A DNA stretch of 64,000 bases, from contig NZ_QQBA01000002.1 of NCBI RefSeq assembly GCF_003350545.1, positions 186,001-250,000 of the forward strand, in the 5' to 3' direction. Shown here piece by piece: positions 1-64,000 of the stretch (position 1 is its first letter; every line of letters begins with the position of its first letter). The notes under the pieces were generated by a model. That model was not told the origin of the DNA. It did no database searches and saw only the letters and a program-made list of their open reading frames with translations. Origin of the DNA: Flavobacterium glaciei. GTDB taxonomy: Bacteria > Bacteroidota > Bacteroidia > Flavobacteriales > Flavobacteriaceae. Made by a program: the position numbers and the translations under genes.

Positions 1-174
1 GTTTCTGACGCTAGAAAGTCCATTAAAAATGTTATAAATTTAGACACACACATTCAAATCAAAATGGATTTCATCAATCCTGAAAGTGCCGAGAAATATG
101 TCGAAAAAGGCTGGGACGAGGAAAAACAAATGTATTACTACCTGGTTTATTTTAATAAAGAAGAAAAGAGTTAG
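1..174 (+). CDS. C-terminal fragment of an unidentified protein
   Basis: The first base begins an open frame that runs to TAG at 172-174 and gives 57 residues, with the 5' part outside the window. The fragment is charged and ends in YYYLVYFNKEEKS. I do not recognise the family, and no motif, membrane segment or sorting signal is visible. A strong terminator at 283-317 lies downstream on the same strand, which supports a real gene ending here. The identity must come from the sequence left of the window. Confidence 0.6.
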   Translation, partial: VSDARKSIKNVINLDTHIQIKMDFINPESAEKYVEKGWDEEKQMYYYLVYFNKEEKS

Positions 175-189
175 TAAGTATTGAATAGT

Positions 190-240
190 CCCAGTGTTCA
201 GTCGCAGTCGCAATATGCAATCACAGTTTTTAGTAATTAG
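190..240. repeat. Short intergenic repeat containing a CAGTCGCAGT core
   Basis: The spacer after the first stop codon contains GTTCAGTCGCAGTCGC followed by a second TCACAGTTTT block. The same words occur in a longer inverted repeat at 58370-58436. Both copies sit directly beside a gene's stop codon. It is probably a short dispersed intergenic repeat. Its function is unknown. Confidence 0.4.
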
Positions 241-282
241 TGATTCGTTTCGATTTAAAGTAAAAGAATTATACAGATATTA

Positions 283-317
283 ATCTCCAATTACGAATGT
301 AATTGGAGATTTTTTTT
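283..317 (+). terminator. Rho-independent terminator
   Basis: A perfect 12-bp stem (283-294 with 299-310) closes a GAAT loop and is followed by a run of eight T (310-317). It ends the transcript of the partial gene at 1-174. Confidence 0.9.
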
Positions 318-374
318 GAAATAAACATAAAAACTACCGTCTCAAATTTGGTTTACTTATATTAAAAAAAGAAA

Positions 375-748
375 ATGGCTCAAATTTTTTTTAAAGAAAG
401 TCCGTTCAAAACATTGATTTCATTTCATAAGCTAATTGAAGCTTTGGAAGAAATTGCCAATTATCGAGCGATTTTGCTTAAGCATTATTAAAAGAAATTG
501 CGCCTTTTCCTGAATTTCGCATTGGTATAGAAAATTTGGATTTAATATTCGAAAACGAAACTTCAATCCAACATTTACTGGCTGATTTGTTCCCGACCGC
601 TTTAACGAACAATGAAATTAAAGCTATTACAATTCCGTATCTGAATTTTACTTATAATTACACGGAACGTTTCAAAAAAATAATTGAAGATGTTAGTACA
701 TTATTTGAAATTATGGAAAGGATTATTACTAACATAAAAAAGTTATGA
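375..748 (+). pseudogene. Decayed remnant of a flavobacterial GAF-like conserved protein
   Basis: ATG at 375 opens a frame (MAQIFFKESPFKTLISFHK...) that stops at 489-491. The similarity then continues in another frame from about 467. That frame has an in-frame TAA at 479-481 followed by ALLKEIAPFPEFRIG and LLADLFPTALTNNEIKAI, and it stops at 746-748. Joined, these pieces resemble the N-terminus of a large flavobacterial protein, usually annotated as GAF-domain, that I remember with the same FKT.ISFHKLIE and HHLLADLFPTALTNNEIK words. The family match is from memory. At least one frame change, one internal stop and a truncation are seen directly. A full-length copy probably exists elsewhere. 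Confidence 0.65.
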
Positions 749-1148
749 GCAATTTGCGGCAAACTATATTATTTCACATGAACAACTACTAAAAAACATA
801 GGTCCTTAATTATCTAATCATAGACAAATTCCTTGTCATTTATCATTTCATTCATTGGTCATTAGTTTTTGATTAAAGACATTCAGTAAAAAAAATCAAA
901 TTTACAATTTTATTTTAGGTGTCTTTACGTGTAAAACACCTCTATTTACTTTTAGTTGTTTTGACATTATTACAATAATAATCAACACATGGCACTACAA
1001 CATAGTAATAGTATTAATAACAAGATACTATGGTGTACATTAGATTATGGTAGGTTTATGAAGGAGAAAGTCTATCTTTAAACAATTTTCAATAAAGTCT
1101 TTGATCTGCATTACTAGTTTCCTGGACATATTTTAATACTACTAAATT
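749..1148. other. Gene-free spacer upstream of the phosphoesterase gene
   Basis: This is 400 bases of AT-rich DNA. A short open frame at 744-809 may be further debris of the preceding pseudogene. A small hairpin AGGTGT/ACACCT lies at about 918-941 without a T-run. No RNA gene or clear promoter was found. The leader of the next gene probably lies in the last 100 bases. Confidence 0.5.
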
Positions 1149-4100
1149 ATGAAATTATTTTCGGATAATTATTTTATTACATTCAATAAACCAGGTTTTA
1201 TAATATTCTTGACAGGAATAATGTTGCAATCATGTGCGACTCATCATGCACAATTTGGAAAAGACGTAAAAAAACCAGTTATTATTAACGCGACAGATAG
1301 TTTACAAATAGCACACACCTTTTTTTTGATTGGCGATGCAGGAAATACCAATGAAAAAACGAAACAACAAAAGCTTGGTTCTCTTGAAGAAAGATTGAAA
1401 AAGGCATCAAAAAACACCACTCTTTTATTTCTTGGTGATAATATCTATCCAAAAGGATTACCAGCTGCAGAAAACACAAACGAGCGCCTTCTAGCCGAAA
1501 GTAAACTCACAAACCAACTGAAATTGTCTAAAAACTTTAAAGGACAAACTATTTTTATTCCAGGAAATCACGATTGGTACAGCGGTATAAAAGGACTTGA
1601 ACGACAGGCAAAATTTGTTACTGAATACCTCAACGATAAAAAATCATTCCTTCCTAGAAAAAGCTGTGGTATTGATGATTTAGAAATAAATAATAATCTG
1701 GTGCTAATCACTATTGACAGTCAATGGTTTCTGGAAGACTGGGATAACAGTCCCACTATTAACGATGATTGTACAATAAAAACCCGAGAGGCTTTTTTTG
1801 CTGAGCTGGAAAATCTTTTAATAAAAAACCAAGAAAAAGCAATTGTTTTAGCCCTCCATCATCCATTAATGAGTAATGGTTCTCATGGCGGCCAATTCTC
1901 AGTAATGAAACAGCTTTTTCCATTAGAGCAAAAAATTCCTCTTCCAGTCTTAGGTTCTGTTGCTAATTTTTTTCGAAAAACAAGTGGAGTAAGTCTTACA
2001 GATATTCAAAACAAACAATATACCCTTTTTATAAAAAGATTAAAAACACTTTTGCAAAGTCAGGATAATGTTATTGTTGTTTCCGGCCATGACCACAATT
2101 TACAATACATTGAAAAAGAAAATATTAAACAAATTATTAGTGGTGCGGGATCCAAATCTGAAGCTGCAAAAGCAATTTATCCCAATGATTTTTCTTATGG
2201 TCGCAGTGGATATGCCACTTTAGCTGTTTATGAAAATGGAGCCGCAAAAGTTTCTTTTTTTGGTGAGGAAAATAACAAAGAAAAACTGATTCATGAACAT
2301 ATGGTATTAAATGAAAAAGACGATTTAAATACCAAAGTATTCTCTACTACATTTCCAAAAACCATTACTTCAAGCATTTATACAATTAAACAAACTAAAA
2401 AATCTGGATTTTACAGATTCTTATTTGGAAACCATTTTCGAACATATTATAGCCTTCCAATAAATGCAACAACAACTACAATTGATACCCTTTATGGAGG
2501 ATTGCAGCCCAAACGTTCCGGAGGCGGTTATCACTCAAATACATTGCAACTTTTCGACAAAAAAGGGAGGGAATTTGTAATGCGTGCTATGAAAAAAAAC
2601 ACTTCGAGTTTCCTACAAACAGTAGCTTTCAAAAATCAGTTTATACAAGATGAATTTGAAAATACATATGCAGAAGATCTTTTGTCTGATTTTTATACTA
2701 CTTCACATCCTTACACTCCATTTGCTGTTGGGAATTTAGCTGGGAAAATTGGCGTAGCACATACTAATCCATCTTTATATTATATTCCAAAACACAGAGC
2801 GTTGAAAAATTTCAACGCTGATTTTGGAGATGAATTATACCTTATTGAAGAACGACCAACAGACAGCCAGATTGGTGTAAAAAGTTTTGGCACTCCAATT
2901 TCCATTATCAGTACGGAAGATGTAATGAAAAATCTTCACAAAGACGAAAAATATTCAGTCGATGAAAGTGCTTACATCAAAGCACGATTGTTTGACATGC
3001 TTATAGGAGACTGGGATAGGCACAAAGATCAATGGCGATGGGGCGAATATAAAGTAGGCGAAAAAGTAATTTATAAGCCTATACCTCGAGACCGAGATCA
3101 AGCTTTTCCTAAGTATGACGGTGCTTTACTGTTTGTTTTGATGAAAAAAGCAGAATTGCGTCACATGCAATCTTTTAAAGAAAAAATATCTAATGTTAAA
3201 TTGATGAACCGTGAACCATATCCTCTAGACCTTGCTTTTATAAAAAATGCTGATGAAAACGAGTGGGTCAAACAAGCAAAATACATTCAAGAAAACCTGT
3301 CAGATATAACTATTGATGCTGCGTTTTCTAATTTGCCAAAAGAAGTTCAGGACGAGACTATTTCTGATATTAAACGAAAACTGAAACTAAGACGAAATCA
3401 ATTGCATCGTTCTGCTTCAGTATATCATTCCGTGTTGCAACATACCGTTTTGATCGTTGGCACGGATAAAAAAGATAAATTTGTTATTCAAAACAACGAA
3501 AAAAATAAGCTTGAAATCCACGTATATCGTGTAACAAAAGAGACGGAAGAATTACAATACTCTAAAAGTTTCACCGCTAAAAAAACCAAAAAAATATGGA
3601 TTTATGGATTAGATGAAGATGATATTTTTGAAGTAAAAGGAAATTCAAAATCAAATATAAATATTCGATTAATTGGAGGGCAAAATGAAGATTCGTATAC
3701 AGTTGAGAACGGAAGAAAAATAAAAATTCATGACTTTAAAACAAAAAAAAATACGTACAATTTAGATTCTAAAAGTAAAGTATTACTATCTGATGATTAT
3801 GAAATGAGTTTATACAACTATCAAAAACCAAAGTACAATTCCTTTTCAGCACTACCCAATATTGGATTTAATCCAGATGACGGTATTAAACTAGGGGTTG
3901 TAACAGGTTATGTTGTCAACGATTTTAAACAAAACCCTTACACTCAGAAACACAGCCTAAAAGCTAATTATTTCTTTGCCACAAAAGGATATGAACTGAT
4001 TTACAGTAGTAATATTCCAAAATTATTTAGCAAGTGGAATTTAGATTTTGAAGGCCAATTTACGAGTCCTAATTTCACCATCAATTATTTTGGCTACGGA

Positions 4101-4883
4101 AATGAAACTGTGAATAATGATGATACTTTTGGTATGGACTTCAATCGTGTTCGTATCAAAATGTTGAAAATTATGCCATCCATTAAAAAAGTAGGCAAGT
4201 CGGGTAATATCATTCATTTTCAAACCAGTTTTGAACGAATTACCGTGGAAGAAACCATAAATCGATTTGTAGACATTTCTACCAATATAAATCCTTCTGT
4301 TTTTGAAAATCAACAATTTGCAGGCGCATCCTTGAAATACAGTTTTGAAAATTATGATGTTCCATCCTTCCCGACCATGGGAATGGGATTTTCTATTGCG
4401 GGTACATGGAAGATGAATTTAGTAGATACCAATAGAAATTTCCCTATCATTGAAAGTAAACTGAATTTTAACCATAAGATTGATGCCAACGGAAAGTTAG
4501 TTTTAGCCACAATCCTTAGAGGAAAAATGATATTGAATAATAATTTTGATTTTTATCAAGGTGCCAATTTAGGCGGTGACTATAATTTAAGAGGTTTTAG
4601 AAACCAACGCTTTTTAGGAAACCAATCTTTTTATCAAAGTAGTGATATACGCTGGAACTTTGGCAAAATAAAAAGAAGTATAATTCCTATGTCCTACGGA
4701 ATATTAGCTGGTTTTGATTACGGTAGAGTTTGGCTAAAAGGTGAAAATTCCGAAAAATGGCACCAGTCATTTGGGGGAGGGTTATGGATAAACGGACTAA
4801 ATGCATTAACGGCACGACTTACTTATTTTAAAAGTGCTGGCGAAGAAACAAGAATTGCTTTTGGTTTAGGATTTGGATTTTAA
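1149..4883 (+). CDS. Metallophosphoesterase / kinase-like / Omp85-type barrel fusion lipoprotein
   Basis: This 1244-aa protein begins with a lipoprotein signal (lipobox LQSC near residue 28). Residues about 55-375 are a calcineurin-like metallophosphoesterase: GDAGN (about 61), GDNIYP (about 97), GNHDW (about 139), HHP (about 237) and GHDHN (about 313). The last 340 residues or so look like an Omp85/surface-antigen beta-barrel, with GGDYNLRGF and a terminal GLGFGF. The middle (about 440-720) carries motifs in protein-kinase order: GGG 458-460, FVMRAMKK 476-483, LIGDWDRH 618-625 and RDRDQAF 647-653. Metallophosphoesterase-barrel proteins are known in Bacteroidota. The kinase-like reading is my inference. 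The protein is probably an outer-membrane enzyme that anchors itself through its own barrel. The gene overlaps the convergent gene at 4866-5743 by 18 bp. Confidence 0.85.
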   Translation: MKLFSDNYFITFNKPGFIIFLTGIMLQSCATHHAQFGKDVKKPVIINATDSLQIAHTFFLIGDAGNTNEKTKQQKLGSLEERLKKASKNTTLLFLGDNIYPKGLPAAENTNERLLAESKLTNQLKLSKNFKGQTIFIPGNHDWYSGIKGLERQAKFVTEYLNDKKSFLPRKSCGIDDLEINNNLVLITIDSQWFLEDWDNSPTINDDCTIKTREAFFAELENLLIKNQEKAIVLALHHPLMSNGSHGGQFSVMKQLFPLEQKIPLPVLGSVANFFRKTSGVSLTDIQNKQYTLFIKRLKTLLQSQDNVIVVSGHDHNLQYIEKENIKQIISGAGSKSEAAKAIYPNDFSYGRSGYATLAVYENGAAKVSFFGEENNKEKLIHEHMVLNEKDDLNTKVFSTTFPKTITSSIYTIKQTKKSGFYRFLFGNHFRTYYSLPINATTTTIDTLYGGLQPKRSGGGYHSNTLQLFDKKGREFVMRAMKKNTSSFLQTVAFKNQFIQDEFENTYAEDLLSDFYTTSHPYTPFAVGNLAGKIGVAHTNPSLYYIPKHRALKNFNADFGDELYLIEERPTDSQIGVKSFGTPISIISTEDVMKNLHKDEKYSVDESAYIKARLFDMLIGDWDRHKDQWRWGEYKVGEKVIYKPIPRDRDQAFPKYDGALLFVLMKKAELRHMQSFKEKISNVKLMNREPYPLDLAFIKNADENEWVKQAKYIQENLSDITIDAAFSNLPKEVQDETISDIKRKLKLRRNQLHRSASVYHSVLQHTVLIVGTDKKDKFVIQNNEKNKLEIHVYRVTKETEELQYSKSFTAKKTKKIWIYGLDEDDIFEVKGNSKSNINIRLIGGQNEDSYTVENGRKIKIHDFKTKKNTYNLDSKSKVLLSDDYEMSLYNYQKPKYNSFSALPNIGFNPDDGIKLGVVTGYVVNDFKQNPYTQKHSLKANYFFATKGYELIYSSNIPKLFSKWNLDFEGQFTSPNFTINYFGYGNETVNNDDTFGMDFNRVRIKMLKIMPSIKKVGKSGNIIHFQTSFERITVEETINRFVDISTNINPSVFENQQFAGASLKYSFENYDVPSFPTMGMGFSIAGTWKMNLVDTNRNFPIIESKLNFNHKIDANGKLVLATILRGKMILNNNFDFYQGANLGGDYNLRGFRNQRFLGNQSFYQSSDIRWNFGKIKRSIIPMSYGILAGFDYGRVWLKGENSEKWHQSFGGGLWINGLNALTARLTYFKSAGEETRIAFGLGFGF

Positions 4884-5743
4884 TTTTTTGATACTTACCT
4901 CATAAACATTCCCTCCTACGCCTTGTGTTTTTTCATCAGCAATAAAAAGTCTGTCATTATCAATAAATGAAGCGGCTTCTTTTTGCGAAAAATGATTTAG
5001 TTCGAGGGTGGTTTTTATTCCATTTAGGAAATTGTCACCTTCGAAATTTTCGAATAAAATATCTTATCGTGGGTTAAAACAACAACTTTAGACTCATCAG
5101 GGCTTATTGCAGCAGCTGTAACTGCACAATGATTGTAATTATCACAAGTTTTAAATTCTCCCAATAAAACAGCTTGATGAAAACCCGCAGTATTGGGGAT
5201 TTTGTATAAAAAAGCGGTTCCGTCAAAACCTTTGCTTCGGTTTTTAGTGAAGAGATAGAAGTTATTTTTGAATTCGAAAAAACCTTCAACATCATAGAAC
5301 ATTTCTGATTTTTTAGGAAGAAAATCTTTTTGTTCAGGGTACGCAAAAGAAATTTTATAGGCCGGAGTTGCGCTTTCAGATGTTAAAGAATTTTTATCAA
5401 TTTTATAAATACTTAAATCCCTTCTTTCATTATCATTGTTACCAAAATCTCCTATATATAAATTTCCTTCTTTGTCTTTTGTAATATCTTCCCAATCGAT
5501 ATTCTCCGTATTTTCGATGGTAATTGTTTTTTCTACGCTGCCACTTACAAAGTTCAATCCGTAAATTTCACTCGGATTACCACTATCTTCCAGTGACCAA
5601 ACTAAATTACTATCAGACAAATAAGTTATTCCTGAGACTTCTTTTAGTTTTTTAGGCAAGGAATAAACCGTTGATAAAGCTCCTGAATCTTGCTGACATG
5701 ATAAAAAAGTAAAAACCGATAAGATGAAAATATAGTTTCTCAT
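4866..5743 (-). pseudogene. Frameshifted SdiA-regulated/beta-propeller-like lipoprotein
   Basis: ATG at 5743 opens a lipoprotein (lipobox LSCQ near residue 16) that now ends early at 5024 with 239 residues. The alternative frame continues the homology to TAA at 4866-4868. Adding one T to the four-T run (plus-strand AAAA at 5056-5059) restores a 292-residue protein. The intact paralogue at 62150-63118 supports the repair: both share DWE(D/E)I, YIGDFGNN, RxDL.I..I.K.SL and a C-terminal LF....G..FF.G stretch that lies beyond the frameshift. The likely fold is a beta-propeller-like extracytoplasmic domain of unknown role. The break may be a natural homopolymer deletion or a sequencing error. Confidence 0.75.
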
Positions 5744-5774
5744 AGCTTAATTAGTGTAAATAATAGGTAAAAGA

Positions 5775-6842
5775 CTAAAAATCTGTTTTAAATAAATTTG
5801 TGTTTTTGAAGTTTCTTGTAATAAACTCAAAAGCAGCACTCATAATGTTACCCATAGATTTTGCTTTTTTAAAATTCAAATCATTTGTGTAACGGTATAA
5901 TTCTAATTGTAATTGCTTCAAATGTTCCTCCGGAGCGATTACATCATCGCCCATGATTTGTAATAATCTTTGAATACGATTCTCTGCAGAGTGTATTCGT
6001 TTAGCAAGAACCGCTCTTTCTTCATCTTTGTATTGCTCGATTGAACTGTTTTGAAGCTTGTCTTTAACCAATTTTACCATTGGATAATTTTCTTTGAAAA
6101 ATTGAGGTCGGTAGACTTTAAAATTTCCTTCGTAACACTGTTGGTCAAAATCGATGGCGCGTATTTTATATACTACATGGTCAAAATCATGTGTAGGAAC
6201 AATAACATAATTATAGGAACGCATATCGCCCAACAAGCGTATCATACATCGCTCATTGAATTTTACAAACTCTTTTGCAATTTGTGATTTTTCAGTTTCG
6301 GTGCATTCTGCCAAAAGATTTTTTATAAAAACATCGCCCGGGATTCCCATGATGTGTTCCTCTATCAAAGTGTCATTATACACTAAAAAATTTATCTTAT
6401 CCGGAGATAAAATATGCTCTAATTCTAGTCCATAAATACGAGAAGCATCTGCTTTCTTAATATAAAAATGTGTGTAATTATCATTAAGAATGTTTCTAAT
6501 TTTTATTCGAAAAGGTTTTGAATTTCCAAAAGTGCAGTAATCAATGGAATCCACATTCAAAAATTTAAGAATCCCCAAATTACCATCTGAATGCAACAGC
6601 GAATAGATTTTTTTTAGATTTAAATCAATTTCTTGTCTTTCAAATTCATTATAATACACACGTACCCATAAAGTATCCTCATCGTTTTTATCATAAACGT
6701 TGACAGAGCCTGAAAAGCGCAATAAGTCATCGTAAAAAATAGAAACCTTTGACAAACGGTCAAAACGCTCCAAGTATTCCAAAAGCGATTTATTTATTGG
6801 ATACGAAGGTTTTTTAAAAAGCATTACTGGCTCACTACTCAT
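5775..6842 (-). CDS. Conserved hypothetical protein with kinase-like motif order
   Basis: This is a 355-aa soluble protein with no signal peptide. I know similar proteins only as flavobacterial hypotheticals. Its motifs follow the order of a protein-kinase fold: a strand with lysines (HFYIKKA, K129/K130), a helix with Glu (LELEH, about 140-142), a hinge-like stretch (NFLVYNDTLIEEHI, 151-164), a catalytic-loop-like GDMRSYNY (D206, N211, spacing D-x4-N) and a DFG-like IDFDQ (D231-D233). The C-terminal 80 residues are helical and rich in Lys and Glu. Kinase activity is inference, and no canonical glycine loop is seen. It is transcribed toward the frameshifted lipoprotein with a 31-nt gap. Confidence 0.6.
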   Translation of the reverse strand: MSSEPVMLFKKPSYPINKSLLEYLERFDRLSKVSIFYDDLLRFSGSVNVYDKNDEDTLWVRVYYNEFERQEIDLNLKKIYSLLHSDGNLGILKFLNVDSIDYCTFGNSKPFRIKIRNILNDNYTHFYIKKADASRIYGLELEHILSPDKINFLVYNDTLIEEHIMGIPGDVFIKNLLAECTETEKSQIAKEFVKFNERCMIRLLGDMRSYNYVIVPTHDFDHVVYKIRAIDFDQQCYEGNFKVYRPQFFKENYPMVKLVKDKLQNSSIEQYKDEERAVLAKRIHSAENRIQRLLQIMGDDVIAPEEHLKQLQLELYRYTNDLNFKKAKSMGNIMSAAFEFITRNFKNTNLFKTDF

Positions 6843-7230
6843 TTGAAGGATTATTTAATACAAAATTACAATAAATTAAGCCGCTGAAGGGAATTCCTTT
6901 TTAAATATATGTTTTCAAACTACTCACGAATAAGAAATACAATTTTCCCAAATATATTTTGGTTTACCCATTTTAAACCCAATTTAATATTTTTAGAGAA
7001 TACCGTTCCAGAAAACTGTAACTAGTTAATTATTAGAATAAAACTGATGTTTTTATTCCATTAAAAAATCAACAATTAAACCATAAAACACTTATAGTCA
7101 GATATTTAATATATTTTAAATAAAACAACATTACAAATAGGTTGTTTTTTATGTTAAAAATATTTGTCACCAATATTTAAACTTTACATTTGATTGTCCC
7201 CAAGACAATTAAAACATTTAAAACCTACTA
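6843..7230. other. Gene-free divergent spacer
   Basis: This is about 390 bases of AT-rich DNA between two divergently transcribed genes. It must hold the promoters for both the kinase-like gene and the PAS kinase. I see no exact TAnnTTTG motif that I would commit to, no tRNA and no credible small ORF. Confidence 0.5.
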
Positions 7231-9060
7231 ATTACAGATAAGCTTAACTTTTATTTCGAAACTGCAAAATCGGCAAAGATTGGCATTTGGGAAATTAATT
7301 TAGAATCCAGCCAAGTTTTTTGGAATGCTGTTACTAGAGACATACACGAAGTTCCACATTATTTTATACCAAGCTTAGAAAAAGGATTTTCTTTTTATCT
7401 TGAAGGAGAAAATAGAACGAGAATTAAACGCTTAACTGAAAAAACCATTAGTAATGGAATTCCATTTAACGATAAATTTCAAATTATTACTGCTAAGGGT
7501 AATGTAAAACATGTAGAAAATATAGGGCAAATAGTATATAAAAACGAAAAGCCTTATAAATTAATTGGTACTTTACAGGATATTACAAAAGAGCAAAATT
7601 TAATTATTGAACTTCAATTAAGTGTTGAAAAATTTTCATCTATCTTTTCCAGTGCCAATGATGCAATTTTTATAATCGATACCTCAAATGGCCTAATTAC
7701 TGACTGTAATCCTAGATCATCAGAACTTACTGGGTACGATAATAATGAATTGATTGGTTTACACAATTCAAAATTATTTCCTGTTGAACTAAGAACAGAG
7801 CTTAGGTTATTCCTGAAATATAATCTTAACCGAAATGAATACACACTCAATGAAACGTGTATCAAAACAAAATCAAAAGATATAATACCGGTTGAAATAG
7901 CCTCTGGAAAAAAATTTGAGGTCGATAATATTACCTATTTAGTGTGTTATATAAGAGATATCAGTGAAAGAAAAAATGTTGAAGCTAAACTAAATTTATT
8001 ATCATTGGCAGCATCAGAGACCACTGACACTATTGTAATTGCTAATGAAAAAGGAGAAGCCGTTTGGGCAAATCAAGCCTATTTAGACCTTACCGGTTTA
8101 AATATGGAAGAAGTAATAGGGCACAAGCCTGGCTATTTATCAAAAGGACCTGAAACAGATTTAAATGCTTCTCTATTAATGAGTAAAGCAATTAAAAATA
8201 AAGAAAGCATCAATATCACGATTCTAAACTATAGTAAAAATGGAGAGAAATACTGGTTTGAAGTCAATATCACTACCGTATTTGACAGTAAAAACAATTT
8301 CGTCAATTTTGTTGGTGTCGGTCGAAACGTAACCCAACGTATTGAAAAAGAGTTTGCACTTAAAAGCTTATTGGATGTAACCAATAGCCAAAACAATAAA
8401 TTATTTAATTTTACCCACATTGTTTCCCATAATATACGTTCGCATTCCAGTAATTTATCAATGGTCGTGGATGTGATTGAAAATACTGACGACATTAATG
8501 AAAAGCTCTCTTATTTTGATTTATTCAAAGAAGGAACAGAAAAACTATCCGAATCAATTGAATATTTAAATGAAATTATAACGATTCAACAAAAAACAAA
8601 TATTGAAAAAACTAAGATTCATTTAAAGAGTGAAATTGAAAAAACAAGAATGGCATTAAGTTTATCGATAAAAGAAAGTAACATATTAATCACCGACACT
8701 ATTCCCGATAATTTGATTGTTACTGTTATTCCCGCTTACTTAGATAGTATTTTGCTAAATTTATTTACGAATGCCATAAAATATAAATCACCAGAGCGAA
8801 ATGCAACTTTAGAAATTGGTTACGAAATTATAGACAATTATACCGTTATTAACTTTAGAGACAATGGCATAGGTTTAGATTTAAAAAAAAATAAACATAA
8901 ACTGTTTGGAATGTATAAAACTTTTCACGGGAACGAAGATGCAAAGGGAATTGGATTATTTATTACTAAAAACCAACTTGAAGCTATGAATGGAAAAATT
9001 GAAGTAGAAAGTGAAGTGGGTTATGGTTCTAATTTTAAAATTTATTTAAATGAAAAATAA
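7231..9060 (+). CDS. PAS-domain sensor histidine kinase without a canonical start codon
   Basis: The open frame starts after TAA at 7219-7221 and runs to 9060. The first ATG/GTG/TTG in frame is TTG at 7750, but the 510 bases before it encode a convincing PAS domain (AKIGIWEIN...FWN...GTLQDIT). Translation must therefore begin earlier, most simply at ATT 7231, giving 609 aa. Three PAS domains (about 10-120, 128-245, 255-375) precede a histidine box VSHNIRSH (H400) and an HATPase (TNAIKYKS, DNGIGLD, KGIGLF). There is no membrane segment, so the sensor is cytoplasmic. It overlaps the response regulator by 11 nt and is probably translationally coupled to it. It may be a rare ATT start or a mutated ATG. 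Confidence 0.8.
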   Translation: MTDKLNFYFETAKSAKIGIWEINLESSQVFWNAVTRDIHEVPHYFIPSLEKGFSFYLEGENRTRIKRLTEKTISNGIPFNDKFQIITAKGNVKHVENIGQIVYKNEKPYKLIGTLQDITKEQNLIIELQLSVEKFSSIFSSANDAIFIIDTSNGLITDCNPRSSELTGYDNNELIGLHNSKLFPVELRTELRLFLKYNLNRNEYTLNETCIKTKSKDIIPVEIASGKKFEVDNITYLVCYIRDISERKNVEAKLNLLSLAASETTDTIVIANEKGEAVWANQAYLDLTGLNMEEVIGHKPGYLSKGPETDLNASLLMSKAIKNKESINITILNYSKNGEKYWFEVNITTVFDSKNNFVNFVGVGRNVTQRIEKEFALKSLLDVTNSQNNKLFNFTHIVSHNIRSHSSNLSMVVDVIENTDDINEKLSYFDLFKEGTEKLSESIEYLNEIITIQQKTNIEKTKIHLKSEIEKTRMALSLSIKESNILITDTIPDNLIVTVIPAYLDSILLNLFTNAIKYKSPERNATLEIGYEIIDNYTVINFRDNGIGLDLKKNKHKLFGMYKTFHGNEDAKGIGLFITKNQLEAMNGKIEVESEVGYGSNFKIYLNEK

Positions 9061-9451
9061 ATTAACATACATTATTGATGATGACAAATTAACCGTGAAA
9101 TTGATGACTATTCTCATTGCTAAAAGTGAGTTTTGTGAAGAAATCCAATCCTTTAATAATGCTCAATTAGCGATTGATAAATTAAAAGAAAATTGGAATA
9201 ATAGTGCTATTCTTCCTGATGCCATTTTACTTGATTTAAATATGCCGGTTATGGATGGATGGCAGTTTTTAGACGAATTTATTCAGTTGCCCAAACAAAA
9301 AGAAATTTCAATATTTATAATGACTTCTTCTATTGACCCTGCAGATATAGAAATGGCTAAAACATATCAGGTAGTCAAACATTACATCATGAAACCTATC
9401 ACTGCAAACAAATTAGATATGCTATGTAAACTAATTGCTAATTTACCCTAA
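9050..9451 (+). CDS. Single-domain response regulator (CheY-like)
   Basis: This 133-aa protein is a bare receiver domain: acidic pocket D10-D12, phospho-acceptor D62 in LLDLNMPVMDGW, switch residues MTSS, and conserved Lys in MKPI near residue 115. It has no output domain. Its ATG lies inside the 3' end of the upstream histidine kinase gene, which marks them as a cognate pair. Output must come from protein-protein contact or onward phosphotransfer. It is paralogous to the receiver at 21856-22260 (shared DLNMPVM.GW.FLD and S(S/T)IDP.D.E.AK). Confidence 0.93.
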   Translation: MKNKLTYIIDDDKLTVKLMTILIAKSEFCEEIQSFNNAQLAIDKLKENWNNSAILPDAILLDLNMPVMDGWQFLDEFIQLPKQKEISIFIMTSSIDPADIEMAKTYQVVKHYIMKPITANKLDMLCKLIANLP

Positions 9452-9508
9452 TTTAAATTTCTCGGTAACAATTTCCGGTATTGTTCGTCCTACTATTAAA
9501 TCAAAAAG

Positions 9509-10429
9509 ATGAACCCATTGGAAACTATCCTTTCTATAAAAAAACTCAACAAACATTACGGCTCACTTCAAGCCTTAAAAAATGTTTCTTTCGATATACA
9601 TAAAGGCAATGTATACGGTATTCTGGGCCCTAACGGAAGCGGAAAATCAACAACTCTAGGAATCGTTTTAAACGTGGTTAACAAAACTTCAGGAGAATAT
9701 AGTTGGTTTAATGGTACAATGGAAACGCATGATGCTCTAAAAAAAGTAGGTGCCATTATCGAAAGACCTAATTTCTATCCTTACATGACAGCTAAAGAAA
9801 ATTTAGAACTGGTATGTAAAATAAAAGGAATCAACTACGCTAAAGTGAATGAAAAACTTGAGTTAGTAGGTTTAGTAGATAGACAAAATAGTAAATTCAG
9901 TACTTTTTCTTTAGGGATGAAACAACGATTAGCCATTGCTTCTGCCCTACTGAATGATCCTGAAATTTTAATTCTAGACGAACCCACAAATGGTTTAGAC
10001 CCTCAAGGGATTCATCAAATTAGAGACATCATCAAACAAATCGCTTCAAAGGGAACTACTATTTTACTCGCTTCTCATTTATTAGACGAAGTTGAAAAAG
10101 TATGTACTCATGTTTTAGTTTTAAGAAAAGGCGAAATTCTATATACTGGTTTAGTTGATGGTATGTCAGCGAATGAAGGTTTTTTTGAATTGCAAGCTGA
10201 TGACACTGAAAATTTAATCCTCGCTGTCAAAACGCATCCTGCAGTTAAAAATGTAGTGAACGAAGAAGGGAAAATTTTAGTCTATTTAAAAAATGATTTA
10301 GATGCTAAGGAGTTGAATCGATTCCTATTTGAAAAAAACATTATACTAAATCATTTGGTAAAACGCAAAAATAGCTTAGAAGAACAATTTTTAGAACTAA
10401 CAAGCTCTAAACCAACTTTCAAAAACTAA
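9509..10429 (+). CDS. ABC transporter ATP-binding protein
   Basis: This 306-aa nucleotide-binding subunit has Walker A GPNGSGKST (about 41-49), signature FSLGMKQR (about 135), Walker B ILILDEPTNGLDP (about 153-165) and switch His in LLASHLLDE. It resembles the NBD family that pairs with ABC-2 permeases (BcrA/gliding GldA type). The C-terminal 80 residues form the extra domain usual in this group. The permease gene follows after 3 nt. The substrate cannot be told from sequence. Two T9SS surface proteins lie immediately downstream, but they seem to have their own promoters. Confidence 0.93.
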   Translation: MNPLETILSIKKLNKHYGSLQALKNVSFDIHKGNVYGILGPNGSGKSTTLGIVLNVVNKTSGEYSWFNGTMETHDALKKVGAIIERPNFYPYMTAKENLELVCKIKGINYAKVNEKLELVGLVDRQNSKFSTFSLGMKQRLAIASALLNDPEILILDEPTNGLDPQGIHQIRDIIKQIASKGTTILLASHLLDEVEKVCTHVLVLRKGEILYTGLVDGMSANEGFFELQADDTENLILAVKTHPAVKNVVNEEGKILVYLKNDLDAKELNRFLFEKNIILNHLVKRKNSLEEQFLELTSSKPTFKN

Positions 10430-10432
10430 ATC

Positions 10433-11269
10433 ATGAAAAGATTACTCTCTATAGAATTACAAAAAATTTGGAAAAACAAAGCAAGTCGTGTTTTAACAAT
10501 GTCTTATTTTATTCTGTTAACTTTTATAGCATTAATAGCCTCCATAAAATTTGACCTAGGAATTTTTAAATTTCATCTAGCTGAAATGGGAATTTTTAAT
10601 TTCCCTTTTATATGGCATTTCAACACCTATATCGCAGCCGTTTTAAAACTGTTTTTAGCAATCGTTATTGTCTCCATGATGGCAAATGAGTATAGTTATG
10701 GAACACTCAAACAAAACTTAATAGATGGCATGAGTAAAAAGGAATTTATTCAGTCTAAATTTCTAACGGTAGTTTTGTTTGCAACGGTTTCTACTGTTTT
10801 TATTTTTATAATGTCCCTGATTTTAGGGCTTAGTTATTCTTCCTACACTGAATTTAGTATCGTGTTTTCTGATTTAGAATACCTATTGGCTTATTTTATA
10901 AAACTGGTTGGATTTTTCTCATTCTGCTTATTTTTAGGAATACTAGTAAAACGTTCTGCTTTTGCACTCGGATTTCTTTTGGTTTGGAATATCATCGAGG
11001 GAGTTATCAATGGAGTTTTAACTTTTAAAGTATTTCCAAACAGTACTACCGCAGCATCTATTACTCAGTTTTTACCGTTACAATCCATGTCGAATTTAAT
11101 TGTAGAACCTTTTAGCAGATTATCAGTAGTAAAAAATCTGGGAACTCAAATTGGGTTAGATAACATTAAAGATTATGGCGTTCCTTTTTCTTCCTTAGGT
11201 ATTGTTTTATGCTGGACCGTGATATTTATTTTCCTTTCCTATCGATTATTAAAAAATAGAGATTTGTAG
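10433..11269 (+). CDS. ABC-2 type transporter permease
   Basis: This 278-aa integral membrane protein has about six hydrophobic segments: residues about 17-38, 60-80, 103-127, 145-165, 172-190 and 250-272. The cytoplasmic N-terminus MKRLLSIELQKIWKNKASR and the motif MMANEYSYGTLKQNLIDG are typical of ABC-2 (BcrB-like) permeases. It is transcribed with the ATPase gene 3 nt upstream. The substrate is unknown. Peptide/lipid export or resistance are family possibilities only. Confidence 0.88.
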   Translation: MKRLLSIELQKIWKNKASRVLTMSYFILLTFIALIASIKFDLGIFKFHLAEMGIFNFPFIWHFNTYIAAVLKLFLAIVIVSMMANEYSYGTLKQNLIDGMSKKEFIQSKFLTVVLFATVSTVFIFIMSLILGLSYSSYTEFSIVFSDLEYLLAYFIKLVGFFSFCLFLGILVKRSAFALGFLLVWNIIEGVINGVLTFKVFPNSTTAASITQFLPLQSMSNLIVEPFSRLSVVKNLGTQIGLDNIKDYGVPFSSLGIVLCWTVIFIFLSYRLLKNRDL

Positions 11270-11277
11270 TATCTTTA
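11270..11277 (+). promoter_or_regulatory. Putative -7 promoter element TATCTTTA, 3 nt before ATG
   Basis: It matches the Bacteroidota -7 consensus TAnnTTTG except for the last base. Only three bases separate it from the ATG at 11281, which predicts an mRNA with almost no leader. No clear -33 TTTG is visible. Confidence 0.45.
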
Positions 11278-11280
11278 CAC

Positions 11281-13611
11281 ATGATGAAATGTGTGAAAAT
11301 AATATTATTTTATATTTTTATAAGTTGCGCTGTGTTTGATGCAACCGCACAATCTATTTCAGTAAATGACTCTTATACTGCGCAACAACTTGTTGAAAAT
11401 GTCTTAGTAAACAGTTCTTGTGCTAATGTTTCTAATTTCGTAGTAAAAGGAGATTCTTTTTCCGGAACTAGAAACAGCTACGGCTATTTTAATTCTGGCA
11501 CGAGTAATTTCCCTTTTGCAGAAGGCGTTCTTTTGAGCACTTGGAGCAGTAAGAATTCTGAAGGTCCTTATATTTCCAATCGAGGAGGAGGAAATTCTTC
11601 TTGGATAGGCGATTCCGATTTAGAGCAAGCAATAGGAATAACAAATACCGTAAATGCAACTATTTTAGAATTCGATTTTATAGCTCTGACAGACTTCATA
11701 AGTTTTAATTACATCTTTGCCTCTAATGAATACCAAGATGATTTTCCATGTAATTATTCTGATGGTTTTGCCTTTTTAATCAAAGAAAAAAACACAGCCT
11801 CCTACATCAATTTAGCAGTACTCCCCGAATCTTCAACTCCGGTTTCATCAAAAAATATTCACCCATTAATCAATGCAATTCCAAATTCGACTGAACCTAT
11901 AAAAAGTTGTGGTCCAGAAAACGAATTTTTCTTTGGTGGTTACAATACAGTTACTAGTCCAATAAATTATGCAGGACAAACTAAAGTTTTGACCGCTCAA
12001 ACAAATGTACAACCAGGAAAAACGTATCACATAAAATTAGTAATAGCTGATCAAAGAAATCAATATTTTGACTCCGCAGTATTTCTTGAAGCGGGTAGTT
12101 TTTTACCAAAAATTGATTTGGGATCAGACCGTTTATTAGCAACAAACAATCCCATTTGTTTTGGCGAAAGCTATACTATTGACACAAAACTACCATCAAG
12201 CTTAGGATATACTTACAAATGGTTTAAGGATAATGTAGAGTTTACGAACAACTCTCCTACTTTTTTAGTTACTAGTCCAGGCATTTATAAAGTTGATGTG
12301 CAATTGACAACCAGCTGCGTAGCTACTGAAGAAATAAAAATCGAATATACACCAGAAATTATTTTGAATGATACTTCGCTTACGCAATGTGACATCGATA
12401 ATGACGGAATATCTATTTTTAACTTAACTAAAGTCGATGCCATAGTAAAAAATAATGCTAGTAATTTAAGTGCTGTTGTTTATTATGAATCTTTAGTTGA
12501 TGCTGTTGCAAAAAACAACCCAATTACAAACCCCACTTCATATAGTAATAAATTCAATAATCAATCCCTATTTGCAAGAGTGAGCAACTCATTTAATTGC
12601 GCAAATTATGCCGAAGTAAAACTAATTATCTCTAATAATGCTATTGCCAATCAAAATCCTATTTCGACTTGCGACACTGATGGCACTAATGATGGTTTGT
12701 CACAATTTGATTTAAATGTACAAGTAACCCCTCAAGTGCTAACAGGTTTGCATACTGGCTTAATTGTAGAATATTTTTTAAATCATACGGATGCCATAGA
12801 CCAACAAAATGTTTTGCCAAATATTTTTAAAAATACTGTTGCCACCCAACAAATTATTTATGCCAGAATCGTAAACGGTACTGACTGTTATGCTATCACC
12901 CCGATAGTTCTAAAAGTAAATACATTTGATCCAACTAATTTTCAAGATGAAACTTTATTTTTGTGCCAGACAGGATCGATTAACCTAACGGTAAATTCTG
13001 GGTTTTCAAGTTATTTATGGAATACTGGAGCAAGTTCAAACACTATAACAGTAACTTCTCCTGGGGATTATTCTGTTACTGTTACGAACTTTGATGGTTG
13101 CAAAAAAACAAAAAAAATCCGTGTTGATGTTTCTGGAATTGGAACCATTACCGGAGTAAAGGTGAATGATTTTGAAGGTAATAAAAATTCAATTACAATT
13201 GAATATAATGGAATTGGTGATTATGAATTCTCTATAGATGGATCTTTTTTTCAAGATAGCCCAATGTTTAACGGAGTTGCACCTGGTGAATATTTAGTTT
13301 ATGTAAGAGATAAAAATGGGTGTGGTATATCAATTCCGTATGTGGCTTATGTTTTAGATTATCCCCGCTATTTTACGCCTAACAATGATGGTTATAATGA
13401 TATTTGGGTAATTAAGAACATGGATGATTTACCTCAGTCAACTCTTTACATTTTTGATCGATACGGAAAGTTATTAAAACAATTAAACGAAACTGACAAT
13501 GGATGGAATGGAACGTTTAATGGATTTGCATTACCTACGGATGATTATTGGTTTCATTTGAAATTAGAAAATGGAAAAACAATAATAGGTCATTTTTCGC
13601 TAAAGAGATAA
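11281..13611 (+). CDS. T9SS type B surface protein with choice-of-anchor L domain
   Basis: This 776-aa secreted protein has a signal peptide (about 1-24). Residues about 35-260 resemble the choice-of-anchor L domain (LVENVLVNSSC, GVLLSTWS, FNYIFASNEYQDDFP, DGFAFLI). Ig/PKD-like modules follow, then an SprB-like module (YEFSIDGSFFQDS...VRDKNGCG). The last 90 residues are a type B gliding/T9SS sorting domain: YFTPNNDGYNDIW, IFDRYGKLLKQL, GWNGT.NG, DDYWF, GHFSLKR. The product is probably exported across both membranes by the T9SS and attached at the surface. It lies 11 nt after the permease gene, and the next T9SS gene follows after 24 nt. Confidence 0.92.
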   Translation: MMKCVKIILFYIFISCAVFDATAQSISVNDSYTAQQLVENVLVNSSCANVSNFVVKGDSFSGTRNSYGYFNSGTSNFPFAEGVLLSTWSSKNSEGPYISNRGGGNSSWIGDSDLEQAIGITNTVNATILEFDFIALTDFISFNYIFASNEYQDDFPCNYSDGFAFLIKEKNTASYINLAVLPESSTPVSSKNIHPLINAIPNSTEPIKSCGPENEFFFGGYNTVTSPINYAGQTKVLTAQTNVQPGKTYHIKLVIADQRNQYFDSAVFLEAGSFLPKIDLGSDRLLATNNPICFGESYTIDTKLPSSLGYTYKWFKDNVEFTNNSPTFLVTSPGIYKVDVQLTTSCVATEEIKIEYTPEIILNDTSLTQCDIDNDGISIFNLTKVDAIVKNNASNLSAVVYYESLVDAVAKNNPITNPTSYSNKFNNQSLFARVSNSFNCANYAEVKLIISNNAIANQNPISTCDTDGTNDGLSQFDLNVQVTPQVLTGLHTGLIVEYFLNHTDAIDQQNVLPNIFKNTVATQQIIYARIVNGTDCYAITPIVLKVNTFDPTNFQDETLFLCQTGSINLTVNSGFSSYLWNTGASSNTITVTSPGDYSVTVTNFDGCKKTKKIRVDVSGIGTITGVKVNDFEGNKNSITIEYNGIGDYEFSIDGSFFQDSPMFNGVAPGEYLVYVRDKNGCGISIPYVAYVLDYPRYFTPNNDGYNDIWVIKNMDDLPQSTLYIFDRYGKLLKQLNETDNGWNGTFNGFALPTDDYWFHLKLENGKTIIGHFSLKR

Positions 13612-13623
13612 TCAAAATTTTGC

Positions 13624-13631
13624 TATTTTTA
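13624..13631 (+). promoter_or_regulatory. Putative -7 promoter element TATTTTTA, 4 nt before ATG
   Basis: It is a near match to TAnnTTTG located between the two T9SS genes. Four bases separate it from the ATG at 13636. If used, the mRNA would be leaderless. Confidence 0.4.
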
Positions 13632-13635
13632 GCCC

Positions 13636-16600
13636 ATGAAAAAAACATTACTTTTACTCATTACTCTTTTTTCCATAAGTTGTTACTCGCAGTTTAGCAA
13701 AACACACTATATTCCGCCATTGACTTGTGCTACAAATTTAGCCGGGGATCAATATTTATATATATCCACACCAAGTACATCAAATGTTAATTTCAAAATT
13801 TTAGCTAACGATGGAAGTATTACTTCAGGTGTTGTAAAAAATACAGATCCATACATTTATAGTATAGGACAAGGAACTGATACACAATTATTCATTCCAA
13901 AAACTAATACTGGAATTGTAACAACTAAAGGATTTATAGTAGAAGCCGAGGATTTAATTTATGTAAGTGTTCGAGTTAATGCTGGATTTTCAACTTTTAA
14001 TAATTCCTATAATCATGCGGGTGGATTAGTCTCAAAAGGAAACAGCGCCTTAGGAAAAGAATTTAGATTAGGTGCAATGCTTAATCCTCTTTTTGACCCA
14101 AATGTATTAAATTTTGCTTCGATTTTATCAACAGAAAATAATACCAAAGTTACCATTTCAAATATAGAAACTGGAACAATACTATTAAATGGTAATATTA
14201 TATCTGGACCATTTGAAGTTACTTTGAATAAAAATGAAAGTTATGTATTAGCATTAGAAAATACAAGTAATACTATTTCCAATAGTTCTAAAATGATTGG
14301 CGCTCTTGTAGAATCAGATAAACCTGTAGTAGTTAATTCCGGTTCTTTTGGAGGTAGTAACAGTTCAATTCTTAATGCGCAAGGAAATGTACCTGGAAGA
14401 GATGTAGGTTTTGATCAAATCGTTCCAACAGAAAAAACTGGCATGGAATATATATTTGTAAAAGGACTTGGGACTAATGAATTAGAACGGGTTTTATTAA
14501 TTGCAAATGAAGATGATACGAAAATTTTTATTAATGATTCTACAGTTGAAATTGCCACTTTAAGTAAAGGACAGTATACTGTTCTTGATGGAGGTCAGTT
14601 TATAGACGGTAATTTATACGTTTCCACTTCCAAAAATGTATCGGCTTATCAAAGTATTGGAGGTAATGCTACACCTGCAAATCAAAATTTATTTTTTGTT
14701 CCTCCTCTAAATTGTGCTACTCCTAATATTGTTGACAATATTCCAGCAATTCAATCTATTGGTAATACACTATACAATGGCGGATTAAATATTGTTACAG
14801 AAACGAATGCGACCGTTACTATAAATGGAAGCCCAATAAATGCAACCGATGCTATTCCTGTAACTGGAAATACTAATTACGTGAGATACACCCTTTTTAA
14901 TCAGGCTGGAAATATTGCTGTAAAATCTACAAAACAAGTATATGTATCCTATTTTGGAACAAATGGTGCAGCAACTTATGGCGGTTATTATTCAGGCTTT
15001 GATACTAAACCAGAAATTGTAACTGATAAAATTACAGCTACTAATTCAGCTTGTATACCAAATGTAGTATTAAAAATCAGCACCTTATCTTCATATGATA
15101 CTTTTCAATGGTATTTCAATGACGAACCAATTAACGGGGCAAATTCAAATTCATACAAACCCATACAACCGGGATATTATCAGGTAAAAGGAACTATAAC
15201 GAGTTGTTCGAATACCGACCCCATTTTCTCGGATAAAATTCCTGTAAGCAATTGTCCATTAGATTCAGACAATGACGGAAGCAACAACAACATTGATATT
15301 GACTTGGATAATGATGGAATTACTAATTGTACTGAATCCTATGGCGATCAAAATTTAAATCTTTTAAATCCTACAACAGGCACTATATCAGTAGGAAGTT
15401 ACTCCAATTCCTTTACCGGAACTGTTACAACCTTCGGAACTGGATTGCCAATGGGAACATTTACGGGAAATACTAACGGTAGTTTTATTACCGAAGTTCC
15501 TGCTGGTAAGGGGAATAGTGTAACTTATAAACTGAATTTTGCCAGACCAATGAGCGTAGGAGTTGAATACACTTCTACTGCAAATCCTACTGATTTATTG
15601 AATGCAAATGCCGAGTTTATTGTAATTTCTGATATTGACAAAACCATAACCGTCCTCAATCCAAACAATCAATTACTGATTGACACTAATTATGATGGGA
15701 TTTATGAAAGTGGTATAACACAATATTCATCCTTTGAAATACGATTTCGATTAAACAGTACAACTGCTTTAGCGGCAGGAACTGGAACATTTAAATTTTT
15801 AACACACTTAACAAATGCGATTAGTTTTACACACAAAAATTTATCTGATGACATTTCAAATAAAGCTACTTTAAAGTTTTTTGCTACTTGTGTTCCCAAA
15901 GATTCTGATGGTGATGGAAATCCCGACCAGTTAGACACAGATAGCGACAACGATGGTATTTCAGATACAATTGAAGCGCAACAAAATATTTCAGTTAACT
16001 TTTCAAATTCAGACACTAATAATAACGGGCTAGACAATGCGTTCGAACCAGGATTTATCCCTTATGATAATGATAATGATGGCATATACGATTATCTAGA
16101 TTTAGATAGTGATAACGACGGAATTCTAGATTTAGAGGAAACGGGAGTTGATACAGATACTGATGGAATAAGAAATTATCGAGATCTGGACAGTGATAAC
16201 GACCTTTGTAATGATGTCAATGAAGCGGGATTTTCAGACCCCGACAATGATGGAAAATTTGGAAATTCACCAATATCTGTAGATTCAAAAGGCCTTGTCA
16301 TTGGGGCTCCGTATACAATACCCAATCCGGATTATTTAATTTCAGCACCAATTATAATATCAAAACAGCCCGCGGTTGCTTCTACATGCGAATTACAAAA
16401 CGCCGAAATTACGTTAGTAGATAACGGAGGAAACACTTATCAATGGCAACTTTTAACCAGCGGAATTTGGACTGATATTATAGATGGTTCAACTTATTCA
16501 GGAGGAAAAACCAATACATTGCTAATAACAAGAGTAAAAAACGAAATGAATGGTAATAAATACAGAGTCAAACTAGAAAAAAATGGAAATTCATGTGGCT

Positions 16601-18000
16601 TAATTTCTTCAGAAACAACTTTGACAATTTATGCATTACCAGTAGTGAGTCCTATCACAATTGTACAATGTGATGATGATACCGATGGTTTCTCAGATTT
16701 TAATTTAACGATTAAAAATAATGAAATTTCTTCAAATGCAGCTGCAGAAACATTTACTTATTACACTTCACTAGCTGGTGCTGAAAAGAGAGATTCATCT
16801 CTATTAATCCCCAATCCAACAGCTTTTAGAAATACAGTTTCAGGAAATATGAAGGTTTGGGCCAACATAGAAAATGAAAATGGTTGTAATAGTATCGCTG
16901 AAATAACATTAATAGTTTCTACAACTAAAATTCCAGCTTCATTCTCTCGTTCGTTTTCTATTTGTGATGACTTAGGAGCAGCTAATAATGACACTGATGG
17001 CATCGCAACATTTGATTTTAGTAGTGTTACTGCCGAAATAGAAGCTATTCTACCAGCCTCAACAATACCATACTCCATTAAGTATTACAAAAATGAACCA
17101 GATGCACTATCCGAGAGTGATGAAATAACAAATACTTCAAACTATAGAAATGAGGGATATCCAAATGAACAAAAAATATGGGTACGCGTCGAAAGTACTG
17201 TCGACAATGCTTGTTATGGTTTGAGTCCTAGAATTACATTAACCGTAAATCCAAAACCAAATATTGATACCAACGCAGATTCTGATGAAAATGAATTAGT
17301 ATGCTCTAACTTACCTACTTTTTTTGTGACATTGGATGCAGGCATTCAAGATGGAACTCCAAGTACTGACTATACTTATGTTTGGACAAAAGACAATGTA
17401 ATTTTAACTTCTGAAACAAATTCAACATTAAATGTTAACACAGAAGGTAATTATACCGTAGAAGTTAGTTCCCTTGCCGGTTGTAGTAGAATTAGAAATA
17501 TAAAAGTCACCGCATCTGATATTGCACAAATTACAAACATTTTAATTGTTGATTTATCAGATGTAAATTCAATTACAGTAAATGTAACTGGAAAAGGAAA
17601 ATATCAATATAGTTTAGATGCACCTTCAGGGCCTTTTCAAGATTCTAATTTCTTTGATAATGTAACTGCTGGAATTCATGAAATCTACATTAATGATAAA
17701 AATGGTTGTGGGACGGTAAGCAAAACAATTGCGGTAATTGGTATTCCAAAATTTTTCACTCCTAATGGAGATGGATATAATGACTATTGGAATGTTAAAG
17801 GAGTGAATGAAAATTTCAATAAAAATTCAATTATTTATATTTTTGATCGTTACGGTAAACTTTTAAAACAAATTGTTCCTTCTAGCCAAGGATGGGATGG
17901 TACATTTTTGGGACAGCCATTATCAGCAGATGATTATTGGTACTCTATAAAATTAGTTGATGGCAGAGAGGTAAAAGGACATTTCAGTTTAAAAAGATAA
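13636..18000 (+). CDS. Large T9SS type B surface protein with IgGFc-binding-like domain and TSP3 repeats
   Basis: This 1454-aa secreted protein has a signal peptide (about 1-18). The N-terminal 450 residues resemble the bacterial IgGFc-binding-like domain (SDKPVVVNSGSFGGS, DQIVPTEKTGMEYIFV). Calcium-binding thrombospondin type 3-like repeats follow at about 541-560, 755-775 and 808-875 (patterns DSDNDG, DTDSDNDGISD, DLDSDNDG). Ig-like and SprB-like modules come next. The type B T9SS sorting domain ends in GHFSLKR, matching the neighbouring gene and the protein at 43665-49520. It is probably a calcium-stabilised surface adhesin. The name IgGFc-binding reflects the family and does not show that it binds antibody. 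Confidence 0.9.
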   Translation: MKKTLLLLITLFSISCYSQFSKTHYIPPLTCATNLAGDQYLYISTPSTSNVNFKILANDGSITSGVVKNTDPYIYSIGQGTDTQLFIPKTNTGIVTTKGFIVEAEDLIYVSVRVNAGFSTFNNSYNHAGGLVSKGNSALGKEFRLGAMLNPLFDPNVLNFASILSTENNTKVTISNIETGTILLNGNIISGPFEVTLNKNESYVLALENTSNTISNSSKMIGALVESDKPVVVNSGSFGGSNSSILNAQGNVPGRDVGFDQIVPTEKTGMEYIFVKGLGTNELERVLLIANEDDTKIFINDSTVEIATLSKGQYTVLDGGQFIDGNLYVSTSKNVSAYQSIGGNATPANQNLFFVPPLNCATPNIVDNIPAIQSIGNTLYNGGLNIVTETNATVTINGSPINATDAIPVTGNTNYVRYTLFNQAGNIAVKSTKQVYVSYFGTNGAATYGGYYSGFDTKPEIVTDKITATNSACIPNVVLKISTLSSYDTFQWYFNDEPINGANSNSYKPIQPGYYQVKGTITSCSNTDPIFSDKIPVSNCPLDSDNDGSNNNIDIDLDNDGITNCTESYGDQNLNLLNPTTGTISVGSYSNSFTGTVTTFGTGLPMGTFTGNTNGSFITEVPAGKGNSVTYKLNFARPMSVGVEYTSTANPTDLLNANAEFIVISDIDKTITVLNPNNQLLIDTNYDGIYESGITQYSSFEIRFRLNSTTALAAGTGTFKFLTHLTNAISFTHKNLSDDISNKATLKFFATCVPKDSDGDGNPDQLDTDSDNDGISDTIEAQQNISVNFSNSDTNNNGLDNAFEPGFIPYDNDNDGIYDYLDLDSDNDGILDLEETGVDTDTDGIRNYRDLDSDNDLCNDVNEAGFSDPDNDGKFGNSPISVDSKGLVIGAPYTIPNPDYLISAPIIISKQPAVASTCELQNAEITLVDNGGNTYQWQLLTSGIWTDIIDGSTYSGGKTNTLLITRVKNEMNGNKYRVKLEKNGNSCGLISSETTLTIYALPVVSPITIVQCDDDTDGFSDFNLTIKNNEISSNAAAETFTYYTSLAGAEKRDSSLLIPNPTAFRNTVSGNMKVWANIENENGCNSIAEITLIVSTTKIPASFSRSFSICDDLGAANNDTDGIATFDFSSVTAEIEAILPASTIPYSIKYYKNEPDALSESDEITNTSNYRNEGYPNEQKIWVRVESTVDNACYGLSPRITLTVNPKPNIDTNADSDENELVCSNLPTFFVTLDAGIQDGTPSTDYTYVWTKDNVILTSETNSTLNVNTEGNYTVEVSSLAGCSRIRNIKVTASDIAQITNILIVDLSDVNSITVNVTGKGKYQYSLDAPSGPFQDSNFFDNVTAGIHEIYINDKNGCGTVSKTIAVIGIPKFFTPNGDGYNDYWNVKGVNENFNKNSIIYIFDRYGKLLKQIVPSSQGWDGTFLGQPLSADDYWYSIKLVDGREVKGHFSLKR

Positions 18001-18117
18001 TAGAATCAAAATGCCATAAGCTCCTTCTAAAATTTATTTCGAACGAATTCTGACATTTATCAAATATTAAAAACTATTAATTGCGGCAAAATACACAAGC
18101 TTCAAATTAAATTCTCA

Positions 18118-18152
18118 TAAAAAAAGCCATTCGAATCAACGAATGGCTTTCA
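18118..18152 (-). terminator. Rho-independent terminator of typA
   Basis: An 11-bp stem AAAGCCATTCG/CGAATGGCTTT closes a six-base loop, followed on the minus strand by seven T. It lies just after the typA stop codon. Confidence 0.85.
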
Positions 18153-18170
18153 ATTTTATAAAAAATAGAA

Positions 18171-19967
18171 TTAGATTTTAAATCTTTTTCTATCTGTTTC
18201 TGTCAAATATATTTTTCTCAAACGAATAGATTTTGGTGTAACCTCAACATACTCATCTTTTTGAATGTATTCTAAAGCTTCCTCTAATGAGAAAATAATT
18301 GGAGGAATGATTCTAGCTTTTTCATCATTTCCAGAAGAACGAACGTTAGATTGTTTTTTCTCTTTCGTTACGTTTACACACATATCATCACCACGAGAGT
18401 TTTCTCCAATAACTTGACCTTCGTAAATTTCAGCATTAGGCTCAACAAAAAACTTACCACGATCTTGTAATTTATCGATAGAATAAGGAATTGCTTTTCC
18501 TTTTTCCATAGAAATCAATGAACCTTTGTTACGTCCAGCAATCTCTCCTTTGTAAGGCTCATATCCTATAAAACGGTGTGCCATAATAGCCTCACCAGCA
18601 GTAGCAGTAAGCAATTGATTACGCAATCCAATAATACCACGTGATGGGATATTAAATTTTACAATCATACGTTCACCCTTAGTTTCCATACTCAGCATTT
18701 CACCTTTACGCATAGTAACGAACTCTACCGCTCTTCCTGAAAGATTCTCAGGTAAGTCGATTGTTAACTCTTCAATTGGTTCACATTTTTTACCATCAAT
18801 TTCTTTGATGATAACTTGTGGCTGACCGATTTGTAACTCATACCCTTCTCTTCTCATTGTTTCAATAAGAACAGACAAGTGAAGTACACCACGACCAAAA
18901 ACCATAAACTTATCAGCAGAATCAGTTTCACCCAATTTCATTGCTAAGTTTTTCTCTAATTCTTTTGTTAAACGGTCTCTAATATGACGAGAAGTTACAA
19001 ATTTACCCTCTTTACCAAAGAAAGGAGAGTCATTAATTGTAAACAACATACTCATCGTAGGCTCATCAATATCAATAGTTGCTAAAGCTTCTGGATTTTC
19101 AAAATCAGCGATAGTATCTCCAATTTCAAATCCTTCAACACCAATAATTGCACAAATATCTCCAGCAATTACTTGTTGAACTTTTTTACGACCAAGACCT
19201 TCAAAAGTATGAAGTTCTTTAATTCTAGATTTAAATACAGTACCGTCTCTTTTTACTAATGAGATTGGCATACCTTCGTTCAAAACACCTCTTTCAAGAC
19301 GACCGATAGCGATACGACCTGTAAATGCTGAGAAATCTAAAGATGTAATCAACATTTGTGGAGTTCCTTCAGAAACTTTAGGAGCTGGTACATTTTCAAT
19401 AACCATATCTAACAATGCTTCCACATTATCAGTTACGTTTTCCCAATGGTCAGACATCCAGTTATTTTTAGCAGAACCGTAAACAGTTGGAAAATCCAAT
19501 TGCCACTCTTCAGCACCTAATTCAAACATTAAGTCAAAAACTTTTTCATGAACTTCTTCAGGAGTACAGTTTTCTTTATCGACTTTATTGATAACTACAC
19601 AAGGTTTAAGACCTAAGTCAATAGCTTTTTGTAATACAAAACGAGTTTGAGGCATTGGACCTTCAAAAGCATCTACAAGTAGACAAACTCCATCCGCCAT
19701 GTTCAATACACGCTCTACTTCTCCTCCAAAATCGGCGTGACCAGGAGTATCAATAATGTTAATTTTTGTTCCTTTGTAAACTACAGAAACATTCTTTGAA
19801 GTAATGGTAATACCTCTTTCGCGCTCTAAGTCGTTGTTATCAAGGATTAAGTCACCAGTATTTTCGTTATCACGAAATAACTGACAGTGATACATAATTT
19901 TATCAACCAAAGTTGTTTTACCGTGATCGACGTGGGCAATAATTGCAATGTTTCTAATAGATTCCAT
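18171..19967 (-). CDS. typA: GTP-binding ribosome-associated protein TypA/BipA
   Basis: This 598-aa translational GTPase is full length for the family. G1 is AHVDHGKTTL (about 11-20), switch II DTPGHADFGGE (about 73), and NKVD binds guanine. EF-G-like domains II, III and V and the TypA-specific C-terminal domain (GRNKGSLISMEKG, SRGDDMCVNVTKEKK) follow. It acts on the ribosome in assembly and stress or low-temperature adaptation. It stands alone, with its own terminator and a -7 motif at 19987-19994. Confidence 0.98.
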   Translation of the reverse strand: MESIRNIAIIAHVDHGKTTLVDKIMYHCQLFRDNENTGDLILDNNDLERERGITITSKNVSVVYKGTKINIIDTPGHADFGGEVERVLNMADGVCLLVDAFEGPMPQTRFVLQKAIDLGLKPCVVINKVDKENCTPEEVHEKVFDLMFELGAEEWQLDFPTVYGSAKNNWMSDHWENVTDNVEALLDMVIENVPAPKVSEGTPQMLITSLDFSAFTGRIAIGRLERGVLNEGMPISLVKRDGTVFKSRIKELHTFEGLGRKKVQQVIAGDICAIIGVEGFEIGDTIADFENPEALATIDIDEPTMSMLFTINDSPFFGKEGKFVTSRHIRDRLTKELEKNLAMKLGETDSADKFMVFGRGVLHLSVLIETMRREGYELQIGQPQVIIKEIDGKKCEPIEELTIDLPENLSGRAVEFVTMRKGEMLSMETKGERMIVKFNIPSRGIIGLRNQLLTATAGEAIMAHRFIGYEPYKGEIAGRNKGSLISMEKGKAIPYSIDKLQDRGKFFVEPNAEIYEGQVIGENSRGDDMCVNVTKEKKQSNVRSSGNDEKARIIPPIIFSLEEALEYIQKDEYVEVTPKSIRLRKIYLTETDRKRFKI

Positions 19968-19986
19968 CTGTGATTTTTAATGGGTG

Positions 19987-19994
19987 CAAAGGTA
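19987..19994 (-). promoter_or_regulatory. Putative -7 promoter element TACCTTTG of typA
   Basis: It is an exact TAnnTTTG match on the minus strand, 19 nt before the typA ATG. No convincing -33 TTTG is seen. Confidence 0.55.
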
Positions 19995-20128
19995 CACTTT
20001 ATTTTGATATAAAAAATATTTATGTAATAGTTTACATATTCTTAACCCATTAGACACAAAAATAGACCATTATAAAAATCTTAAAAAATAAGTTACAAAT
20101 GTTCTTTAATAATTCCGCAATAATTAAT

Positions 20129-20136
20129 TATATTTG
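20129..20136 (+). promoter_or_regulatory. Putative -7 promoter element TATATTTG, 4 nt before ATG
   Basis: It is an exact TAnnTTTG match, four bases before the ATG of the histidine kinase at 20141. The position predicts a leaderless transcript. No other in-frame ATG fits the first membrane helix. Confidence 0.5.
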
Positions 20137-20140
20137 AGTA

Positions 20141-21856
20141 ATGAAAAGCAAAACCAATCAAGTAATCATCATCTACATTCTAATTTCATTGTTTGTAGCT
20201 ATTGTTAGTCATAAATTATTATTACAATATATTTCTGATTCAAATCATCAGCTTTACACCTTTACAAAAGATATCATATTTATATTTTTGACAGGAATAG
20301 TTTTTAGACTTGTCTTATTAAAAAACGATAACCGAAATATCTCCATTTTCGAAAAACTTAAAAATACAAATAACGAAATCAAGGAGTCGAATGAAAAATA
20401 CGACATCGTAGCAAAAGCAACAAGCGATACTATTTGGGACTGGAAAATACAAGAAGACAACCTTTCTTGGAATAAAGGAATTGAAAATGTTTTTGGTTAC
20501 ACTCAAGATCAAGTAGGCAGTAGTTCTAAATGGTGGTTTGATAAAATTCACCCCGAAGACAGCATTAAAATGTCTATTAGACTTTACTCTTTTATAGAAC
20601 AAAAAACAGAAAACTGGCAAGATCAATACCGTTTTAAATGCGCTGACAACTCCTATAAATACGTTTTAGACAGAGGCTTTCTCTTAAAAGATGAAAATGG
20701 AAGAGCTATCAGGATGATTGGTGCCATACAAGACATAACAAAACAAAAAGAAGAAGAACAAAGACTTAAATTACTAGAAACCGTATTTACCCAATCAAAG
20801 GACTCAATTATCATTACCGAAGCCAACTCTCTTGACGATAAAATTCCTAACGTTATTTATGCCAATCCAGCTTTTTCTTCAATGTCAGGATATGAATTTG
20901 AAGAAATTTCCGGAAAACCAGCAGATCCCTTCAATAGTCCAAATTCTGATATTAACGAACTAAAAAAACTTCTTGACTCTATTAAAAACAAACAAGAATG
21001 TCTAATAGAAACTATTAGCATAAACAAAAAAAGAGAAGAATACTGGGTTCGCTTCTCAATGATTCCAATTTATAATTCTGAAAATGAACTTTCGCACTGG
21101 ATTTCCATACAAAGAGACATAACTGATGAAAAAAAGCAAGAAAAAGAAAAAGAACAACTTATTAGAGAATTAACACAAAACAATAAAGACTTAAAGCAAT
21201 TCTCGTACATTACCTCCCACAATCTCAGAGCTCCATTATCAAATTTAACAGGATTACTTAATCTACTAGAAGACATACCTGTTGAAAATCAAGAATTAAA
21301 CGAAATCTTAAATGGTTTTAATAAATCTACTCATTTATTAAACGAAACTATTAATGATTTGGCAAAAGTTATAATCATTAAAGACAATCCTTCGATTCAA
21401 AAAGAAAATGTTCAAATAAAAGAAGTTTTTGAAAATGTTTTAAACCAACTAAATTTTCAAATTGAATTATACAAACCAATCATAAATCTTAATTTCGAAA
21501 AAAATACAAACATTAATATCAATAAAGCTTATTTCGAAAGTATATTATTAAATCTTTTAACAAATGCAATAAAATATAAATCCGAAAACAGAAAGCTAAA
21601 AATAACTGTAACCAACCGTGAAATTGGCGATAATGTTGAATTAATATTTAAAGACAACGGAATTGGTATCGATTTAAAAAGAAATAGAGATAAAGTATTT
21701 GGTCTTTATCAACGTTTTCATAATTACCCTGACAGCAAAGGACTTGGTCTTTATTTAGTAAAATCACAAGTTGAAACAATGGGCGGCACAATCGAAATTG
21801 AAAGCGAAGTAAATAAAGGAACTACATTTACATTAACATTTAAAAATAAACTATAA
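20141..21856 (+). CDS. Membrane PAS-domain sensor histidine kinase
   Basis: This 571-aa kinase has two N-terminal membrane helices (about 8-29 and 42-60) and almost no periplasmic loop. Two PAS/PAC domains follow (about 80-200 and 205-325; GAIQDITKQKEEEQ, ISIQRDITDEKK). The histidine box is ITSHNLRAPLSNL (H360), with HATPase motifs TNAIKYKS, DNGIGIDL and KGLGLYLVK. It is paralogous to the kinase at 7231-9060 in its transmitter half. The response regulator ATG overlaps its stop codon by one base, so the two are cotranscribed and probably coupled. Confidence 0.93.
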   Translation: MKSKTNQVIIIYILISLFVAIVSHKLLLQYISDSNHQLYTFTKDIIFIFLTGIVFRLVLLKNDNRNISIFEKLKNTNNEIKESNEKYDIVAKATSDTIWDWKIQEDNLSWNKGIENVFGYTQDQVGSSSKWWFDKIHPEDSIKMSIRLYSFIEQKTENWQDQYRFKCADNSYKYVLDRGFLLKDENGRAIRMIGAIQDITKQKEEEQRLKLLETVFTQSKDSIIITEANSLDDKIPNVIYANPAFSSMSGYEFEEISGKPADPFNSPNSDINELKKLLDSIKNKQECLIETISINKKREEYWVRFSMIPIYNSENELSHWISIQRDITDEKKQEKEKEQLIRELTQNNKDLKQFSYITSHNLRAPLSNLTGLLNLLEDIPVENQELNEILNGFNKSTHLLNETINDLAKVIIIKDNPSIQKENVQIKEVFENVLNQLNFQIELYKPIINLNFEKNTNININKAYFESILLNLLTNAIKYKSENRKLKITVTNREIGDNVELIFKDNGIGIDLKRNRDKVFGLYQRFHNYPDSKGLGLYLVKSQVETMGGTIEIESEVNKGTTFTLTFKNKL

Positions 21857-22260
21857 TGTTAGATCAAATTTTATGCATCGATGACGACCCAATAACGCTT
21901 ATGCTTTGCAAAAAAGTAATAGTCAAATCATCATTTTCTAATGAAATAATTACTGCTCAAAATGGCGAGGAGGCACTAAGCTACTTCAATACTATAAGAC
22001 ACGTCAAAGACAAACCTATAGAACATCCTCAATTAATTTTTTTGGATTTAAACATGCCCGTAATGGGAGGATGGGAATTTTTAGACTATTTTAATAGTCC
22101 TGAATTTTCAGAATTTAAAACTATAAAAGTCGTTGTTCTTTCATCCACTATAGATCCTGAAGACTTAGAAAAAGCAAAACAATACCCAATGGTAATTGAC
22201 TTCTTATCTAAGCCAATTACCCGTTCAATGCTTGAATATCTTAATAACAAGATGGAATAA
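21856..22260 (+). CDS. Single-domain response regulator (CheY-like)
   Basis: This 134-aa bare receiver has acidic residues IDDDP, phospho-acceptor Asp in IFLDLNMPVMGGW, LSST and SKPI. No output domain is present. It overlaps the upstream kinase stop by one base (TAATG). A 14-bp terminator follows. It is a paralogue of the regulator at 9050-9451. The whole kinase plus receiver cassette appears twice in the window with different sensor halves. Confidence 0.93.
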   Translation: MLDQILCIDDDPITLMLCKKVIVKSSFSNEIITAQNGEEALSYFNTIRHVKDKPIEHPQLIFLDLNMPVMGGWEFLDYFNSPEFSEFKTIKVVVLSSTIDPEDLEKAKQYPMVIDFLSKPITRSMLEYLNNKME

Positions 22261-22276
22261 ATAAAAAATATTAAAT

Positions 22277-22312
22277 ACAAAAAAAAGCCCTTAAAATAAG
22301 GGCTTTTTTTGT
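22277..22312. terminator. Bidirectional terminator between the receiver gene and rpsT
   Basis: The A-run plus GCCCTT/AAGGGC stem with an AAAATA-type loop and a T-run works on both strands. It separates convergent transcripts. Confidence 0.9.
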
Positions 22313-22330
22313 ATCTTAGAATTGTATTAA

Positions 22331-22582
22331 TTACAATTTAGCAACGTGCTTAGTCAATTTAGATTTTAAATTAGAAGCTTTATTATCATGAATGATATTC
22401 TTCTTTGCTAATTTATCAATCATAGATATCACGCTTGACAATTTAGATGTAGCATCTGCTTTATCAGTAGCTATTCTCAAGGCCTTGATAGCGTTACGAG
22501 TAGTTTTGTGTTGGTATCTATTTAATACTCTTCTCTTTTCGTTACTTCTAATTCTCTTTAGAGCTGATTTATGATTTGCCAT
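22331..22582 (-). CDS. rpsT: 30S ribosomal protein S20
   Basis: This 83-aa very basic protein starts MANHKSALKRIRSNEKRR, the S20 signature, and keeps the helical TSKLSSVISMIDKLAKKNIIH core. It binds 16S rRNA in the body of the small subunit. It is a single-gene unit next to a tRNA-Glu cluster. Confidence 0.98.
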   Translation of the reverse strand: MANHKSALKRIRSNEKRRVLNRYQHKTTRNAIKALRIATDKADATSKLSSVISMIDKLAKKNIIHDNKASNLKSKLTKHVAKL

Positions 22583-22739
22583 TTTATTGTTTTTTTTTTA
22601 AATGTAATAATTGTTATAAACTATTAGTTAAAAAAGAAAAACCTCCCACAATTGTTAATCAATCACTTTGGTTTTAACTAATAAAACAATGATTGGAGAC
22701 ACCAACCTCTGTTTTACAAAACTTATTTACAACTAATTG

Positions 22740-22811
22740 TAGTCCGTAAGGGAATCGAACCCCTGTTACCAAGACGAAATCTTGGCGTCCTAACCCCTAG
22801 ACGAACGGACC
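22740..22811 (-). tRNA. tRNA-Glu (UUC), divergent copy
   Basis: The minus strand folds into a 72-nt cloverleaf. The acceptor is GGTCCGT/ACGGACT (G1-U72 wobble) with discriminator A73. The anticodon stem is CCAAG/CTTGG, the loop ATTTCGT with anticodon TTC, and the T-loop TTCGATT. CCA is not encoded. The anticodon arm and T-stem differ from the two copies to its right, and position 37 is G instead of A. Confidence 0.93.
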
Positions 22812-22849
22812 ATTATCCCCTAAGTTTTTATCAATATAAATTGAAATTG

Positions 22850-22921
22850 TAGCCCGTAGCGGAATCGAACCGCTCTTACATGGATGAAAACCATGCGTCC
22901 TAACCGATAGACGAACGGGCC
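22850..22921 (-). tRNA. tRNA-Glu (UUC), copy 2
   Basis: This is a 72-nt cloverleaf on the minus strand with acceptor GGCCCGT/ACGGGCT, anticodon stem CATGG/CCATG, loop TTTTCAT (anticodon TTC) and T-loop TTCGATT. It is identical over all 72 nt to the copy at 22969-23040. Confidence 0.97.
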
Positions 22922-22968
22922 ATTTTTCCTTCTAAGTTCAGGAAAACTTTAACATGCAATAAAAAAAG

Positions 22969-23040
22969 TAGCCCGTAGCGGAATCGAACCGCTCTTACAT
23001 GGATGAAAACCATGCGTCCTAACCGATAGACGAACGGGCC
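22969..23040 (-). tRNA. tRNA-Glu (UUC), copy 3
   Basis: It is the same 72-nt sequence as the copy at 22850-22921, separated by a 47-nt spacer. It is the first of the three in the direction of transcription and lies downstream of proS. Confidence 0.97.
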
Positions 23041-23118
23041 CTGCTTCTCTAATGCGGATGCAAAAATACAACTATTTTTGAAACGTACAATAGTACATGC
23101 AAAAAAAAATATTTTTTT

Positions 23119-24597
23119 TTAATACGCCTTCGCAAATAACACTCTACCCACTGAGCTTTCCCCTGTAAACACACAACTTCCCGCTTCTTCAACCCTATCT
23201 AAAGGAATACATCTGATTGTAGCTTTAGTTAAGTCCTTAATCCTCTCTTCAGTTGCAGCAGTTCCATCCCAATGTGCTGAAACAAACCCTCCTTTAGTAT
23301 CTAAAACTTCTTTAAACTCTTCAAAACTATTTACTTCAGTAATATGAGCATTCCTATATTTTAACGCTTTTTCAAATAATTCTTTTTGAATTTGCTCTAA
23401 TAAATCACCAATATAAGTAGTAATTACATTTTTAGAAACCACTTCTTTTGTCAAAGTATCTCTTCTTGCCACCTCAAAAGTTCCATTTTCTAAATCTTTT
23501 GGACCCACAGCAATTCGAACAGGCACTCCTTTTAATTCCCATTCAGCAAATTTAAAACCAGGTTTCTGAGTGGTTCTGTCATCAAATTTCACCGAAATAT
23601 GTAATTTTCTTAAAGTAGCTATCAAAACGTTTACTTCGGCCGTTATAGCTGCTAATTGCTCATCCGTTTTATAAATAGGAACAATTACTACCTGAATAGG
23701 TGCTAAACTTGGAGGCAATACCAATCCCTGATCGTCTGAATGCGTCATTACTAATGCTCCCATTAAACGAGTAGAAACACCCCAAGAAGTTCCCCAAACA
23801 TATTCTTGCTTTCCTTCGGCATTTGCAAATTTAACATCAAACGCTTTAGCAAAATTCTGGCCTAAAAAGTGTGACGTACCAGCTTGTAAAGCTTTTCCAT
23901 CTTGCATTAAAGCTTCGATACAAAATGTCTCCTCAGCTCCAGCAAAACGTTCTGTTTCAGTTTTAACCCCTTTTATAACTGGAATTGCCATAAAATTCTC
24001 AGCAAAATCAGCATATACATTCATCATCTTTTCTGATTCTTCAACTGCTTCTGCTTTTGTTGCATGAGCAGTATGCCCTTCTTGCCATAAAAACTCTGCT
24101 GTTCGCAAAAATAATCTGGTCCTCATTTCCCAACGCACAACATTGGCCCATTGATTAATTAACAATGGTAAATCCCTGTACGATTGTACCCATCCTTTGT
24201 AAGTAGACCAAATAATTGCTTCACTTGTAGGACGAACAATTAATTCCTCTTCTAATTTTGCATTAGGATCAACCATTAATTTTCCTGGTTTGTCCGGGTC
24301 ATTTTTTAATCTATAATGAGTTACAATTGCACATTCTTTTGCAAATCCTTCCGCATTTTTCTCTTCAGCCTCAAACATGCTTTTAGGAACAAATAACGGA
24401 AAGTAGGCGTTTTGATGACCTGTCTCTTTGAACATTCGATCCAATTCAGCTTGCATTTTTTCCCATATTGCATATCCGTAAGGTTTGATAACCATACAGC
24501 CTCTAACTCCTGAATTTTCGGCTAAATCGGCTTTGACAACCAATTCGTTATACCATTTTGAATAATCTTCTGATCTTGTAGTTAAGTTCTTACTCAT
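23119..24597 (-). CDS. proS: Prolyl-tRNA synthetase, eukaryote-like short form
   Basis: This 492-aa class II aminoacyl-tRNA synthetase lacks the editing insertion of the long bacterial form. It resembles the archaeal/eukaryotic-type ProRS common in Bacteroidota. Visible are motif 2 region [20 protein letters not shown], motif 3 region [21 protein letters not shown], the anticodon-binding domain ([12 protein letters not shown]) and a C-terminal zinc-like domain without obvious Cys clusters. It charges tRNA-Pro. It starts at ATG 24597, and the divergent lipoprotein promoter lies 60-70 nt away. Confidence 0.97.
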
Positions 24598-24660
24598 GTT
24601 GAATAATTTGGCACAAATTTTGCATTAATAATTTTAAGTAAATAGTTTAGCAAAACTAAC

Positions 24661-24668
24661 TATTTTTG
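24661..24668 (+). promoter_or_regulatory. Putative -7 promoter element TATTTTTG
   Basis: It is an exact TAnnTTTG match upstream of the repeat-rich lipoprotein. It makes the ATG at 24671 an unlikely start and favours 24701. Confidence 0.5.
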
Positions 24669-24700
24669 TAATGTGCAACAATAAAAACTCCATATATATG

Positions 24701-25714
24701 AAAACTAGTACTCTTTCCTTTCGAAACCCAACAATATATTACTTTGTTGGACTTTTGAGCATTCTGTTGACATCCTGTGGCTCCTATCAAAACAGTTCTT
24801 ACTATGATTCTGACGGAATATATGGTAACGCTCCAAGAAGAGCTGTAGAAGTAGAGACGCAAAATGCTCCAAATAACTACTACAAAGACTATTTTGGGTC
24901 CTTGAAAAATAACAACAACCAATCTGTAGAAATTTTTACAGATGTAGACAATTACAATGATTATAACATAGATAACGACAGCTTAGACTACAACAATTAT
25001 CCAGGATGGGGCAGTAATCCGCAAACTGTAAGCGTAAACATTTACGACAATGGATGGGGAATGAATAATTGGTATGGAAACAACTGGGGCTGGAATGGCG
25101 GTTTTGGTTGGGGAATGAACAATTGGTATGGAAACAACTGGGGTTGGAATGGCGGTTTTGGATGGGGAATGAACAATTGGGGTTGGAATAACTGGGGTTG
25201 GAATGGCGGTTTTGGCTGGAATAATTGGGGATGGAATAACTGGTATGGCAACAATTGGGGACACCCTAATAATAACAGAATCTATTCTTACAACCCAAGT
25301 AGAAGAGGTTCTTCTTATGCCAACAATACAAGTAGTAATAGAAATTACAATACCCGAAGTTCAGCAAATTACTCTAGAAACCAAACTAATACAGTTAATC
25401 GTAGAACTAATTTAGATTACAGAGGAAATACGAATAATGATTTTAGGAGAAGTGGTACAAACGGATTCAACAGAACTGGTCCAACATTTTCAAGAAATCA
25501 AGGTCAATATCAAAACAATTCCAATAATTCATCTGGTAGAAGATCTAATATGAATAGCACACGCAGTGATAACAGCAGATCTGAAAGATCATATTCTCCA
25601 AGTACAAGAAACGACAACAATTCAAGATCATACAGTCCTAGCTCAAATAGTTCAGGGAATTATGGTGGCGGAGGAAGATCATCTGGAGGTGGCGGAAGAG
25701 GTGGTAGAGGATAA
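24701..25714 (+). CDS. Low-complexity Trp/Gly/Asn-repeat lipoprotein
   Basis: From ATG 24701 the protein has 337 aa and starts MKTSTLSF with lipobox LLTSC. The ATG at 24671 is too close to the promoter motif. An Asp/Asn/Tyr-rich stretch precedes three copies of an 18-residue unit beginning GWGMNNWYGNNWGW, with a fourth partial copy. A Ser/Arg/Asn-rich segment and a Gly-Arg tail (GGGGRSSGGGGRGGRG) follow. I do not recognise a functional family. The lipobox implies an envelope lipoprotein with an extended, disordered body. It lies between proS and the FadL-like porin gene, both on separate promoters. Confidence 0.75.
   Translation, partial: KTSTLSFRNPTIYYFVGLLSILLTSCGSYQNSSYYDSDGIYGNAPRRAVEVETQNAPNNYYKDYFGSLKNNNNQSVEIFTDVDNYNDYNIDNDSLDYNNYPGWGSNPQTVSVNIYDNGWGMNNWYGNNWGWNGGFGWGMNNWYGNNWGWNGGFGWGMNNWGWNNWGWNGGFGWNNWGWNNWYGNNWGHPNNNRIYSYNPSRRGSSYANNTSSNRNYNTRSSANYSRNQTNTVNRRTNLDYRGNTNNDFRRSGTNGFNRTGPTFSRNQGQYQNNSNNSSGRRSNMNSTRSDNSRSERSYSPSTRNDNNSRSYSPSSNSSGNYGGGGRSSGGGGRGGRG
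25052..25262 (+). repeat. Tandem 54-bp coding repeat
   Basis: There are three near-identical 54-bp units (25052-25213) plus a degenerate partial unit, inside the lipoprotein gene. They encode GWGMNNWYGNNWGWNGGF-type blocks. Synonymous drift between units is small, which suggests recent unit duplication. Confidence 0.85.
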
Positions 25715-25770
25715 TAATTAATTTATAAACATTCCTATTTTGACATTAAACTAAAACCTACAAATTAAAA

Positions 25771-27276
25771 ATGAAAAAATACATATATTTATTAGCTTTA
25801 GGCTTCACTGTAAGCGTTGCACAATCACAAGAAATATCGGACGCGATGCGCTACGCACAAGATAACCTAAATGGAACAGCTCGTTTTAGAGCTATGAGTG
25901 GTGCTTTTGGTGCTCTTGGAGGTGATTTATCCTCGCTAAATGTAAATCCTGCGGGTTCTGCTATATTTACAAATAACCAAATGACTCTGACCCTAAGTAA
26001 TTTTGGCACAAAAAATAATTCTAATTATTTTGGCAGTACAAATAACGAAAAAAATAACTCTTTTGATTTGAATCAAGCCGGAGCTGTTTTTGTCTTTAAT
26101 AACAAAAGCACAAACAGCAATTGGAAAAAAGTTTCACTGGGTATCAATTATGAAAATACCAATAATTTTAATAATGGATTATATGCTGCAGGAACCAATC
26201 CAAACAATTCAATAGCTAATTATTTTTTAAGTTATGCCAATGGGATTCCTTTGAATGTGATACAAAATTCAAATTTTGAGGACTTAGATTACGGAGGACA
26301 ACAAGCTTTTTTAGGTTACGAAGGCTTTATAATTAACCCAGTTGATGAGAATAATTCAAATAACACACAATATTCTTCAAATGTTCCATCAGGAGGGAAT
26401 TATTACCAAGAAAACTCTGTTTACAGCACTGGCTATAACGGAAAGTTAGTATTCAACGCAGCCACTTCTTACAAAGATAAATTGTACATTGGGTTGAACT
26501 TAAATTCCCATTTTACAGATTATCAAAGATCAACAAGTTTTTATGAGGATAATAATGCACCCTTAACAAATAATTACACTGTTTCAAGATTGATATTCAA
26601 TAATGACTTAAACACTTACGGAACAGGATTCTCGTTTCAAGTGGGAGCCATTGCAAAATTGACAAATGAAGTTCGCTTGGGATTAGCGTATGAATCTTCG
26701 ACTTGGTATAAATTGACAGACGAACTATCACAAAGTTTAATTGCTGTAAGTGCTAATACTGGTGGAGAATTAGAACCTGATGATGTAGACCCGCAAGTAA
26801 TTAATATTTACGAACCATATAAATTACAAACTCCAAGTAAACTTACTGGAAGTTTTGCCTATATTTTTGGAAAATCTGGTTTAATAAGTGTTGATTACGC
26901 TATTAAGGATTACAGCAACACTCAATTTAAGCCTGTAAACGACCCTTATTTTAATAGTCTAAACAGTGATATGAATTCGATATTAGACACTACAAGCGAA
27001 TTAAGATTAGGTGCTGAGTACAAAATAGACGCATTAAGCTTACGAGGTGGATACCGTTTTGAGCAAAGTCCATATAAAAACAAAACAACGATAGGAGACT
27101 TAACTGGATTTTCTGCAGGTTTAGGGTATAATTTTGGTTCAACCAAAGTAGATTTAGCGTACTCGTATGCAAAACGAAATTCACAACAAGGATTTTTTAA
27201 TCAAGGATTTACAGATGGTGCAAGTGTTGATGCCATAAACAATAATGTTTCAGTTACATTACTATTTGAATTATAG
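25771..27276 (+). CDS. OmpP1/FadL/TodX-family outer membrane transport protein
   Basis: This 501-aa protein has a signal peptide (about 1-19, ending AQSQ). It continues with the FadL-type N-terminal region: DAMRYAQDNLNGTARFRAMSGAFGALGGDLSSL.NPAG (seen in pieces at residues 24-62). The rest is alternating beta-strand sequence ending in a C-terminal aromatic-type strand SVTLLFEL. FadL-family barrels pass hydrophobic compounds across the outer membrane. In flavobacteria this gene often sits near proS and rimO, as here. A terminator follows. Confidence 0.9.
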   Translation: MKKYIYLLALGFTVSVAQSQEISDAMRYAQDNLNGTARFRAMSGAFGALGGDLSSLNVNPAGSAIFTNNQMTLTLSNFGTKNNSNYFGSTNNEKNNSFDLNQAGAVFVFNNKSTNSNWKKVSLGINYENTNNFNNGLYAAGTNPNNSIANYFLSYANGIPLNVIQNSNFEDLDYGGQQAFLGYEGFIINPVDENNSNNTQYSSNVPSGGNYYQENSVYSTGYNGKLVFNAATSYKDKLYIGLNLNSHFTDYQRSTSFYEDNNAPLTNNYTVSRLIFNNDLNTYGTGFSFQVGAIAKLTNEVRLGLAYESSTWYKLTDELSQSLIAVSANTGGELEPDDVDPQVINIYEPYKLQTPSKLTGSFAYIFGKSGLISVDYAIKDYSNTQFKPVNDPYFNSLNSDMNSILDTTSELRLGAEYKIDALSLRGGYRFEQSPYKNKTTIGDLTGFSAGLGYNFGSTKVDLAYSYAKRNSQQGFFNQGFTDGASVDAINNNVSVTLLFEL

Positions 27277-27296
27277 CTCATCAAAAAATATAATTT

Positions 27297-27339
27297 AAAA
27301 TCCGTTTCGCTATTTTTTAGACTAAACGGATTTTTTTTT
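27297..27339 (+). terminator. Rho-independent terminator after the FadL-like gene
   Basis: The stem AATCCGTTT/AAACGGATT with a T-run of nine lies 20 nt after the stop codon. Confidence 0.85.
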
Positions 27340-27463
27340 AGCCATGATTGTCCCGAAGTGTCGGGAGAAATCCTCCCTTAATTTTGGGAGATTACTTCAA
27401 ACTAGCTTTCATTATTATGCGAGTTCAATAAACTTTGTTTGAAACGTACAGCAGGAATAGCTC
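27339..27463 (+). repeat. Dispersed intergenic hairpin element, copy C
   Basis: It begins TAGCCATGATTG and continues with a CCCGAAGTGTCGGG hairpin, AATCC, a CTCCC/GGGAG hairpin and GATT. It ends with GTACAGCAGGAATAGCTC. The end matches the copy at 52625-52710, the middle matches the copy at 57337-57397 (AACTTTGTTTG), and the left end matches the copy at 61985-62054. Confidence 0.55.
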
Positions 27464-27505
27464 TATAAAAAACACAAAGATTTATGGTCCTAAAAATAAA
27501 AATTG

Positions 27506-27513
27506 TAATTTTG
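27506..27513 (+). promoter_or_regulatory. Putative -7 promoter element TAATTTTG of rimO
   Basis: It is an exact TAnnTTTG match 32 nt before ATG 27546. It lies within the open frame upstream of that ATG, which argues against the longer start at 27435. Confidence 0.55.
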
Positions 27514-27545
27514 CAAAATTCCCAAATTATAGGGATTCTAATGTT

Positions 27546-28859
27546 ATGAGAACTAAGTCTTTAAAAAAGAATAAAATCAACGTAATCACTCTAGGGTGTT
27601 CGAAAAATGTATATGATAGTGAAGTCTTAATGGGACAACTTCGCGCAAGTGGAAAGGACGTTACACACGAAGCTCCAGAAGCAGAAGAGGGAAATATCAT
27701 TGTAATAAATACTTGTGGATTTATAGATAATGCTAAAGCAGAATCAGTAAATATGATTTTGGAATATGCAGACAAAAAAGAAAGAGGATTGGTCGATAAA
27801 GTATTCGTTACCGGATGTTTATCTGAACGTTACAGACCCGATTTAGAAAAAGAAATACCAAATGTAGACCAGTTTTTTGGAACTACAGAGTTACCTCAAT
27901 TATTAAAAGCTTTAGGAGCAGATTATAAGCATGAATTACTGGGAGAAAGATTGACTACAACTCCAAAAAATTATGCGTATTTAAAAATTTCAGAGGGTTG
28001 TGATAGACCTTGCAGCTTTTGCGCCATTCCGTTGATGCGAGGAAAAAACGTTTCGCAAACCATTGAAAAATTAGTTAAAGAATCTGAAGGCTTGGCTAAA
28101 AATGGAGTAAAGGAATTGATCTTGATCGCTCAAGACTTAACCTATTACGGATTAGATATTTACAAAAAAAGAGCTCTTGGAGAACTATTGGAAGCGTTAG
28201 TAAAAGTTGAAGGAATTGAATGGATTCGTTTGCATTATGCTTTTCCAACCGGTTTTCCAATGGATGTTTTAGAAATCATGAAACGCGAGCCTAAAATTTG
28301 TAATTATATTGACATTCCGTTACAACACATTTCAGATTCTATCCTGAAATCAATGCGTCGTGGAACCACTCAAGAAAAAACAACAAAATTATTGAAAGAT
28401 TTCCGTGCTGCTGTACCCGGAATGGCTATTCGTACAACTTTGATTGTAGGATATCCAGGAGAAACTCAAGAAGATTTCAATATCTTGAAAGATTTTGTTC
28501 AAGAAATGAAGTTTGACAGAATGGGATGTTTTGCTTATTCTCATGAAGAAAACACACATGCTTACGCACTAGAAGATGATGTGCCGGACAATGTAAAGCA
28601 AGAACGTGCTAACGAAATTATGGAATTACAGTCGCAAATTTCTTGGGACTTAAATCAAGAGAAAGTAGGACAGACATTTAAATGTATTATTGACAGAAAA
28701 GAAGGTGGCCATTTTGTAGGAAGAACTGAATTTGACAGCCCAGATGTAGATAATGAGGTTTTGATTGACGCATCAAAACATTATGTAAAAACGGGTGAAT
28801 TTGCAATGATCAAAATAATTGAGGCTACAGAATTTGATTTGTACGGAGAGCCTGCGTAA
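27546..28859 (+). CDS. rimO: Ribosomal protein S12 methylthiotransferase RimO
   Basis: The chosen ATG 27546 gives 437 aa. The frame is open back to 27435, but a promoter motif lies inside that extension and the protein fold starts at KINVITLGCSKN. Domains in order: UPF0004 (GCSKNVYDSEVLMGQL and further Cys in NTCGF and TGCLSER), radical SAM with CDRPCSFC, and a C-terminal TRAM-like domain. It inserts a methylthio group on S12 Asp89 using two 4Fe-4S clusters. Full length for the family. Confidence 0.96.
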   Translation: MRTKSLKKNKINVITLGCSKNVYDSEVLMGQLRASGKDVTHEAPEAEEGNIIVINTCGFIDNAKAESVNMILEYADKKERGLVDKVFVTGCLSERYRPDLEKEIPNVDQFFGTTELPQLLKALGADYKHELLGERLTTTPKNYAYLKISEGCDRPCSFCAIPLMRGKNVSQTIEKLVKESEGLAKNGVKELILIAQDLTYYGLDIYKKRALGELLEALVKVEGIEWIRLHYAFPTGFPMDVLEIMKREPKICNYIDIPLQHISDSILKSMRRGTTQEKTTKLLKDFRAAVPGMAIRTTLIVGYPGETQEDFNILKDFVQEMKFDRMGCFAYSHEENTHAYALEDDVPDNVKQERANEIMELQSQISWDLNQEKVGQTFKCIIDRKEGGHFVGRTEFDSPDVDNEVLIDASKHYVKTGEFAMIKIIEATEFDLYGEPA

Positions 28860-28898
28860 TTTTCTAAAGACGATTTTAATCCATTTTAAAAAATAAAT

Positions 28899-29354
28899 AT
28901 GAAATCAATTCAATCATTATTAATCATCGCGTTTATTTTATTATCAACAAATATAATTTCTGCACAATTCGGGAATAATGGTTTTGGAAATGGAAATAAT
29001 CGTAGAATGAACAGTGCTATGGATCAATCCAGAACCCAAGACAAACCAAAAGAAATTCCAGTTGAAGTAACGGTAGAAAAAATTATTAAGAGAATTCAGC
29101 CGGAACTCATACTAGACGAACTTCAGATAATAGCAATTTCGAATATTTTGACCGAAAGTATAAAAACGCAAGGCATGCTTATAAAAGCAGAAGTTAGTCA
29201 AGAAGACAAAATTAAAAACATAACGGCTCTTTCTGAAACTACTGATAGAAAAGTAATGGAATTATTAAACAAGGACCAGAAGATAAAATATATAGCCATG
29301 AACGAAGAAGCTAAAAATCCTAAAAAATCGAAATCTAAAAAGAAATCCAATTAA
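28899..29354 (+). CDS. Small secreted helical protein, Spy-like character
   Basis: This 151-aa protein has a signal peptide (about 1-22, ending ISAQ) and an Asn/Gly-rich start. A helical body follows with LDELQIIAISNIL and LNKDQKIKY, spacing that recalls the LTxxQ repeats of Spy/CpxP proteins. The tail is very Lys/Ser-rich. The Spy relation is weak. It lies 39 nt after rimO and 23 nt before the amidase gene, so the three may be cotranscribed. Confidence 0.65.
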   Translation: MKSIQSLLIIAFILLSTNIISAQFGNNGFGNGNNRRMNSAMDQSRTQDKPKEIPVEVTVEKIIKRIQPELILDELQIIAISNILTESIKTQGMLIKAEVSQEDKIKNITALSETTDRKVMELLNKDQKIKYIAMNEEAKNPKKSKSKKKSN

Positions 29355-29377
29355 TCGATTTTTTAGTATGTTGCTAA

Positions 29378-30292
29378 ATGAAAACCTACATGAGAAAAAT
29401 TTTCTATTACCTTATTTTGACAGTTATCGCTGCATCTTGCTCTACAAATCCTTATAAAAAGAGTGAAAAAATATATGATTCAAAGCTAAAAACATTAAAA
29501 GAAACTATTTCTAATAAAGATTCAAAGCCATTAACTGTTATACCCCATGTAGAAATAAACATTGACACAGTATACACGAAACAGTTACATACATACAAAG
29601 ACACACTTTTCAAAATGGGTCCTACGCCTCTGCAAAACGGCGTAAATACAGAATGGATAGGAACCGTAAATTTTAATTTAAGAAAGCCAAATTTCATTAT
29701 TATCCATCATACTGCACAGGATTCATTACAGCAAACATTAAAAACATTTACAAAAATAGAATCACAAGTGAGCTCCCATTATCTAATTTCAGACGATGGT
29801 AAAGTAGTGCAAATGTTGAATGATTATTTAAGAGCTTGGCATGCAGGTGCTGGTACCTGGGGAAGAAATACAGATATCAACTCGGCATCAATAGGCATTG
29901 AATTAGACAACAATGGATTCGAAGTTTTTTCTGAATTACAAATCAATAGCTTACTGGCTCTTTTGACTAAGCTAAAAAAAGATTACAACATTCCTACTCA
30001 AAACATCATTGGACATGCAGATATTGCTCCAACTAGAAAAAAAGATCCTAGTCAATTATTTCCTTGGAAAATATTAGCAGACAAAGGTTTTGGTCTTTGG
30101 CCAGATGAATTTTTAGAAAATGCTCCAATTGATTTTAATGTTGAACAAGGATTGCGAATTATAGGGTATGATACAAAAAATCTACCAGCAGCTATAACTG
30201 CTTTTAAATTACATTATATACAAACAGAAGTTAATGCTGTATTGGATGAAAAAACTAGAAACACCATTTATTCCATTTATAAAAAACAATAA
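29378..30292 (+). CDS. N-acetylmuramoyl-L-alanine amidase (Amidase_2), lipoprotein
   Basis: This 304-aa protein has a lipobox AASC (an alternative in-frame ATG at 29390 would give a more usual signal). The Amidase_2 domain spans about 98-245. It contains FIIIHHTAQ with zinc His, WHAGAGTWGR, NSASIGIELDNNG, and GHADIAPTRKKDPSQLFPW with the third ligand region. It cleaves the amide between N-acetylmuramic acid and the stem peptide. The AmpD-like domain plus lipobox suggests periplasmic wall recycling or remodelling. A peptidoglycan-binding-like helical C-terminus follows. Confidence 0.93.
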   Translation: MKTYMRKIFYYLILTVIAASCSTNPYKKSEKIYDSKLKTLKETISNKDSKPLTVIPHVEINIDTVYTKQLHTYKDTLFKMGPTPLQNGVNTEWIGTVNFNLRKPNFIIIHHTAQDSLQQTLKTFTKIESQVSSHYLISDDGKVVQMLNDYLRAWHAGAGTWGRNTDINSASIGIELDNNGFEVFSELQINSLLALLTKLKKDYNIPTQNIIGHADIAPTRKKDPSQLFPWKILADKGFGLWPDEFLENAPIDFNVEQGLRIIGYDTKNLPAAITAFKLHYIQTEVNAVLDEKTRNTIYSIYKKQ

Positions 30293-30315
30293 GCTGTTTA
30301 CATAATATACATTAC

Positions 30316-30358
30316 CATAAAAACGGTTTTTTGAATCTTTCAAAAGACCGTTTTGTAT
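30316..30358 (+). terminator. Probable terminator after the amidase gene
   Basis: The stem AAAACGGT/ACCGTTTT is extended by a TTTTGAA/TTCAAAA-type inner helix. The T-run is short (TTTTGTATTT), so it is weaker than the others. Confidence 0.6.
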
Positions 30359-30531
30359 TTAAAGCCACATTAATTCAAACTCTTCACTTAGTTTATTACT
30401 ACTCAAAGTTATACTTCCTCAGAGTTTTTGACAAAAAAACATTTCACAACTAGTATAAGAAGTTATTGCAGTATAGCATAAATCAGTCAACTTTTTGAAT
30501 TACTAACAAAAACAGCTATTACATCTTAACA

Positions 30532-30577
30532 AAAAAAAGCTGCCAAAATACTTGAAAGCATCTTAGCAGCAAAAAAA
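30532..30577 (-). terminator. Rho-independent terminator of the BBP2 porin
   Basis: On the minus strand GCTGCTAA pairs with TTGGCAGC, followed by eight T. It lies just beyond the porin stop codon. Confidence 0.8.
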
Positions 30578-30591
30578 ATATTAATTCAATA

Positions 30592-31641
30592 CTAGAACGA
30601 GTAAGTAGTCGCCAGTAAGGCATAAGCTGTTAAACCTTTTGGCGCAGCATCACTATTTGTAAAAATATCTTCTGAAGCTTTGTCAACACGGAACTCAGGA
30701 ATAATAGTCAAGTTTCCTACCTTATAATTTAATGACAACGTATTACCTACAATACTAGTTCCAGCAAGTGAACCAAGTCCCGCAGTAGCATTTTTAGCAT
30801 CTAAATACTCTAATCTGTAAGCTAAGCTTAATGACTCTTTGAATGCGAAATTAGCATATCCTACTAGAGCAAACCATTCACCATCCAAAGAACTATCAAA
30901 GTCATTGTTAGTCATTGCATACGTACCGTTGAATCCTAAAGAGAAAGAGTCACTAACTTTTTTTGAACCTACAAAATCAAATTGTGTTTTATTTTCATCA
31001 GAAATAGGATTGCTACTTCCGGAAGTAACATTGAAATATGCACTTCCAGTGTCACCAATATACCCTAGTTGACCAATGAAAGTTTTTTGGCTAGACCCCG
31101 CTTCGATTGTGGTTTTAAAATCTGTTGGATTTGAAACCCCAGCCATAAAGGTAAATTTTCCAGAAGTATATTGTGCTTTAACACCCGTATTAAAAAACGG
31201 TCCATACGTAAATGCATATGACATACTGTAGTTTTTATTGTCTACTGCATCCAATAATTCATAGCCAACATGAGTTCCAAAACTTCCTGCAGTTACTTTA
31301 AATTTATCTGAAAACTCATAGGTAAAATTCAATTGCTTAATCATAAATGTAGTTGAGTCGTCATTATAAGTAAATTGAGAAGCTCTGCTACCGAAACCCA
31401 AGTCAACAAAAACTGAAGCTTTACCCATTTTGTGAGATGCTTCAATGGAAGCCATACCTAATTCAAAAGAATTGTGTGAATTTGTAAAGCTGGTAAAACT
31501 GTTGTCTACTCCCGAGAAATCATATTTATAATAGGCATCAGCAGAACCTGCAAAAGTAGTTGAAGGTACAACAGTAGTATCTTGTGCAAAAGTTAAACTT
31601 GTTATTAGCGATAATGCTAAAATAGTTAGGAATTTTTTCAT
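30592..31641 (-). CDS. Putative outer membrane beta-barrel porin (BBP2/OmpL-like)
   Basis: This 349-aa protein has a signal peptide (about 1-19, cleavage after TFAQ) and then almost only amphipathic beta-strands, ending YALLATTYSF with a C-terminal Phe. FAGSADAYYKYDF, NSFELGMASIEASHKMGK and GTHVGYELLDAVDN are typical of the Bacteroidota putative beta-barrel porin-2 family. The role is probably passive uptake, with substrate unknown. It is monocistronic with its own terminator and a 620-bp upstream spacer. Confidence 0.85.
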   Translation of the reverse strand: MKKFLTILALSLITSLTFAQDTTVVPSTTFAGSADAYYKYDFSGVDNSFTSFTNSHNSFELGMASIEASHKMGKASVFVDLGFGSRASQFTYNDDSTTFMIKQLNFTYEFSDKFKVTAGSFGTHVGYELLDAVDNKNYSMSYAFTYGPFFNTGVKAQYTSGKFTFMAGVSNPTDFKTTIEAGSSQKTFIGQLGYIGDTGSAYFNVTSGSSNPISDENKTQFDFVGSKKVSDSFSLGFNGTYAMTNNDFDSSLDGEWFALVGYANFAFKESLSLAYRLEYLDAKNATAGLGSLAGTSIVGNTLSLNYKVGNLTIIPEFRVDKASEDIFTNSDAAPKGLTAYALLATTYSF

Positions 31642-31943
31642 CTTTAAATGGTTTTAATTAGTAATCTAGTTTGGTTAATATATTGGTCTTGGTTTATCCT
31701 TCTTTGAAAAAATATAATTTCAAAAACTAAAGAAAACTGCACTTTAATTCTCTTTATAAAATGTAAATTTCTCTAGTTTATGAAGCGAATTTATTAACTT
31801 TTAATTCACTTTAATTACTATTTAGCACTTTTTTACTTTGTTTTGAGAAGAATTATTAATAACTAAAATTCAACAAAAAATAATAGATATTCCGTATTTT
31901 TAAGTAACTATTTTAAAAATACAATAAATACTAAAAACTACAC

Positions 31944-32045
31944 ACCCCCTATTTTTTTATACTAAAATATTATATAAGATAAAAAATTAGCTATTTATGC
32001 GTTTTTATATATGTCATAAATTATATACCCCTATTATTTTATACT
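31944..32045. repeat. Pair of direct repeats ACCCC(C)TATT...TTTATACT
   Basis: ACCCCCTATTTTTTTATACT (31944-31963) and ACCCCTATTATTTTATACT (32027-32045) lie in the same orientation, 83 nt start to start. They stand out as C-rich blocks in DNA that is otherwise almost only A/T. They may be operator half-sites for the divergent genes. Confidence 0.55.
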
Positions 32046-32245
32046 CAAACTCAATTTTAAAAAATAATTAAAAAAAACAACTAAAATATTGAATACATTC
32101 TCACTAACATCAATTTGAAGTATTTTAATCGTTCTCAACACTATTTACACTTCCAAAAATTAGAACTGAATCCAGAATTGTAAAAACCTAAATTCCACCA
32201 TTATTAAAACTGATTTTATGAAAATTTTAATTGTTTAAAGATTGC

Positions 32246-32253
32246 TATTTTTG
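32246..32253 (+). promoter_or_regulatory. Putative -7 promoter element TATTTTTG
   Basis: It is an exact TAnnTTTG match, 12 nt before ATG 32266. Confidence 0.55.
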
Positions 32254-32265
32254 TATATTTATGTC

Positions 32266-32565
32266 ATGTTTAACACGATATCAAAAATCATCATTTTACT
32301 TGTAGCTGTCACTTTCACCTTTATTTGGGTTAGTGATAAGTTTTCAATATTTATGTTTGAGAAGCAATACGATTTATACGAATTAGCAGAAAATAATACT
32401 GAAGAAAACACTAATGAGAGCAAACTAAAATTAGTTTTTATAGATTCAATTGAATTTTTTAATTGTTTCAAATGTTATTCTTTAATCAAAAACAGTTTTA
32501 GTTCTTTTGACTTATTTATAGTCAAGGAGTTTGTGATAAAAAATCTGACTCCTCCACCAGAATAG
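32266..32565 (+). CDS. Small membrane-anchored hypothetical protein
   Basis: ATG 32266 gives 99 aa. The longer TTG start at 32242 overlaps the promoter motif and is rejected. One N-terminal membrane helix (about 5-24, ISKIIILLVAVTFTFIW) is followed by an acidic extracytoplasmic or cytoplasmic part. The C-terminus is Pro-rich, ending NLTPPPE. I remember small proteins of this shape with PPPE tails in flavobacteria, but with no known function. Confidence 0.55.
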   Translation: MFNTISKIIILLVAVTFTFIWVSDKFSIFMFEKQYDLYELAENNTEENTNESKLKLVFIDSIEFFNCFKCYSLIKNSFSSFDLFIVKEFVIKNLTPPPE

Positions 32566-32650
32566 TCTATTCCATTTTTTATTAAAACCATTATTACCAT
32601 ACATCGCAAATTGAAAACAAATTCATATTCACATCCTATTATTTAAACAC

Positions 32651-33130
32651 ATGAAAAATTTATTTATAACATTCACTATTTTATTTACGTCTTCATTAAT
32701 CGCGCAAACCCATCAAATCGTTAAACATGATGGAGAAACAATTGAAATAAACTTTATAAAAAATGAAAATAATTTGGTTTATTACACACTACCTAAAAGC
32801 GCTGAAGAAAAGACAATAAGTCAATATGCCGTGTCACAGTTGAATGAAAAATCAAAAAGCACCTCTGAAGTCATATCTGAAAAAATTCAACTGAATGGGA
32901 AATCCGATTATAAAAAGGTTGTTGTACTAAAAAAACATCAAACTAAAGGATTGAAAGAAACTGGATTGATTACTAGTTTCTATTCAGGAACTAAGGGAGA
33001 AACTCCATTATCGTTTATTGATAACGGTGAGAAACGATTAAAACAAAATGCAGCTGATAAAGGTTCTCAATTTATCGTGATTCTTTCTAATAAACCCAAA
33101 AACTTAAAAGCAGCTATTTATACTTATTAA
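32651..33130 (+). CDS. Secreted hypothetical protein
   Basis: This 159-aa protein has a signal peptide (about 1-18, ending LIAQ). The body starts with a beta-rich HQIVKHDGETIEINFI segment. The C-terminal third (GEKRLKQNAADKGSQFIVIL) resembles the helix-strand ending of small envelope proteins. No family was recognised. It lies 85 nt after the small membrane protein and before a bidirectional terminator. Confidence 0.65.
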   Translation: MKNLFITFTILFTSSLIAQTHQIVKHDGETIEINFIKNENNLVYYTLPKSAEEKTISQYAVSQLNEKSKSTSEVISEKIQLNGKSDYKKVVVLKKHQTKGLKETGLITSFYSGTKGETPLSFIDNGEKRLKQNAADKGSQFIVILSNKPKNLKAAIYTY

Positions 33131-33185
33131 AAAATTTGATAATAAATTCATATCTCTACTTTATGAAGTAGAAATATATTGAATA

Positions 33186-33236
33186 AAAAAACGAGGACAG
33201 ATTTGTATAAAACACAATTTCTGTTCTCGTTTCTTT
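33186..33236. terminator. Bidirectional terminator
   Basis: AAACGAG(G)ACAG pairs with CTGTTCTCGTTT around a loop of about 18 nt, with A-run and T-run flanks. It separates the secreted protein gene and the convergent aldehyde dehydrogenase gene. Confidence 0.75.
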
Positions 33237-33260
33237 ATTTATAAATAGTATTCAATACAA

Positions 33261-34613
33261 TTATTCTATAATCAATGATTTCACGTTCATAAATTCTTTG
33301 ATTCCTATTGCACCTAATTCTCTTCCGTATCCTGATTTTTTTACACCTCCAAAAGGAATTCTAGAATCCGACCTCACTAACGAATTCACGAATACATTTC
33401 CGGCTTCAATTTTTCGTGCTAATAAATAGGCATTTTTGCGGTCATCTGACCAGATTGCAGCACCTAAACCATATCTATGATTATTAGCAATATTCACAGC
33501 ATCATGCGCATCCTTAGCTCTAGTAATTGTAGCCAATGGACCAAATGTTTCTTCTTGAAACGCAATATTATTAGTATCAACAAAATCAATTAATGTGGGT
33601 TTAAAATTGCAGTCATCCCGCTCTCCTCCTACTATTAATTTTGCGCCTTGTAACAATGATTTTTCCAATTGAATTGCTAATTTTTCAGCTAAATCCAACC
33701 GAGCTAGCGGCCCCATATTAATTCCTTCTTGCAATGGATTTCCTTGATGCAATGATTTTATTTTCTGGCTAAAGAGAGCCGTAAATTCATCTGCTACTTT
33801 TTCAGTAACAATAAATCGTTTGGCACAAATACATGCCTGACCTGCGTTTAACATTCTGGATTGTGCAGCAATCGTTGCCGCATTTTCAAGATTTGCATCA
33901 TTCAAAACTATAAAAGCATCCGAACCACCCAATTCCATTACAGATTTCTTGATGTGTTTTCCTGCCAACGAAGCAACTGATGAACCCGCCATTTCACTCC
34001 CAGTCAAAGTAACTCCTTGTACAATATTAGACGCAATTACACTTTCAATTTGAGGAATTTCTATTGTGATTTGTTGAAAAACACCTTCAGGAAAACCCGC
34101 TTCTAAAAATACATTTTCAATTGCTTTTGCGCAACCAATAACGTTAGATGCATGTTTTAAAAGCGTTACATTTCCCGCCATAATTGCTGGAGCTGCATAA
34201 CGCAATACTTGCCAAAAAGGATAATTCCATGGCATTATTGCAAATACTGCTCCCATTGGGTCATAAACAGACATACTCTTGAAAGGAGTATTGTAATATT
34301 CATCCTTTAAAAACTGCTCTGCATTCTGGGCATAGAAATCGCAGTTTCCAGCTGATTTTTCAACTTCAGAAATACTTTCAGACAAAACTTTACCCATCTC
34401 ATTAGTAATCAACAATCCCAACTCCAGTTTTTTTTCTCTAAGTATAGACGCAAGCCTTAGCATCATATCTGCTCTTTGCTTAAATGTGGTTTGCTTCCAA
34501 TTTTTAAAAGCTTGCTCAGACAATTGTAGTTTTTGATTCAGTTGTGCATTAGTCAAGACTTCATACTCGCCAATAGTAAGTTGTGAAAACGGATTTATTG
34601 ATTTAAAAATCAT
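33261..34613 (-). CDS. NAD(P)-dependent aldehyde dehydrogenase, succinate-semialdehyde type
   Basis: This 450-aa protein of the aldehyde dehydrogenase superfamily has general base E227 in [10 protein letters not shown] and catalytic C261 in [20 protein letters not shown] (about 129-136) and GPLA..TRAKD are also present. The length and motifs match the short SSADH group (YneI/Sad type), which oxidises succinate semialdehyde to succinate. The substrate is inferred from the group, and no GABA-pathway genes are adjacent. A second Cys two residues after the catalytic one is noted. Confidence 0.88.
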
Positions 34614-34840
34614 GTGCTTTTAATTTAAATTCTTTGAAATGTAAGTTTTAGAAATCAACTTATTGTTTGAAATTGTATCAACTTCACAAATACTCGATAA
34701 AATTCTAGAACTAGTAAAATTAAAGCTATTAATGCAAGGATGGAAAAAAATCACGAGAAAAAGATAGACCTGTTTGTGAAATTTTGAAGAATTTTCTAAA
34801 CAAATAAAAAAAAGCAAACATTAGGTTAAATCTCGTTAAT

Positions 34841-36952
34841 TTACTTGTGCATTTCCATAAAAACTGTGTCAAGTAGTTCGAATACTTTTTCTTTATCCAA
34901 TGGTTTTGTAATACAGTCCATAAAACCAAATTGCATCATTTTCTCTTTATCTTCAAATGAGGAATAAGCCGTTTGAGCAATAACAGGAAGTTCTGGTTTT
35001 ATCATTTTTATTTTTTGGTAAGCTTGAAAACCATCTAAAACAGGCATTTTTATATCCATAAAGACCAAAGTAATATTTGGATTTTCTGTACAAATATCTA
35101 CGGCTTCTTGCCCGTTTTTAGCTCTTATAACAGTATGGTTTTTTAATTCTATAATTTTTTTCAAGAGCATGTAATTAATGGTATCATCTTCTGCAATTAA
35201 AATAATCTCATTATCATAATTAGTATAATGATATTTTTCTTTTTTGGGTTTCCTCGCCTTTACGGAATGATCAAATTTTAATGGTATTGTAAATGAAAAA
35301 ACAGAACCTAAACCAATTGTAGAACTTACCGTTATTTCTCCTCCCAACAATTCAACATAAGCTTTTGTAATAGACAACCCAAGACCTAATCCTGATAATT
35401 CTATAGACCCATCGCCTTCAATTCTTCTAAATCTATCAAAAATTACTTTTAAATAATTTTCGCTGATACCCATACCTGAGTCTTCTATCTTAAATTCTAA
35501 AACTTCTTTTTCTTTATTTATTGAATAACCAAAAGCAACAAAACCTCTATCTGTAAATTTTAATGCATTGGTTATTAAATTAACAATAATCTGTTTCAGT
35601 TTTGTTTCATCTGTTAAAATATTTCCTTGCAGTTTCTCAGAATTTTCAATGATATAAAATTGAATATCTTTGTCTTTAGGAATCGTGACCTTGATGGAAT
35701 CATACAATTCTGTAATGCACTTTTCTATATCTAATCCTTTAATATTAGGTGTAATTTGCTTTGCATCAATTTTAGACATTTCAATCAGATCTTCAATAAT
35801 GGAAACCAAACTTCCACCACTATTTTTTATAATTTTTAAATACTCTAACCTTTCTTTTTCCTCTAATTTTGAATCAAGCAGTAAATCACTAAAACCCATG
35901 ATGGCATTCATAGGCGTTCTGATTTCATGCGATAAATTAGCCAAAAAAGATGATTTTAAAGTATCACTTTCTTCTGCTTTCTGTTTAGAAATTTCTAATT
36001 GCTTCCGTTGATTGCTGTTTTCTTCAAATAAGTTTCCTATATATCCAAATTCACCGTCAGACCTCTTTAAACTGTTGATAGAATTTACATTGCCTGTTTC
36101 TAATATATTTTTAATTAACTTTAGGGGATTATAAACCCATCTTTTAGTATAATAAACGTAGACAAAAATACTTATCAACGAAACGAAAACAACAATAAAA
36201 AGAATCTCTTTTGAGTTCGTATAGTTTAAATTAAAAGGTCTTTTAAAAATCAAATTAACCACAACTTCATTTTTCCAATCTTTTAGATCTAAACTAACTA
36301 TAACAAAATCATCTTCATTAGCTGTCACAGCATCACTTGAAGACAAGTAGATTTTTGAGTTACTTATAATACCTAACCTCTTCAAAAAGGATTCATCTAA
36401 AAGTCTTGCCATAAAAAAATAACCAGAAGGACTGGTTTTAATCTTTTTAGGATCATTAGAAGGATGAATAGTTGCACCAAAAACCTCAACAATTCCCTCT
36501 GGAATTTTTATATAAAATCTTTTAAGTTTAGATTTATAAAGCATAGACATCATCTCTTTTGGGATAAAATCAAAGCTTCTAATCTTAGGAGAAACTGTTT
36601 TATTGATTATTTTTTTATCTAATCCATAAATACCAATATAATCAACTCCATACGATTCAAATTCATTTAAAACATATTGATTATACCACTTTTCATCTTT
36701 TGTTTTTGTAAACTGAACCAATTCATTCCAATAGGTAACATCAATAATAGTCGCTGTAGCTGTTTTAGAATCAAGCCTAAACAAAGATTTCACTTCTTTG
36801 TCATATTGATTATACGTAGTTTTGTAAAAATGACTTTCTTCTTGAACAGTATAAAGATAAAGCAATATGTAAATTAGAAAAAAGAAAATACTTGTTGAGA
36901 TTATCAAAATCAATAGTTTTGAATACGTATTTAATTCTATAAATTTTTTCAT
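34841..36952 (-). CDS. Hybrid sensor histidine kinase with CHASE4-like sensor and C-terminal receiver
   Basis: This is a 703-aa protein. Two membrane helices (about 12-34 and 249-268) flank a periplasmic domain whose DVTYWNELVQF..KWYNQYV pattern resembles CHASE4. A short linker follows, then a HisKA domain with FLANLSHEIRTPMN (H342), HATPase (TNALKFTD, DSGMGI, GLGLGLSITKAYVELLGG) and a receiver with D633 in LVFMDIKMPVLDG. There is no Hpt or DNA-binding domain, so phosphate must pass to a separate Hpt. The orphan Hpt at 57404-57748 is a candidate. No neighbouring partner gene. Confidence 0.93.
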   Translation of the reverse strand: MKKFIELNTYSKLLILIISTSIFFFLIYILLYLYTVQEESHFYKTTYNQYDKEVKSLFRLDSKTATATIIDVTYWNELVQFTKTKDEKWYNQYVLNEFESYGVDYIGIYGLDKKIINKTVSPKIRSFDFIPKEMMSMLYKSKLKRFYIKIPEGIVEVFGATIHPSNDPKKIKTSPSGYFFMARLLDESFLKRLGIISNSKIYLSSSDAVTANEDDFVIVSLDLKDWKNEVVVNLIFKRPFNLNYTNSKEILFIVVFVSLISIFVYVYYTKRWVYNPLKLIKNILETGNVNSINSLKRSDGEFGYIGNLFEENSNQRKQLEISKQKAEESDTLKSSFLANLSHEIRTPMNAIMGFSDLLLDSKLEEKERLEYLKIIKNSGGSLVSIIEDLIEMSKIDAKQITPNIKGLDIEKCITELYDSIKVTIPKDKDIQFYIIENSEKLQGNILTDETKLKQIIVNLITNALKFTDRGFVAFGYSINKEKEVLEFKIEDSGMGISENYLKVIFDRFRRIEGDGSIELSGLGLGLSITKAYVELLGGEITVSSTIGLGSVFSFTIPLKFDHSVKARKPKKEKYHYTNYDNEIILIAEDDTINYMLLKKIIELKNHTVIRAKNGQEAVDICTENPNITLVFMDIKMPVLDGFQAYQKIKMIKPELPVIAQTAYSSFEDKEKMMQFGFMDCITKPLDKEKVFELLDTVFMEMHK

Positions 36953-37374
36953 ATGTTACAATCAAATCTAAAAAAAGACTACCAGTATCTTCCATTTTTG
37001 TAAGATATATCACTTTTTTTTGCTGACGCAAGTTAAACTTTTTTTATCATAAAAAAAACCCAACACATTAAACTAATGCAGTTTATCATAACCCCGATTT
37101 ATTTAATCATTTATTCCATTGCAACGCTGATATCAATTTGTCCTCTGACGTTAAATAAAATTCAAAATATCTGTTGGAATTTTCAACAGATTTATAAAAA
37201 ATTGATTCTAGTAAAACCAGAACCAAACGATTATTTTTCCAAAAATCTAAACTGGATAATTTTTATCTTTAAGACAGCAGTCGGATTATTTAATTTTTTT
37301 TCTAAAAAAACCCCAAATAGTATTTAACTTTTTGGGGTAATTCAATATTTATTTTATTTAATTCTAGCCAGTAA
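36953..37374. other. Spacer upstream of the hybrid kinase
   Basis: This is 422 bases holding the kinase promoter region and the minus-strand terminator of the carboxylase operon (37308-37338). An 83-codon open frame at 37076-37327 is present but overlaps that terminator and has no promoter motif. I do not call it a gene. Confidence 0.5.
37308..37340 (-). terminator. Rho-independent terminator of the acyl-CoA carboxylase operon
   Basis: On the minus strand ACCCCAAA pairs with TTTGGGGT around an 11-base loop, followed by seven T. It lies 35 nt after the carboxyltransferase stop. Confidence 0.8.
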
Positions 37375-38916
37375 TTATAAAGGAATGTTTCCGTGTTTTC
37401 TATTAGGAGTAATGCTTTTTTTATTTTCGAGCATACTAAATGCTTTTATCAATTTACGTCGGGTGTCTTGTGGTAAAATTACCTCATCTACAAAACCACG
37501 TTGCGCTGCTGTATAAGGATTAGCAAACAAATTTGCATATTCAGCTTCCTTTTCTAAGAGTTTGGCTTCATGATCATCCGCTTCACTTATTTCTTTTTTA
37601 AAGATGATTTCTGAGGCACCTTTGGCTCCCATTACCGCAATTTCAGCAGTTGGCCAAGCAAAATTCATGTCGGCACCAATGTGTTTAGAGTTCATCACAT
37701 CATACGCACCACCATACGCTTTACGGGTAATTACAGTTACTCGCGGCACGGTTGCTTCACTAAGGGCGTACAACAGTTTCGCACCGTGAACGATAATTCC
37801 GTTCCACTCTTGATCAGTTCCCGGTAAAAATCCTGGTACATCCACCAAAACTAATAATGGAATATTAAAACAATCGCAAAAACGGGTAAATCTTGCCGCT
37901 TTTTTCGAACTGTTCACATCCAGACATCCAGCTAAAATCATCGGTTGGTTGGCTATAATTCCTATGCTTTTTCCTCCCAATCGAGCAAAACCCACAAGGA
38001 TATTTTCGGCATAATTTTTATGAATTTCAAAAAACGAATCTTCATCAATAATACCACCAATAACCTCGTGCATATCGTACGGTTTATTGGGATTATCCGG
38101 AATAATAGTCGCTAATTTGGCACGAATCTCATCATTCAGTTCGTAAGGTAAATTGTGTGGTTTTTCTTTGTTGCTTTGTGGCAAATAACTTAACAAGCGC
38201 TTCAAATCCTCCAGACATTCCACATCATTGGTAGAAGTAATATGCGCCACACCCGATTTTGTGGAGTGCGTACTTGCACCTCCCAATTCCTCCGAAGTTA
38301 CCGATTCATTGGTTACAGTTTTTACCACATTCGGACCTGTTACAAACATATAGCTAGTATCCTCCACCATCATCGTAAAATCAGTCATGGCTGGGGAATA
38401 TACTGCTCCACCGGCACAAGGGCCCATAATAGCAGATATTTGTGGAATCACACCGCTTGCTTGAACGTTTCTGTAAAAAATATCAGCATAGCCACCCAAA
38501 GAACGAACACCTTCCTGAATACGTGCTCCACCAGAATCATTCAGTCCAATCATGGGCGCTCCCATTTTGACCGCCATATCCATCACTTTGCAAATTTTCT
38601 CAGCATGAGTTTCGGATAACGAACCACCAAAAACGGTAAAATCTTGAGCAAAAATATAAACCAATCGTCCATTTATGGTTCCGTATCCGGTAATGACTCC
38701 ATCTCCGTAATACAATTCTTTTTCCATTCCAAAATCAGATGTTCGGTGCGTCACCAACATCCCTATTTCTTCAAAAGAACCTTCGTCCATCAAATAATTA
38801 ACGCGTTCTCTCGCCGTTAGCTTTTTATTCGAATGTTGTTTTGCAATTCTGTTTTTACCTCCACCTAAATGAGCTTCGGAAATTTTATCATTTAATGCCT
38901 CTATTTTGTCTTTCAT
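37375..38916 (-). CDS. Acyl-CoA carboxylase beta (carboxyltransferase) subunit
   Basis: This 513-aa protein is full length for the propionyl/methylcrotonyl-type carboxyltransferase family. Both crotonase-like halves are present: [17 protein letters not shown] (first oxyanion region) and [10 protein letters not shown] (second). SGGARIQEG and [13 protein letters not shown] are family landmarks. It transfers carboxyl from biotin to an acyl-CoA, most likely propionyl-CoA. It is the last gene of a BCCP, biotin carboxylase, carboxyltransferase unit, 250 nt after the carboxylase gene. The gap holds a palindromic repeat. Confidence 0.93.
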
Positions 38917-38984
38917 ACTATTCTTTTTTTAACCGCTAAGTTTTAATAACCCTTTTGCTTGTGACTAAAGCCAAATTTTTTTTC

Positions 38985-39093
38985 GCCACAGATTACACAG
39001 ATTCACACAGATTTCATGCTCATTATTAAAAAAAATCTGTGGAAATCATTTTAATCTGTGGCTAATTTATTCTTTTAATATTAGCCACAGATT
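38985..39093. repeat. Imperfect palindrome built from CCACAGATT words
   Basis: GCCACAGATT (38985-38994) pairs with AATCTGTGGC (39053-39062), and an inner CACAGATTT/AAATCTGTG pair lies between them. A further GCCACAGATT half-site is at 39084-39093. Such CACAGATT palindromes occur between genes in many flavobacterial genomes (from memory). Here it interrupts the carboxylase operon. Confidence 0.7.
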
Positions 39094-39166
39094 CTAATAA
39101 AACCATTATAGTTAAGTTTTACTTTTCTTAATGAAACTTAATCTCTTAATGGTTAAAAAAAATATT

Positions 39167-40606
39167 TTAATTCGGTAAGCGTACGATTTTTTGATCTTCA
39201 AAATATTGTTTCAAAGCGACCTTGGCAGCGATTTCGGCTTCTTGGGCTATTTGATTTTTTAACATTTCGGCGCTGTAATAATTTTTTACAAAATGCGTGT
39301 CAAATTTCCCAGAACGAAACGCCTCATGTTCAAAAACAAATTTCCCAAAAGGCAATGTTGTCTGCACGCCTTCGACATGATAATCTTCAATGGCCTTAAT
39401 CATAATTTGAATCGCTTCCTCGCGAGTTTCTCCATAAGTGATTAATTTGGCTAACATAGGATCATAATAAATAGGAACATCCATACCTTGTTCAAAACCG
39501 TTATCCACACGAATTCCTTCGCCAACAGGTAATTGATATACATCCAAATGACCCACACTAGGCAAGAAATCATTCAAAGGATCTTCGGCATAAACACGCA
39601 ATTCCATTGCATGTCCTTTTATTTTTAAGTCTTCTTGTTTAATTGCTAATTCTTCACCTCTGGCCACTCTGATTTGGAGTTCGACCAAATCGGTTCCAGT
39701 AATCCATTCCGTAACGGGATGTTCCACCTGTAAACGCGTATTCATCTCCAAGAAGTAGAAATTGTTATTTTCATCCAATAAAAATTCAACAGTTCCAGCT
39801 CCTAAATAATCACAGGATTTAGCTACCAAAACGGCTGCTTCTCCCATTTTTTTACGCAATTCTGGTGTTAAAACAGAAGAAGGCGCTTCTTCTATCACTT
39901 TTTGGTGACGACGCTGGATGCTACATTCTCTTTCAAAGAAATACAGGACATTGCCATGACTGTCTGCCATAACTTGGATTTCGATATGTCTTGGTGAACC
40001 AACATATTTTTCGATAAAAACAGAACCGTCTCCAAAAGCAGCAATAGCTTCACTAATAGCACGATCCATTTGAGATTCGAAATCCGCTTCGCTTTCTACC
40101 ACTCGCATTCCTTTTCCTCCACCACCAGCTGAAGCTTTAATCAGTATTGGAAAACCAACTTCTTTCGCAATTACTTTTGCTTTTTCGACATCCGTAATGG
40201 CTTGGTCAAAACCAGGAACCATTGGGATGTCGTATTGTTTAACAGCCTCTTTAGCCGCTAATTTACTTCCCATTATTTTTATCGCTTTCGATTTTGGACC
40301 AATAAAAATGATGTTATTTTTTTCGGCTTCTTCAGCAAAATCTGCATTTTCACTCAAAAATCCATAACCGGGATGAATGGCATCTACATTTAAAGACTTA
40401 GCAACCTCTATGATTTTACCTCCTAACAAATACGATTGACTCGAAGGTGCTTCTCCAATCCAAACGGCTTCATCAGCGAATTTTACGTGGGGTGCATTTC
40501 TATCGACAGTTGAGTATACTGCTACAGTTTTAATACCCATTTTTTGTGCGGTTTTCATCACCCTGATGGCAATTTCCCCTCTATTGGCAACTAATATTTT
40601 TTTCAT
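39167..40606 (-). CDS. accC: Biotin carboxylase subunit of acyl-CoA carboxylase
   Basis: This 479-aa ATP-grasp enzyme starts MKKILVANRGEIAIRVMKTA. It carries the glycine-rich ATP loop KASAGGGGKGMRVV, the ERECSIQRRHQKVIEEAP signature, EMNTRLQVEHPVTE and the C-terminal biotin carboxylase domain. It carboxylates biotin on the BCCP subunit encoded just upstream. The C-terminus has an extra alanine-rich helix (AQEAEIAAKVALKQYF) beyond the usual end. The symbol follows the family; the operon points to an acyl-CoA (propionyl-type) enzyme over housekeeping acetyl-CoA carboxylase. Confidence 0.93.
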   Translation of the reverse strand: MKKILVANRGEIAIRVMKTAQKMGIKTVAVYSTVDRNAPHVKFADEAVWIGEAPSSQSYLLGGKIIEVAKSLNVDAIHPGYGFLSENADFAEEAEKNNIIFIGPKSKAIKIMGSKLAAKEAVKQYDIPMVPGFDQAITDVEKAKVIAKEVGFPILIKASAGGGGKGMRVVESEADFESQMDRAISEAIAAFGDGSVFIEKYVGSPRHIEIQVMADSHGNVLYFFERECSIQRRHQKVIEEAPSSVLTPELRKKMGEAAVLVAKSCDYLGAGTVEFLLDENNNFYFLEMNTRLQVEHPVTEWITGTDLVELQIRVARGEELAIKQEDLKIKGHAMELRVYAEDPLNDFLPSVGHLDVYQLPVGEGIRVDNGFEQGMDVPIYYDPMLAKLITYGETREEAIQIMIKAIEDYHVEGVQTTLPFGKFVFEHEAFRSGKFDTHFVKNYYSAEMLKNQIAQEAEIAAKVALKQYFEDQKIVRLPN

Positions 40607-40709
40607 TTTTTATTTTTTAACTGCAGATTCGCTAATTTTAATTCCCTACAATCAATTCCGTTGAATAATTCAACACTCAATTTATAATTTACGAATTAGC
40701 GGTATATAA

Positions 40710-41195
40710 TTATTCGAATTCAATCAACAATTGTCCTTTATCCACGGCGTCTCCTACAGCAACCGAAATGGTTTTGATAACGCCATCGCGCGTAGAAAGA
40801 AAACTATTTTCCATTTTCATAGCGCCAAGAATAATTAAATTGTCATTTTCTTTTACCTCTTGTCCCTCCACCACACTAATTTCGAGAATCAATCCGGGCA
40901 TTGGCGCTTTGATAAAATTGACTTGTTTGGAGAGACCTGTTTCGAATCCCATTTCCTTAATCAAAATGTCCAATGGATTAGAAATGGCAACAATATAAGT
41001 ATTGTTGTTTACCTTGACTGTGTAGTTTTTTTGTAGAAAATCAGAAGCGATGATTTCCGCTTGATAAGGTGTGTTTTCGTGTAAAATATGGAATTTATCC
41101 GTTTCCACACGCACTGCATCCAATTGTGAAACACTTTCTTTTTCCAAATCAAAATGAAAAGTGTCGTTTACATTAACTTTATAACCAATACTCAT
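40710..41195 (-). CDS. Biotin carboxyl carrier protein of acyl-CoA carboxylase
   Basis: This 161-aa protein has an N-terminal half of unassigned beta-rich sequence. From about residue 95 comes a biotinyl domain with PMPGLI and the biotinylation motif GAMKMENS (K127). It is the swinging arm for the carboxylase complex encoded by the next two genes. The order BCCP, biotin carboxylase, carboxyltransferase with spacers of 103 and 250 nt suggests one operon. The N-terminal extension may mediate subunit contacts, as in propionyl-CoA carboxylases. Confidence 0.9.
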   Translation of the reverse strand: MSIGYKVNVNDTFHFDLEKESVSQLDAVRVETDKFHILHENTPYQAEIIASDFLQKNYTVKVNNNTYIVAISNPLDILIKEMGFETGLSKQVNFIKAPMPGLILEISVVEGQEVKENDNLIILGAMKMENSFLSTRDGVIKTISVAVGDAVDKGQLLIEFE

Positions 41196-41295
41196 TTGTT
41201 TCTATTTTAGTTTCGTAAAAATAAGTAAAAGAAAACGTTTTCGTAAACCAAAAATTAAAAATTATGCTAAATAGATATAGTTAAATGGAAATATT

Positions 41296-43497
41296 TTACA
41301 AAACTAATAATCCAAACTCTCTAAGGGTTTTAATTGGCTTTGAGTACCAAAACAATTCAAAATCTTCCAATTGTATTTCGAAATTAGCTTTAATTTCTTG
41401 AAATGTGAAAATTTTTACATTCGCAACAGAAATTTTAAGCAGCATCTCAACTAACCACTCACCTTCGTTTTTATTAGTTCGAATATTGAAACTTTCCTTT
41501 TTATCATGAAAAGTCAAAGTCATCATTTCCCAGGAATTTCCTTTTTTTGATTTGGTGAAATGTTCCACAAATGGTTTTCCGCCTAACCAAACGATTTTTG
41601 CTGTAGGCTTGATATTGAAATCCTCGTTTTCGTGTAAAGCGTCAAAAATAAAATCAGGTGAAATTTTAGTCTTTGGAATTTTAAAATCAAACCAATCCTG
41701 CAATTCGTAATCAAAACAGATTCCGTGCATAAAGTTGAATAAGGATTTTTTGAGTCCAAAACTGAATTTATCATGGTCAATTCCTGTAGAATCCGTATAA
41801 TTAATATCGTTATTGGCAAAAGTTCCAATTGCTTCGGTTTCTTTTACAACACCAAATTTCTCCGGGTACAAACCCACGGGACTGTGAGCAGTCATTGCAA
41901 ACTGGTGCCAAAATCCGGATTGCAACACGCCAACTTCAAATAATTGACGCACCATTTCCAGACTGTCCACCGTTTCCTGAATAGTTTGTGTAGGATAACC
42001 ATACATTAAATACGCATGAACCATAACGCCTGCTTCGGTGAAATTTCGAGTCACTTTAGCTACTTGTTCTACCGTTACGCCTTTATCAATTAATTTTAAT
42101 AATCTATCGGAAGCAACTTCGAGACCACCAGAAACCGCAATACAACCGGATGCTTTAAGCAGTAAACACAAATCTTTGGTAAAACTTTTTTCGAATCGAA
42201 TGTTCGTCCACCATGTCACCGCTAATTTTCTGCGGAGTATTTCGAGAGCCAAAGCACGCATCAAAGCTGGTGGCGCTGCTTCGTCAACAAAATGAAACCC
42301 ATTTTCGCCCGTTTGGGCAATCATTTCTTCCATTTGGTCGCACAATAAATTGGCCGCAACGGGTTCGTAAACCTTTATATAATCTAAAGAAATATCACAA
42401 AAAGTGCATTTTCCCCAATAGCAACCGTGCGCCATGGTGAGTTTGTTCCAGCGGCCGTCACTCCACATTCGGTGCATTGGATTTACAATTTCGATAACCG
42501 AAATATATTTATCCAAAAGCAAATCCGAATAATCCGGAGTTCCAACTTGCGATTGTTTGTAATCGTGTTTTGTTGAATTGTTTTTATAAACGACCTTTCC
42601 ATTTTCTAATAAAAAAGTTCGTTTCAAAGGCATCTCGACTTCGCTCGATGTGATAGCATTTATCAATTCTTCAATTGGTGCTTCGCCATCATCCAAAGTA
42701 ATAAAATCGAAAAACTCAAAAACGCGTGCATCTGAAAGCGAACGCAGTTCCGTATTGGGAAAACCACCACCCATTGAAATTTTGATTTTTGGATGATGCT
42801 TTTTCACCCATTGTGCGGAACGAAAAGCAGAATATAAATTACCTGGAAACGGAACTGAAATCAAGAGTAATGTAGGTTGAATGGTTTCGATTCGTTCTTT
42901 TAAAATAGAAAGAAGAATAGTATCAATATAGGTTGGCTCTTGTTGTAAGGCTTCGTACAATTCGTCAAAACAATTCGCACTTCGTCCCAAACGTTCCGCA
43001 TAGCGACTGAAACCAAAATTAGCATCGACACATTCCACAATAAAATCGGAGATATCTTCGAGATACAAAGTCGCTAAATGCTTCGCTTTATCCTGTGTTC
43101 CCATGGTTCCAAAAGCCCAATCTAATTCTTCTAATTGTGCAAACCGAGATGCTTCAGGCAAAAAATCTTCCTGACATATTTGAAGCGCTAATGTTGGATT
43201 TTTCCCTTGAAGGAAAGCAATAACAGGATTTATCGTTTTAAGGTATTCATCTTGCAAAGCGTAAATACGTTTCGAATTATCTGAGACTTCTCCAACGCTA
43301 AACGTTAAACCTCCAACTTCAAACAAATTTTGCAAACCTTCTTTCGAAAACAATTTTAAAATTACTTCAATACCCAAATCCGCTTGAACAGACTCAATGT
43401 TTTTGGTATTCAGAAACCCTTTGATATATGCAGTTGCCGGATACGGAGTATTCAGTTGGGTGAAAGGCGGCGTGATTACGAATAATTTGGTTTTCAA
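41296..43497 (-). CDS. B12-binding-domain radical SAM protein
   Basis: TTG 43497 is chosen as start (733 aa, KTKLFVITPPFTQLNTPYP). A longer frame to 43545 exists, but an exact -7 motif lies inside it. The N-terminal 300 residues resemble a cobalamin-binding Rossmann domain (PTLLLISVPFPGNL, MGGGFPNTEL, DDGEAPIEEL). Radical SAM cluster Cys are in GCYWGKCTFCD (about residue 370), followed by GGLEVASDRLL and MYGYPTQT. The C-terminal 150 residues are unique. The reaction is unknown; methylation or rearrangement are common in the class. No substrate pathway genes are adjacent. Confidence 0.85.
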   Translation of the reverse strand: MKTKLFVITPPFTQLNTPYPATAYIKGFLNTKNIESVQADLGIEVILKLFSKEGLQNLFEVGGLTFSVGEVSDNSKRIYALQDEYLKTINPVIAFLQGKNPTLALQICQEDFLPEASRFAQLEELDWAFGTMGTQDKAKHLATLYLEDISDFIVECVDANFGFSRYAERLGRSANCFDELYEALQQEPTYIDTILLSILKERIETIQPTLLLISVPFPGNLYSAFRSAQWVKKHHPKIKISMGGGFPNTELRSLSDARVFEFFDFITLDDGEAPIEELINAITSSEVEMPLKRTFLLENGKVVYKNNSTKHDYKQSQVGTPDYSDLLLDKYISVIEIVNPMHRMWSDGRWNKLTMAHGCYWGKCTFCDISLDYIKVYEPVAANLLCDQMEEMIAQTGENGFHFVDEAAPPALMRALALEILRRKLAVTWWTNIRFEKSFTKDLCLLLKASGCIAVSGGLEVASDRLLKLIDKGVTVEQVAKVTRNFTEAGVMVHAYLMYGYPTQTIQETVDSLEMVRQLFEVGVLQSGFWHQFAMTAHSPVGLYPEKFGVVKETEAIGTFANNDINYTDSTGIDHDKFSFGLKKSLFNFMHGICFDYELQDWFDFKIPKTKISPDFIFDALHENEDFNIKPTAKIVWLGGKPFVEHFTKSKKGNSWEMMTLTFHDKKESFNIRTNKNEGEWLVEMLLKISVANVKIFTFQEIKANFEIQLEDFELFWYSKPIKTLREFGLLVL

Positions 43498-43514
43498 GAG
43501 GAATAAGTTTGGTG

Positions 43515-43522
43515 CAAAAATA
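43515..43522 (-). promoter_or_regulatory. Putative promoter of the radical SAM gene
   Basis: The minus strand reads TATTTTTG (exact -7 consensus). A TTTG lies 22 nt upstream (plus-strand CAAA at 43545-43548), giving a complete -33/-7 pair. It fixes the start codon downstream of 43510. Confidence 0.65.
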
Positions 43523-43664
43523 AGGGATAATTCTATTCTTTCCACAAAAGTAAAAGGCTACATTTTTATTTATTCTTTAGATTCAAATATAAAATAATGC
43601 AATTTTTAGTTTTTATGTAATCTGTAGATATTTAATTACATTTACGGTTGTTTAAATTATAAAA

Positions 43665-46600
43665 ATGAATCTAAAATTACTCTTCCTTTTTTTATTATTT
43701 TCTGCTTTCTGCTCTGCACAAGAAAATTGTGACAATGGTATTGACGATGATGGTGACGGAAAAATTGACTTAAATGATAGTGATTGTATTTGCAATAACT
43801 CTGTAATAACTTCACTACTTCCGAATCCTTCTTTTGAAGAAAAAACAAATTGTCCTCAAGGTTTTGATGATATTCTGACAATCAATCATTGGACAAAAGG
43901 AACAATCCCATCTCCAGACTACATAAACAAAGACTGCAATGTTTTTAATACTATTTATACGAAAAATCTTGAAAATTTTCCAGACGGTAAAGGAATTGTG
44001 AGAGCTGTATATAAAAACAATAAAAAAGAATATATCGCTTCTAAATTATCAGCTCCATTGGTTACTGGAGTAAACTATCAGTTAACACTGAATATTGCTA
44101 CATTAATGGGTATCGAAACAACCAACTTAAGTAAACGTTTTGATTTTAATTTTTTAGCACCTACTTATGTAACACTTTATGGATGTAATAAAAAAGATAA
44201 TTTACCATTATATACCAATTCAGATCCAAGTTCATTTGACCAATCCTGGGTTGAAATTGGAAAAGTTTTATACCAACCACAGACTGTTTGGGGAGAAATA
44301 ACAATTAGTTTCATCCCAAATACTGAGATCAACGCAATAATGATAGGACCAGAGAAAACATTACCTCCATCATTTAACACTGATTATGAACCTTCTTTCT
44401 TATATGATAATTTAAGATTAAATACTTCTGAAAATTTTGGTGTTACTATTATCCAGAGTGGAAATTTCTGTAATAATGATTTAACATTGACTGCTAACCT
44501 GAATAAAACCATGAATTTAGTAACAACTTTTCAATGGTATTTAAACGGTATAGCGATAAACGGAGCAACTAATAAATCTTATTCAATTCCTTCACTTAAA
44601 ACAAATTTGGGGGAATATACTGTAAAAGTTACAGATGGAAATGAATGCTTCATAAGCTCAAAAATAACTGTAAACAATTCAATTCCCAATCCTTCTGTAA
44701 TAGTAGTTCAACCTTCTTGTCAAGATACAAATGGTTACATTAAAGTTAATGAACCGGGAATGGAATATAGTTTTGATAAAGGTTTGGCTTTCCTTTCAGA
44801 TGACAATTATGTTACAAAAGATTTGGTATGGCAAACAGATGCCAACTTTGTCACAAAAGAATACGGAAAATATTATATTCAAACAAGAACCAGTTCTGGT
44901 TGTATTTCTACACCTACAATTGTAACAATTGATCCCCCAATCTTACTAGACAGACCAGCATTTTCAACTATTCAACCAACTTGTAATTCAGGAGGAACTA
45001 TCACTATAACCACCTCAGCATCGCAGTTTAGTTTTGATAATGGAACCACTTGGCAAAATAATGCTATCAAAACAAATTTACCTTCAGGAAATTATTTACT
45101 AAAAATAAGAAATAGTAGCGGATGCGAATCTTTTGCACAAAGTGTCTTTCTCTTTCCGTTCTATATTGAATCTCCAGCTTATACTATATCGCAACCTACA
45201 TGCAACGAAGGGGGAACTATTAACATTTCCACACCCGCATCCGAATATAGTTTTGACAATGGAGAAACTTGGACAACTAATTCAACTGCATCTAATTTAC
45301 CTAATGGTTATTATAATGTTAGAATTAAAAATGAAAATGGATGTGTATCTAAACCTCATATATATCAAATTTATTTTAATGAGTATGTGAATTCTTACCC
45401 TGAATTCAAAGTTAATCAACCAATTACATGCAGTGAAACCGGAATTATTTCTTTTTTAAAACCCTCAAACAAATACAGTATAGATAACGGAAAAACGTGG
45501 CAGAATACACCCATTTTTTCAAATTTAAGACCTGGCAATTATTTCTTAAAAACACAAAATGCATTGGGTTGTGAATCTCTTATTTCTGAAGTTAAAATTA
45601 ATTTTTATTTACCTAAACCAACATTCACTCTAGTAGATGCATCATGTGCTACAAATGGTAGCATTACAATAAATTCTGCTGCAGCTTTTTATAGTTTTAA
45701 CAATGGTGAAACATGGACAACAAATCCAACGGCATCTAATTTAGCTTCGGGTTATTATAATATAAAAATTAAAAATGAAATAGGCTGTGAATCAGATGTT
45801 GAATATGCCTATTTACCTCCTTTTTATCTTGATGATCCGACATTTAAAATAATTGATCCAAATTGCGAAACGGAATCAAAATGGAGTATCTCGATTACAA
45901 CTCCTGCTGCATCTTACAGCTTTGATGGAGGTGTAACGTGGAGTACAAACTCAACAAAATCTGGTTTAGATTATGGAACTTACTTCTTAAAAATAAAAAA
46001 ATCTTTAGGTTGTGAATCAAATTTTACTGCCGCTACCATAAATAATACTTATTTTCTGGAAGCTCCTGAATTTGTCGCTACACAACCTACTTGCACTACT
46101 CCAGGACTTGTTACGATAACTACTCCTGCTGCATTTTATAGTTTTGATGATGGAGCAACATGGAGTACAGATCCAAATCTCATTAAATATCCAAATGGTA
46201 GCGTAAGTGGCTTTCTTAGGATTAAAAACAAATCAGGCTGTATAAGTGCAGCGAATGGATTTGTTCTTAACCCAAATTTCCTTGATAATCTGGCTTATAC
46301 AATAGTGCAACCAACAACTTGTGATAGTAACGCTACAGGAAGCATTACCATTACGACATCAGCCGCCTTATATAGTTTTGATGGTGGTCTAAGTTGGAGC
46401 ACTAACCCTACAGCTTTAAATCTTCCAGTAGGATTTAAGTATCAACTAAAAATTAAAAATGCAGCAGGATGCGAGTCAGGAAATCTAGTTACCGAAATAA
46501 TGCCTTTTAAAATAAAAGAGGCTGATTTTATCGTTACTAATCCATCTTGTGGTAAAGGAGGAACTATTACAATTACCACACCGGCACCATTTTACAGCTT

Positions 46601-49520
46601 TGATGGGGGAGAAACTTGGGGGACAAACCCTAAAGCTACTAATCTACCTAATGGTTTTTATTATCCTAAAATTAAAAATGAATTTGGTTGTATCTCGGAA
46701 ACTATCAATTCAGTTCATTTCACTGAGGAGTATTTAACGGGATTTAATATTCAAGTTACTCAACCTACTTGCGAATCAGGAAACAAAGGAACTATTACAG
46801 TAGATCCTATTTTTGATCAATATAGTTTTGATGGTGGTATGACTTGGAGTCAATACAACACTGCTACAAATTTATCGGCTGGAAATTATTTAATTCAAGT
46901 AAAAAACAACTTAGGCTGTGAGTCTTGGTCGAGAGTTGAAACAATTTATCCTTTTTATTTACCTAATCCTACTTACACAACAACAAATCCCATTTGCGGA
47001 ACAGGTGGAAGCATTTCAATAACTACTCCAGCGGCATTATATAGCTTTGACAATGGTGCTACTTGGAGTACAAATTCTATTGCCCAAAATTTAGATTCAG
47101 GCTATTACTTAGTTATCATTAAAAATGAATTAGGATGCGAATCCTATCCTTTTAGTATTTATGTTCCCAAATTTTTTCTTAATGATCCTTTGTACTCAAT
47201 AATCCAACCTAATTGTGAATCATTAGGAACTATCACTATAAATACAAATGCTTCAGAGTATAGTATTGATAACGGAACCACTTGGTATACTAGTGGAACT
47301 TTTAATAATTTGCACCCAGGATCTTATGATTTGAAAATAAAAAACAATTTAGGATGCGAATCAAATTACAGTTCTGTCTATCTGTACAATGTAAATCTGC
47401 CTGCTCAGGAACCTGTTATTTCAATCCAACAGCCTAGTAGTTGTACTTCGTCAAAAGGAAAAATATCTGTAAATACTAATGCTAATCAATATAGTTTTGA
47501 TGACGGACTTACATGGTCCTCTAGCCCTACTGCTACAGATTTAGATCCAGGTGACTATTTTATTAAAATTAAAAATAGTTCTTCCGGATGCCCATCTCCA
47601 TCTGTTAAAGTAACTATCAATCCACCTCTTGATGCAGTAGAAATACCAAATTATGTCATTTCTCAACCAATAAGTTGTGCAAATCCCTTTGGATCAATTA
47701 GTATTACAAAAGTTGCCTTTGCTTATAGTTTTGATAATGGATTAAGTTGGACAACAAATGCTACTGCTACTAATTTACCTTCTGGACCCTATCAGATTAA
47801 GATTAAGAATTCTGCAGGCTGTGAATCAGAATCAGTTACAATTCAAATAAATTTACCTACGGACTTTCCTACTATCCCAACCTATACTATTACTCAACCA
47901 AATTGTAATAATTCTAAAGGGAAAATTACAATTAATACTGTAGCATCTGAATATAGTTTTGACAATGGTATCACATGGAATACTTTAGCAGTTTCAACTT
48001 TTTTAAATTCAGGAGAATATTTTATCAAAATCAAAAATGCTAATGGATGTATTTCCGATGCAATCAAAGCTACCATAATCTCTTTTATCAATTCGATACT
48101 GAAACCAACAATTAATACTCCCCAGACCTTTTGCATTCAACAAAATGCAATAATTAGCAGCATTGCTATTACGGGTCAAAATATAAAATGGTATAATGCT
48201 TTAACCAATGGAACTCTTTTATCAAACACAACTCCACTACAAAACGGAACCACTTATTATGCGTCTCAAACCATTAGTGGCTGCGAAAGCGAAAGAATTC
48301 CTGTCCTAATAAATATCAAAAATACTCCTGCTCCAACAGGAAATACAAATCAAACATTGTGTTCCAGTCAAAATCCAGCTCTAGAAAACATTGTGATTTC
48401 AGGAAATGCGATAAAATGGTATAATTCAGCCGGAATTCTTTTGTCCAATTCAACTTCTTTACAAGACGGTGTGACTTATTATGCTTCGCAAACAGAAAAC
48501 AATTGCGAAAGCCCTAATAAATTAGCTGTTACTATTTCATTAATAAACACTTTACCCGCAAATAATTATGAAGAATTATTTTGTGATGATTTGAATGACG
48601 GATCCGAGAAAGTGAATCTATCAATTTACGATTCTAAGTTAATTTCAAATACTTCAGGATATAGGTTTTCTTATTATTCAACTTTTTCAGGTGCAGAAAA
48701 TCAATTGACAGGTAATCAAATAACTAATTTTTCAAATTACAAATTAGCTTTAGGCGACAACAAAATCTATGTCCGTATCAATTCAAATACTCCTTGTTAT
48801 GCCATTGCTGAATTGAAATTAACTCTTGTATCGAAGCCAATTATTACAATTCCTGATGTTGTTCCCATTTGTGAAAACAATTCCATTACTATTGATGCTG
48901 GTTTAGGTTTCGACACTTATTTGTGGTCAACAGGCGCAACGACATCTTCGATACTTGTCACAGAACCAAAAAATTATTCTGTTACCGTTACTACTAATTA
49001 CAGTATAATTTCATGTTCGAATACTAAGAATTTTGAAGTACGTAAATCAAACATTGCCACCATTACTTCTGTAGAAGCACAAGATTGGACCGACAATCAG
49101 AATACAATCACCGTTTTTGCATCCGGCGAAGGTGATTTCGAATATTCAATTGATGGTACTCATTTTCAGGACAGCAATCAATTTTCAGCATTGTTTAGTG
49201 GCGAATATACCGTACATGTCCGAGACAAAAATGGTTGCGGAACCGCCACAGATGAAGTCTTTTTATTAATGTACCCCAAATATTTTACCCCAAACGGTGA
49301 TGGTTTTAATGATACTTGGAATATTAAATTTTCAGATTTGGAAACCAACTTGACTCTAAAAATATTTGACCGTTATGGAAAATTAATCACAGAATTAATC
49401 CAAAATAATGATTGGAACGGAACCATGAATGGATATGCCCTTCCTTCCGATGATTATTGGTTTATTGCAACAAGAGCAGATGGAAATGAATACAAAGGAC
49501 ATTTTAGTTTAAAGCGATAA
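43665..49520 (+). CDS. Giant T9SS type B surface protein with 15 SprB-like repeats
   Basis: This 1951-aa protein has a signal peptide (about 1-18) and an EF-hand-like NGIDDDGDGKIDLNDSDC motif. Residues about 50-265 look like a carbohydrate-binding-type jelly roll (NPSFEE...PNTEINAIMIGP). Residues about 343-1470 hold 15 tandem repeats of 60-75 residues with core YSFDNG.TW.TN....NL..G.Y...IKN..GCES. These resemble SprB repeats of gliding adhesins. Two Ig-like modules (IKWYN...YYASQT) and one more SprB-like unit precede the type B T9SS domain (YFTPNGDGFNDTW, IFDRYGKLI, GHFSLKR). It is probably a long surface fibre or adhesin. It stands alone, divergent from the radical SAM gene. Confidence 0.92.
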   Translation: MNLKLLFLFLLFSAFCSAQENCDNGIDDDGDGKIDLNDSDCICNNSVITSLLPNPSFEEKTNCPQGFDDILTINHWTKGTIPSPDYINKDCNVFNTIYTKNLENFPDGKGIVRAVYKNNKKEYIASKLSAPLVTGVNYQLTLNIATLMGIETTNLSKRFDFNFLAPTYVTLYGCNKKDNLPLYTNSDPSSFDQSWVEIGKVLYQPQTVWGEITISFIPNTEINAIMIGPEKTLPPSFNTDYEPSFLYDNLRLNTSENFGVTIIQSGNFCNNDLTLTANLNKTMNLVTTFQWYLNGIAINGATNKSYSIPSLKTNLGEYTVKVTDGNECFISSKITVNNSIPNPSVIVVQPSCQDTNGYIKVNEPGMEYSFDKGLAFLSDDNYVTKDLVWQTDANFVTKEYGKYYIQTRTSSGCISTPTIVTIDPPILLDRPAFSTIQPTCNSGGTITITTSASQFSFDNGTTWQNNAIKTNLPSGNYLLKIRNSSGCESFAQSVFLFPFYIESPAYTISQPTCNEGGTINISTPASEYSFDNGETWTTNSTASNLPNGYYNVRIKNENGCVSKPHIYQIYFNEYVNSYPEFKVNQPITCSETGIISFLKPSNKYSIDNGKTWQNTPIFSNLRPGNYFLKTQNALGCESLISEVKINFYLPKPTFTLVDASCATNGSITINSAAAFYSFNNGETWTTNPTASNLASGYYNIKIKNEIGCESDVEYAYLPPFYLDDPTFKIIDPNCETESKWSISITTPAASYSFDGGVTWSTNSTKSGLDYGTYFLKIKKSLGCESNFTAATINNTYFLEAPEFVATQPTCTTPGLVTITTPAAFYSFDDGATWSTDPNLIKYPNGSVSGFLRIKNKSGCISAANGFVLNPNFLDNLAYTIVQPTTCDSNATGSITITTSAALYSFDGGLSWSTNPTALNLPVGFKYQLKIKNAAGCESGNLVTEIMPFKIKEADFIVTNPSCGKGGTITITTPAPFYSFDGGETWGTNPKATNLPNGFYYPKIKNEFGCISETINSVHFTEEYLTGFNIQVTQPTCESGNKGTITVDPIFDQYSFDGGMTWSQYNTATNLSAGNYLIQVKNNLGCESWSRVETIYPFYLPNPTYTTTNPICGTGGSISITTPAALYSFDNGATWSTNSIAQNLDSGYYLVIIKNELGCESYPFSIYVPKFFLNDPLYSIIQPNCESLGTITINTNASEYSIDNGTTWYTSGTFNNLHPGSYDLKIKNNLGCESNYSSVYLYNVNLPAQEPVISIQQPSSCTSSKGKISVNTNANQYSFDDGLTWSSSPTATDLDPGDYFIKIKNSSSGCPSPSVKVTINPPLDAVEIPNYVISQPISCANPFGSISITKVAFAYSFDNGLSWTTNATATNLPSGPYQIKIKNSAGCESESVTIQINLPTDFPTIPTYTITQPNCNNSKGKITINTVASEYSFDNGITWNTLAVSTFLNSGEYFIKIKNANGCISDAIKATIISFINSILKPTINTPQTFCIQQNAIISSIAITGQNIKWYNALTNGTLLSNTTPLQNGTTYYASQTISGCESERIPVLINIKNTPAPTGNTNQTLCSSQNPALENIVISGNAIKWYNSAGILLSNSTSLQDGVTYYASQTENNCESPNKLAVTISLINTLPANNYEELFCDDLNDGSEKVNLSIYDSKLISNTSGYRFSYYSTFSGAENQLTGNQITNFSNYKLALGDNKIYVRINSNTPCYAIAELKLTLVSKPIITIPDVVPICENNSITIDAGLGFDTYLWSTGATTSSILVTEPKNYSVTVTTNYSIISCSNTKNFEVRKSNIATITSVEAQDWTDNQNTITVFASGEGDFEYSIDGTHFQDSNQFSALFSGEYTVHVRDKNGCGTATDEVFLLMYPKYFTPNGDGFNDTWNIKFSDLETNLTLKIFDRYGKLITELIQNNDWNGTMNGYALPSDDYWFIATRADGNEYKGHFSLKR
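44690..48080 (+). repeat. Fifteen diverged tandem coding repeats
   Basis: Each unit is about 180-225 bp and encodes the TITITTPAA.YSFDNG.TW core. Units are clearly related in protein but well diverged in DNA, so they are old and functionally constrained and not recent slippage products. Confidence 0.9.
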
Positions 49521-49605
49521 TTACTAATTTCCTAAACATATCTTAAACCAAAAAAACATAACTTTACTTTTTAGTACTTTAGCGACAAATTTAGAAACTC
49601 AAAAC

Positions 49606-51195
49606 ATGCCAACCGACTGTATCAGCTATCAAAATTCCGGATATTTCTCTTCCTTGATGAACGATTATTTAGATCAAAAGAACAATTTAGATTCTCTATA
49701 CAATAGATTTCCAAAGCTTGAGAACTTTGAAGATCAAATCCTTGAAAAGCAAAACAACTACGACAATAACAACAGATCCATTTTAGTTTCCACATTACAA
49801 AAACAATATTCAAAAATTGAAACTTCCGTTTTAACCAAACAAAATATTGAAGCTTTAAATAATCCAAATACATTCACCATCACAACAGGTCATCAGCTGA
49901 ATCTTTTTAGCGGACCTTTATATTTTTTGTATAAAATCATTTCGACAATTAATTTGACAACCGAATTAAAAGCGAAATATCCAACGTATAATTTTGTTCC
50001 CATTTATTGGATGGCAACCGAAGACCATGATTTTGAAGAAATTAATTATTTCAACTTTAAAGGTAAAAAATTCCGTTGGAACAAAGATAGCACAGGTCCT
50101 GTTGGGCGATTGTCCACCGAGGGCTTAGCTGAATTTCTTGAAGTATATATGCTTGAATTAGGTTCCAGTACGAATGCAGAAACAATAAAAAAACTATTTA
50201 CTGATTCCTATCTCAATCACGATAATTTAGCCGATGCTACTAGATTTTTGGCTAATGCGCTTTTTGGTGCGTATGGATTGGTTATTTTGGATGCTGATAA
50301 TCAAGATTTAAAACGCAACTTTATCCCTTTTGTAAAAGAAGAATTGCTGCATAAGTCTTCCCAAAAATTGGTATTGGAAACTGCCGAAAAATTAAAAGAG
50401 TATACCATTCAGGTAAATCCTCGTGAAATCAATTTGTTTTATATCGAAGATGACATCAGAGAACGTATCGTCTTTGAAAACGATAGATACAAAGTAAACC
50501 ACACTAAAATTGAGTTTTCTGAAACAGAAATTCTTACCCTTTTAGAAAATCATCCGGAAAAATTCAGTCCTAACGTCATTATGCGTCCATTATATCAAGA
50601 AGTGATTCTTCCTAATTTATGTTATATAGGCGGAGGAGGAGAAATTGCATATTGGTTAGAACTAAAATCGTTTTTTGCTGCTGCCAAAATAACATTCCCA
50701 ATACTTTTATTGAGAAACTCTGTACTATTGTCTACTGAAAAAGAAGCTAAAAAAGCAGACAAATTAGAATTGAATTGGGCGGATTTATTTTCGAAACAAG
50801 CCCATTTAGTCACCGCTAAAACCAAAGAATTATCGGATTTTCCAGTCGATTTAACGAATCTGAAAGCCCAATTACAAAAACAATTTCAAGAGCTCTATGA
50901 TGTAGCTAACAAAACTGATGAATCTTTCCTTGGAGCTGTAAAAGCACAGGAAACCAAACAGACCAAAGGATTAGAAAATTTAGAAAAACGCTTGCTTAAA
51001 GCGCAAAAAAGAAAGTTAAGTGATATTTTGCAACGCATCACTGCCTTGCAAAACGAGTTATTCCCCAACCAAAGTTTACAGGAACGACAAACTAATTTTT
51101 CGGAATTTTATTTGGAATACGGCGAAAATCTGATTCCTACTTTGATTAAAAAACTCAAACCCTTGGACAGTAAATTTGATATTATTGTACTTTAA
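49606..51195 (+). CDS. bshC: Bacillithiol biosynthesis cysteine-adding enzyme BshC
   Basis: This 529-aa protein is full length for BshC. TTGHQLNLFSGPLYFLYK (about 91-108) and PIYWMATEDHDFEEINYF are family signatures of the HUP-like core. The C-terminal half holds the long coiled coil (KAQETKQTKGLENLEKRLLKA). In the pathway it is assigned the last step, adding cysteine to glucosaminyl-malate. The role is mainly from genetics in other species. The bshA and bshB genes are not nearby. Confidence 0.93.
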   Translation: MPTDCISYQNSGYFSSLMNDYLDQKNNLDSLYNRFPKLENFEDQILEKQNNYDNNNRSILVSTLQKQYSKIETSVLTKQNIEALNNPNTFTITTGHQLNLFSGPLYFLYKIISTINLTTELKAKYPTYNFVPIYWMATEDHDFEEINYFNFKGKKFRWNKDSTGPVGRLSTEGLAEFLEVYMLELGSSTNAETIKKLFTDSYLNHDNLADATRFLANALFGAYGLVILDADNQDLKRNFIPFVKEELLHKSSQKLVLETAEKLKEYTIQVNPREINLFYIEDDIRERIVFENDRYKVNHTKIEFSETEILTLLENHPEKFSPNVIMRPLYQEVILPNLCYIGGGGEIAYWLELKSFFAAAKITFPILLLRNSVLLSTEKEAKKADKLELNWADLFSKQAHLVTAKTKELSDFPVDLTNLKAQLQKQFQELYDVANKTDESFLGAVKAQETKQTKGLENLEKRLLKAQKRKLSDILQRITALQNELFPNQSLQERQTNFSEFYLEYGENLIPTLIKKLKPLDSKFDIIVL

Positions 51196-51250
51196 TCAGA
51201 TAACGATTATTTGAATGCTAAATTTGTAAAAATATTCAATAAAAAAAACC

Positions 51251-51258
51251 TATTTTTG
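51251..51258 (+). promoter_or_regulatory. Putative -7 promoter element TATTTTTG of ndk
   Basis: It is an exact TAnnTTTG match 22 nt before the ndk ATG. A TTTG lies 24 nt further upstream (51223-51226), a little longer than the usual spacing. Confidence 0.6.
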
Positions 51259-51280
51259 CACAAAATTTAAAAATAAAAAG

Positions 51281-51700
51281 ATGGCTACTAATAGAACATT
51301 TACAATGATTAAGCCTGATGCTGTTGCTAACGGACACATCGGAAACATACTTGCAATGATTACAAATGCAGGTTTCAAAATCGTTTCTTTAAAATTGACA
51401 CAATTAACTGTTGCTGATGCTCAAGCATTTTATGCTGTTCACGCTGCAAGACCTTTCTACGGTGAATTAGTTGAATTCATGTCAAGAGGACCAATTGTTG
51501 CTGCAATTTTAGAAAAAGACAATGCAGTTGAAGATTTCAGAACTTTAATTGGTGCTACAAACCCAGCTGAAGCTGCTGAAGGAACTATCCGTAAAGCATA
51601 TGCAACTTCTATTGGAGAAAATGCAGTGCACGGTTCTGATAGTGATGAAAATGCAGCTATCGAAGGCGCGTTCCATTTTGCTGGAAGAGAGCAGTTCTAA
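51281..51700 (+). CDS. ndk: Nucleoside diphosphate kinase
   Basis: This 139-aa protein starts [18 protein letters not shown] with the active-site histidine H117 in [12 protein letters not shown]. It moves the gamma-phosphate between nucleoside triphosphates through phosphohistidine. Full length for the family. It has its own promoter motif and a very stable terminator downstream. Confidence 0.98.
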
Positions 51701-51747
51701 TTATAGTTTCTTAGATAGTCAGATTTTTAGACTACTTAGATTCTTTA

Positions 51748-51785
51748 AAAGTAAAACCCGCTTCTATGAAGCGGGTTTTACTTTT
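51748..51785 (+). terminator. Long-stem terminator of ndk
   Basis: The stem AGTAAAACCCGCTTC/GAAGCGGGTTTTACT is 15 bp with a three-base loop TAT, followed by TTT. The A-rich left arm could also stop transcripts from the right. Confidence 0.85.
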
Positions 51786-51891
51786 AATCTAATTTTTAGC
51801 TCTTTTAAAATGTCATTTTTTTTCAAAAAAACTCAATATCTAACAATCGAAAATATCTAATCTATTCTAAAAATCTAACTATCTAAGAAGT

Positions 51892-52188
51892 CTAACGCAA
51901 AACCACATCCTTCACCACATCGCGTCTTAATTCCTCATTAATCATCGCCACAATTTTGGACTTTCCGTGACTTAATTCCTCACGCAAAACGGATGATGTT
52001 AACTCTACATAAAGCGTACTCCCTTTCAAAACTACATTATTTGTATAACTGTTTACACCATTCCCCATAAGGTTTTTCCAAGCATCTTTCACATCTATTT
52101 GGTCCATTCCGGGTTGCAGTTTATTCACTTGGATTATTTGTTTCAAAACATCCCCTATCGTACTTTGATTATTTAGTCGTTTTGCCAT
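51892..52188 (-). CDS. DUF721/DciA-like protein
   Basis: This 98-aa protein (TIGDVLKQIIQVNKLQPGMDQIDVKDAWKNL seen in pieces; LYVELTSSVLREELSHGK) matches the short DUF721 family. In other bacteria, proteins of this family (DciA) help load the replicative helicase. Short Bacteroidota forms are less studied. Its first 20 nt overlap the 3' end of the lipoprotein gene upstream, so the pair is cotranscribed. Confidence 0.85.
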   Translation of the reverse strand: MAKRLNNQSTIGDVLKQIIQVNKLQPGMDQIDVKDAWKNLMGNGVNSYTNNVVLKGSTLYVELTSSVLREELSHGKSKIVAMINEELRRDVVKDVVLR

Positions 52189-52609
52189 CGCCCATTAAAT
52201 TTATTGGTGTTGCTTTCTTATAATGATATTCTGTTTTTTCCTTGTTCAACAGCACTAATTCTTTAGCTGACAAAGCAATAACCTCCTCACTCCACTTCAT
52301 GTAAGGAGTTGAATAGTCTAAAAAAACTTTGTCATCATCAAATCGAACCGTTACATTTTCGAAGGCGTCATTTACTAAAAAAGTTCCATCTAGTTGTGGC
52401 ATCACTTTCTTCCGAATTCCTTTATTATCCTTAATTTCAAAAAAATCATAGACTTCATTCATCTTGTATTCTTTATCCTTTATGGAATCAAAAACAACTT
52501 TCTCCACTTCCCAATACCCATTTATTTTTGAAATGTCTTCTGGCTTTACTTTTTGCTGACAAGCCACGAAAAGAAATGCTAAAAATAAAATGCTAACTGT
52601 GTTTTTCAT
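52169..52609 (-). CDS. Lipocalin-like lipoprotein of unknown function
   Basis: This 146-aa protein has a lipobox (VACQQ near residue 17). The pattern NGYWEVEKVVF near the start and a run of beta-strands (GTFLVNDAFENVTVRFDDDKVFLDY seen in pieces) resemble lipocalin-like small lipoproteins. It overlaps the DUF721 gene by 20 nt. A dispersed repeat element sits just upstream. Confidence 0.75.
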   Translation of the reverse strand: MKNTVSILFLAFLFVACQQKVKPEDISKINGYWEVEKVVFDSIKDKEYKMNEVYDFFEIKDNKGIRKKVMPQLDGTFLVNDAFENVTVRFDDDKVFLDYSTPYMKWSEEVIALSAKELVLLNKEKTEYHYKKATPINLMGDGKTTK

Positions 52610-52624
52610 ATAATTGTTATTTTT

Positions 52625-52710
52625 AGGAGCTAATTCCTGCTGTACGCTATATCCATCTCGTTTTGAGAACGAGATGGGATGCCGCTTCCATCAGGGCTAG
52701 GCTATACGGG
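52625..52710 (-). repeat. Dispersed intergenic hairpin element, copy A
   Basis: On the minus strand it runs from TAGCCCTGATGGAAGCGG and ATCCC through a long hairpin (CATCTCG/CGAGATG, 52653-52677) to GATATAGCGTACAGCAGG and AATTAGCTCC. I remember elements with these ends as abundant between flavobacterial genes. It fills the spacer between two divergent genes. Confidence 0.75.
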
Positions 52711-52797
52711 TTAAATCACATTTAATCTAATTACAAAGTTACTCTTATTAAATTCAAAGAAAACAAAAATAGTAGAAACACATTAAACTATTTTCTA

Positions 52798-52805
52798 TAT
52801 TTTTG
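52798..52805 (+). promoter_or_regulatory. Putative -7 promoter element TATTTTTG
   Basis: It is an exact TAnnTTTG match 34 nt before the serine hydrolase ATG. Confidence 0.5.
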
Positions 52806-52839
52806 GTCTATAAGGAATTAGAATTAAATCAGTAGTAAA

Positions 52840-53916
52840 ATGTCAAAAATAATCTATAGTTTCCTCATCGTATTATTTTGTAGTAGCTGCAGTTCAGAAA
52901 ATAATGAAGCAACACCTACTCCCACTCCTGCAGAAACACTCTATTTTCCTCCACTTACTGGTACAATTTGGGAAACAAAATCTATCACAAGTTTAGGTTG
53001 GAAACAATCCGCAGTACAATCGTTATTGGATTATTTGAAACTCAAAAATTCAAAGTCCTTTATCATTCTTGTCAATGGTAGAATCGTTATGGAAAATTAT
53101 TTCAATGGACATGATGCTAACGCTTTTTGGTATTGGGCTAGCGCTGGTAAAACACTGACTACAGCAGTAACAGGAATTGCACAACAAGAAAATCTAATCA
53201 ACATCAATAATAAAGTTTCGCAATATATAGGAACTGGTTGGACGAGTTTGCCTTTAACTAAAGAGAATTTGATTACAAATAAACATCTACTTAGTATGAC
53301 TTCCGGATTAGATGACACTACCGATGATGTTGATCCTACAAGCCTAAAATATAAAGCAGATGCAGGGACACGTTGGGCGTACCATAATGTATATGTAAAA
53401 TTACAGGATGTTATTGCTCAAGCCAGTGGTCAAACATGGAATTCCTATTTCAATTCCAAATTGAAAGATAAAATAGGAATGGAGGGTGCGTGGTTTCAAT
53501 TAGGCAATAATTCTGTTTATAGAAGCAACACGCGTTCCATGGCGCGATTTGGATTATTAATCTACAATAAAGGAAAATGGGAAAACAATACAATAGTAAA
53601 TGAGAGCTTTATAAATGAAGCTACAAATACTTCTCAAAATATAAATCTGGGATACGGCTATTTATGGTGGTTGAATGGAAAATCAAGTTATCATTTACCT
53701 CAAAGCCAACTGCAGTTCAACGGTAGTTTAATACCCACAGCTCCATCCGATATGTTTATGGCGTTAGGAAAAAACGATCAAAAAATCTATATTATTCCAA
53801 GCAAGAAAATGGTCGTTATTAGAATGGGAGATGTCGCAAATCAAAATAATCCAACGTTTGCTTTATCTGATTTTGATGCAATTTTATGGCAAAAAATTAG
53901 TGCTTTATATCAGTAA
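52840..53916 (+). CDS. Serine hydrolase of the beta-lactamase/class C family, lipoprotein
   Basis: This 358-aa protein has a lipobox (SSCSS near residue 17) and a Thr-Pro linker (TPTPTPA). The nucleophile motif S101-A-G-K104 and Tyr motif Y181-H-N183 are those of the serine beta-lactamase/penicillin-binding-like fold. The third motif is less clear. Members include esterases and D-amino-acid peptidases, so antibiotic resistance should not be assumed. The envelope location follows from the lipobox. Its stop codon is 2 nt from the convergent small membrane protein gene. Confidence 0.9.
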   Translation: MSKIIYSFLIVLFCSSCSSENNEATPTPTPAETLYFPPLTGTIWETKSITSLGWKQSAVQSLLDYLKLKNSKSFIILVNGRIVMENYFNGHDANAFWYWASAGKTLTTAVTGIAQQENLININNKVSQYIGTGWTSLPLTKENLITNKHLLSMTSGLDDTTDDVDPTSLKYKADAGTRWAYHNVYVKLQDVIAQASGQTWNSYFNSKLKDKIGMEGAWFQLGNNSVYRSNTRSMARFGLLIYNKGKWENNTIVNESFINEATNTSQNINLGYGYLWWLNGKSSYHLPQSQLQFNGSLIPTAPSDMFMALGKNDQKIYIIPSKKMVVIRMGDVANQNNPTFALSDFDAILWQKISALYQ

Positions 53917-53918
53917 AT

Positions 53919-54095
53919 TTATTTGCTTTTCAAACGTTTCATAAAACCTATAACAAAGAAAACCAAACCAATTATTAATAAAAAATAATAGAATCCAAGA
54001 CTTTTGTCTCGAACAAGATTTGCCAATATAAAAGAAATAATACTCACTAAATAAAGATACATTGGAGGTGTATTTTTCAAAGAAGAGAAATCCAT
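53919..54095 (-). CDS. Small two-helix membrane protein downstream of ftsY
   Basis: This is a 58-aa protein (MDFSSLKNTPPMYLYLVSII...) from ATG 54095 to TAA 53919. Two hydrophobic helices (about 12-28 and 34-52) are joined by the short loop LVRDKSLG. The end MKRLKSK is positive, predicting a cytoplasmic C-terminus. It starts 8 nt after the ftsY stop, so it is probably the last gene of that transcript. Function unknown; position suggests a link to membrane targeting. Confidence 0.75.
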   Translation of the reverse strand: MDFSSLKNTPPMYLYLVSIISFILANLVRDKSLGFYYFLLIIGLVFFVIGFMKRLKSK

Positions 54096-54103
54096 TCTAA
54101 TTA

Positions 54104-55057
54104 TTATTTAAAAAAACTATCTACAAACTCATACTTATTAAAAACCTGCAAATCTTCAATTCCCTCACCTACACCAATATATTTTACAGGAATTTGAAAT
54201 TGATCGGAGATTCCAATAACAACACCACCTTTTGCAGTTCCATCCAGTTTAGTAACGGCTAAACAAGTAACTTCAGTAGCAGCGGTAAATTGTTTCGCTT
54301 GTTCAAAAGCATTTTGACCAGTTGATCCATCTAAAACTAATAACACATCGTGTGGTGCATCACCCACAACCTTTTGCATAACTCGTTTGACTTTTGTCAA
54401 TTCGTTCATTAAATTAATCTTGTTGTGCAAACGACCTGCAGTGTCAATAATTACAATATCGGCATTTTGCGCCACAGCTGATTGCAAGGTATCAAAAGCT
54501 ACCGATGCAGGATCACTACCCATTTCTTGACGAACAATAGGAACTCCTACTCTATCAGCCCATATTTGTAACTGGTCGATAGCTGCAGCACGAAATGTAT
54601 CGGCAGCACCCAAAACCACATTATAGCCTTGCTTTTTAAATTGATACGCTAATTTACCAATGGTAGTCGTTTTTCCAACACCATTTACCCCAACAACCAT
54701 TAAAACATAAGGTTTAGTCTGAATTGGAATTACAAATTCAGTAGCTTCACCTGTATTAGTCTCTGACAATAAAGCAGCAATCTCTTCTCTAAGAATTTGA
54801 TTCAATTCTTCTATACCTAAGTATTTATCTGAAGCAACACGGTTTTCGATTCTAGTGATTATCTTTAAAGTTGTGTTTACACCAACATCCGAGGCAACAA
54901 GGATTTCCTCTAAATTATCTAAGACTTCATCATCCACTTTTGACTTTCCGGCAACAGCTTTGGTTAACTTCGAAAAGAAATTTGTTTTTGATTTTTCAAG
55001 ACCTTTGTCTAATGTTTCTTTTTTCTCTGATGAAAATATTCTTTTGAAAAAACTCAT
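54104..55057 (-). CDS. ftsY: Signal recognition particle receptor FtsY
   Basis: This 317-aa SRP-type GTPase has the NG domain complete: GVNGVGKTTTIGKLA (P-loop), DTFRAAAIDQLQ, DTAGRLHNKINLM and TKLDGTAKGG. The acidic A domain is almost absent, as in Bacteroidota. It docks SRP-ribosome complexes at the SecYEG membrane site. The upstream ribosomal protein unit has its own terminator (55132-55166), so ftsY and the small membrane gene may form a separate transcript. Confidence 0.97.
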   Translation of the reverse strand: MSFFKRIFSSEKKETLDKGLEKSKTNFFSKLTKAVAGKSKVDDEVLDNLEEILVASDVGVNTTLKIITRIENRVASDKYLGIEELNQILREEIAALLSETNTGEATEFVIPIQTKPYVLMVVGVNGVGKTTTIGKLAYQFKKQGYNVVLGAADTFRAAAIDQLQIWADRVGVPIVRQEMGSDPASVAFDTLQSAVAQNADIVIIDTAGRLHNKINLMNELTKVKRVMQKVVGDAPHDVLLVLDGSTGQNAFEQAKQFTAATEVTCLAVTKLDGTAKGGVVIGISDQFQIPVKYIGVGEGIEDLQVFNKYEFVDSFFK

Positions 55058-55131
55058 TGTATAAATAGTATTAAGAATGAAGTATTTAGGTTTAAAGAAC
55101 CAATACGTTTTTCTAATTGTAAATATAGAAA

Positions 55132-55166
55132 ATAAAAAAGCTACTTCCGAATGAAAGTAGCTTTTC
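55132..55166 (-). terminator. Terminator of the rpmB-rpmG-DUF4295 unit
   Basis: On the minus strand AAAAGCTACTT pairs with AAGTAGCTTTT around a short loop, followed by a T-run. It lies 20 nt after the DUF4295 stop. Confidence 0.8.
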
Positions 55167-55185
55167 TATATAATGTGATTGTTAA

Positions 55186-55338
55186 TTATTTCTTTTTCAA
55201 GAATTCATCAACAGCTTCAGGAGCCATAATAGATTCTACGAATGTATATGCACCTGTTTTTGGAGATTTCACCATTTTGATGGCTTTTGATAATCTCTTA
55301 GAAGATGTTTGTAACGATGCTACGGTTTTCTTTGCCAT
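55186..55338 (-). CDS. DUF4295 family small basic protein
   Basis: This 50-aa protein MAKKTVASLQTSSKRLSK...DEFLKKK matches DUF4295, a Bacteroidota family found next to L33 and L28. Its size, charge and constant place suggest a ribosome-associated role, which is inference. It lies 75 nt after rpmG in the same direction. Confidence 0.92.
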   Translation of the reverse strand: MAKKTVASLQTSSKRLSKAIKMVKSPKTGAYTFVESIMAPEAVDEFLKKK

Positions 55339-55413
55339 GATTCAAATGTTATTTAAATTTAAATAAAATCTTCAAATGTTACCATTTGAGATTTTTATCA
55401 AAATCTCTAATTA

Positions 55414-55596
55414 TTATTTAATTTCTTTGTGAACAGTTACACGCTTCAAGATTGGATTAAATTTCTTAATCTCTAATCTATCTGGAGTGTTCTTTTTGTT
55501 CTTTGTAGTTATGTATCTTGAAGTTCCTGCAACACCAGAAGTCTTGTGTTCAGTACATTCTAAAATTACTTGGATTCTATTACCTTTCTTTGCCAT
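55414..55596 (-). CDS. rpmG: 50S ribosomal protein L33
   Basis: This 60-aa protein begins [18 protein letters not shown] and ends [11 protein letters not shown], the L33 pattern. The zinc Cys pairs of the classical C+ form are not present; only one Cys (ECTEH) is seen, so it is the zinc-independent form. It follows rpmB after 27 nt. Confidence 0.97.
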
Positions 55597-55623
55597 CTTG
55601 CTATTTTTTTATTTTGGAATAGA

Positions 55624-55860
55624 TTATTTAATAAATCCTTCTGACTGCGCTTTTTTCAAAACTGCAGCGATTCCATTTTTATTAATTGTTTTTATCGTAG
55701 ATGCAGCTACTCTTAGAGTAATCCATCTATCTTCTTCTGGAAGATAAAAACGCTTTTTAACTAAGTTTACAGAAAATTTTCTCTTAGTTTTGTTCATAGC
55801 GTGAGAAACGTTATTTCCTACCATCGCTCTTTTACCTGTAAGGTCACAAACTCTTGACAT
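55624..55860 (-). CDS. rpmB: 50S ribosomal protein L28
   Basis: This 78-aa protein begins [24 protein letters not shown] (seen in pieces), the L28 signature, and contains [15 protein letters not shown]. It is the first gene of the rpmB, rpmG, DUF4295 unit typical of Bacteroidota. Confidence 0.98.
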
Positions 55861-55932
55861 TATACTTATCTTTTATCGTTATTCAAAATCAGGGTGCAAA
55901 GAAAAGAAAAATAAACCTATTAAGCAACTAAT

Positions 55933-57186
55933 TTATTGCACATTTTTCAAAATTTCTTTCTGTAATAGTTCTAAACTTTTAATTACTGCTCTATCTATCA
56001 CTTTTTCACGTGGTTGACCAAAATTAAATTCTTCAACAATTACTTCCGTTGGTGTGGCCAATGCAATAAAAACTGTCCCAACTTCAGCATTTGACTCTCC
56101 TTTTAATGGTCCAGCGTTCCCGGTTGTTGCAATTGCATAATCTGTTTTCATTATGTTTTTTACATTCAAAACCATCGCCGAAACTACTTCTCTGCTCACC
56201 ACAGAATTTTCTTTTATGAGGCTTTCCGGAATGCCTAAAACATCGATTTTAACTTCAGTTGCATACGAAACTACACTCCCTTTAAAATACTTTGACGCTC
56301 CCGGAACCGACGTCAATAGCGCTGCAATTTTACCTCCGGTACAACTCTCTGCAGTCGAAATAGTTTTGTTTTGCTTTGTAAGTAAATTACTTACCACAAC
56401 CTCTAAAGTTTCATCATCATCAAAACCTACTATAATATCGTGAATTATGGCGTCTAGCGAATTTACATTTTTCTCGAGAGCAAGCTCTAAGTTTTCTTTA
56501 TTTGTGCCACGGGCTGAAAGTCGTAAACGAACTCTTCCCGGACTTGGCAAATACGCTAACTTAATAAATTCAGGAAGGTTATTTTCCCAATCCTCTATCC
56601 GTTCCGCTACCATACTTTCGCCTTGTCCGTACGTGAGAATTGTTTTGTGAATAATATAAGGACGTTTGTATTCTCGAACTACTTTTGGGATGATTTCATT
56701 TTCAACTAAATATTTCATTTCATAAGGAACTCCTGGAAGCGAAATAAAAACAGTGTTTTCCTTTTTCATCCACATTCCTGGCGCAGTACCCACCTGATTG
56801 TGAAGCACCGTGCATTTTGAAGGAACCAATGCTTGATCTTTATTAATTTGCGATGCCGTTCTATTCATCACGCGCTCTATAAGCTCAATTACGTGCTTTT
56901 CGACTGCTTCATCAATTACTAATTCATCCTCAAAATAATCACAAAAAGTTTTTTTTGTTACATCATCTTTCGTAGGTCCTAAACCACCTGTGACAATTAC
57001 TAAATCGACTTGATTTTGAAGTGCAGCAAACGTATCTAAAATGTGTTTTTTATCATCACTTATCGAAATCATTTCGTTGATTTCAACGCCAATCTTATCT
57101 AATGATTTAGCTATAAAACCCGAATTTGTATCGACAATTTGGCCTATTAAAATTTCATCACCAATAGTAACTATTGTTGCTTTCAT
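55933..57186 (-). CDS. cinA: CinA-like protein: MoCF-fold domain plus nicotinamide-nucleotide amidase
   Basis: This is a 417-aa protein. The N-terminal molybdopterin-binding-like fold ([30 protein letters not shown]) acts as an ADP-ribose pyrophosphatase-type domain in homologues. The C-terminal CinA domain ([31 protein letters not shown]) deamidates nicotinamide mononucleotide. It is in pyridine nucleotide salvage. It is placed 72 nt upstream of rpmB in the same direction, but the gap suggests separate promoters. Confidence 0.95.
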
Positions 57187-57336
57187 TTTTTTGTGATATT
57201 TTTTTATGGGATTGCAGTCTTAAAAGAAAAATGTGTAAAAAACACATTCTGTTTTTTTTTGCGTGAAATATAATAGCGAAAATACTATCTCATTTTTTAA
57301 CGAGAGAGATTGCTTCACCTATTAATTATTTATATA

Positions 57337-57397
57337 GGAGTTTAGTGAACTTTGTTTGTTACGGATAGCCTGACCCGCTTTTTCAGCGGGTCATGCC
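57337..57397 (+). repeat. Dispersed intergenic hairpin element, copy D (partial)
   Basis: GGAGTTTAGTGAACTTTG, TTTGTTACGGATAGCC and a TGACCCGCT/AGCGGGTCA hairpin. The first half matches copy C at 27421-27452 closely. It may serve as a terminator for the Hpt transcript on the minus strand. Confidence 0.5.
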
Positions 57398-57403
57398 TCT
57401 ATA

Positions 57404-57748
57404 TTACAAATCGAAATCTTTTTTGATTTCTTTGATAGCGTCATTAACTTGGTTTTTTACGCTCTTAAAAGTTTCTTTGATATCTTTCTTTTTACCTTCG
57501 ACTTTAGTCCAGGCTTCTATTTGAAGAATCTCTTCAAAAGCCACGTTTAACCCCATTAAATCTAGTGTAGGTTTTATTTTGTGCGCATAAGCATAAGCAT
57601 GTTTATGATCTTTCTTTTTAATTCCTTCTTTGATTTGTACTAAATCCTCAGGAACTTCAGTGACAAACAATGTCAAAATTTCATTTACAAATTCTGCATC
57701 GTTGTCTGAAAGTGCGTACACTTTTGAAAGGTTGTAGTTTATAGCCAT
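57404..57748 (-). CDS. Orphan histidine phosphotransfer (Hpt) protein
   Basis: This 114-aa all-helical protein has the Hpt phosphorylation motif AHKIKPTLDLMG (H56), preceded by LTLFVTEVPEDL as in Hpt domains. It has no other domain. It would carry phosphate between the receiver of a hybrid kinase and a second response regulator. Its ATG overlaps the stop of the FAH-family gene by one base (TAATG), so it is cotranscribed with metabolic and repair genes and no kinase. Confidence 0.88.
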   Translation of the reverse strand: MAINYNLSKVYALSDNDAEFVNEILTLFVTEVPEDLVQIKEGIKKKDHKHAYAYAHKIKPTLDLMGLNVAFEEILQIEAWTKVEGKKKDIKETFKSVKNQVNDAIKEIKKDFDL

Positions 57749-58359
57749 TATTTTACTTGTATTCTAAAGAGTTGTTGTCCTTCTAAAAATCCTTCCAAAA
57801 CATCATTTGGCTTTACAGCAGCTACTCCTTCTGGAGTTCCTGTAAAAATAATATCTCCAATTTTAAGTGTAAAGAATTGAGAAACGTATGAAATTAATTC
57901 ATCAATCTTCCACAACATATGACTGGAATTACCCTTTTGCACCGTATTGTTGTTATTGGTTAATTCAAAAGTAATATTTTCTAATGAACTAAATTGATTT
58001 TTAGGCAAAAATTCACCTATAACTGCAGAGCCATCAAACGCTTTTGCTTTTTCCCAAGGCAAGCCTTTTGCTTTTAATTTTGATTGTAAATCACGGGCTG
58101 TAAAATCAATCCCAACACTAATCTCATCATAATATTTATGTGCAAACTTAGGTTCGATGTATTTCCCCACTTTATTTATTTTGACAATAATTTCAATTTC
58201 GTGGTGAATATCCTCCGAAAATTCTGGAATTACAAACGGATGTTGTTTCAATAAAACTGCCGAATCCGGCTTCATAAAAACTACTGGTTCCGTTGGCCTT
58301 TCGTTTTGCAACTCCTCTATGTGATTGGTGTAATTCCTACCGATACAGATTATTTTCAT
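57748..58359 (-). CDS. Fumarylacetoacetate hydrolase family protein
   Basis: This 203-aa protein is the short single-domain FAH form. KIICIGRNYTNHIEE, PVVFMKPDSA, HHEIEIIVKI (metal ligands His-x-Glu-x-Glu), GIDFTARDLQ and FTGTPEGVAAV are the usual landmarks. Members act as acylpyruvases or oxaloacetate tautomerase/decarboxylases with Mg2+. The exact substrate is open. It overlaps the Hpt gene by one base. Confidence 0.92.
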   Translation of the reverse strand: MKIICIGRNYTNHIEELQNERPTEPVVFMKPDSAVLLKQHPFVIPEFSEDIHHEIEIIVKINKVGKYIEPKFAHKYYDEISVGIDFTARDLQSKLKAKGLPWEKAKAFDGSAVIGEFLPKNQFSSLENITFELTNNNNTVQKGNSSHMLWKIDELISYVSQFFTLKIGDIIFTGTPEGVAAVKPNDVLEGFLEGQQLFRIQVK

Positions 58360-58369
58360 AAATTTAGTA

Positions 58370-58436
58370 TTCAGTTTTCAGTCGCAGTTTTCAGTCACAG
58401 CTTACAAACTAAAACTGAGACTGCGACTGAGAACTT
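58370..58436. repeat. Inverted repeat of CAGTCGCAGT words
   Basis: TTCAGTCGCAGTTTTCAG on the left pairs with CTGAGACTGCGACTGAG on the right around a loop containing CTTACAAACT. It abuts the stop codon of the exonuclease gene. Related words appear at 190-240. Confidence 0.7.
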
Positions 58437-59205
58437 ATTTCGTATTTAATTTTCTTAATTTTATTGCCGTTAAAACTTTCTTGGTGTACAAAGGAAAGTC
58501 AGCATTTTGAATCCAACTGAAATAACCGGGTTCTGTTTCCAGAATTTTATTCACTTTCACCCCTTTATGTTTTCCAAAAGTAAAAATTTCTTCATCATCT
58601 TTATCAAAAGCAATCATTCCTGCAAAATCAGCAATTTTCTTTCTTGTAGTAAACTCAGATAATGATTTCATGTCATTTTCCAGCTCCGTATAACGATCTA
58701 ATTGTGCTTTCAAAATTTCGTAAGTCGCCATGGTATCTGCTTCTGCCGAGTGTGCGTTCTCAAGTGTTTTACCACAATAAAACTTGTGTGCAGCACTTAA
58801 CGTTCGCTCTTCCATTTTATGAAAAACGGTTTGCACATCAATAGAAACTCTGTTTTTCATATCAAAATCAACTCCTGCACGTAACATTTCTTCAGCTAAT
58901 AACGGAATATCAAAACGATCTGAATTAAAACCAGCCAAATCACTGTCTTTAATCATATTATAAACTTGTGTCGCTAATTCATTAAAAGTAGGTTCGTTTG
59001 CTACTTTTTCATCGGTGATTCCATGAACAGCGGTTGTTTGTGGTGGAATTGGAATCGTTGGATTTACCAGCCATGTTTTGCTTTCCTTATTTCCGTTTGG
59101 AAAAACTTTGAATATTGAGATTTCTACAATTCTATCTTTTCCGATGTCTATTCCTGTGGTTTCAAGATCGAAAAAGCAAATTGGCTTATTGAGTTTAAGT
59201 TCCAT
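58435..59205 (-). CDS. DEDDh 3'-5' exonuclease
   Basis: ATG 59205 gives 256 aa starting MELKLNKPICFFDLETTG. A frame 25 codons longer exists, but an exact -7 motif (59226-59233) lies within it. DEDDh motifs: FFDLETTG (Asp, Glu), GFNSDRFDIPLL (Asp), and HSAEADT (His, Asp). The C-terminal 70 residues include an unassigned domain with GKHKGVKVNKILETEPGY, common in flavobacterial DnaQ-like proteins. Probably DNA repair or RNA trimming. First gene of a unit with FAH and Hpt. Confidence 0.9.
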   Translation of the reverse strand: MELKLNKPICFFDLETTGIDIGKDRIVEISIFKVFPNGNKESKTWLVNPTIPIPPQTTAVHGITDEKVANEPTFNELATQVYNMIKDSDLAGFNSDRFDIPLLAEEMLRAGVDFDMKNRVSIDVQTVFHKMEERTLSAAHKFYCGKTLENAHSAEADTMATYEILKAQLDRYTELENDMKSLSEFTTRKKIADFAGMIAFDKDDEEIFTFGKHKGVKVNKILETEPGYFSWIQNADFPLYTKKVLTAIKLRKLNTK

Positions 59206-59225
59206 TTTTAAATTTTGTGTGAATA

Positions 59226-59233
59226 CAAATATA
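59226..59233 (-). promoter_or_regulatory. Putative -7 promoter element TATATTTG of the exonuclease gene
   Basis: It is an exact TAnnTTTG match on the minus strand, 20 nt before ATG 59205. It decides the start codon. Confidence 0.5.
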
Positions 59234-59291
59234 GAAATTTGGGTTTGATTTCGTTTAAAGTTCAAGGTATAAAGTTCCATAAAACCTCAAA

Positions 59292-59334
59292 AAAAGAAAA
59301 CCCGATTGATTTTTAAAAATCAATCGGGTTTTTA
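59292..59334 (-). terminator. Terminator of the E2 gene
   Basis: AACCCGATTGATTTTT pairs with AAAAATCAATCGGGTT with hardly any loop, followed on the minus strand by TTTTCTTTTTTT. It lies just after the acyltransferase stop. Confidence 0.85.
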
Positions 59335-59350
59335 TAGTAATTATACACCA

Positions 59351-60652
59351 TTAAACATCTCTGTTGACATCAAAAGCTTCTAAATATTCCGCAACTCTTT
59401 TTACAAAACTGCCACCTAATGCTCCATCTACTACTCTATGGTCGTAACTGTGTGACAAGAACATTTTCTGGCGAATCCCGATAAAATCCCCTTCAGGAGT
59501 CTCGATTACTGCCGGCATTTTACGAATAGCTCCAAGGGCTAAAATTCCTACTTGCGGCTGATTAATAATTGGTGTGCCAAAAACGCTTCCAAAAGTTCCC
59601 ACATTAGTTACAGTATACGTTCCTCCTTGTGTATCATCTGGTTTCAGTTTTCCCATTTTAGCACGGTTTCCTAAATCGTTTACCGCTTTCGCCATACCCA
59701 CTAAATTCAGTTGATCCGCGTTTTTAATAACTGGAACAATTAAATTCCCGTTAGGTAACGCAGCAGCCATTCCTAAATTGATATTTTTCTTTTTGATAAT
59801 ATAATCACCATCAACAGAAATATTCATTCCTGGAAAGTCTTTTAAGGCTTTTGCAACCGCTTCCATAAAAATTGGTGTATACGTCAACTTTTCACCTTCT
59901 CTTTTTTCGAATGTATTTTTATTTTTTTCTCTCCATTTCACAATATTTGTCACATCCACTTCTATGAATGATTGTACGTGAGCCGAAGTTTGTACAGAAG
60001 CTACCATGTAACCAGAAATCAGCTTGCGCATTCTGTCCATTTCTATAATCTCATCACCACCACTTACTGATACTGGGGCTGCTTTTTGCGCAGCTGGAGA
60101 TGGCATTGGTTTTTGAACTGCTGCAACGGGAGCCGCTACTACAGGTTGACTTGTTCTATTTTTTACGTATTCTAAAATATCATTTTTAGTTACTCTTCCT
60201 TCTTTTCCAGTTCCTGAAATCGCTGCTAATTCAGCCACAGACACACCTTCTTCTTTAGCAATATTTTTTACTAAAGGCGATAAGAATCTTTCAGAATCAG
60301 AGAAATCAGCAGGTGTAGCAACCGCTTTTTTAGCTACTTCAACTGTTTTTTCAATAATTGCAACCTCAACTGGAGCAGCAACCTCTTTAACTGTTTCAGC
60401 AACAGCTGCACTATCCGTTTCAATAATTGCTATTGTCTGACCTACTTGAACCAAATCATCTTTGCCAAACAATTGTTCTACTAAAATTCCCGAAACTTCG
60501 CTTGGCACTTCACTATCTACTTTATCAGTAGCAATTTCAAGTACAGCTTCGTCAGCTTCAATTCTGTCTCCAACTTCTTTTAACCAGTTTGTGATGGTTG
60601 CTTCTGCAACGCTTTCTCCCATTTTTGGAAGTTTTAATTCAAATCTTGCCAT
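59351..60652 (-). CDS. Dihydrolipoamide acyltransferase (E2) of a 2-oxoacid dehydrogenase complex
   Basis: This is a 433-aa protein. Lipoyl domain 1-78 has the lipoylation site ATDKVDSEV (K44). A linker rich in Ala/Val/Pro and a peripheral-subunit-binding domain follow (SPLVKNIAKEEGV, GTGKEGRVTKNDIL; about 125-165). The catalytic domain ends with SHSYDHRVVDGALGG (H405). It moves acyl groups from lipoamide to CoA. Similarity points to the branched-chain or generic E2 group, and E1 and E3 genes are not adjacent. Probable promoter at 60708-60715. Confidence 0.93.
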   Translation of the reverse strand: MARFELKLPKMGESVAEATITNWLKEVGDRIEADEAVLEIATDKVDSEVPSEVSGILVEQLFGKDDLVQVGQTIAIIETDSAAVAETVKEVAAPVEVAIIEKTVEVAKKAVATPADFSDSERFLSPLVKNIAKEEGVSVAELAAISGTGKEGRVTKNDILEYVKNRTSQPVVAAPVAAVQKPMPSPAAQKAAPVSVSGGDEIIEMDRMRKLISGYMVASVQTSAHVQSFIEVDVTNIVKWREKNKNTFEKREGEKLTYTPIFMEAVAKALKDFPGMNISVDGDYIIKKKNINLGMAAALPNGNLIVPVIKNADQLNLVGMAKAVNDLGNRAKMGKLKPDDTQGGTYTVTNVGTFGSVFGTPIINQPQVGILALGAIRKMPAVIETPEGDFIGIRQKMFLSHSYDHRVVDGALGGSFVKRVAEYLEAFDVNRDV

Positions 60653-60707
60653 ATTGTTAACCTAAAAGGTGATATTGATTTTCAGTTTGCGAAATTACTA
60701 AATATTT

Positions 60708-60715
60708 CAAATATA
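60708..60715 (-). promoter_or_regulatory. Putative -7 promoter element TATATTTG of the E2 gene
   Basis: It is an exact TAnnTTTG match on the minus strand, giving a leader of about 50 nt. Confidence 0.45.
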
Positions 60716-60736
60716 AATTACATTAAATGTAATTTT

Positions 60737-61912
60737 TTACTCTATTTCTATAATCTCACCTCTCTCGTTACTATTATTACTTCCTATTAAAAAATTAGCG
60801 GTTTTAGGTATAATTTTAAAGGTAAACCCTTTATTCCTTGAAGATTCGAGAATTGCGATACAATCTTTAAAGGGAATGAATTCGTTGTCTAAAATAACTT
60901 CTGTGCCTATTATGCTTTTAACAGAAGACGAAATTACCATTTTTTCTGTTTTCAAATCGTGAAACAGGACTTTTTTTTGCAAAACCAAAGCCAATTTTTC
61001 TGCTAATTTTTCGTTAGCCGAATACAGCTGATATGATTTTAGAACTGTTCTAATTTTTGGCTTTCCTTGAAACATTTTCACTAAAGAGAAAAAGACAATT
61101 CCCATTTTCATAAAAAAAGAGAATAACTGGGGCACCCGAAAATGCTTTTTATAAAAGTAATTCATCGCTTCCTGAAATCGTTTCAAATATGTTTCATCCT
61201 TGATAGTACTTTCCCCTTTGTAATGAATTACTGTGGTGTCATGGAAATAATAATTCGACTTTCCTTTTTGCAAAATCCTATAAGACATATCAATATCATC
61301 CGAATACATGAAACAATCCTCATCAAATCCGTCTAATTCAAGGTACAAATCTCTTCTCATAAACATAAAAGCACCCACAAGAATATCTACTTTTCCTGTT
61401 TGGTTTTCGTTTAAATGTTCCGCATAATATTTACCAAATATTCTTGTTTTAGATACTAATTTATACAAAGCGGTGATTTTTGTAAAAGCAACCCAAGGTG
61501 TTGGAACGCCCCTTTTGCTTTCGGGCAGAAAATTTCCGGCTCCATCAATGAGTTTACAACCAACAATTCCTAAATCATTCTTCTCGACTGCTCTCGAGGT
61601 GACAAAATTTATAATTTTTATGAAAGTATCTTCGGCAACAACAGTATCTGGATTGAGAATGCAAATATATTCGCCTTGCGCTTGTGCAACGCCAATATTA
61701 TTACCTTTTGGAAAACCTATATTTTCTTTGTTTTGAATGAGTTTTACGTTAGGAAAACGTTGTTTCATCATTGCACAACTGTCATCGGAGGAATTATTAT
61801 CAATTACAATGATTTCGCCGTCAATGGATTCTAATGCGCTTTGAACGCTTAAAACACATAGTTCGAGAAAATACCGAACATTGTAATTGAGAATAATGAC
61901 AGATAGTTGCAT
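60737..61912 (-). CDS. Glycosyltransferase family 2 protein
   Basis: This 391-aa GT-A fold enzyme starts at the first strand: MQLSVIILNYNVRYFLELC. IVIDNNSSDDS and ENIGFPKGNN bind nucleotide sugar, with DxD-like NPDT and EDCFMYSDDIDMSYRI as acceptor-side motifs. A membrane-associated hydrophobic stretch (LFSFFMKMGIVFFSLVKMF) lies at about 255-275. It resembles rhamnosyl/WcaA-like transferases for surface polysaccharide. It stands alone. Its promoter predicts an mRNA that begins at the ATG itself. Confidence 0.93.
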   Translation of the reverse strand: MQLSVIILNYNVRYFLELCVLSVQSALESIDGEIIVIDNNSSDDSCAMMKQRFPNVKLIQNKENIGFPKGNNIGVAQAQGEYICILNPDTVVAEDTFIKIINFVTSRAVEKNDLGIVGCKLIDGAGNFLPESKRGVPTPWVAFTKITALYKLVSKTRIFGKYYAEHLNENQTGKVDILVGAFMFMRRDLYLELDGFDEDCFMYSDDIDMSYRILQKGKSNYYFHDTTVIHYKGESTIKDETYLKRFQEAMNYFYKKHFRVPQLFSFFMKMGIVFFSLVKMFQGKPKIRTVLKSYQLYSANEKLAEKLALVLQKKVLFHDLKTEKMVISSSVKSIIGTEVILDNEFIPFKDCIAILESSRNKGFTFKIIPKTANFLIGSNNSNERGEIIEIE

Positions 61913-61916
61913 TTTT

Positions 61917-61924
61917 CAAAGATA
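61917..61924 (-). promoter_or_regulatory. Promoter with -33 TTTG and -7 TATCTTTG, 4 nt before ATG
   Basis: On the minus strand TTTG (plus-strand CAAA at 61945-61948), a 20-nt spacer and TATCTTTG match the Bacteroidota consensus fully. Only four bases separate the -7 element from the ATG at 61912. Confidence 0.7.
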
Positions 61925-61984
61925 TATTTTAAGATGTAACGACACAAAGTATTAAAGTTTAAAAATACAAAAACATGTTTCCTT

Positions 61985-62054
61985 TAGCCCCGATTGCAGT
62001 GAAAATCCTTTGAGAGGAACAACAAAGATTGAAGCTAAAAGCGGGAACTATATC
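61985..62054 (+). repeat. Dispersed intergenic hairpin element, copy B
   Basis: It starts TAGCCCCGATTGCAGTGAAA and ATCC, runs through a short hairpin (CTTTGAGAGG...ACAAAG) to GATTGAAGC, and ends GCGGGAACTATATC. It has the same architecture as copy A on the other strand (52625-52710). Confidence 0.65.
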
Positions 62055-62109
62055 AACAAATAAGCTTAAATCATTCGCTCCAAATACTAATAATAAACCT
62101 GAGAAACTT

Positions 62110-62117
62110 TACTTTTG
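62110..62117 (+). promoter_or_regulatory. Putative -7 promoter element TACTTTTG
   Basis: It is an exact TAnnTTTG match 32 nt before the TTG start at 62150. Confidence 0.5.
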
Positions 62118-62149
62118 CTACATATTAACGAATCCCAAGAAATAACTCA

Positions 62150-63118
62150 TTGAAAAAAATATTCTCACTAGCACTCTTCTTTGCTATTTGTACTTTACAA
62201 GCTCAAATTTCAGGTTGCACTGACCCACTCTCTAATAACTACAATTCTGCCGCAACTGTAAATGACGGTAGCTGTACTTATGTTTCAGTAAAAATAAAGC
62301 CAAAATATTCCGTGAAGTTGAATGCGCTTTTGAAAGAAACGTCCAGCTTAGTACAAAGTGATTCCCTATTGTGGACAAGTAATGACAACACAGAAACGGT
62401 CCTTTATGGTATGGATACCAAAGGTGTCATTAGAAATAAAATCCAACTTAAAAACACGACAAATACCGACTGGGAAGAAATTTCGCAAGACAGCGATTAC
62501 TTTTATATTGGTGATTTTGGAAATAATGCCTCAGGAAACAGGAAAGACCTGCATATTTTACGGATTGAAAAAAAATCGCTTTCGGGGAATAACCAGAAAA
62601 TTGACACGCTTTCGTTTTCCTATTCCAATCAAAAGGATTTCAAAACTACTAAAGGGAATGCAACCAATTTTGATTGTGAGGCTTTTATTGTTTCAGGCAA
62701 AAATATTTACTTGTTTACCAAACAGTGGAAAGAGAGAAAAACTAGTGTATATCAAATTCCGAAGATTCCAGGCAAACATATTGCTCAACTAAAAGAATCC
62801 TATGATGTGGAGGGATTAGTAACCTCAGCAACTTTTCTGCCAGAAAAAAAACTACTCGTTCTGGCAGGTTACAATAGGTTTTTATCCCCGTTTATGTATT
62901 TGTTTTACGATTATAATGGTTCTGATTTCTTTTCAGGAAATAAGAGAAAAATAAAAATTGCATTGCCATTACATCAAATGGAAGGCATCACAACACAGGA
63001 TGGACTTCATTATTATTTAACCAACGAAAATTTCTCCAGAAGACCAATTGTAACCATTTCGCAAAAGTTACATCTCTTTGATTTGAGTGCCTATTTGAGC
63101 AATTATCTGAAAAAATAA
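62150..63118 (+). CDS. Secreted beta-propeller-like protein, intact paralogue of the frameshifted gene
   Basis: This 322-aa protein starts at TTG 62150 (KKIFSLALFFAICTLQAQ, a good signal peptide; no ATG fits). A GCTDP...NYN...DGSC motif, frequent in Bacteroidota surface proteins, follows the signal. The rest is beta-rich: DWEEIS, FYIGDFGNNASG, IYLFTKQW, YDVEGLV, MEGITTQDGLHYYLTNE, with a pattern of propeller-like blades. It shares these blocks with the protein at 4866-5743. Function unknown; an extracytoplasmic sensor or binding role is possible. Confidence 0.8.
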   Translation: MKKIFSLALFFAICTLQAQISGCTDPLSNNYNSAATVNDGSCTYVSVKIKPKYSVKLNALLKETSSLVQSDSLLWTSNDNTETVLYGMDTKGVIRNKIQLKNTTNTDWEEISQDSDYFYIGDFGNNASGNRKDLHILRIEKKSLSGNNQKIDTLSFSYSNQKDFKTTKGNATNFDCEAFIVSGKNIYLFTKQWKERKTSVYQIPKIPGKHIAQLKESYDVEGLVTSATFLPEKKLLVLAGYNRFLSPFMYLFYDYNGSDFFSGNKRKIKIALPLHQMEGITTQDGLHYYLTNENFSRRPIVTISQKLHLFDLSAYLSNYLKK

Positions 63119-63149
63119 TTTTACTGAAAACTTAGATTCAACTAAACTA

Positions 63150-63181
63150 TTGGCAAATCGGTATTTAATAGCTTACTTTTG
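63150..63181 (+). promoter_or_regulatory. Promoter of the ABC-F gene: TTG, 21-nt spacer, TACTTTTG
   Basis: TTGG at 63150-63153 serves as -33, and TACTTTTG at 63174-63181 is an exact -7 match. The GTG start follows after 16 nt. Confidence 0.65.
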
Positions 63182-63197
63182 CAAAAAAATTAGCCCT

Positions 63198-64000
63198 GTG
63201 AATTACCTTTCTGTAGAAAACATCTCGAAATCTTTTGGTGAACGTACGTTGTTTAAAGACATCTCGTTTGGAATTAATAAAGATCAAAAAATTGCCTTCA
63301 TAGCCAAAAACGGTTCTGGAAAAACGACTATTATGAGCATCATTAATGGTCTAGAAGAATCAGATACTGGTCAAGTTGTATTAAGAAAAGGCATCAAAAT
63401 GGCTTTTCTATCACAAAACAACAACTTGCAAGACGAACTGACTATTGAAGAAAGTATTTTCGCATCGGATAATGAGACACTAAAAGTCATTGAAGCCTAC
63501 GAAAAAGCACTAGAAAATCCTGAAGACGAAGAAGCGTACCAAAAAGCTTTTGACGGAATGGATCAGCACAATGCTTGGGATTTTGAAACGCAGTACAAGC
63601 AAATTTTGTTCAAATTGAAGTTGGAAAATTTCAAGCTTAAAGTTAAAAACCTTTCGGGTGGACAAAAAAAGCGTTTATCACTAGCCATCATTTTGATCAA
63701 TCGTCCAGATTTATTAATTCTGGATGAGCCTACGAATCACTTGGATTTAGAGATGATCGAATGGTTAGAAAGCTATTTTGCTAAAGAAAATATTACGTTG
63801 TTTATGGTGACGCACGACCGTTTTTTCTTAGAGCGCGTTTGTAATGAAATCATAGAACTAGACAACGGAAAATTATACCAATACAAAGGAAATTACTCCT
63901 ATTATTTAGAGAAGAAAGAGGAACGCATCGCATCTGAAAATTCAAGTGTGGATAAAGCACAAAATCTTTTTGTAAAAGAATTAGAATGGATGCGCCGTCA
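63198..64000 (+). CDS. ABC-F family ATPase (Uup-like), 3' end outside the window
   Basis: GTG 63198 opens 267 codons still open at the right edge. One complete nucleotide-binding domain is visible: Walker A AKNGSGKTT, signature LSGGQKKRLS, Walker B LLILDEPTNHLDLEMIEWLE and switch THDRFFLE, followed by the start of the ABC-F linker (YKGNYSYYLEKKEER). The first Gly of Walker A is Ala, seen also in other Bacteroidota members from memory. There is no membrane segment. ABC-F proteins act on ribosomes or in DNA metabolism (Uup). The second domain must lie beyond the window. Confidence 0.9.
   Translation, partial: MNYLSVENISKSFGERTLFKDISFGINKDQKIAFIAKNGSGKTTIMSIINGLEESDTGQVVLRKGIKMAFLSQNNNLQDELTIEESIFASDNETLKVIEAYEKALENPEDEEAYQKAFDGMDQHNAWDFETQYKQILFKLKLENFKLKVKNLSGGQKKRLSLAIILINRPDLLILDEPTNHLDLEMIEWLESYFAKENITLFMVTHDRFFLERVCNEIIELDNGKLYQYKGNYSYYLEKKEERIASENSSVDKAQNLFVKELEWMRR

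Follow-up and report, generated by a model that had tools for sequence, protein, structure and literature searches.

A predicted kinase-fold domain between a metallophosphoesterase and an Omp85 barrel in outer-membrane proteins of Bacteroidota

A gene of Flavobacterium glaciei, located in the 64,000-nucleotide stretch of DNA that we analysed (the window), encodes a protein in which a domain of predicted kinase fold, here called KIN, lies between an N-terminal metallophosphoesterase (MPE) and a C-terminal Omp85 barrel. KIN is most likely a new family of atypical kinases with a HipA/CtkA/CotH-like active site. What is new is the presence of this domain inside an outer-membrane protein that carries no database label other than phosphatase, together with its co-occurrence with PycTM. 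We lean, with modest confidence, towards a periplasm-facing two-enzyme protein anchored in the outer membrane, in which KIN would be the writer and MPE the eraser, and which would work with an HD-PycTM module.

Domain layout of the protein

The open reading frame is an intact fusion of MPE, KIN, a beta segment and the barrel, and its nearest relatives are proteins of Flavobacterium species (73 to 87% identity). Its features, and the neighboring gene, are given below in positions of the window.

1149..4883, + strand: whole gene, lipoprotein signal, MPE, KIN, beta segment and Omp85 barrel (1,244 aa)
1149..1235, + strand: signal peptide and lipobox LQS-C29, without an acidic export signal past the Cys (sequence)
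1281..2273, + strand: MPE, calcineurin-like or purple-acid-phosphatase-like phosphoesterase (Pfam PF00149, E 1e-9)
2421..3413, + strand: KIN, predicted kinase-fold domain, residues 425-755 (AF2 model, Foldseek)
2520..2528, + strand: Gly-rich turn GGG 458-460, between predicted strands 453-457 and 463-469 (conservation, AF2)
2574..2597, + strand: FVMRAMKK strand with R479 and K483, the beta-3 lysine position (K483 in 28/29 divergent members)
2838..2858, + strand: YLIEERP 564-570, hinge-like, with E567 (27/29 divergent members)
3006..3041, + strand: GDWDRHxDQWRW 620-631, catalytic-loop-like, with D621, D623 and Q628 (conservation; alignment to CtkA GNFDRHNGNW)
3078..3107, + strand: PIPRDRDQAF 644-653, with D648/D650 at the DFG-like metal position (each in 27/29 divergent members)
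3414..3803, + strand: beta segment 756-885, short strands at regular spacing, solenoid-like (AF2 secondary structure)
3804..4880, + strand: Omp85 barrel 886-1244, 16 long strands, LRGF motif near 1147 (AF2, Foldseek)
5024..5743, - strand: convergent neighbor, relative of SdiA-regulated/phytase-like secreted beta-propellers (Pfam matches below cut-off)

An earlier note on this DNA had singled out GGG, FVMRAMKK, YLIEERP, GDWDRH and PRDRDQAF in the middle region, and all of them lie where it placed them; the spacing that it gave between D623 and a second Asp is also found, with D648 25 residues on and D650 27. The metallophosphoesterase and the Omp85-type barrel that it had proposed for the two ends are borne out by Pfam and NCBIfam, active-site conservation and fold search, all of which agree. 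MPE contains the motifs GDAG (D63), GDNIY (96-100), GNHD (139-142), HH (237-238) and GHDH (313-316), which make up a complete set of purple-acid-phosphatase-type metal ligands, including GDxxY (here GDNIY). The ligands D63, D97, Y100, N140, H141, H238, H314 and H316 are kept in 72 to 77 of 77 relatives from Flavobacteriia, and among solved sequences, tartrate-resistant purple acid phosphatases come closest (E 7e-4). For the barrel model, Foldseek returned BamA, TamA and Sam50 (E down to 8e-12); PF03865 scored above cut-off in the protein itself and PF01103 in its relatives, and the NCBIfam Omp85 match to the protein was sub-threshold. The segment before the barrel is all-beta in the AF2 secondary structure, with no alpha-beta pattern of a POTRA domain, and Omp85 subfamilies without POTRA have been described (PMC4104836). 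The KIN region (280 to 330 residues) matched no Pfam or NCBIfam family, whether taken from this protein, from 47 relatives or from divergent ones.

Fold of the middle domain

For structure prediction we fetched 80 loci from Flavobacteriia and aligned 47 middle domains as AlphaFold input. The resulting AF2 model of KIN has a mean pLDDT of 88.7 and a pTM of 0.88. When compared with the PDB by Foldseek, the model matched the kinase CtkA of Helicobacter best (E 5.3e-6, probability 1.00), followed by PI4KII-alpha, a bacterial kinase complex, RIO2, HipT, ADCK3, Wee1, HipA and Fam20C. The TM-scores are modest, at about 0.4 to 0.5, and the recognisable folds among the 50 matches listed are kinase folds, with no rival fold class there. 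The earlier note had read the middle region as kinase-like and had named an unrelated predicted fold as the refuting outcome; what was predicted instead is a fold of the HipA/CtkA/PI4K/FAM20 type, in agreement with a profile match to CtkA that is anchored on the DRH motif. The model places GGG 458-460 in the turn between two strands and K483 at the end of the third strand; D648/D650 come after the strand that succeeds the catalytic loop.

At the sequence level, KIN is only marginally similar to known kinases. Searched against all PDB sequences, the KIN profile gave CtkA as the first of five matches (E 0.014), in an alignment that puts the KIN DRH motif on CtkA LLGNFDRHNGNW; a wider KIN profile did no better, with CtkA in second place at E 0.1. 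Against comparison sets of CotH and HipA proteins drawn from Bacteroidota genomes, profile-profile alignment put the catalytic motifs weakly in register with both, and the hhalign score against CotH was 31.8 bits (decoys, 13 to 24), a weak match with the correct motif register. With Pfam, neither HipA_C (PF07804) nor CotH (PF08757) matched KIN in the protein or its relatives, and Fam20C (PF06702) stayed below the gathering score, with a best E value of 0.0079 in 1 of 47 members. As these scores are under the cut-offs, we rejected assignment of KIN to the HipA, CotH or FAM20C families.

Residue conservation and catalysis

Among the 47 relatives, which go down to 43% identity, the invariant residues are GGG458-460, R479, K483, D514, D621, W622, D623, R624, H625, D627, Q628, W629, D648, D650 and Q651. 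The Gly-rich turn, the beta-3 Lys, the catalytic Asp and the metal Asp are thus conserved in kinase order, with Q628 at the place of the usual metal-binding Asn. The conservation of D623, R624, H625 and the second Asp in homologues, on which the earlier note had staked its reading, held: all 77 of 77 Flavobacteriia relatives and 45/46 MPE-containing proteins across the phylum have the first three residues, and nearly all members of the same sets have K483, D648 and D650. In 29 divergent members, D621 varies even less than D623. This conservation rules out chance as the origin of the motifs. Motif degeneration is concentrated in barrel-fused copies without MPE; roughly one in four to one in three of these copies show altered or absent motif residues. 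Several of these copies lack D623 or D648/D650, suggesting that the fold can serve without catalysis and that some copies are probably pseudokinases.

If KIN is active, K483 and R479 may hold the phosphates of the donor, D623 may act as the catalytic base, and Q628 with D648/D650 may bind metal. The main objection to KIN as a kinase is the lack of periplasmic ATP: ATP is expected neither in the periplasm nor outside the cell, so that a kinase there would need an unusual donor. This objection keeps two other readings alive. In the first, KIN would be a kinase-fold binding module without phosphotransfer, which detects a nucleotide or a phosphorylated ligand within the envelope and in turn controls the phosphatase, the barrel or a partner. 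Besides the ATP argument, this reading draws on the frequent use of the kinase fold as a pseudokinase and on the members that keep fold and barrel despite degenerate motifs. We judge it rather unlikely, because the near-invariance of K483, D623, R624, H625, D648 and D650 in MPE-fused members, at phylum-scale divergence, exceeds what ligand binding alone usually needs. In the second, KIN would carry out another nucleotide-dependent transfer, such as AMPylation, glutamylation or pyrophosphorylation, as the kinase-fold enzymes SelO and SidJ do; the unusual loop GDWDRHxDQWRW, the invariant extra D621 and the Gln in place of Asn speak for it. However, in motif order and spacing KIN follows the phosphotransferring HipA/CtkA/CotH group, and we regard this reading as distinctly unlikely.

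Family spread and architectures

KIN was found in 92 of the 247 Bacteroidota genomes scanned. Its architectures are the full MPE-KIN-beta-barrel form, a KIN-beta-barrel form of some 870 aa, a KIN-beta form of some 550 aa and an isolated KIN of some 430 aa; more than 40% of the sampled copies are without MPE. In one locus (L123), KIN-beta, MPE and the barrel are encoded by three adjacent, overlapping genes, and KIN and MPE each have their own lipobox. A tree of 82 KIN domains, 46 of them with MPE, implies seven changes in MPE presence, at least five of which fall on well-supported branches. These varied architectures and repeated changes indicate that KIN is the core of the family and that the fusion in F. 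glaciei is one of several forms; MPE and the barrel may have been gained or split off, depending on the lineage, around a constant KIN.

Side of the membrane

In an Omp85 protein, a barrel of 16 strands, as modelled here, would place the N-terminal domains at the periplasmic side. Of the 77 Flavobacteriia relatives, 68 have a lipobox, and none of these 68 (0/68) has an acidic export signal (at least two acidic residues at +2 to +6). Surface lipoproteins carry the export signal K-(D/E)2 or Q-A-(D/E)2 (PMC5080379), and in PlpD, an Omp85 fusion, the enzyme domain was shown to stay in the periplasm (PMC11116518). Taken together, the lipobox without surface signal, the even strand number and the PlpD precedent favor a periplasmic position for both MPE and KIN.

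The earlier note had instead imagined an enzyme that its own barrel secretes to the surface. Such a protein would be a type Vd-like autotransporter and would act on extracellular phosphate esters or proteins. Bacteroidota do display many surface lipoproteins (PMC5080379), and PlpD itself was formerly believed to be secreted (PMC11116518). This part of the note nevertheless found no support and appears very unlikely to us, given the missing lipoprotein export signal, the 16-strand Omp85 barrel, the periplasmic PlpD and the split genes of L123, whose kinase lipoprotein is free of the barrel. A metallophosphoesterase of Riemerella (Niu et al. 2021) is included as a T9SS effector in a review's list (PMC10202324); we keep it apart and do not equate it with the protein described here.

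Gene neighborhood

An HD-domain protein of about 390 to 410 aa is encoded beside or near KIN in 72/80 Flavobacteriia loci. Members examined from other families have a C-terminal PycTM domain, and the phylum scan placed PycTM at the same position in Flavobacteriaceae too; PF18967 matches the partner protein with E values down to 1e-38. In the PF18967 scan, PycTM, usually as an HD-PycTM protein, was found in 79/92 genomes with KIN versus 15/155 others (Fisher p 6e-35, a test that ignores shared ancestry and should be read as strong association rather than as a calibrated probability). The two genes are at most 6 kb apart in 58 of the 79 co-occurring genomes and in 15 of 19 families, and all four relative orientations were seen, suggesting that the neighborhood is more than inherited synteny. 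The F. glaciei genome itself gave no PycTM match in the PF18967 scan, so the partner is not obligatory.

Unbiased clustering of flanking genes also ranked HD-PycTM first (14 families). Second was the SdiA-regulated propeller, in 10 families plus a second cluster in two more (about 12), followed in order by a GAF-type protein, PPK1, a SixA-type phosphatase and a class III cyclase. At one locus (L209), a cyclase with weak PycC matches (E 4e-5) lies between KIN and PycTM; its cluster spans three families, and none of the ranked cyclase clusters included Flavobacteriaceae. PPK1 was near KIN in five families of the clustered flanks and 12 to 16 kb off in one further family; a direct functional link to polyphosphate kinase is suggestive, far weaker than that to PycTM, and was not retained. 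A 355-aa neighbor was discarded as a second kinase, since hhalign was not significant. In one family, three genomes have a CotH gene close to KIN-Omp85. PADLOC models score the HD-PycTM partner proteins as PycTM/2TM effectors. To our knowledge, membrane proteins of the PycTM type are known only from anti-phage defense.

Proposed mechanism and significance

In the periplasmic two-enzyme reading that we prefer, the N-terminal lipid and the C-terminal 16-strand barrel would hold MPE and KIN against the outer membrane, on its inner face. KIN would transfer phosphate, or another nucleotide-derived group, onto an envelope substrate, and the purple-acid-phosphatase-like MPE would strip phosphate from that substrate or from one related to it. 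The protein may act with the HD-PycTM protein, predicted in the inner membrane, and KIN, HD-PycTM and often the SdiA-regulated propeller may form one envelope module linked to phosphate or nucleotides, perhaps cyclic ones. A bolder version, which we put forward tentatively and with more doubt than belief, is that an active KIN beside its opposing phosphatase at this inner face uses a non-classical donor and is coupled to HD-PycTM, as a trans-envelope phosphate signaling or modification system that is core to many Bacteroidota; Pycsar-type effectors may have been recruited from it, or the reverse.

An unannotated family of predicted kinase fold, in 92 of 247 sampled Bacteroidota genomes, would thus be located at an unexpected place for kinases, which raises the question of the phosphate donor in the envelope. 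Proteins labelled only as phosphoesterase, barrel or "hypothetical protein" appear, from their sequences, to bear a second likely enzyme, and if catalysis is true, the KIN-MPE fusion may be a writer and eraser of phosphate in the cell envelope. That HD-PycTM is so strongly linked to KIN suggests that some PycTM proteins are not defense effectors, which bears on automated defense annotation.

Comparison with known systems

Full-text searches of the open-licence literature brought up no article describing an Omp85 fusion with a kinase fold, in line with the earlier note's claim that the middle region was undescribed as a kinase; an earlier mention elsewhere is possible. The protein probably belongs to the Omp85 "Metallo" subfamily of Heinz and Lithgow (2014), in which PF00149 is N terminal to the Omp85 barrel (PMC4104836). 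However, that paper names the domain a metalloprotease, never mentions a kinase, and its description contains neither the relatives without MPE nor the HD-PycTM partner (PMC4104836). PlpD, a patatin-Omp85 protein, likewise has its enzyme N terminal to a 16-strand barrel, but with POTRA and a patatin lipase instead of a beta segment, two putative phosphate enzymes and an N-terminal lipid.

For KIN itself, the best match in both fold and sequence is CtkA, a HipA-like Ser/Thr kinase of Helicobacter pylori (PDB 3AKJ-3AKL), in which LLGNFDRHNGNW aligns with LIGDWDRHKDQW of KIN. The two share only about 12% identity, CtkA is a free soluble protein without phosphatase or barrel, and KIN has Gln for the metal Asn and PRDRD for FDCG. 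CotH kinases (PF08757) share the catalytic order (DWDRHxDQWRW aligning with NWD..NNYYLY, and IPRDRDQAF with IPxDxDxTF), whereas KIN is unmatched by the Pfam model and differs in its N-lobe and membrane fusion. FAM20C and HipA (PF06702, PF07804) have a DRH-type catalytic loop and match the fold, but differ in architecture and compartment, and KIN scores under their curated cut-offs. Finally, the partner gene contains the PycTM domain (PF18967) of Pycsar effectors; in contrast to Pycsar, the KIN-linked PycTM is fused or adjacent to an HD domain, has a neighboring cyclase in some lineages only, and, in the manner of a core gene, is conserved alongside KIN throughout the phylum.

Genomic neighborhood and divergence of the KIN family

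Close to the gene for the metallophosphoesterase (MPE)-KIN-barrel protein, in which KIN is the kinase-fold middle domain, the window encodes a second conserved protein:

Window 5775-6842, (-) strand: 355-amino-acid protein

It is found near the MPE-KIN-barrel gene in 34 Flavobacterium loci, with 80 to 98% identity, and had no match in Pfam (above the cutoff), NCBIfam, or PADLOC. Judged by its motifs (FYIKKAD, LVYNDTLIEEHIMG, RLLGDMRSYNYVIV, and IRAIDFDQ), it looks like a second kinase-type fold, with profile comparison giving no significance.

Elsewhere in Bacteroidota, KIN-type genes (L numbers denote their loci, with local coordinates) vary in architecture and setting:

L125:3629-8648 and L124:2936-6275: KIN-beta genes lacking a barrel, two or three per cluster
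L304:7863-10322: KIN-type protein WP_005858089.1 (819 amino acids), Parabacteroides distasonis
L209:9277-12600 and L210:8921-11539: MPE-KIN-barrel gene, then, downstream on that strand, a TPR-containing class III cyclase and PycTM
L211:8338-9510, L198:9936-11162, and L205:4967-6262: HD-PycTM protein adjoining KIN

The barrel-less clusters belong to one genus, and some of their genes have the putative catalytic-loop residue D623 replaced by Ser. Omp85 proteins with only a partial KIN and degenerate motifs (L127, L128, L201:4976-7612, and L224) are probably decaying or repurposed copies. WP_005858089.1, labeled a hypothetical protein, comes from a gut commensal suited to study of the family.

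CotH kinase, Porin_O_P protein, PAP2 phosphatase, and SixA lie near KIN-Omp85 in L198, L199, and L200, as does polyphosphate kinase PPK1 in the latter two; this is a phosphate-themed neighborhood.

In L209 and L210 the class III cyclase and PycTM lie downstream of the MPE-KIN-barrel gene, and L209 carries an additional HD gene; this arrangement suggests a cyclic nucleotide input at these loci. HD-PycTM proteins are kept beside KIN like core genes, in L211, L198, L205, and 72 Flavobacteriia loci. PADLOC scores them as PycTM/2TM defense effectors; this Pycsar label is likely an overannotation.
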